Virus record (IMG/VR): IMGVR_UViG_3300020468_000043
Span: 1 to 30,163 of that record
DNA from: a virus
Length of the DNA: 30,163 nucleotides
Reading direction: 5' to 3' (one strand)
Made by a program: the position numbers and the translations under genes
Part shown: positions 1 to 30,163 of the stretch, in pieces
Layout: each line of letters starts with the position of its first letter
Numbering within the stretch: position 1 is the first letter of the stretch
The notes under the pieces: generated by a model
Seen by the model: the letters and a program-made list of their open reading frames with translations, nothing else
Databases searched by the model: none
Told to the model about the DNA's origin: nothing

Positions 1-1362
1 AAACTTAAACTCCTCGTACATGATGAATCAGGGAAGTGGGAAAAGCCAAACAACATACTCAACAACTGGCAAGTCACGAAAACAACGTTAAGATTAGGTA
101 GTAGAGTTATAGGTAAATGCATGATGGGATCTACTTCTAATGCTTTAGACAAAGGTGGTGAGAATTTTAAAAAACTATATAGAGATTCAGATGTCACAAA
201 AAGAAATAGAAATGGGCAGACTAGTTCTGGGCTTTATAGCCTTTTTATTCCTATGGAATGGAATTACGAAGGGTTTATTGATGAGTACGGTCAGCCAGTA
301 TTTGATACACCTAAAACAGAAGTTAAAGGACCTTATGAGGAATATATAGATACAGGCATATTAGATCATTGGCAAAACGAAGTTGATGGATTAAAAAATA
401 ATCCTGATGCTTTAAATGAATTTTACAGGCAGTTTCCTAGAACAGAGGAACATGCATTTAGAGATGAAACTAAAAATAGTATATTTAACTTAGCTAAAAT
501 ATACGAGCAAATAGATTATAATGAAGGTGTTAATAATAATACAGCTATAACTACAGGTAATTTTCAGTGGATAAATGGTATTAAAGATTCAAAAGTAATA
601 TTTTATCCAGATATTAACGGTAGATTTAATATTAGCTGGATACCACCAAGTCATTTGCAAAATAAAGTAACACAAACTAACAACGGTAAAAAACCGGGTA
701 ATGAACATATAGGTGCTTTTGGATGTGATAGTTATGATATATCTGGTACTGTTGACGGTCAAGGTTCTAAAGGAGCTTTACACGGATTAACAAAGTTTTC
801 GATGGAAGACGCTCCACCTAACAGTTTCTTTTTAGAATATTTAGCTAGACCTCAAACTGCAGAAATATTTTTTGAAGATGTACTAATGGCACTAGTTTTT
901 TATGGTATGCCTATACTTGCAGAAAATAATAAACCTAGACTTTTATACTATTTAAGACGTAGAGGTTATAGAGGTTATTCTATGAATAGACCAGATAAAG
1001 TTTGGAATAATTTGTCTAATACAGAAAGAGAAATAGGTGGTATACCAAACTCTAGTGAAGATATAAAACAAGCTCACGCTGCAGCAATTGAAATGTATAT
1101 ACAAGAACACGTTGGTTTAAAAAATGAAGGTGATTATGGTAATATGTATTTTAATAAAACATTAAATGATTGGTCGAAGTTTGACATAAATAATAGAACA
1201 AAATTTGATGCATCTATAAGTAGTGGTTTAGCTGTAATGGCTTGTAATAGAAACTTATATGCACCAAATATGCAAAAAGAAAAAAGAAAAATAAATATTG
1301 GATTTGCTAGATATGAAAATCAAGGCATGTCATCTAAAATAATAACAGAACAGTATGGCTAA
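1..1362 (+). CDS. terL: Terminase large subunit, C-terminal part (5' end cut by window edge)
   Basis: ATP-driven DNA packaging motor and headful or site-specific nuclease that docks on the portal. The frame is open from base 1, so the ATG at 121 is internal and the real start lies upstream; 453 codons are visible. The first residues read LLVHDE, a Walker B motif with the catalytic Glu at visible residue 9. A GSTSN segment near residue 43 fits the ATPase coupling motif. The nuclease half shows the acidic residues expected of an RNase H-like terminase nuclease: D243 in FGCDSYD, E308 in ILAENN, and D403 in TKFDA. The Walker A part is missing only because of the window edge. The gene overlaps the portal start by 8 bases, which fits translational coupling. 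Motif reading and position before the portal make the call strong. Confidence 0.93.
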   Translation, partial: KLKLLVHDESGKWEKPNNILNNWQVTKTTLRLGSRVIGKCMMGSTSNALDKGGENFKKLYRDSDVTKRNRNGQTSSGLYSLFIPMEWNYEGFIDEYGQPVFDTPKTEVKGPYEEYIDTGILDHWQNEVDGLKNNPDALNEFYRQFPRTEEHAFRDETKNSIFNLAKIYEQIDYNEGVNNNTAITTGNFQWINGIKDSKVIFYPDINGRFNISWIPPSHLQNKVTQTNNGKKPGNEHIGAFGCDSYDISGTVDGQGSKGALHGLTKFSMEDAPPNSFFLEYLARPQTAEIFFEDVLMALVFYGMPILAENNKPRLLYYLRRRGYRGYSMNRPDKVWNNLSNTEREIGGIPNSSEDIKQAHAAAIEMYIQEHVGLKNEGDYGNMYFNKTLNDWSKFDINNRTKFDASISSGLAVMACNRNLYAPNMQKEKRKINIGFARYENQGMSSKIITEQYG

Positions 1363-3772
1363 TTCTACAAAAAATTATTTTCCCAGCCAAGTAGTTAGTG
1401 ATCTTGAAAAAATGAGTCCAGAATATGGTCTTGAAGTTGCTAGAGCTATAGAAAGTGAGTGGTTTTATAGTGATAATCAAACTACAAGATACAAGAGTAA
1501 CTACAATAGTTATCGTAGGCTTAGGCTTTATGCTAGGGGAGAACAGCCTGTACAAAAATACAAAGATGAATTATCAATTAATGGTGATTTATCTTATCTT
1601 AATTTAGACTGGAAACCAGTACCTATCATACCAAAATTTGTTGATATAGTTGTTAATGGTATATCTGAAAGAACATATGATATAAAAGCTTATTCTCAAG
1701 ATCCATATGGTATTGCAAAAAGAACAGACTATATGGAAACTATACTAGCTGATATGGAAACTATAGACTTAGCTCAGTATACAAAGCAGGCTTTTGGTAT
1801 AGATATATCAGACACACCTGAAGATGAACTTCCTGAAACAAGAGAAGAACTTGAGCTACACATGCAGCTAACATATAAGCAAGCAATTGAAGTAGCAGAA
1901 GAGCAAGCAATAAATACTATTTTAGAAACAAACAAATACGATTTAATAAGAAAAAGAGTTAATTATGATTTAACTGTTTTAGGTATTGGTTGTGTAAAAA
2001 ATAGTTTTACAGAGTCTGAAGGACTTAAAGTAGATTATGTTGATCCAGTAGATTTAGTATATTCTTATACTGATTCACCTTACTTTGAAGATATTTATTA
2101 TGTAGGTGAATTAAAGACAGTAACAATTAACGAATTAAAAAAAGAGTTTCCAAATTTAACAAATGAGGATTTAGAAGAAATACAAAACTATTCTAGCACG
2201 GTAAAAAATTATGGTAGCAGATACCATTATGATCAAAGAGATAATAACCAAATAGATGTTTTATATTTTAATTATAAAACATACATGAATGAGGTTTATA
2301 AAGTAAAAACAACAGGTACTGGAGGTAGTAGAGTGATAGTAAAAGATGATACATTTAATCCGCCTGTTGATATTTTAGATGAAAATTTTGAAAAAGTTTC
2401 TAGATCATTAGAGGTTTTGTATGAAGGTGTTATGACTTTAGGTAGCAGCAAGCTTTTAAAATGGCAGATGGCTAAAAATATGATGCGACCTAAAAGTGAT
2501 AATACTAAAGTTAAAATGAATTATAGTATTGTTGCACCTCGTATGTACAATGGTAGAGTTGAATCTTTAGTTAGTAGAATAACTGGTTTTGCTGATATGA
2601 TTCAGCTAACTCATTTAAAACTACAACAAGTAATGTCTAGATTAATACCTGATGGTGTTTATTTAGATGCTGATGGCATAGCAGAAGTTGATCTTGGTAA
2701 TGGAACAAACTATAATCCACAAGAAGCTCTTAATATGTTTTTTCAAACTGGTAGTATTATAGGTAGATCACTTACATCAGATGGTGATATTAATAGAGGT
2801 AAAGTACCTATACAAGAAGTAGCCAGTGGTAATGGTGGTGCTAAAATGCAAAGTTTAATAGCAAACTATAATTACTACTTGCAAATGATAAGAGATGTTA
2901 CTGGTTTGAATGAAGCAAGAGACGGTAGCACACCATCAAAAGATGCTTTAGTTGGAGTTCAAAAACTTGCAGCAGCAAATTCTAATACAGCAACTAGACA
3001 CATATTGCAGTCAGGTTTGTTTTTAACTTCAGAGCTTTCAGAGTGTATTTCACTTAGAATATCAGATATAATAGAATATTCTCCTACAAAAGAGGCTTTT
3101 ATACAAAGTATAGGTGTACACAACGTAGCTACACTAGAGGAAATGTCTAATTTACATATACATGATTTTGGTATATTTATAGAATTAACACCTGATGATG
3201 AAGAAAAACAAATATTAGAAAACAACATACAAACTGCTATAGCTCAAAAAGGTATAGATATTGAAGATGCTATTGATTTAAGAGAAATAAAAAACATAAA
3301 ACTTGCTAATCAATTACTCAAAATAAGAAGAAAGAAAAAGCAACAAAAAGATCAACTAATACAGCAGCAAAATATACAAGCTCAGGCAGATGCAAACGCT
3401 CAATCACAACAAGTATCGGCACAAGCTGAAGTTCAAAAACAACAAGCATTAGTACAAATTAATAGTGAATTAGAACAATTAAAAGGACAAATAGAAGCAC
3501 AAAAAATGCAACAAGAAGTTGCTGCTAAAAAAGAGTTAATGCAATTAGAGTTTCAAATGAATATGCAATTAAAGCAAATGGAAGTTGAAGCTCAAAAGAG
3601 TAAAGAAACAAACAAAGAAGACAGAAAAGATAATAGAACAAAAATACAAGCAACTCAACAATCAGAGTTAATTGATCAAAGAAAAAATGAAAAACCACCT
3701 AAAAACTTTGAGTCAGCAGGTAATGATATATTAAGTGGTAATTTTAACTTGGGTGTTTTTGATCCTAGATAA
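1355..3772 (+). CDS. Portal protein
   Basis: Forms the dodecameric ring at one capsid vertex through which DNA is packed and ejected. At 805 residues it is longer than most portals and in the range I recall for crAss-like and other large podovirus portals. The body, residues about 1-650, has mixed alpha/beta composition with no signal peptide. Residues about 655-775 are strikingly rich in Gln, Lys, Glu and Ala with heptad-like spacing, and likely form a long helical barrel or coiled coil pointing into the capsid. The tail ends in a short non-helical stretch. The start at 1355 overlaps the terminase end, a typical terL-portal arrangement. Identification rests on position, size and general sequence character rather than on a diagnostic motif. 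Confidence 0.85.
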   Translation: MANSTKNYFPSQVVSDLEKMSPEYGLEVARAIESEWFYSDNQTTRYKSNYNSYRRLRLYARGEQPVQKYKDELSINGDLSYLNLDWKPVPIIPKFVDIVVNGISERTYDIKAYSQDPYGIAKRTDYMETILADMETIDLAQYTKQAFGIDISDTPEDELPETREELELHMQLTYKQAIEVAEEQAINTILETNKYDLIRKRVNYDLTVLGIGCVKNSFTESEGLKVDYVDPVDLVYSYTDSPYFEDIYYVGELKTVTINELKKEFPNLTNEDLEEIQNYSSTVKNYGSRYHYDQRDNNQIDVLYFNYKTYMNEVYKVKTTGTGGSRVIVKDDTFNPPVDILDENFEKVSRSLEVLYEGVMTLGSSKLLKWQMAKNMMRPKSDNTKVKMNYSIVAPRMYNGRVESLVSRITGFADMIQLTHLKLQQVMSRLIPDGVYLDADGIAEVDLGNGTNYNPQEALNMFFQTGSIIGRSLTSDGDINRGKVPIQEVASGNGGAKMQSLIANYNYYLQMIRDVTGLNEARDGSTPSKDALVGVQKLAAANSNTATRHILQSGLFLTSELSECISLRISDIIEYSPTKEAFIQSIGVHNVATLEEMSNLHIHDFGIFIELTPDDEEKQILENNIQTAIAQKGIDIEDAIDLREIKNIKLANQLLKIRRKKKQQKDQLIQQQNIQAQADANAQSQQVSAQAEVQKQQALVQINSELEQLKGQIEAQKMQQEVAAKKELMQLEFQMNMQLKQMEVEAQKSKETNKEDRKDNRTKIQATQQSELIDQRKNEKPPKNFESAGNDILSGNFNLGVFDPR

Positions 3773-3799
3773 ATAAAACATAAATAAAACAAAAACAAA

Positions 3800-4195
3800 A
3801 TGAGTATACATTTCGGAACAGGTTACGACTTTGGACAAAACGGATCTATATTTACAAACACAACTACAAATGTAGTTCCGCCAAATGATCGTAAAATAAT
3901 TGCAATACAATTTTTATCTGACACAACATTTAACACTTTATCTCCAACACCTCAAGATTCTGCTTCAGATGGGACAACTGGTATTTGTGTTGGTGATGAT
4001 ACAGGTGAAGGTGGAGCAGGCACATCTAATACACCAAACGCTGGAAGTAATGCAGCTGGAGGTCAAATTATTAACGCAGGTGGTGATAGTGATTTAACTG
4101 TTTTTCCAAAGGGTCTTACAATATTTGGAAGATGGGATAGCTTTAGTATTGACGCTGATGCTGATGGTGGTGTAATTGCTTACTTAGGATACTAA
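3800..4195 (+). CDS. Small putative virion surface protein
   Basis: 131 residues, no signal peptide or membrane segment. The middle (about residues 50-95) is rich in Gly, Ala, Asn and Asp and looks flexible; the end reads FPKGLTIFGRWDSFSIDADA, a beta-rich ending I remember from small proteins beside head genes of marine phages. Those are usually annotated as hypothetical structural proteins, and a decoration or fibre-base role is only inferred. The leader at 3773-3799 is almost pure A/T with runs of AAAAC and no Shine-Dalgarno. Its stop overlaps the next start by one base (TAATG), so the two are probably made together. Confidence 0.7.
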   Translation: MSIHFGTGYDFGQNGSIFTNTTTNVVPPNDRKIIAIQFLSDTTFNTLSPTPQDSASDGTTGICVGDDTGEGGAGTSNTPNAGSNAAGGQIINAGGDSDLTVFPKGLTIFGRWDSFSIDADADGGVIAYLGY

Positions 4196-4434
4196 TGCCG
4201 GGGTTAGGATTAAGTATAGATTTATCTTCTGTAACTAGTGGTGCATCTGCCGCTGCTGCAATAGAAGATTATGTGTGGGATGTTGTTGGTGGTGAGCTAA
4301 CACCTAGAGATGGTATTGCTTATGACTTTAGTGATGCATGGGATGTAACTAGTACAGAACTAACACCTGCAGAGTCACCTAGCGAAGAAGGTTATTGGAA
4401 TGTAAATGCAGATGGAGATTTAACACCTAAATAA
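4195..4434 (+). CDS. Small acidic protein of unknown function
   Basis: 79 residues, strongly acidic, with a short internal repeat. The stretches around residues 27-39 (YVWDVVGGELTPR) and 48-59 (DAWDVTSTELTP) and the ending (GYWNVNADGDLTP) share the pattern of an aromatic residue, W-D/N-V, then E/D-L-T-P. That gives three copies of a roughly 20-residue unit, which suggests a repetitive surface or fibre-linked peptide. I do not recognise a family. It starts on the stop codon of the previous gene (TAATG) and ends 7 bases before the first fibre gene, so it belongs to the same translational unit. No catalytic residues or membrane segments are seen. Confidence 0.65.
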   Translation: MPGLGLSIDLSSVTSGASAAAAIEDYVWDVVGGELTPRDGIAYDFSDAWDVTSTELTPAESPSEEGYWNVNADGDLTPK

Positions 4435-4441
4435 AAAAAAC

Positions 4442-5908
4442 ATGGCAACAAAGAACATAGTACCTAACGCAGATGGTGAAGGTCAACTAGGGACATCAAG
4501 CAAGTCTTGGGCAGAAGGGCATATAGATTCAATAACAGGAACTATTTCAACTGCTGCACAGGGGAGTATTACATCATTAGGAACACTTACCTCATTAAAT
4601 ATTTCAGGGAATGTGGGTATTGGAACTACTTCACCTAGCAGTTATTTTGTAAGAGGTGGAGGATTAGTAGTAGATTCCGTTGATGCAGGTAGCAATGTTG
4701 TTATTTTAAATGATAATAATACTTTTAGCTCTTTATTTTTTGCTAAAGGATCTACTGGAGCAGAAAAGTATCAAGGATATATTGAGTACGAGCATGCTAA
4801 TGAAGCAATGGCATTCGGTACTGCTCAAGTAGAACGCATGCAGCTTTCATCAGCAGGCATTGAAGTACCAGACTCTAGCAATATAGGTTGTGCTTCTGAC
4901 ACTGATTTGTTGACATTAAGTTCAGCACAAGTCATATTAGATGGAAATACTGGTCAAGGTGTTTTACAATTAGCCACACAAAAAGCAGCAGGAAGCTTAA
5001 TTGCAGGTCAGAGCATTGGAGAAATTAATTTTAGACATAATCATGCTGCAACTGCTGCTACAGTAACTAGTGCAAGAATTATTGGGGCTGCTGCTGAAAA
5101 TACAGTTAGTGGTCAAGACAATCATGGAGGTCAATTAGAATTTTACACTGCTGCAGATGGAAACAATGAAACAGCACCTGTAAAAAGATTAACTATTGGA
5201 TCTGATAGTAATGCAACTTTTGCAGGTGGTGTCGCTGTTACAGGTGCAAGTAGTTTACCTCTTAGTGATTCTAGTGCTTTAAATGCTGGTGTACAAATTC
5301 CAACAAATGCTCAACTTGGATTTGGTAATGGAGATGGAAGTAAACCAGATTTTGGATTTGCAGTTCAAGGCACTTCTGGAAGTGCTAAATTAAATATATT
5401 TTGTGGCACTGGAGGCACTGATGTTGATGCTTTTATTGATACTAATGGATTTATTCATGCGGCTGCATTATTTTTAGGAGGTGAGACTTCAGCTAATACT
5501 TTAGATGATTATGAAGAAGGTACTTGGACACCAAGTTATACAACGAGTACTACTTCTTCTACAGTAGCGTATAACATTCGGAATGGTTATTACACAAAAG
5601 TAGGTAATCAAGTAACTTGTTGGGGCAATATACAAACAAATGCTACTACTTGGAACGGTAATTATGTGCAGTTAGATGGTCAGCCTTTTGCTGCAGCAAA
5701 CACTACTATGCCAATAGGATTTATAGCTTATTCTTTCGGATTTGCTGGTGATCATCCCAGTGGAATTTATTATGCAACATCTACAAGAAATTATTTAACA
5801 TATAGAGATGCTGCTGATGGTCAAACTAATGAACTGTTAGCTTCTGATATGAATACAGGAAATGGTGTTAACACTATAATATTTTCATTTACATTTCAGA
5901 CAACATAA
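4442..5908 (+). CDS. Fibre protein A (head or tail fibre)
   Basis: 488 residues of low-complexity beta-type sequence rich in Gly, Ala, Ser, Thr and Asn. In order it has: an N-terminal segment (1-45) nearly identical to that of the gene at 6292; a VGIGTTSP motif near residue 60, common in trimeric phage fibres; a middle shaft with an NATFAGG motif; and a C-terminal module from about residue 355 starting LDDYEEGTWTP and containing YYTKVGNQV, a widespread fibre-tip module in aquatic phages. No SDxRLK-type intramolecular chaperone is visible at the end. It probably binds host surface structures. Its place between portal and capsid, far from the tail genes, suggests head fibres, though tail fibres cannot be excluded. 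Confidence 0.8.
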   Translation: MATKNIVPNADGEGQLGTSSKSWAEGHIDSITGTISTAAQGSITSLGTLTSLNISGNVGIGTTSPSSYFVRGGGLVVDSVDAGSNVVILNDNNTFSSLFFAKGSTGAEKYQGYIEYEHANEAMAFGTAQVERMQLSSAGIEVPDSSNIGCASDTDLLTLSSAQVILDGNTGQGVLQLATQKAAGSLIAGQSIGEINFRHNHAATAATVTSARIIGAAAENTVSGQDNHGGQLEFYTAADGNNETAPVKRLTIGSDSNATFAGGVAVTGASSLPLSDSSALNAGVQIPTNAQLGFGNGDGSKPDFGFAVQGTSGSAKLNIFCGTGGTDVDAFIDTNGFIHAAALFLGGETSANTLDDYEEGTWTPSYTTSTTSSTVAYNIRNGYYTKVGNQVTCWGNIQTNATTWNGNYVQLDGQPFAAANTTMPIGFIAYSFGFAGDHPSGIYYATSTRNYLTYRDAADGQTNELLASDMNTGNGVNTIIFSFTFQTT

Positions 5909-5947
5909 TAAAAAAAATACATCTAATAAATATAAACAAATAAAAAA

Positions 5948-6280
5948 ATGGCAATAACATATACATGGGATACAAAAACTGTAGATACCTACCCAACAAA
6001 AAGTGGTAAATCAGATGTAATATTTAAAGTTTATTGGCAGCTAAAAGGTGTAGATGATACAGCAGAAAAAAACTCATCGGTATCAACTGGTGTTGCAGAA
6101 ATAGATACTTCAGATCTTTCTAGTTTCACAGAGTTTTCAGATTTAAAAGAATCCGATATAACTGGTTGGGTTGAAACTTCTCTTGGTACAGATCAAATAA
6201 ATAGTTATAAATCTGGAATTGAAGAAGTAATACAAGAAAAAGCAACACCAACTGTTGTTAGAAAATATGTCAGTGAATAA
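5948..6280 (+). CDS. Small fibre-partner protein (DUF7936-like)
   Basis: 110 residues starting MAITYTWDTKTVDTYP. The opening MAITYTW followed by a short soluble beta-rich domain with a conserved YWQ segment resembles, from memory, the small phage family DUF7936 that often sits beside fibre genes; this was not checked. No membrane segment or signal peptide. It lies 39 bases after fibre A and 11 bases before fibre B, in the same unit. A role as a fibre assembly or attachment partner is inferred only from position. The leader is A/T-only with no Shine-Dalgarno. Confidence 0.65.
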   Translation: MAITYTWDTKTVDTYPTKSGKSDVIFKVYWQLKGVDDTAEKNSSVSTGVAEIDTSDLSSFTEFSDLKESDITGWVETSLGTDQINSYKSGIEEVIQEKATPTVVRKYVSE

Positions 6281-6291
6281 AAAAATAAAAC

Positions 6292-7728
6292 ATGGCAACT
6301 AAAAACATAGTACCTAACTCTGACGGTGAGGGTAAATTAGGAACGTCTAGTAAATCTTGGGCAGAAGGGCATATAGATTCAATAACAGGTACCATTGCAA
6401 CTGCTGCACAAGCAAGTATTACATCGCTTGGAACACTTACAGCATTAACTATTTCAGGAGATCTTGCTGTGTCTGGTGGAGATATAACTCTTGGAAATGG
6501 TGCAGCAACTACTATAGGTCCTACAGATACAGGATCTGGCGTTCATGGTAGTAATTTAACTATTTCTGCTGGTGCTGCAGCAGGCGGTGCTGATACTAAT
6601 GGAGGTGATTTAACTTTATCTTCTGGAGGTGCTGGAGGAACTGGATCTGGAGGAACTTCAGAAATGTTTTTTAAAACTGCCATTGCTGCTGATGCACAGG
6701 GTGTAGTTTCAGAGCGAATGAAATTTGATACTGCAGGAGATTGCAGTATTACAGGTAACTTAATAATACCAAACGATGGCACGATTGGTAGTCAAGGTAC
6801 AAGTGATGCAATAACAATAGCGAGTGATGGTGATATAGGCATTGGTGAGACTGCTCCTGAAGAAGCTTTGGAAATAAAAAGATCATCTTCACCTGCAATT
6901 CAATTAAATCAAGCGGACACATACAAAGGCATTATTAGATTAGCTGGAAACGATTTAGAAATTAGAGGTTCTGCCAATAATATGGAATTTTATAATGGCG
7001 GTAATAATGATGGTGATAGTGCTACTTTAGCATTAACTATAGATTCTAGTCAAAATGCAACTTTTGCAGGAAATATATCAGCTACTGCTACTACTCCAGA
7101 ATTAATAGCAACTAATTCTTTTAAGATAATATCTACTGGAGCAGATATTGCTTTTAGAGCAAGACAAACTTCAACTCCAGCAAATGGTGTTTATTATTTT
7201 GGAGGTGCTAATGCAAGCCCATATACAACTCCTGCTGTTACTATTATGGCAGCTGGTGACATCAATGCACATACAGGCAACTTAGTAATAGGTACAGCAG
7301 GTAAAGGTATTGATTTTAGTGCTGCAACCGATGTAGCATCAAATGAAACTACCGCTTCTAGTACTTTAAATGATTATGAAGAAGGTACTTGGTCACCTAC
7401 TTTGGAAACTAGTGGAGGCGTTTCACCAGGAACAGCTTCATCAGAAGGGCAATACACTAAGATAGGTAGGCAAGTAATTGTTCATTTTCAGTTTACACTT
7501 ACTAGTTCTTCAGGTGGTAGTGGAACTTTAAAAATTACAAATTTACCTTTTTCAGTGAATGCTAAGTCTGGTGCTGTTATAGGATCAGGTAGAATTTTAG
7601 ATCTTGGTCAAACAATTAATGTAGGACATTTTACTTCTACACATCAAATAGGTATGTTTAAATATAACGGTAATTATGCAGGCACTGATTTCTTTACAAA
7701 TGGATTTGTAACTTATTTTGTAGCATAA
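6292..7728 (+). CDS. Fibre protein B (paralogue of fibre A)
   Basis: 478 residues. The N-terminal 45 residues and the C-terminal module (LNDYEEGTWSP from about residue 362, QYTKIGRQV after it) match fibre A, while the middle differs. Here residues about 70-125 form a Gly/Ala/Thr-rich shaft, followed by an IGIGETAPEEALEI motif and an NATFAGN motif. Conserved ends with a divergent centre indicate an old duplication followed by module exchange. No C-terminal chaperone domain is visible. Probably a trimeric surface fibre contacting the host, perhaps with a different receptor preference from fibre A. A 35-base stretch of the N-terminal coding region is identical to fibre A (4505-4539 and 6355-6389). 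Confidence 0.8.
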   Translation: MATKNIVPNSDGEGKLGTSSKSWAEGHIDSITGTIATAAQASITSLGTLTALTISGDLAVSGGDITLGNGAATTIGPTDTGSGVHGSNLTISAGAAAGGADTNGGDLTLSSGGAGGTGSGGTSEMFFKTAIAADAQGVVSERMKFDTAGDCSITGNLIIPNDGTIGSQGTSDAITIASDGDIGIGETAPEEALEIKRSSSPAIQLNQADTYKGIIRLAGNDLEIRGSANNMEFYNGGNNDGDSATLALTIDSSQNATFAGNISATATTPELIATNSFKIISTGADIAFRARQTSTPANGVYYFGGANASPYTTPAVTIMAAGDINAHTGNLVIGTAGKGIDFSAATDVASNETTASSTLNDYEEGTWSPTLETSGGVSPGTASSEGQYTKIGRQVIVHFQFTLTSSSGGSGTLKITNLPFSVNAKSGAVIGSGRILDLGQTINVGHFTSTHQIGMFKYNGNYAGTDFFTNGFVTYFVA

Positions 7729-7779
7729 AAAAAAATACATCTAGTGGGTTCTAGGTGCGGACAAATAAATAAATAAATT

Positions 7780-8061
7780 ATGGCAATAACAAAAGAAACA
7801 AAAGTAGATAAAATAGAAGTAGTTAATGATTGGAGTATTCAAGTAAGAACAGCTACAATTATTAAGGAAGATGATGTTGAAATAACAAGGTCTTTCCATA
7901 GGCACGTGTTACAACCATTTACTTCATCTAAAGCAGATGACAACAGCTGGACACATACACCTACTGATATTTCAGGTGAATCAGCTAGTGTACAAGCAAT
8001 ATCAAATGCTGCATGGACAGATGATGTAAAAGCTGCATACAAGACTTATACAGAAGCTTAA
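7780..8061 (+). CDS. Small conserved phage protein after fibre B
   Basis: 93 residues beginning MAITKETKVDKIEVV, with a two-part look: a beta-rich first half ending in SFHRHVLQP and an alpha-type end reading AISNAAWTDDVKAAYKTY. I remember similar small proteins near structural genes in many aquatic phages, always of unknown function. It shares the first four residues with the small protein after fibre A but not clearly the rest, so the two small partners need not be homologous. The 51-base gap before it includes a short GC-richer patch (7741-7760) that is unusual here. Reading frame, start context and position make it a real gene. Confidence 0.7.
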   Translation: MAITKETKVDKIEVVNDWSIQVRTATIIKEDDVEITRSFHRHVLQPFTSSKADDNSWTHTPTDISGESASVQAISNAAWTDDVKAAYKTYTEA

Positions 8062-8083
8062 TAAGAGATTACAATTTTTTAAT

Positions 8084-8102
8084 TTATATTATATTATATT
8101 AT
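8084..8102 (+). promoter_or_regulatory. ATATT-repeat leader before scaffold gene
   Basis: Three tandem ATATT pentamers (8086-8100) end exactly at the ATG at 8101. A 15-base string ATTATATTATATTAT (8088-8102) recurs at 10884-10898, just before another structural gene. There is no Shine-Dalgarno. It may be an unstructured translation leader or part of a promoter; the sequence alone does not decide. Confidence 0.4.
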
Positions 8103-9366
8103 GGAAGAAAAAACAATAGAAGAAGTAGTGGTGGATAAAAATGAGTCTACCACTACCACACAGGAAAAACCTGTGGAAGAAAAAGTACAAGTTAAAAAAA
8201 AGAGGGGTAGACCTTCATTAAAAAAACAATCAGATGATAATGTTATAAAAATTGACTTATCAAAACCACCAATAAAAAAAGAAGAAGATGCCGTTGAAGA
8301 GCAAAGCACAGATGAGGTTCCTGTTCGCGACGAACCCGAAGCTAGCAAAGAGGTTCTTGAAGAAAACAAGCAAGACACAGATGAAAAACTTACCGAACAA
8401 AAAGAGGAAGAAAAGGTAGAAGAGCAACCTGTACTTGAAGAAATAAAAGAAGAAGAAGAAAAACAAGTTCAAGAAAAAACAGCAGAATTAACTGAAGAAG
8501 TTAAAGAAGCTGTAGAAGAACAAAAAGAAACTGGAGTTGAATTACCTGAAAACATACAAAAGGTAGTTGAATTTATGGAAGAAACTGGAGGAAGTCTAGA
8601 AGATTATGTTAGACTAAATCAAGATTACAGTAAGCTAGATGATAATTCTTTATTATTAGATTACTATAAACAAACAAAACCTCATTTATCAAGTGATGAA
8701 ATAAATTTTCTAATTGAAGATACTTTTCTTTATGACGAAGATGTTGATGATGAAAGAGATGTTAAAAGAAAAAAACTAGCATTTAAAGAGCAAGTTGCCA
8801 ATGCTAGATCCCACTTAGACGGGCAAAAGTCTAAATATTATAAAGAAATCAAAGCTGGTTCTAGGTTAACACCTGAACAACAAAAAGCTATGGATTTTTT
8901 TAATCGTTATAATAAAGAGACTGAAGAGTCTCAAAAAGTAGCAGAAAGACAAAAATCTTTATTTAACAAAAAAACTAATGAAGTTTTTTCTGACACGTTC
9001 AAAGGTTTTGAATATAATGTTGGAGATAAAAGATATAGGTTTAATGTCAAAGAGGCTGATAAAGTAAAAAATACTCAAAGCGATATTAATAATTTTATTA
9101 GAAAGTTTCTAAATGAAAATAATGAAATGTCAGATGCTAAGGGTTATCATAAATCTTTATTCACGGCCATGAACTCTGATGCTATAGCTAAACATTTTTA
9201 TGAACAAGGTAAAGCTGATGCTATTAAAGAAAGCGTTGCTAAATCTAAAAACATAAATATGGGCTCCAGATCTTCTCATAATGAAGTTGAAGCTGGAGGT
9301 ATGAAAGTTAGAGTATTAGGTGATGATTCTGCTAGTTTTAAATTTAAACTTAAAAACAATAAATAA
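8101..9366 (+). CDS. Scaffold-like capsid assembly protein with AT-hook
   Basis: 421 residues, directly upstream of the major capsid gene, the usual scaffold position. The first 35 residues are acidic, then KKKRGRPSLKK at about residues 33-43 is a classic AT-hook DNA-binding motif. Residues about 60-145 are a highly charged Glu/Lys-rich stretch, likely disordered or coiled coil. Residues about 150-340 look helical, with FMEETGG and NQDYSKLD segments I associate with phage scaffold proteins. A basic C-terminus (FKFKLKNNK) could bind the capsid shell, as scaffold C-termini do. It probably directs capsid assembly from inside and then leaves or is cleaved. A GC-rich codon patch at 8321-8345 stands out from the rest. 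No protease motif is seen. Confidence 0.75.
   Translation: MEEKTIEEVVVDKNESTTTTQEKPVEEKVQVKKKRGRPSLKKQSDDNVIKIDLSKPPIKKEEDAVEEQSTDEVPVRDEPEASKEVLEENKQDTDEKLTEQKEEEKVEEQPVLEEIKEEEEKQVQEKTAELTEEVKEAVEEQKETGVELPENIQKVVEFMEETGGSLEDYVRLNQDYSKLDDNSLLLDYYKQTKPHLSSDEINFLIEDTFLYDEDVDDERDVKRKKLAFKEQVANARSHLDGQKSKYYKEIKAGSRLTPEQQKAMDFFNRYNKETEESQKVAERQKSLFNKKTNEVFSDTFKGFEYNVGDKRYRFNVKEADKVKNTQSDINNFIRKFLNENNEMSDAKGYHKSLFTAMNSDAIAKHFYEQGKADAIKESVAKSKNINMGSRSSHNEVEAGGMKVRVLGDDSASFKFKLKNNK
8125..8175 (+). other. Tandem RNA hairpins inside 5' end of scaffold gene
   Basis: The first hairpin pairs 8125-8135 with 8146-8156: 11 base pairs with one G-U wobble and a 10-base loop. A second follows at once, pairing 8159-8164 (CACAGG) with 8170-8175 (CCTGTG) around an AAAAA loop. 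Both lie within codons 9-25 of the scaffold gene. In a genome this AT-rich such stems are conspicuous. They could slow initiation or early elongation or affect mRNA stability; the base pairing is seen, the function is inferred. Confidence 0.5.
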
Positions 9367-9396
9367 ATTTTAAAAAACAATTAAAAATATAGAATT

Positions 9397-10833
9397 ATGG
9401 CAATTACTAGTGCAAGTGCGCCTGATGCTGCGCCGCGCAAACAAACGTTAAGTACCAATTATATTGATTTTACAGATGGATCAACAGGTTGGGAACAGCA
9501 ATACTTACCAGATCTTATAGAGCAAGAGTCTGAGATCTTTGGTAAAAGGACAATAGCAGGTTTTTTATCACAAATTGGTGCTGAAGAACCTTCACAATCT
9601 GATCGAGTTGTTTGGTCAGAGCAGGGTAGATTACATTTAGCATATACTGCTAAGTATAAAGATAGCAATGACACTTATGAAATTGAAAATGATATTGATG
9701 GTAATTCAGTAGGTGTTAATCATGGTATTAGAGTAGGTGACATGGTTATAATGTCTATATCTAATGCAACTGCAAAAGGTTATGTTAGTGCTGTCAATGA
9801 AGATGGTGATAATGCAGCTGAATTTACAGTTTTATCTTATGCTGCTGCTAATATGGCAACTGCTTTAGGTTCTACTGCTACTACTTCTGAGTTAGTTAGA
9901 GTTTTAGTTATTGGTTCTGAATTTGAAAAAGGAACTGATGGTAGAAGCGCTGCAAATCAACCTCAATTTAAATCTCTTTCTAATAAGCATATTATTTTAA
10001 AGGATTATTATGAAGTATCAGGATCTGATACATCTTCTATTGGTTGGGTTGAAGTAACTGGTGAAGAAGGTCAAACTGGTTATCTTTGGTATTTAAAAGC
10101 TGAAGGTGATACTAGAGCTAGATTTACTGATTATTTAGAAATGACACTTTTAGAAGCTGAACTTGCTGTTGCTGGTGCTGGTGCTATTGGTGGTACTGAT
10201 TCAGGAACAAGTGATGGTACTCAAGGTTTATTTCAAGCAATTACTTCACGTGGGCATCAGTCTACTGGTGTTACTGGAGTAAATGCTGCGACTGACTTAG
10301 CTGAGTTTGATGCTATTTTAGCAGTGTTTGATCAAAATGGATCTATTGAAGAGAACATGTTATTTGTTGACAGAAGTACATCATTAGCAATGGATGATAT
10401 GCTTGCTTCAATGAACTCATATGGTGCTGGCGGTACTTCTTATGGAGTATTTAGCAACAGTGAAGATATGGCTTTGAATTTAGGATTTACAGGATTTAGA
10501 AGAGGTTCTTATGACTTCTATAAGTCTGATTTTAAATATCTAAATGACAAAGGTACTCGTGGTGCTTTAAATGACACAGTTAATAATATTAGAGGTGTTG
10601 TTGTACCTGCTGGTGTATCTTCAGTTTACGATGAGCAGTTAGGAAAGAACTTAAAGCGACCATTTTTGCATGTTCGTTACAGGACTTCTCAAACTGATGA
10701 TCGAAAAATGAAAACTTGGATTACAGGATCTGTAGGAGCACAAACTTCTGGAAAAGATGTAATGGAAGTACATTACCTCTCTGAAAGATGTTTAGTAACT
10801 CAAGGAGCTAATAACTTTATGTTATTAAATTAA
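9397..10833 (+). CDS. Major capsid protein (HK97-fold, crAss-like type)
   Basis: Forms the icosahedral shell. 478 residues, the usual length for crAss-like capsid proteins. Segments that match my memory of that family are YLWYLKAEGDTRARF, near residue 230, SIEENMLFVDRS near 318, FRRGSYDFYKSDFKYLND near 366, and a C-terminus reading SERCLVTQGANNF. The N-terminal arm is rich in Ala, Ser and Pro. There is no obvious propeptide cleavage signal. It follows the scaffold gene with a 30-base A/T leader and is followed by a strong terminator, which fits very high and partly separate expression. A short GC-rich cluster of codons at 9418-9438 is unlike the rest of the gene. The identification is from sequence memory plus position. 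Confidence 0.9.
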   Translation: MAITSASAPDAAPRKQTLSTNYIDFTDGSTGWEQQYLPDLIEQESEIFGKRTIAGFLSQIGAEEPSQSDRVVWSEQGRLHLAYTAKYKDSNDTYEIENDIDGNSVGVNHGIRVGDMVIMSISNATAKGYVSAVNEDGDNAAEFTVLSYAAANMATALGSTATTSELVRVLVIGSEFEKGTDGRSAANQPQFKSLSNKHIILKDYYEVSGSDTSSIGWVEVTGEEGQTGYLWYLKAEGDTRARFTDYLEMTLLEAELAVAGAGAIGGTDSGTSDGTQGLFQAITSRGHQSTGVTGVNAATDLAEFDAILAVFDQNGSIEENMLFVDRSTSLAMDDMLASMNSYGAGGTSYGVFSNSEDMALNLGFTGFRRGSYDFYKSDFKYLNDKGTRGALNDTVNNIRGVVVPAGVSSVYDEQLGKNLKRPFLHVRYRTSQTDDRKMKTWITGSVGAQTSGKDVMEVHYLSERCLVTQGANNFMLLN

Positions 10834-10844
10834 TAACTATTATA

Positions 10845-10880
10845 ATACTACCTCACTTAAATGTGGGGTAGTATATTTTT
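10845..10880 (+). terminator. Rho-independent terminator after capsid gene
   Basis: A 12-bp stem pairs 10845-10856 with 10863-10874 (one G-T wobble) around a 6-base loop, then ATTTTT. It lies 11 bases after the capsid stop and contains the only notable GC cluster in the gap, the usual form of an intrinsic terminator. Confidence 0.85.
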
Positions 10881-10883
10881 AAA

Positions 10884-10901
10884 ATTATATTATATTATAT
10901 C
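10884..10901 (+). promoter_or_regulatory. ATTAT-repeat leader before virion gene
   Basis: Three tandem ATTAT pentamers at 10884-10898, ending 3 bases before the ATG at 10902. The same 15-base string occurs before the scaffold gene. It starts 3 bases after the terminator T run, so it could be part of a new promoter or only a translation leader. No Shine-Dalgarno is present. Confidence 0.4.
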
Positions 10902-11723
10902 ATGGCAAAAAAAACAGTAAATAAGAAAAAAGTAACAGCACCAATATTAGAAAATAATACTGATGTTGTTGAGACAATAACAAAACCTGAAGTAAAAAAT
11001 AATACTTGGGAAATAAAAGATAGGATGTATTATCTAACTAAAAATAGATCACCTTTAACATATTTAATTAGAGGTAGTAATATATTTTGGTTTGATGAGG
11101 AAAAAGGTTATGAAAGAGAGCTAAAATATACATCTAATCAAAGAACTTGTTTTGTTGATGAAATGAAAGGTGAGCAAAGATTAGAACATATTATATTTCA
11201 AAATGGATCTTTGTTTGTACCTAAAAATAAAACAGTGTTACAAAAATTATTATCATTATATCATCCTCATAGAGGATCATTATTTGAAGAGCATAAACCT
11301 GCTCAAATAGCTGCTGATGAACTTGATATATTAGAAGTAGAAATAGAGGCACTAAATACAGCTAAAAATATTGACATTGATTTAGCAGAAGCAGTGATGA
11401 GAGTAGAAGTTGGTTCTAGGGTATCAGAGATGAGTTCTAAGGAACTTAAAAGAGATTTATTAATATATGCTAAGAATAATCCAGATGTGTTCTTAGAACT
11501 TGTTAATGATCCAAATGTTCAACTTAGAAATTTTGGTATAAAAGCCACTGAACTTAATATTATAAAAATATCACCAGATCAAAGAAATTTTTTATGGGGA
11601 TCTAATGATCGTAAATTAATGACAGTACCTTTTGATGAACATCCATATTCTGCGTTAGCATCTTGGTTTAAAACTGATGAAGGCATGGAAGTTTATGCGA
11701 GTATTGAAAAACAATTAAAGTAA
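10902..11723 (+). CDS. Conserved virion structural protein
   Basis: 273 residues. The first 35 residues are basic and low in complexity (MAKKTVNKKKV). The core contains NRSPLTYLIRGS near residue 48, IFWFDEEKGYERELKY near 60, and SLYHPHRGSLFEE near 122, segments I recall from a conserved structural protein placed just after the capsid gene in crAss-like and related phages. Function in the family is not settled; capsid-associated or minor head protein is most likely. It sits alone between two strong intrinsic terminators, so it may be expressed at its own level. The second half is predicted largely helical (ELKRDLLIYAKNNP). No signal peptide or membrane segment. Confidence 0.7.
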   Translation: MAKKTVNKKKVTAPILENNTDVVETITKPEVKNNTWEIKDRMYYLTKNRSPLTYLIRGSNIFWFDEEKGYERELKYTSNQRTCFVDEMKGEQRLEHIIFQNGSLFVPKNKTVLQKLLSLYHPHRGSLFEEHKPAQIAADELDILEVEIEALNTAKNIDIDLAEAVMRVEVGSRVSEMSSKELKRDLLIYAKNNPDVFLELVNDPNVQLRNFGIKATELNIIKISPDQRNFLWGSNDRKLMTVPFDEHPYSALASWFKTDEGMEVYASIEKQLK

Positions 11724-11730
11724 AAGATTT

Positions 11731-11775
11731 AATAATAGTGTGATTATATGTTTGTAGTCACACTATTATTTTAAA
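11731..11775 (+). terminator. Intrinsic terminator before connector genes
   Basis: A perfect 13-bp inverted repeat pairs 11731-11743 with 11758-11770 around a 14-base loop, followed by TT and an A run. It lies 7 bases after the stop of the preceding gene. The stem is only moderately GC-rich, but it is long and exact. The trailing A run would also give a T tract on the other strand, although no gene there needs it. Confidence 0.75.
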
Positions 11776-11784
11776 AAAATAATT

Positions 11785-12492
11785 ATGGCAGTAAGTGTAA
11801 ATACAGTATATCAAAGAGTTTTGGCAATAGCCAATAAAGAACAAAGAGGTTATATAACACCTCTTGAATTTAACTTATTTGCCAACCAAGCTCAATTAGC
11901 AGTATTTGAGCAATATTTTTATGATGTAAATCAGTTTAATAGAGTACCTGGAAATGACACGGAGTATTCTAATATGCTTGATTTACTAAATGAAAAAATA
12001 GCTATATTTCAAAAATATTTACAAGATGTTAGTATGTCAGGATCAATAGGTACAATACCTGCTGATGTTTATAGATTAGGTTCTGTACAATATGTTGGAG
12101 ATACATATCCTATTGAAATAGATGAAGTTAGACTTAATGATGTTATAGACTTAGAAAAATCACCTTTAACTAGAGCTACTACATCTAGACCTTATTACAT
12201 AAGACTTACAGAAACAACTATAAAAATATATCCATCTACATTAGCTGATTCAAGTAGTATAGTTTGTAATTATGTAGATAAACCTACAACAGTTTCTTGG
12301 GCATATACAGTTGTTAATAATCAAGCACTATATAATTCTGCAAATGCTGTTGATTTTGAACTTCATGAGTCTGAAGAAACAGAGCTTGTATTAAAAATAT
12401 TAGAATTAGCTGGTGTATCTATAAAAGAACCACAATTATATCAAGTAGCTTCTCAAGAAGAAATAAAAAAATTACAACAAGAAAAAGCATAA
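11785..12492 (+). CDS. Head-tail connector / ring-type protein
   Basis: 235 residues, starting MAVSVNTVYQRVLAIANKEQ and followed by a helical segment GYITPLEFNLFANQAQLAVF. The pattern of an N-terminal helical bundle followed by a beta-rich domain (IGTIPADVYRLGSVQYVG, about residues 90-107) is typical of neck ring or adaptor proteins of podoviruses, and I remember this start from structural proteins of aquatic Bacteroidota phages. It probably stacks below the portal. The C-terminus is helical and charged (EEIKKLQQEKA). It follows a terminator by 14 bases, so it may open a new transcription unit, and the next gene begins 3 bases later. Exact ring assignment is uncertain. Confidence 0.65.
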   Translation: MAVSVNTVYQRVLAIANKEQRGYITPLEFNLFANQAQLAVFEQYFYDVNQFNRVPGNDTEYSNMLDLLNEKIAIFQKYLQDVSMSGSIGTIPADVYRLGSVQYVGDTYPIEIDEVRLNDVIDLEKSPLTRATTSRPYYIRLTETTIKIYPSTLADSSSIVCNYVDKPTTVSWAYTVVNNQALYNSANAVDFELHESEETELVLKILELAGVSIKEPQLYQVASQEEIKKLQQEKA

Positions 12493-12495
12493 TAG

Positions 12496-13593
12496 ATGGG
12501 ATTATTAGGAACAACAACTGAGCAAAGCTATTATAGTCAAAGTCAATCTTTTACTGCTACAGCCAGCCAAACAAGATTTGTATTAACAACAACTTTTTTT
12601 CCAACTTTACCTACAGCTGAAACTCAATTTGATGTTTTTGCTGATGGAACACAATTATCAAACTCACTTTATAGTTATAGTTCACCTAATTTAGATTTTT
12701 CATCAGGAAGAACTGCAGGTGAAATTATATTAGTAAAAGAAACTGCACAAGGAGAAACATTTGGTAATTATCAGTTTTTAAGTCTTGATGATATTATAAG
12801 CAATTTTATAGTATCTTATGTTGGAACTGAAAAAATAATTAATAGAGTTAGAAGAGCTGATATTGCTTTTCATGCTCAAAGAGCATTACAAGAGTTTAGT
12901 TATGATACATTTAAGTCAAGTAAAAGCTTTGAGGTAGATGTACCACCAACTCTTGTAATACCTTTACCTCAAGATTATGTTAACTATGTTAAAATATCTT
13001 TTGTAGAATCTGATTCAGGTATAAAAAGAATTTTATATCCTACAAGAAATACAAGTAATCCTAGAGCATTATTGCAAGATTCTGATTATAATTTTTTGTT
13101 TGACAGTAATGGTGCTGCATTAGAAGCAAGTAATTCAGTTTCTTGGACTAAGTTTAAAACTATAACTTCAGATGATTCAAACACAACATCAGAAGATGCT
13201 ATGGATGAAAGAAATGAATTACTTGTTGGTGGTAGATATGGATTAACACCAGAGTCTGCTCAAATAAATGGCAGTTACTACATTGATCAACTTAGAGGTA
13301 ATATACATTTTAGCTCTGTTATATCAGGTAAAACTATAATATTAGATTATATAAGCGATAGTTTAGGTACAGACGCTGAAATGCTTGTGCATAAATTTGC
13401 TGAAGAAGCAATGTATAAATATCTTGCTTATGCAATACTTTCAACAAAAGCAAATGTACCAGAGTATATAGTTAATAGATTTAGAAAAGAAAGTTTTGCT
13501 TCTAAAAGAGTTGCTAAATTAAGATTATCAAATCTTAAATCTGAAGAATTAACTCAGGTTATGAGAAATAAATCTAAAAGAATAAAACATTAA
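12496..13593 (+). CDS. Neck/tail ring or tube-like protein
   Basis: 365 residues. Residues about 15-85 form a beta-rich, Ser/Thr-rich domain resembling an inserted fibre-anchor or Ig-like module. From about residue 110 a helical segment reads RRADIAFHAQRALQEFSYD, then a beta segment IPLPQDYVNYVKISFV, an arrangement I associate with podovirus tail-tube or ring proteins. The C-terminus is helical and very basic (NLKSEELTQVMRNKSKRIKH). Spacing to the genes on each side is 3 bases, which implies coupled translation with the connector and the muzzle protein. It likely forms one of the rings between portal and muzzle. The N-terminal beta module may be an attachment site for fibres, which is inference. 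Confidence 0.65.
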   Translation: MGLLGTTTEQSYYSQSQSFTATASQTRFVLTTTFFPTLPTAETQFDVFADGTQLSNSLYSYSSPNLDFSSGRTAGEIILVKETAQGETFGNYQFLSLDDIISNFIVSYVGTEKIINRVRRADIAFHAQRALQEFSYDTFKSSKSFEVDVPPTLVIPLPQDYVNYVKISFVESDSGIKRILYPTRNTSNPRALLQDSDYNFLFDSNGAALEASNSVSWTKFKTITSDDSNTTSEDAMDERNELLVGGRYGLTPESAQINGSYYIDQLRGNIHFSSVISGKTIILDYISDSLGTDAEMLVHKFAEEAMYKYLAYAILSTKANVPEYIVNRFRKESFASKRVAKLRLSNLKSEELTQVMRNKSKRIKH

Positions 13594-13596
13594 AGT

Positions 13597-16500
13597 ATGG
13601 CAAATTTAAAACATCACTTTCGTAGAGGTCGTATGAACAAAGATCTTGACGAAAGATTATTGCCTAATGGTGAATACAGAGATGCGCAAAACGTAGAAAT
13701 AATTACTTCTGAAGGATCTGACGTAGGTTCTGTGCAAAACGTATTAGGCACTGTTTTAAAAAGAGGTAGAACATACGATGAAAATACTCAAGTATTAACA
13801 GAGTGGTCTGCAGACTCTAATTTATTTGATTTAATAAATCCAACTTGTATTGGATCATTTGTTGATACTCGAAATGATAATATATATTGGTTTATACATT
13901 ATTCTTTTTTAAATACTGCAGGCGATGCAATTACTAATGGTAGTGCTGTTGTAGAATATGAACACAGCACAGGCATTATCCAACCTATATTAGTTGATGT
14001 AAATAATATTTTAAATTTTAGTTCTAACTTTTTAATAACAAGTATAAATGTTATAGATGGTTTATTATTTTTTACAGATAATCAAACTGAACCTAAAAGA
14101 ATAAATATAAAAAAATTTAAAGAAGGTACTACTGTAGGTTCAGATCAATTCAAAGTACAAACAAAATACTTAGGTTCATCAGGCAATGATTTTACAGAAA
14201 ATGATATAACTGTAATAAAACTCTCACCAACCAAAAAGCCTGAATTAAGTTTATCTGCATCACAAAGAACAGGTGCAGGAACATCTATCGAACCAATAAA
14301 TCTAACTTCAACAAGTGTAAGTTTTAAAACAAGTGATGATGCTGATGGTGTATCAATAGCAACTGGTTCTGACTTAACATTAAATTTTCCAAATGCACCA
14401 AACTATATAAAAAAAGATATATTAAAATTATCATTTACAGAAAGTGATAGTATAGAAGGTGATGTAGTTTATGAAATAATTGTACGAGTTGCTGAAAAAG
14501 TTAATGATAAATCAATTAAAGTTAAAATAAATGTAATACCTGATGACGTACCTTTTGGTACTAATTTGCCTTGGGAAGTAGTTTTAGTTGAGGATGAGCC
14601 ATTATTTGAATTTAAGTTTGTAAGGTTTGCTTATAGATATAAGTATATAGATGGTGAATATTCTACTTTTTCACCTTTTTCAAATATAGCTTTTTTACCA
14701 TCAAATTTTGAATATAAATCATCTGATGGTTTTAATGTTGGTATGACTAATACTGCTAGAAAAATTGAAATACAAACTTTAGAAACACCACCTGTTGGAG
14801 TTATTGAAGTTGATTTACTTTATAAAGAAACTAATGACAATAACGTATATGTTGTTGATAGAATTAAAACAGAAGATTTATCTACAGAGTTTCCATATCA
14901 AATAAAAAGTGAAATAGTTGGTGATGTAATTGAGTCTAATCAAATACTTAGATCTTTTGATAATGTACCTATAAAAGCTCAAGCTCAAGAAATTAGTGGT
15001 AGTAGAGTACTTTATGGTAATTATACCGAAGGTTATGATATAGAAAATGATAGATTACCTGATATTGAAACAACACACGTATCAGCTGATATAACAACAG
15101 TTGGTTCACCTGAAAAATCTATTAAAACACAAAGAACTTATCAAGTTGGTGTAGTTTATCTAGATGCTTTTGGTAGAGAAACACCTGTTTTTTCTAAAAA
15201 AGAAGCAGCCATAACATTACCAAAACAACATGCAGATAAAGTAAATAGTTTAAGTTGTAAACTTTTAAACAACGCGCCTACATTTGCCACACATTTTAAA
15301 TATTTTGTTAAAGAAACTTCTAGTGAATACTATAATCTTGCATTAGATAGATTTTATTTAGCTGAAGATGGTAATATATGGTTGTCTTTTCCATCATCAG
15401 AAAGAAATAAAGTTACAGAAGAAGATTATTTAATTTTAAAAAAAGAGCATGACAAATCTGTATTTGTAGGTGTAGATGATAGTAAACCAAATCCAAGCGC
15501 TAGATATAAAGTTTTAGATATTAGAAATAACGTACCAGATTTTATAGCTACAGAACTTAAATCAATAGCCGTTGCAACGGTAGAATGTAGAGTTTCAGGT
15601 TCTGCTTTATTAAATGAGCCAGTAATTAATGGAATATCTTTTCAGTTTTTAGGTCCAACTGATGCTTTAAATACTAGCTTTTACAACGCATTTACTTCAG
15701 ATTCAGAAATAGTTATAACAACAACTAATGGTAGCACTAGAAGATATAAATTAGAAAAAGGTGGTCCAACAGGAAAACAAGAGCTTAGTCAAGAAATATA
15801 TGATATTACATTAAGGGAGTCTATAAAAGAAACTGATGAAGATATATTTATTAGTAGTAGTACTAGTGCATTAATAGATGGATCTAATAACGCAATTGAT
15901 ATTGAAATTGAAGTTTTAAAAAAAGAAAAAGTAGAAAAAGCTCAATTTTTTGGTAGATTTTTTCTTAAAATAAATAGAGATGAAATTTTTGATGAAAAAA
16001 TTATTCAAACATTTCCGTCTGCAACAACTGAATTTGTAAAAGTTAGAAATGTTAATGTAAAGCAGTTTTCAGAAAGTGATGTTAATGATGAAAAGAAAAA
16101 TGGTATTACTGATTTTTGTTGGACTGATACTCTTCCAGATGGTCGTTTTAGTTTAGATACTCCTGGACATCCTAAACAAGGAAAAAATGAGTTTATATTA
16201 CATTTGGCAGGGTTAAATGTAGGTAGTGGTAAACTTGATAAAAATAGTTTATACGAAAATGTCTTAACAACACCTTTTTCAACAAGCATAACAACAAATG
16301 GTACTTTTATACAATTTGAAAATAAAAATGGAGATAAAGGTTCAATATATAAAATTTTAAACACTAATGTAACCACTGAGTTTAGAGGTGAAAAATCTAG
16401 AAGAAAAAGAATATCTGGTAGAAGAAGAAATTTTGAAATTACTATAGAAAAAGTAACAAATGACATAACAAATAAAGGAAAAGAATATGATGATTCTTTT

Positions 16501-19500
16501 GATTACAACATTGATGCTACAGACAATAAAAGAAGTAGAATAACAAAAATAAATGTTATGAGAAGATTAGTTTCAACTAATTTTCTTGATGAAGATGACA
16601 TATCATCAAATGATCCAGCTATTTTTGAAGTTGAACCTAAAGAAACTGTAGATTTAGATATATATAATGAAGTTGGTAGTGCAATACCTATATTAAAAAC
16701 TGGATTAAAAGTAACAGGTACAAATATACCGGCTAATTCTGTTATAAATTTTTATGATCCTATAGGTAATACAATAATATTAGATAATAATACTACTGAT
16801 GCTATATCTTCAGGAACTGTATTAACTTTTACAGATCCAAAAGGTATATATAGCTTTACGTTAACAACAACTGGTACTATATCTAGTGGTATTGCAAATA
16901 TAACAATAGCAGATGGACAAGTTCATGGCCAAATTCATAATTTAGACTGGTGTAATTGCTATAGTTTTGGTCAAGGTGTTGAATCTAATAGAATAAGAGA
17001 TGATTTTAATGCTGTAACAATAGACAAAGGCCCAATTGTATCAACTGTATTAAATGAAAAATATAAACGTGTAATAAAATCAAATACTATAATTTATTCT
17101 GGTATATTTAACTCTACAGGTGGAGTAAATAGATTAAATGAATTTATTGCAGCTGAAAAAATAACTAAAGATTTAAATCCTATATATGGTAGCATACAAA
17201 AACTACATACTAGAGATGCTGATTTAATTGCTTTTTGTGAAGACAAAGTAATAAATATACTAGCAAACAAAGATGCTTTATTTAATGCTGATGGAGATGT
17301 TAACCTAACATCTACTAACAAGGTTTTGGGTCAAGCAATGCCTTATGCAGGTGAATATGGTATATCTAAAAATCCTGAGTCTTTTGTTTCTCATGCATAT
17401 AGAGTTTATTTTGCTGACAAAGCCAGAGGATCTGTTTTAAGGCTGTCTAAAGACGGTTTAACAGATATAGCTATGAAAGGTATGACAGACTTCTTTAACG
17501 ACAACCTACCATTGTCTACGTCAATAATAGGATCATATGATGAAAGAAAAGGATCATACAACATTACATTAAATAATCTTACAGTTTGTTTTAATGAAAG
17601 AGTTGATGGTTGGACTACATTTAAGTCTTATATACCAGAATCAGGTGTTTCTTTAAATAATACATATTATACTTATAAAAATGGTTATTTATATGCACAT
17701 ACTAACGAAAGAAGAAACTCGTTTTATCAAGTTTTAGCAAAAACAGCTGCTACCTTAACAAATAGTACTTCTTTATCTATAGCTACTCAACCTGGTGTAG
17801 ATAACATTGCTGTAGGTGATTTTGTTTTAGGTACTGGTATTGTTGGTGATGTTACTGTATCAAGTATATCTGTGCCAACTACTACTGTAGGTGGAGTAAC
17901 AATACCTAATAGATCTGTTAATACTACAGTTACACTTTCATCTAATCAAACTATAGCAAACAGTACTAATCTTGAGTTTATAAAAACTTCAGATACTTCT
18001 GTTACTTTATTAATAAATGATGAACCTTCAACTATTAAAGAATATAAAACTTTAAATTATGAAGGCAGTGATTCTAAATCATTTACATATTCTGGCACTA
18101 TATCTGTTGATGCTAGTGGTAGTTCACTTAGTCCAAATGTAACTATACCATCAGGAACTACTCTTGATGTTTTAAATAAATCTAATTATAATTCTAATCA
18201 AATAGCTCAACTAACAGAGTCTTCAGAAGCTGGTTGGTTTGCTGACTCTATAACAACAAACGCGCAGAGTGGTGATGTTAAGTTTTTTAAAAATAAAGAA
18301 GGTTTATGGAGCAATATAATATTAGGTGATAACACTATATTATCTAACATTGACACAAAAGAATTATCAGTACAAGGTTTAGGTTCTTTTTCAAGCATAA
18401 CAGGTGCAACAAGTCCTACACAGGCAGAATTAACTATAGCACTAAGTAGCAGTGATACTAATATTGATTTTACTGAAGCAACAAGTGTAATAAGAGGTAT
18501 TGCAAATGGTACAGATTTATCTAGTAATCCAGGTACTTTAGCTCTAACAATTAAACCAAAAACTGGATTTACTCTGACTGCTTCTGATCTTTCATTAGAT
18601 ACTGGTGTTAGCGTTAGTAGTATATCTTTTAGTCAAGATGGTGTTAATGTAATAGCAACACTAACTTTAAGTGGTACAATGCCATCATCAGACGCTACAA
18701 GAACTACTACAATTAGTGGTCTTGCTGTAGCAAAAAATTATACTGTAGCTGGAACTTTTGATACTATTGAAGAAAATACAACAAGCTTAGGATCAAGTGA
18801 TGATGTTGCATATTCTGGTAGTGGTATTTATAATACTACTGCTGCTACTGTTTTAACTAAAACATTTGTTGCAAGTGATAATCACTTTTTTAATATTAAA
18901 CCAACTGCTTTTATTGAAGAAGAAGATGCTAGTGCAATAAGTAGTTATGATATAACAGATGATTGGGCAACCACTACTGCTACTGTTAATGGCGCTGTTA
19001 CTAGTAGTATTGAAGTAAATTTAGATGGTGGTCATACAGGTATAGTTAATGGTATGGCTGTCACTGGCGTAGGCTTAGGTCAAAATGCTAGAGTTCATAG
19101 TATAGGTGGTAATACTTTAATTTTAACTTCCGCTAAAACAATACCAGATGGTACAACATTAACTTTTACATCAACATCTGTAACTTTTACTGTTAAATAT
19201 GTTTTTGGAATTAATAATCCTACAACTGATAAATTAGTTTTTACAGCAAAAGCTGTTGAAGTATTTGATCCAAATATTGTAGAATTAACTTCTTTTGTTA
19301 GCGGTAATAAAACAATATTAAGCCAGGGTGGAGATAGAACAATGGTAATACAAGGTTCAACTGGTTATGATGCTGAAACAAATCCAACTTTTACTTTTTC
19401 TAATGAAGCTGAAGGATCTGGAACAATAACTTTTAATCAACCAGGTAGCTCAGGTACTGCTGCAACAATATCATTCACTATATATGTAGGTTCAGTGCAA

Positions 19501-21138
19501 CCTGGTATGGGTGTTTCTGGTACGAATATACCTGATAATACAGTAGTTAATTATGTTGAAGTTAATCCTACAACTGATGCTATTACAATTCACTTAACAC
19601 TAGGAAGTGGTTCAGCTGCATCAACACCAACAGGCACAATAACTTTTAAAGAATTTTATAATAGTTCAACTCAAGCATATCAAGCAGCATCATCTACGAT
19701 AACTTTACCTGATACTGGTAGACTTTCTATAACAAGAAGTTATAATCCAGTAACTGCAACAAAATATTATAGATATTTTATTAGAGCAGTAGCTCCAGCA
19801 GATTTATCATCTAGTTTTTCTGGTAGTGCTACATTAGATTCTAGTAATGATTTTGCTTTATGTGAAGTTACTCAATATGCAAAAGCAACAATAAACATAA
19901 GTGCAACCTCTAATATAGTTGATTCAGCAAGTACTGCTATTAACATAAGAAACTTACCTGATACTGTTACTGTTTCAAGTGCTACTGCAGACTCTAAAAC
20001 AATAACTCTTTCTTCAAGTGACTCTAATGTTTTAATACAACCCGGCATGGTAGTAACTGGCACAAATATTTTAGCTAAAACAAGAGTTGAAAGTATAAGT
20101 GGTACAACTTTAGTTATAGATCAAACACCAACTACTGCGCCATCAGGTGAACTAAAATTTTTAGACAATGGTCAGTTTGATGCTTATGGTGAACCTGAGC
20201 CAGTAGAGCCATTTGGTTTAATACCATTTACAGTTACAGCATCTGTAGGTGGTACAACAACATTAACACAGCAAAGAGATATAAGTGCAGAAGATGATTT
20301 TGAATATAACGAAATAACACTGGTTGCTGCCGCTGTAGTTTCTGGTAATGTAGGTTTTTCTAGTGGCGCAGTACCAGATTCTCTTGCAGTTGGTTCTATT
20401 ATTACTTCAGATCGCATAACAGCTAATCACTCTGATAAAGTTATTACTGTTGGTGCAATACCATCTACGTCTGCAATAACATTAGCTGTTGATGGTGTAA
20501 CTTTAAGTAGTAATGCAAGCTTATATGTTACAACAGGTGATGAACTTGTTTTTTCAGCACCTTATGGTTGGGATTTTACTATAACAAATTTAAGTGAAGC
20601 TATAACTGGTAGTAATAAATACACTTTAACTGGTCAAATATCTGTAGCAAGATATGGTAATCAAAGTTTAACAGTAGGTTTAAATTTAAATAATATAATA
20701 GCAAGAGCAAATAGTGGATCAGGTGGTGCAACAACTACTACGATACCTATATCAACAATTTCAAGTACAGATTATTATATATCTAATATAATTATGTATC
20801 CAAAACAAGTAGCTGTAGGTACTGCTACTTCGGAGAATATAGGTTTTAGTGGTACAGTTATTGGTAATTGGGCTGGTAATACTGTTAGTGGTATTAAATT
20901 GTATTTAGGACCTGGTACAACAGGATTTAAAAATGATTCAGGTGGTACTTTAGTAACTGGTAGTGGTACAAGTGCTGATGTTCTTGTAAGTTTAACTTCA
21001 ACTTTAACTACAGCTAACCAAAGTCCTACAGTAACACAAGCAACTTTTTCATTTACATTAAGATTATCAGCAACAGCAGCAGCAGGACAATCATTAATAG
21101 TAGAACCAAGAATATTCTTACCAGATCAATATCAATAA
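13597..21138 (+). CDS. Giant tail muzzle / stabilisation protein with repeat-rich C-terminus
   Basis: 2513 residues, the largest complete gene here. The N-terminus (RMNKDLDERLLPNGEYRDA at residues 12-30, then SEGSDVGSVQNVLG) and a later segment (GEYGISKNPESF, ARGSVLRLSKDGLT, GMTDFF near residues 1255-1305) match my memory of the muzzle protein of crAss-like phages, a distant relative of the P22 gp10 tail stabiliser. It closes the lower tail and probably folds as a beta-propeller-like body. After about residue 1400 the protein turns into Ser/Thr-rich beta domains, including repeats of about 45-60 residues. Relatives are, as I recall, roughly 1000-1500 residues, so the second half looks like an added adhesion region. 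It begins 3 bases after the ring gene and ends 1 base before the next. Confidence 0.8.
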   Translation: MANLKHHFRRGRMNKDLDERLLPNGEYRDAQNVEIITSEGSDVGSVQNVLGTVLKRGRTYDENTQVLTEWSADSNLFDLINPTCIGSFVDTRNDNIYWFIHYSFLNTAGDAITNGSAVVEYEHSTGIIQPILVDVNNILNFSSNFLITSINVIDGLLFFTDNQTEPKRINIKKFKEGTTVGSDQFKVQTKYLGSSGNDFTENDITVIKLSPTKKPELSLSASQRTGAGTSIEPINLTSTSVSFKTSDDADGVSIATGSDLTLNFPNAPNYIKKDILKLSFTESDSIEGDVVYEIIVRVAEKVNDKSIKVKINVIPDDVPFGTNLPWEVVLVEDEPLFEFKFVRFAYRYKYIDGEYSTFSPFSNIAFLPSNFEYKSSDGFNVGMTNTARKIEIQTLETPPVGVIEVDLLYKETNDNNVYVVDRIKTEDLSTEFPYQIKSEIVGDVIESNQILRSFDNVPIKAQAQEISGSRVLYGNYTEGYDIENDRLPDIETTHVSADITTVGSPEKSIKTQRTYQVGVVYLDAFGRETPVFSKKEAAITLPKQHADKVNSLSCKLLNNAPTFATHFKYFVKETSSEYYNLALDRFYLAEDGNIWLSFPSSERNKVTEEDYLILKKEHDKSVFVGVDDSKPNPSARYKVLDIRNNVPDFIATELKSIAVATVECRVSGSALLNEPVINGISFQFLGPTDALNTSFYNAFTSDSEIVITTTNGSTRRYKLEKGGPTGKQELSQEIYDITLRESIKETDEDIFISSSTSALIDGSNNAIDIEIEVLKKEKVEKAQFFGRFFLKINRDEIFDEKIIQTFPSATTEFVKVRNVNVKQFSESDVNDEKKNGITDFCWTDTLPDGRFSLDTPGHPKQGKNEFILHLAGLNVGSGKLDKNSLYENVLTTPFSTSITTNGTFIQFENKNGDKGSIYKILNTNVTTEFRGEKSRRKRISGRRRNFEITIEKVTNDITNKGKEYDDSFDYNIDATDNKRSRITKINVMRRLVSTNFLDEDDISSNDPAIFEVEPKETVDLDIYNEVGSAIPILKTGLKVTGTNIPANSVINFYDPIGNTIILDNNTTDAISSGTVLTFTDPKGIYSFTLTTTGTISSGIANITIADGQVHGQIHNLDWCNCYSFGQGVESNRIRDDFNAVTIDKGPIVSTVLNEKYKRVIKSNTIIYSGIFNSTGGVNRLNEFIAAEKITKDLNPIYGSIQKLHTRDADLIAFCEDKVINILANKDALFNADGDVNLTSTNKVLGQAMPYAGEYGISKNPESFVSHAYRVYFADKARGSVLRLSKDGLTDIAMKGMTDFFNDNLPLSTSIIGSYDERKGSYNITLNNLTVCFNERVDGWTTFKSYIPESGVSLNNTYYTYKNGYLYAHTNERRNSFYQVLAKTAATLTNSTSLSIATQPGVDNIAVGDFVLGTGIVGDVTVSSISVPTTTVGGVTIPNRSVNTTVTLSSNQTIANSTNLEFIKTSDTSVTLLINDEPSTIKEYKTLNYEGSDSKSFTYSGTISVDASGSSLSPNVTIPSGTTLDVLNKSNYNSNQIAQLTESSEAGWFADSITTNAQSGDVKFFKNKEGLWSNIILGDNTILSNIDTKELSVQGLGSFSSITGATSPTQAELTIALSSSDTNIDFTEATSVIRGIANGTDLSSNPGTLALTIKPKTGFTLTASDLSLDTGVSVSSISFSQDGVNVIATLTLSGTMPSSDATRTTTISGLAVAKNYTVAGTFDTIEENTTSLGSSDDVAYSGSGIYNTTAATVLTKTFVASDNHFFNIKPTAFIEEEDASAISSYDITDDWATTTATVNGAVTSSIEVNLDGGHTGIVNGMAVTGVGLGQNARVHSIGGNTLILTSAKTIPDGTTLTFTSTSVTFTVKYVFGINNPTTDKLVFTAKAVEVFDPNIVELTSFVSGNKTILSQGGDRTMVIQGSTGYDAETNPTFTFSNEAEGSGTITFNQPGSSGTAATISFTIYVGSVQPGMGVSGTNIPDNTVVNYVEVNPTTDAITIHLTLGSGSAASTPTGTITFKEFYNSSTQAYQAASSTITLPDTGRLSITRSYNPVTATKYYRYFIRAVAPADLSSSFSGSATLDSSNDFALCEVTQYAKATINISATSNIVDSASTAINIRNLPDTVTVSSATADSKTITLSSSDSNVLIQPGMVVTGTNILAKTRVESISGTTLVIDQTPTTAPSGELKFLDNGQFDAYGEPEPVEPFGLIPFTVTASVGGTTTLTQQRDISAEDDFEYNEITLVAAAVVSGNVGFSSGAVPDSLAVGSIITSDRITANHSDKVITVGAIPSTSAITLAVDGVTLSSNASLYVTTGDELVFSAPYGWDFTITNLSEAITGSNKYTLTGQISVARYGNQSLTVGLNLNNIIARANSGSGGATTTTIPISTISSTDYYISNIIMYPKQVAVGTATSENIGFSGTVIGNWAGNTVSGIKLYLGPGTTGFKNDSGGTLVTGSGTSADVLVSLTSTLTTANQSPTVTQATFSFTLRLSATAAAGQSLIVEPRIFLPDQYQ
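16702..20553 (+). repeat. Six divergent beta-type repeats within the muzzle protein
   Basis: Six copies of a unit with the pattern G-x-x-V-x-G-T-x-I, then T/R-V-x-S-I, T-x-x-L and T-x-L-T-F: 16702-16833 (residues 1036-1079), 17809-17982 (1405-1462), 19039-19170 (1815-1858), 19486-19650 (1964-2018), 20020-20166 (2142-2190) and 20371-20553 (2259-2319). Clear examples are VTGTNIPANSV, VSGTNIPDNTV and VTGTNILAKTR. They are divergent in DNA and spaced irregularly. I recall the same motif in other aquatic phage adhesins; its fold is not known to me. Confidence 0.65.
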
Positions 21139-21139
21139 T

Positions 21140-21481
21140 ATGGCAGATTCAATTAATTTAGTATTTAGCAACGAGGTAAACTCAACAATACAGGTAGGTG
21201 ATATATTATATAAATCTGTAATAACTAGTGGTGTTGCTGGTTCACCTATAGAAATAGGTGCATGTACAGCTATTAATACTACAAGAACTACTATAACATG
21301 TGATATATTAGAATATGATGATAGACCAACAACTAATGACTTTATATTGTTTGCAAAAGATAATAAAGCTAACTTATCATCATTAAAAGGTTATTATGCT
21401 GAAGTTGTTATGAAAAATAATTCTTATAATGCTGTAGAACTTTACTCAGTTGGTTCAGAAGCTGTTATGAGTAGTAAATAG
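21140..21481 (+). CDS. Small conserved virion protein after muzzle gene
   Basis: 113 residues, beta-rich, with no signal peptide or membrane segment. The first half (NEVNSTIQVGDILYKS) and the ending (LSSLKGYYAEVVMKNN then AVELYSVGSEAV) match a small conserved protein that I remember following the large tail protein in many aquatic podoviruses. Its job is unknown; a minor tail or neck component is most likely. It begins 1 base after the muzzle stop, so it is surely co-translated with it. It is the only gene here that ends in TAG. Reading through the TAG would add about 22 residues overlapping the next gene, which gives no sign of being coding. Confidence 0.7.
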   Translation: MADSINLVFSNEVNSTIQVGDILYKSVITSGVAGSPIEIGACTAINTTRTTITCDILEYDDRPTTNDFILFAKDNKANLSSLKGYYAEVVMKNNSYNAVELYSVGSEAVMSSK

Positions 21482-21509
21482 TTTATAAACAATGTAATTA
21501 TATTATTAA

Positions 21510-22106
21510 ATGAAATTAAAAGATATTCAAGATCAAGTAAAAAATAACCCACTTACTAAAGAACAATCAAAAGAACAGTTTATAAAATATACAGAAGAAT
21601 TAGGTGTAAAACATAGTTTTAATTTTGATGAAGCTTGGGAAATAGGTCAAGAAATAAGAAAAAGAAAAGAATTTAGAGAAAAAATAACTAACTTAGAAAA
21701 AGAAGGTTTTGATAAAAATATTTGGGATACTAAAGAGCAAAGTGACAAATTAAATCCTGTAAAACATAGCTTTGCTGATGGGTGTTATATTAGAGAAATA
21801 TTTAATCCAGCAGGAGAATTATTAGTAACTGCAATACATAAAAAAGAACATCCATTTTTTTTAATGCAAGGAGAAATGTCAATATTAACAGAAGATGGAG
21901 TTAAACATCTAAAAGCTCCTTATCATGGCATAACAAAACCTGGAACAAAAAGAATTATATATACGCATACTGATTGTATATTTATAACAGTACACGCAAC
22001 AGAAGAAACAGATGTTGCAAAAATAGAAGAACAAGTTATTGCTAAAGATTTTAATGATCCATTAGTAACAGCTGAAGATATAAAATTGTTAAAAAATAAA
22101 ATGTAA
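21510..22106 (+). CDS. Cupin-like protein
   Basis: 198 residues. The N-terminal 85 residues are charged and helical. From about residue 88 a small cupin-type beta barrel can be read: CYIREIFNPAGELLVTAIHK, the metal-ligand-like pair H110 and H114 in AIHKKEHPFF, then GEMSILTEDGVKHLKAPYHG, KPGTKRIIYTHTDC and TVHA with further histidines. The order of strands and the G-E-M-S-I turn fit a cupin fold. Such proteins occur in phage structural blocks, with unknown substrates; metal binding and any enzyme activity are inferences. A short A/T leader (21482-21509) resembling those before the scaffold and capsid-side genes precedes it. The next gene starts 3 bases after its stop. Confidence 0.65.
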   Translation: MKLKDIQDQVKNNPLTKEQSKEQFIKYTEELGVKHSFNFDEAWEIGQEIRKRKEFREKITNLEKEGFDKNIWDTKEQSDKLNPVKHSFADGCYIREIFNPAGELLVTAIHKKEHPFFLMQGEMSILTEDGVKHLKAPYHGITKPGTKRIIYTHTDCIFITVHATEETDVAKIEEQVIAKDFNDPLVTAEDIKLLKNKM

Positions 22107-22109
22107 AAT

Positions 22110-22820
22110 ATGAGTTTTATAGTAGGATCAATAATAATAGCTGGTGGTGTAGCTGGAGGTGGTGTAGCAACAGGTTTAATTGGTAGAAGTGAAAAAAGAG
22201 CAGAAATAGCTAGAGCCGCGGATGATAGAGCAAGATTACAAAGTGCATTTAATCAAATGGATACTTCAAATCTTTATGCTGGTTATCAAAATCCATTTCA
22301 AAATTTAACAATAAATCAACAACAAGCTCAATTTGCTAGACAACAAACTAGGCAAAGTCAAGCTAATACATTAGCTGCGTTAAGAGGTGCGGCAGGTAGT
22401 TCTGGTGTTGCTGGTTTAGCACAAGCAGTTCAAGTCCAAGCTAATCTGGCCGCTCAAAGAGATTCTGCTTCAATAGGTTTGCAAGAAAGACAAAATCAAT
22501 TATTTGCTGCTAGAGGTGAGGCACAAGCACAACAACTTAGAATTGGTGGTGAAGTACAATCTAGAAGTATTAGGCAAAATATGTTAGCCACTCAATATGG
22601 TATAGCCATGCAAAGAGAAGGTGCTGCAAGAGAAACTTTAGCACAAAATGATCAACAGATGATAAATACAATTTCTCAAGGTATTGGTATGGCAGCGGGT
22701 GGTGTAGCTCAAGGTTTTTCAGATGGTACTTTTGGTGGAGGAGGAGGAGGAGGAAAACTTAGTCAAAAAATATCTGAAAAAAGACTTAATAAAAATTTAC
22801 TTCTGCCTCCTGAAGGTTAA
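22110..22820 (+). CDS. Small internal virion / ejection protein candidate
   Basis: 236 residues. Residues 2-25 form a Gly-rich hydrophobic segment (FIVGSIIIAGGVAGGGVATG) that could insert into a membrane. The middle is rich in Ala, Gln and Arg with helical periodicity (RQQTRQSQANTLAALRGAAG), and residues about 185-220 give a second Gly-rich hydrophobic part ending in a run of glycines. This layout resembles the small ejection proteins of T7 (gp14) and P22 (gp7), which cross the outer membrane early in infection. No detailed homology is claimed. It precedes medium and giant proteins, as in those phages, and begins 3 bases after the cupin gene. Confidence 0.6.
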   Translation: MSFIVGSIIIAGGVAGGGVATGLIGRSEKRAEIARAADDRARLQSAFNQMDTSNLYAGYQNPFQNLTINQQQAQFARQQTRQSQANTLAALRGAAGSSGVAGLAQAVQVQANLAAQRDSASIGLQERQNQLFAARGEAQAQQLRIGGEVQSRSIRQNMLATQYGIAMQREGAARETLAQNDQQMINTISQGIGMAAGGVAQGFSDGTFGGGGGGGKLSQKISEKRLNKNLLLPPEG

Positions 22821-22832
22821 ATATAAAAAATT

Positions 22833-24362
22833 ATGGCAAAAAAAACAAGTACAAGTAATTTAGGTTTAAGTGGCGGTTTAGTTCAAAGTGCTGCGTATAT
22901 GTATAGATCTACATTGCCTTATCAGCCGGATCCTGTTGGTAGTTTTCTTAAATCTTTTAATAAAACATACGACGATATACAGAAAAAAAAGGATGCAAAT
23001 TATTTAAGAGTAGAAAATGAGTTTAATAAATATTATGATAAAGTTGAAGTATTAGAAGAAGATTATAATGTATTAACTCCAGAACAATTAGAAATAGTAA
23101 CTCCTTGGCTTAGGGGTAAAAAACAAGAATTATTTGATATTAAGAAAAAAATGCTTAATGCATCTAGAGATGAAAGGGATGCTTTAAGAATTGAAATGAG
23201 CAATATTTTAGGTACTGTACAAAGATCTGCATCTTCTATGGAAGCTATGGCTAGTAATTTAAGTTTACTTCAAACAGCACAAAAAAATGGTACCATATCT
23301 GATGCAAATGGTATTTTGTATCCTGAACAGACAGCAAACACTCTTAATTTTGCTATGAGAAAATTTAATGATTTTGATCAAAAAAACGGTCAGTTTATAT
23401 ATAACTTTGATATTTATCAAAAAGCTAAAGGATTTGCTTTAGAGTATAATACAAGAGCTAATGAATATTATGAAGATGCCAGACAAAGTGGTATAGGAAT
23501 AACAGATACTCAATTAAATCAATTAAAGGAAGCTTATTTTAATAATTTAAGTGAAAATAATGTAGTATCACTTTTGTTTGATAATTTTTCATTTAACAAT
23601 AATGGTTATTTTAATGATGAAACATTAACTGATGAAGAAAAAGCTGAGTATGATGCTAATTTTAAAATGTTAAAATCAGGTAGAGACACAGATGATTATG
23701 ATAAAGCAATTACTTATTTTAAACTTAAAATTGCTACAAAATTAACTGATGGTATTAAATCTACTACAGATCAAGGTAAAGAAGATTATGTAACACCTCA
23801 ACCTGAAGGTGGAACAACTTCTCTTACAGCTGCTCAAATGGAAGCTAATAGAGAACAAAATAGAATTAATAATTTAACAACACAAATTAATAATTTAGGT
23901 ACTTTTAATGATTCTATTAGTGAACAATATGTAACAAGTCTTAACTTCATGTATCCTACTAATTCAGCTGGTGAAGCTGCTAGTTTTACATATCTAGGTA
24001 ATGGTAAAATTCAACTTACATTAAAAGAAAAAGGTAGTAAAAAAACAATTACTGCTGAAAGTGTTACAAAAGATGGTACTTCAACTTATGAAATAGATGG
24101 AAGAAACATTTTAGGTAGTTTAATTAATTTAGGATTTAACCCATCTTATAATACTTTATCAATAAAACAATCACAAGGATCAAACAATGAAACACCAATT
24201 AATATTAATAAACAAAATCAATACAGTATTACTGATTTAAATGGAGATACTATTGTATTTGACAATGAAAAAGAGTTTACTGAATTTATGAAATCAAATC
24301 AAGGTCAAGAAATACAGAAAAAACTTGCTGCTGAAACATCAACAATAAAATTAATTAAGTAA
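22833..24362 (+). CDS. Medium internal virion protein candidate
   Basis: 509 residues, soluble, no signal peptide. The start (MAKKTSTSNLGLSGGLVQSA) and an early YMYRSTLPYQPDP are followed by a long helical, charged stretch (residues about 40-150) and then mixed segments; residues about 325-430 look like beta structure. I do not recognise a defined family. Its size and place, between a small Gly-rich protein and a giant one, fit the second member of an ejection set such as T7 gp15. That is inference from context. The gap to the giant gene is 5 bases, and translation coupling is likely. Confidence 0.55.
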   Translation: MAKKTSTSNLGLSGGLVQSAAYMYRSTLPYQPDPVGSFLKSFNKTYDDIQKKKDANYLRVENEFNKYYDKVEVLEEDYNVLTPEQLEIVTPWLRGKKQELFDIKKKMLNASRDERDALRIEMSNILGTVQRSASSMEAMASNLSLLQTAQKNGTISDANGILYPEQTANTLNFAMRKFNDFDQKNGQFIYNFDIYQKAKGFALEYNTRANEYYEDARQSGIGITDTQLNQLKEAYFNNLSENNVVSLLFDNFSFNNNGYFNDETLTDEEKAEYDANFKMLKSGRDTDDYDKAITYFKLKIATKLTDGIKSTTDQGKEDYVTPQPEGGTTSLTAAQMEANREQNRINNLTTQINNLGTFNDSISEQYVTSLNFMYPTNSAGEAASFTYLGNGKIQLTLKEKGSKKTITAESVTKDGTSTYEIDGRNILGSLINLGFNPSYNTLSIKQSQGSNNETPININKQNQYSITDLNGDTIVFDNEKEFTEFMKSNQGQEIQKKLAAETSTIKLIK

Positions 24363-24367
24363 TTAAA

Positions 24368-27300
24368 ATGCCAACAAAAAAAATTAAAAGAGATCAAAAC
24401 GGTAATTACGTTTTTGATAGTAATGGTAATTTTGTTTTTGAAATAGTCAATGAAGAAGTTGACAAATTAAAAGAAAATCAAGATGATTATGTAACTTTTA
24501 TTACTCCTGATGAAATAAAAGAAGCTAATTATAGTGAAGAAAAATTAAGTGATCTTATATCTAAAAAAAGTGTAATATATGGTATTGACACTGATGAAAG
24601 TATGGATTTTTTTGATGGTGTAAAGTTTAGAAAAATACCTGAAAGTGCAATGTTTGGAGAGTCTGCTAGTCAAGCATACCAATATGTAACTGGTGATGTT
24701 AGTGATACATTTTATTTTGAAAAAGACAAAGAAAAAGAAACTGCAAAACAAATAAATGATTATTTAAATAATGTAAAAGACATAAATTATGTTGAAACAG
24801 CTAAATTAACTAGTGGTAAAGTTTTTAATGAATATAAAAATTTACTATCTACAATAGATATTAGTGACGAAGATGTTAAACAAGCTTATAAAGACAAACA
24901 AAAAGAACTTTACATACAAAATATAGATAGTAGAACTCAAAAAATAGGTGTAGGTGGCGTGTTTAATCCTGCGCCAAAAGTAAGTAGTTTAGATCAAGAA
25001 TTATTTAATGTTAATTTTGGCAATAGTATTGAAGAGTTTGATGAATTAAATTCTGAAGAAATAGATGAAAATAAATTATTAATATTTAAGAAACAGTATT
25101 TAAATCAATTAAAAGATGAAACTGGAACAAAAATTAGAAGAAAATATAATTATATAGATGCTAAAAAAATTGATGCACTTGTTAAAAATGAAGCATTAGA
25201 GTTTGAAGAAAAATCAAAAAAACTAAATGAATTAGCTACTAATTTTAACAAAGATTATAATACATATATAAAAGAATTACAGGAATATAAAAAAAGTCCT
25301 AATCCTAGTAGTTTAATTGAATTAGATAAAAAACATCAAGATCTTTTAAATAGAAAAATTGAAATAACAAATTTATATGAATATGCAGAAGAAACTCAAA
25401 AGTATTTACCTAATGCAATTAGAGATTTTGGTGCCTCGTTTAATTATGCAGAAAATATTTCAACAAGTTTTAAAACTTTAGGTTTAGACATTGTTACTTC
25501 TGTAGTTGATTTAATAAGTTATCCTTTTCCAGAAAAATATAGAAAAGCATTTTTAGAGCCATTATATGACACTAAAGAAGAGTTTAGAATAGAAGCAGAT
25601 GGCTATGCAATACCACTAAAGTTTGAACAAGTAAATAGTATTAGTGATGCAGCATCTTGGGCTGTAGGATCTTTAGTACAACAAGTACCTTCAGTATCAA
25701 TGGCATTTACAAGAAAAGCAGCTTTGCCTTTGTTTTTTGCAAGTGGTTATGGATCAAAAGCTCAAGAAATTGCTTTAAACGAAAGAAATGCTTCAATTAG
25801 ACTTCTTAATAATACTCAGCTATTAAATAATCCAAATATATCTCTAGAAGAAACAATTAAAATACAAAATGAAATAGATGAAGATAAGAAAATATTAGGA
25901 GTAAATCCATTTAAAAAGTTTTCAGTTAAAATGGCACATGGTTTAGCTGAAGTTACTTTTGAAAAACTAGGTACTTTAACAAACTTAGCTATTTTAAGAA
26001 AAAACCTTAAAAACTTACCTTCAGCAAATGTAAAAGAAGCTAGTAAAAAATTACTTAAAGCTGTTCCTGCCGCTTTTACAAGAGAAGGTTTGTCTGAGTT
26101 TGCAACTACATATGTGCAAAACATGTCTGACGTATATTTATTAAACGAAGATAAAAATGTTTTTGATAACACTTTAGAGTCATTTGCTCAAGGTGGTTTA
26201 ATGGGATCTGTTTTTGGTTTAGCAGGTACTATACCTGGTGTAAGAAGATCTATAGTAAGTGAAATACAAACTAGAAAAGAAAAAAAGGAATTTGATAATA
26301 TTTTAAATGAAGCTAGTAGAATATTAGGTGTAAAAATAGATCATTTAGATAATGAAACAGTTAAAAAAACAACAGATAAAGAATTAAAACCTATAATACA
26401 AGAGCTTGTAGATAAGTATAATTTACATGATCAAAAAGTTTTTGAAAAATTAGTTTCTGGAAAAATAACTTTAGAGCAAGCAATAGAATTAGGTGATATA
26501 AATAGAAAAATTAGAAAACTAGATGATCAATATTATAGAGCTGCTTCAACTGCAGAAAATACAGATCTTGATGCAATAAATAAATTTTATGAAAATAAAT
26601 ATTTTGAATTATTAGAAGAAAGAGAAAGTTTGTTTGGCACAGATCAACAGCAGCTAGAAAATGAACAAAAACAGCTTGATGATCAATTTAATATGCAGGC
26701 TAAAGAAGGTTATAGAATTATTGAAAAAAGAATTAATCAACCTTTAAAACTACAACTTCAACAAGAATTTAATTTATTAAGTAGTGATGCTAAGAAACAA
26801 TATATTAATAAGGCTGCAAAAATAATTAAAGATCAAGATAAAATATCAACAGAGGATGCTTTAGACATAAAAAAACAAGCAATGCAAATTTATGTTGAAG
26901 AAAAAACTCTAGAAACTATTGATCAAAAGAATAAAATAGCAACTAATAGAGCAAATAAAAAACACTCTAAAACTCTAAATATCTTAGATGTAAAAGACGA
27001 GTCAGGTAAAGATGAAATGATACAGCTTCATAGAGATTATGTTGATGCTAAAGTTGCAAACGAACAAATCACAAAGCAAGAAGCAAATCAAGAACATAAG
27101 GAGTTTGTTAAAAATATTAATGAAGGAAAAGCTGATGGCAAATATTTAGAAATAGTAGAAGGATTTAATGATAATAAAGCTACAGCAATACATTATAGAT
27201 TAAATTCAGCACCTATTGGAAAAACATCAACTTTATCTCATGAAATATTACATCATGAAGTAACATTAAAGTATGGAGGTGATAAGGCTGCTATAGAAGA

Positions 27301-30163
27301 AGGAAAAAAACTTTTTAATTTTTTAGAAAAAAATGAACCTGATTTATATTTAAGAGTAAAATCAATATTAGATAAATCATATGGTGTAGATAATAATGCA
27401 TATTTTTTAGAAACATTTAATGTTTTAAGTGATGTGTTATCTAATATGAAAGAAGCTGTTAACAAAAAAGCTTTAATGGGTTATTTAAAAAACTTTTTAA
27501 ATAATAAGTTTAAAGTTTTTAATTTTTTAAAAAAAGATGAAGAAATATTTAATTTTGTTGTTGAATATAGCAAATATTCATATCACAAAGGTCGTGGATT
27601 TAAGCTGATACAGAGTCTGCTAGAATCAACAGATGATCCAGAAAAAGAAATAAAACCAGTTGATAGAGCTACAACAGAAAAAAAATATAGTAAAATTTTT
27701 AAAGATAATGTAAAAAGAAAATTTAATAATTTATCAGAAGGTGACGCCTTGCCAGCTAGGGATGTATGGCCATTTGAAAGTAATGAAAGAAAAGGTAGGC
27801 TAGCAATAGAAATTGCTGGATTATATGAAGGTACTTTAGTAAATGCACTAAGATCAGGTCAAGCTCAAATATTAAGAAGAGAAGGACTTTTTGAAGATTT
27901 TAAAGAAGATGCTAAAACTAATTTATCAATACACATACTTAATTTTAATCCTGAAAAAAACGATGATGTACATGGTTGGATTAATTCTCAAGTAGCTAAC
28001 AAAGCGCAAGACGCAATTAAAGGTCTTGGCATACAATTAGAAACACTTCCATTAGGTGAAACTGAAAAACAAATACCTCAACAACCAGAAGAAACAACAA
28101 TACAACAAAGACAAGTTGAAGAAGAAGCTTTACAAAAACAAACATTAAAGCAAAAAATATCAATAGATGATAAATCAACTACTATAAGTGAAATTAAAGA
28201 TATATTAGATAAAATTATTTCTGATTTTAATATAGGTGCTAGAGATGTAGAATCTACAACAAGAGTAAGTGATTTTGTAGCAATACTAAAAGAGAGAATA
28301 CAAGGTAAAAAACCTGGTACAGCCTTTAAATTATTAAGAAGAAAATTTAGAGTTGGTAATTCAACAAGAAATGAATATAGAGAAAACTTAATTAAAAATA
28401 AAAAAGCAATACTAGAAGGTTTAACAACAAGTTATTTATCAAGAGCTTTTCCACCTGCTATAGAAAAAAGAATTATAAATGAAGATGGTAGCACTAAATT
28501 TGTTAAATCTGAAGAGTGGTTAAAAATACCTAAGAAAAACATAGGTAAAAAACCTGGTTTTATTGATATAAGAGGTACAAAAGAAGAAGGATTTGAAGGT
28601 GATACAACTGGTAAGCAAGCAATGAGAAGAGTTGAAAATATTGCTGAAGCTGTTTCAGATGAAGTATTTTTAGCTAAATATATTGTTGATAATAAAGTAC
28701 CTCAAATGCCTTCAGAGATGTTAATGCAACAATTAGCTGGCGAAATAGGTTTAGATATATTTCAAGAAGAAATAAATAAATTTGATGAATTTAATGAAGC
28801 TTTAAATAAAGCTGAAGGTAATGATAAGCTTATAAATGAAATAAAAAATAGCGATAAATATAAAACTATTTCTAGTTTTATTGATAATCAAGCGGCACTT
28901 GCTAACGTTATAAAAAGATCTACAATATCAAACATTAGCATGCAGCTTGAGAGAGGTGTTACAAAATATAGTTCATTACAAGGTTTAGATGATAGTCAAT
29001 TAGAAGAAGCAATTAGATTTACTGAAGACTTTATAACATATAAGTCTAGTCCAGAAAAACAAGAATCTATAAATTTTGAAAATGAATTAAATAATTATTT
29101 AGAAGAAATAGCACCTTATTTGTCTGATTATTATAAAGAGGTTTTAGTACCTATTGAAGAACTATTAAATGATACTACACAAAGAAATAGAACCGCAAAT
29201 GCTAAAGAAATTACTGCTAGTAAAATTATTGATGCTTCATTAGATAAATTAAATAAAAAAAGAAAAGAACAAGGCTTAGCAGAAATAAGAATAGATAAAA
29301 TACCAGCACTTGGTTCTAGTCGTAAAGGTGATTTTAAAATAAAAGTAGGTAAAATAATTAAATTAATAGAATACAAATCAAAGTATAGTGATTTAATGGG
29401 TTCTGTTACATTTGTTTATAACAAGGATAACGGCACATTTACCATGAATATACCTAAGGGTAAAAAAGCTGAAATAACTAAGAAAATAATAAAAGAAAAA
29501 AATCTTACTGTTAAAACACGCGAAGGTAAAATTAAACTTAAAACAACATACTCTTCTTTAACTTCTTCTCAAAAGAAGATTTTTGATGAAGAAATGAAAA
29601 AAGAATATGATGAGTGGAAGAGCAATAATACTGCATTAGTAGAAAAACTAGAAAAATTATTATCAAGTAAAGAGATTATAGGTGTAAACGGTGTAATTGA
29701 TAAATATGAAAAAGCATTAAGTAATCTAAAAGTTGATATTACAAAGAGAAGAAAAAATGGTTCAGTAGTAGTAAACAGAGATCAAAGAAAAAAAGTACAA
29801 GACGATAAAAATGTACCTAAAACTTATACATTTGAAAGAATTGAGGGTTTAACCATGGACGATTCAATATCTCTTTATGCTGAACAAAATAATGATTTAA
29901 TGGTTATAAGTCCTCAGTTATATACTTTTGCTACTTCTCTTGAAGCATCAAATAGAACAGGTGTACCTCAATTACAAGCCAAAAAAGGTAATAAAATATT
30001 TTCACCAGGTATGGATGGTATATTTCATATAATAGGTTCAGCTAATTCTATAGCTTTTAGAGTTTCTTTTCAAATAACAAAAAATGATTTACAATACATA
30101 ATAAGACCAAAATCTAAAATTTCAAATGTTGAAATTATTGAATCATTAGTTAATGAAAAACCT
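24368..30163 (+). CDS. Giant multidomain virion protein with zinc-peptidase motif (3' end cut by window edge)
   Basis: Open for all 1932 codons from the ATG at 24368 to the window end, with no stop, so the true length is larger. In order: helical charged N-terminal region; hydrophobic Gly/Ala segments near residues 425-470 and 605-625 (GLMGSVFGLAGTIPG) that could contact membrane; helical region; a zinc-peptidase motif HEILH at 958-962 (H958, E959, H962) with a possible third ligand E1015 in FLETF; a segment at about 1140-1218 reading like sigma-70 region 2; and D1655 with E1668 and K1670 (GDFKI then IEYKS) as in PD-(D/E)xK nucleases. It follows two putative ejection proteins and resembles giant polyvalent phage proteins. 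It probably travels into the host with the DNA. Domain roles are inferred and the individual activities are unproven. Confidence 0.7.
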   Translation, partial: MPTKKIKRDQNGNYVFDSNGNFVFEIVNEEVDKLKENQDDYVTFITPDEIKEANYSEEKLSDLISKKSVIYGIDTDESMDFFDGVKFRKIPESAMFGESASQAYQYVTGDVSDTFYFEKDKEKETAKQINDYLNNVKDINYVETAKLTSGKVFNEYKNLLSTIDISDEDVKQAYKDKQKELYIQNIDSRTQKIGVGGVFNPAPKVSSLDQELFNVNFGNSIEEFDELNSEEIDENKLLIFKKQYLNQLKDETGTKIRRKYNYIDAKKIDALVKNEALEFEEKSKKLNELATNFNKDYNTYIKELQEYKKSPNPSSLIELDKKHQDLLNRKIEITNLYEYAEETQKYLPNAIRDFGASFNYAENISTSFKTLGLDIVTSVVDLISYPFPEKYRKAFLEPLYDTKEEFRIEADGYAIPLKFEQVNSISDAASWAVGSLVQQVPSVSMAFTRKAALPLFFASGYGSKAQEIALNERNASIRLLNNTQLLNNPNISLEETIKIQNEIDEDKKILGVNPFKKFSVKMAHGLAEVTFEKLGTLTNLAILRKNLKNLPSANVKEASKKLLKAVPAAFTREGLSEFATTYVQNMSDVYLLNEDKNVFDNTLESFAQGGLMGSVFGLAGTIPGVRRSIVSEIQTRKEKKEFDNILNEASRILGVKIDHLDNETVKKTTDKELKPIIQELVDKYNLHDQKVFEKLVSGKITLEQAIELGDINRKIRKLDDQYYRAASTAENTDLDAINKFYENKYFELLEERESLFGTDQQQLENEQKQLDDQFNMQAKEGYRIIEKRINQPLKLQLQQEFNLLSSDAKKQYINKAAKIIKDQDKISTEDALDIKKQAMQIYVEEKTLETIDQKNKIATNRANKKHSKTLNILDVKDESGKDEMIQLHRDYVDAKVANEQITKQEANQEHKEFVKNINEGKADGKYLEIVEGFNDNKATAIHYRLNSAPIGKTSTLSHEILHHEVTLKYGGDKAAIEEGKKLFNFLEKNEPDLYLRVKSILDKSYGVDNNAYFLETFNVLSDVLSNMKEAVNKKALMGYLKNFLNNKFKVFNFLKKDEEIFNFVVEYSKYSYHKGRGFKLIQSLLESTDDPEKEIKPVDRATTEKKYSKIFKDNVKRKFNNLSEGDALPARDVWPFESNERKGRLAIEIAGLYEGTLVNALRSGQAQILRREGLFEDFKEDAKTNLSIHILNFNPEKNDDVHGWINSQVANKAQDAIKGLGIQLETLPLGETEKQIPQQPEETTIQQRQVEEEALQKQTLKQKISIDDKSTTISEIKDILDKIISDFNIGARDVESTTRVSDFVAILKERIQGKKPGTAFKLLRRKFRVGNSTRNEYRENLIKNKKAILEGLTTSYLSRAFPPAIEKRIINEDGSTKFVKSEEWLKIPKKNIGKKPGFIDIRGTKEEGFEGDTTGKQAMRRVENIAEAVSDEVFLAKYIVDNKVPQMPSEMLMQQLAGEIGLDIFQEEINKFDEFNEALNKAEGNDKLINEIKNSDKYKTISSFIDNQAALANVIKRSTISNISMQLERGVTKYSSLQGLDDSQLEEAIRFTEDFITYKSSPEKQESINFENELNNYLEEIAPYLSDYYKEVLVPIEELLNDTTQRNRTANAKEITASKIIDASLDKLNKKRKEQGLAEIRIDKIPALGSSRKGDFKIKVGKIIKLIEYKSKYSDLMGSVTFVYNKDNGTFTMNIPKGKKAEITKKIIKEKNLTVKTREGKIKLKTTYSSLTSSQKKIFDEEMKKEYDEWKSNNTALVEKLEKLLSSKEIIGVNGVIDKYEKALSNLKVDITKRRKNGSVVVNRDQRKKVQDDKNVPKTYTFERIEGLTMDDSISLYAEQNNDLMVISPQLYTFATSLEASNRTGVPQLQAKKGNKIFSPGMDGIFHIIGSANSIAFRVSFQITKNDLQYIIRPKSKISNVEIIESLVNEKP

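Follow-up and report, generated by a model that had tools for sequence, protein, structure and literature searches.

A divergent sigma-70 region 2-like domain within a giant, probably virion-borne protein of uncultured marine phages

Does a giant phage protein carry a piece of a sigma factor, and could that piece act on host transcription as soon as the phage enters the cell? The question is raised by a 30,163-nucleotide stretch of IMG/VR virus record IMGVR_UViG_3300020468_000043, analysed here at its full length (the window). The initial annotation had noticed in a very large reading frame a segment whose motif order parallels that of sigma-70 region 2, and had proposed that such a domain, delivered by the virion, could redirect host RNA polymerase to phage promoters at once on entry.

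The window is a virus fragment with terminase and portal genes, the phage is an uncultured marine phage of Bacteroidota type, and the structural genes resemble those of Cellulophaga phages of the phi38:1 type. According to the ORF list and its translation, the giant gene (24368..30163, + strand) encodes 1932 residues and is truncated where the contig stops; intact relatives of the protein are 2,000-3,500 aa long. Its position in the gene order is that of the giant genes of the relative L002 and of phi38:1 (gp101), and the protein is 26% identical to phi38:1 gp101 across residues 369-619. This gene order and the weak homology to a phi38:1 protein annotated as structural suggest that the giant is probably a virion protein. 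Furthermore, a metallopeptidase motif lies in this giant multidomain protein, among terminase, portal and structural neighbours, as is characteristic of polyvalent proteins, the peptidase being recognized at the level of the motif. A second giant gene of the window (13597-21138) encodes a 2513-aa protein of the virion structural protein family phrog_14478, whose C-terminal half looks repetitive. The lineage is abundant, as at least 600 IMG/VR contigs have a terminase matching that of the window (121-1362), with 75-89% identity in the best 80 of them, and no close cultured phage of the terminase lineage was found among the matches listed.

The segment at 27740-28021 (+) is stop-free and in frame, corresponds to residues 1125-1218 of the ORF 24368-30163, and holds the motifs in the order first described, namely LFEDFKEDAKTN from residue 1174, LNFNPEKNDD (with its F at residue 1193) and HGWINSQVANKAQDAIK at residues 1202-1218. 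Based on an AlphaFold2 model of 27698-28090, VIA and the family profile test, the sigma-70 region 2-like domain was delimited to 27773..28042 (+). Predicted helix 65-81 (27890..27940, +) matches in the hhalign register the helix of sigma region 2.2, which faces the core in known sigmas, and predicted helix 91-109 (27968..28024, +), which includes GWINSQVANKA, matches that of regions 2.3/2.4, which faces the -10 DNA in known sigmas. The alignment register differs from the one originally read: sigma70 Y430 is matched by a conserved W and Q437 by the N in ANKA, so that QDAIK does not correspond to RQAI, and the pairing of these two motifs was mistaken.

Relatives of the domain were collected by chaining, where a scan with the window protein gave one relative, and this relative together with alignments gave 42 distinct further copies, all of which sit within very large proteins. 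In total, about 43 distinct IMG/VR relatives contain a domain of ~75 residues within proteins of 2,000-3,500 residues, with the common core LDxLIAAKYK..VPxDFVxKVYxELTxHIKNFNPExNDSLFGWINSQIANKAGNVYNREYK, and the window copy is a diverged member of this family. A second clade (clade B; L150-L157, L159, and L162) was found subsequently. The domain, sometimes in diverged form, occurs in 4 of 15 records with close terminases, most of the 15 being short fragments; G036 and G038 have the same terminase, yet no sigma-like domain was detected in their giants. No relatives of the domain were found in bacterial and archaeal genome contigs, or by tblastn in isolated phages.

Some of the searches would be compatible with a helical segment that looks like sigma region 2 by chance. 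When single sequences were scanned with Pfam, neither the window copy nor long members with their flanks gave a sigma match, probably because flanks and divergence mask the domain, and hmmsearch of the family with narrow profiles retrieved no sigma from PDB sequences. However, when members were trimmed to the core before the scan, the profile search of homologues suggested along with the initial annotation did match Sigma70_r2 (PF04542). L152 reached 29.1 bits (E 8.6e-7, profile positions 1-67 of 71), above the curated Pfam cut-off of 24 bits, which contradicts a chance origin, and sub-threshold matches in the same register were obtained for L031 (E 7.2e-4), L151 (E 8.4e-4), L035, L052, L154, L156, and L159. 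Against a reference alignment of 36 sigma region-2 sequences out of plasmid and E. coli records, the main clade scored 29.9 in hhalign (76%, pairwise E 2.4e-5), whereas 200 column permutations gave a mean of 9.5 (sd 2.1) and a maximum of 15.6. Together with the second clade, the family scored 45.5 (94.4%, 73 columns), where permutations reached 16.0 at most; the phages' own stand-alone sigma, a genuine sigma factor used as a positive comparison, scored 47.1 (95.6%). Among 68 segments taken along the giant, the one with the domain ranked at the top (27.4), followed by an overlapping one (25.0) and the next at 20.2. With the motif order kept in about 43 distinct relatives and permutation nulls far below the observed scores, the resemblance to region 2 is above chance, as had been claimed. 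The profile similarity is to ECF sigma and not to groups 1-3, which makes the ECF type, as judged from these profiles, the nearest sigma class of the segment. An origin of the domain from the stand-alone sigma gene of the phage was also considered and rejected, as hhalign scores of 10.9 and 11.2 amount to no similarity; of the two, ECF sigma is thus the nearer relative.

The structure prediction that had been suggested as a further check gave the same answer. Models of the window copy (27698-28090) and of the relative L017, obtained with AlphaFold2 (AF2) without templates, match sigma factors almost exclusively, and this agreement of two independent models also argues against chance. The confidence is moderate for the window copy (core pLDDT about 75-84), and the core pLDDT is 89-96 for L017. 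In VIA, rows 1-35 for the window copy consist entirely of sigma factors, led by 8b3z_A (Z 8.1, rmsd 2.4, 80 residues), with the first unrelated row at Z 4.5, and rows 1-50 for L017 are all sigma factors including T4 gp55 (7d7c_F) at Z 6.6. Foldseek against the PDB and a viral library was consistent with these matches. Because a VIA Z of 7-8 is common among helical models, and is therefore middling and compatible with chance, we put weight on the uniform identity of the rows and on the independent sequence evidence. The models predict that the helical fold of region 2 is present. Taken together, a chance resemblance is very improbable, and the segment is almost certainly a genuine, divergent homologue of sigma-70 region 2, a known kind of domain in a new setting.

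The residues that are kept and lost bear on what the domain may do. At the positions of sigma70 Y430 and Q437, which are established -10-reading positions of sigma factors, the family has an aromatic residue in every member (W 83%, Y 16%) and N in 95%, respectively, and the window copy has W and N. The DNA-facing helix has highly conserved polar residues (N-D, NSQ, NK, and N), conserved beyond what is seen among sigma factors. The usual core-contact residues of region 2.2 (D403, Q406, and E407) are mostly replaced in the main clade, where D403 is kept in 51% with E in a further 13%, and where the equivalents of Q406 and E407 are D37/S18/Q11 and K55/D25, respectively. In the second clade, D403 is found in 9 of 10 members and Q406 in 4 of 10. 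The core-facing helix is still acidic, and conservation is greater on the DNA-facing than on the core-facing side. Region 4, the HTH of sigma factors that contacts the -35 element and the beta flap, was not found in the giant; the best of 69 windows along it scored 15.4 (4%) and none was near the module, whereas the stand-alone sigma of the phages scored 34.2 (91%) as a positive control. A second region-2 or region-4 segment elsewhere was considered as well, and two downstream windows scored 20 over only 23-28 columns, which is unconvincing. The domain is a member of the region 2 superfamily and is not one of the complete sigma factors.

The sigma-like module is surrounded by recurring parts. 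A predicted metallopeptidase of the zincin-like kind is marked by HEILH (27239..27253, +), ~235 residues before the sigma-like motif, and an HExxH occurs 211-444 residues upstream of the domain in 43 of 43 family members; Pfam gave no metallopeptidase match, and the assignment is made at motif level. The linker motif [KR][FY]S[KRS] (KFSK-like) was found 86 times in the 43 giants versus 14.9 expected, at recurring positions that precede the sigma-like domain, lie about 300-340 residues downstream of it, or follow a HAD-like domain. In the window, the motif count places KYSK before the module (27683..27694, +) and KYSS after it (28964..28975, +) as candidate processing sites. Downstream of the sigma-like domain, the segment 28178..29002 (+) aligns (alignment A6) to a ~220-residue domain that is conserved in relatives, where it follows their sigma-like domain (LVQMERN ... 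GTRKDxLA ... LAFDATxEV); the window copy is strongly diverged, and no Pfam or PDB match was found for this domain. The HAD-like DxDxT domain (VLDFDDT) is seen in the C-terminal half of the giants of L002, L004, L011, L015, L035, L064, and many other relatives, and in some it was not seen by motif; its location is past the end of the window contig.

The related phages also have a stand-alone sigma of ~250 residues with regions 2 and 4, which is highly conserved among them (L027 1396-2151, L028 1387-2139, and about 24 further loci, L078-L101) and is present in 11 of 35 records, among them each of the 8 that measure at least 60 kb. No beta'-type RNA polymerase (PF00623) was detected in the related phages under conditions where the positive control was detected, and the search with PF00940 had no positive control and is given little weight. 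The stand-alone sigma together with no detected phage RNA polymerase suggests, at the level of gene content, that these phages rely on a host-type RNA polymerase.

The sigma gene of this lineage stands downstream of phage-type promoter-like elements. In three relatives, GATAATAT occurs 13 times versus 0.3 expected before genes opposite to the structural strand, accompanied by a fixed block upstream of it, and the two together can be written as ACAAACTAAATACGA-N9-GATAATA. CAAACT and GATAAT are 17 bases apart, which is the usual sigma-70 spacing. With up to 3 mismatches, the element occurs 96 times in 17 of 20 records (G030, G022, and G023, loci L254-L265, and 14 further related records), with nearly all copies of a record on the same strand, and its reversed control occurs 0 times. 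In G030, G022, and G023 it precedes genes in the neighbourhood of the stand-alone sigma, and in G030 a start codon comes 5 bases past the element, so transcripts from it would be leaderless. Bacteroidota-type promoters (TAnnTTTG) were not enriched in the three relatives. The element is absent from the window, which covers the structural region only, and phi38:1 has no detected element, stand-alone sigma, or sigma-like domain. G036 and G038, in which no sigma-2 domain was detected, have both the element and the stand-alone sigma. Thus, the element probably belongs to the stand-alone sigma, and the simplest view is that this protein recognizes it. The domain of the giant could set the same system going, but the element does not depend on it for its existence.

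As for the role of the domain, we infer a series of events consisting of packaging, injection, cleavage, polymerase binding, and a promoter effect. The giant would be packaged in the virion and enter the cell with the DNA, and the upstream metallopeptidase or another protease would cut it at the KFSK-like linkers. This would free a module composed of the sigma-2 domain and the conserved ~220-residue domain, which may act on host RNA polymerase or on melted -10 DNA in the first minutes. Like T4 gp55, such a module would be a factor of the region-2-only kind, and would start or bias early transcription ahead of the synthesis of the phage's own 250-aa sigma. That the domain acts on transcription in this manner, as an injected and processed region-2-only factor, has about an even chance of being correct. 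In its favour speak the homology, the retained -10-facing residues, the metallopeptidase and linker motifs, the stand-alone sigma with no detected beta'-type polymerase, and the precedent of gp55; against it speak the undetected region 4, the mostly replaced Q406 and E407 equivalents of the main clade, the divergence of the window copy, and relatives such as G036 and G038 that have the element and a stand-alone sigma but no detected domain. The more specific proposal, in which the sigma domain is injected from the virion, released by its own metallopeptidase and steers host polymerase to early promoters, is to be taken as tentative and somewhat the less probable of the two. The mechanism put forward in the initial annotation is a good hypothesis and is unproven.

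Alternatively, the sigma-2 fold may have been recruited to a task unrelated to transcription start, for instance binding of single-stranded or melted phage DNA while the genome is packaged, ejected, or replicated, or it may be purely structural in the giant. The replacement of the Q406 and E407 equivalents in the main clade, the giant without region 4, the relatives from which the domain is missing, and the N-D, NSQ, NK, and N residues would all agree with such a role. However, what is conserved in common with sigma factors is the -10-reading pattern (W/Y and N), and clade B retains the core-contact residues D403 and Q406 to the extent given above, and we regard a borrowed fold as unlikely, albeit the most serious of the alternatives. 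The module might also be an injected inhibitor, which would sit on the beta' clamp helices of the host polymerase, where sigma binds, or on melted DNA, and silence host transcription, letting the phage sigma take over. A region 2 without region 4 could bind the core without directing it, and phages that make their own sigma would profit from emptying the host polymerase. The greater conservation of the DNA-facing side than of the core-facing side speaks against inhibition, which seems improbable to us.

Compared with known systems, the domain shares with sigma-70 region 2 (PF04542) of the ECF type, such as E. coli RpoE, the fold, the helix order, the profile similarity, and the register ED-F-[IV] ... 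F-[ND]-P-E ... W-x6-N. Unlike ECF sigma, it is embedded in a protein of 2,000-3,500 residues without region 4, contains extra conserved polar residues (ND, NSQ, and NK), and has its Q-E core contacts mostly replaced. T4 gp55 is likewise a region-2 homologue without region 4 that directs initiation, and its acidic residues contact the clamp helices (PMC7892883); the domain resembles it (7d7c_F) in lacking region 4, in its acidic core-facing helix, and in the VIA match. The gp55 type is recognized by a helix-loop-helix and a clamp-binding tail, and the L017 model has a long last helix (H96-128). Unlike gp55, a small free protein made late that partners with gp33 and gp45 (PMC7892883), the domain lies within a giant protein that would probably be made late and delivered early. 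At the same place in the gene order, gp101 of phi38:1 (Callevirus) is annotated as a structural protein but differs in its size (1691 aa), in its unmatched sigma-like segment, and in that no HExxH was seen in it; Sigma70_r2 gave no match in phage phi38:1.

The giant is similar in organization to polyvalent proteins (PMC5512222), being multidomain, encoded among structural genes, and equipped with an HExxH motif and other catalytic-looking domains. Iyer et al. (2017) proposed that metallopeptidases process polyvalent proteins (PMC5512222), and the HExxH and linker motifs around the domain fit this proposal. In their census, sigma has 0 mentions and the examples of a transcription 'jump-start' are polymerases and polymerase modifiers (PMC5512222), and we found no earlier report in the literature in which a polyvalent virion protein carries a sigma domain. 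Early takeover of transcription by virion-delivered proteins is represented by the N4 virion RNA polymerase and T4 Alt (PMC5512222, PMC4496689). An injected promoter-reading domain, if true, would be a third way to seize transcription on entry, and would make it testable how an abundant marine lineage begins its first transcripts, with the promoter-like element as a concrete template. N4 delivers a whole polymerase and Alt modifies that of the host, whereas the marine phages described here would deliver a candidate promoter-reading domain for the host polymerase.
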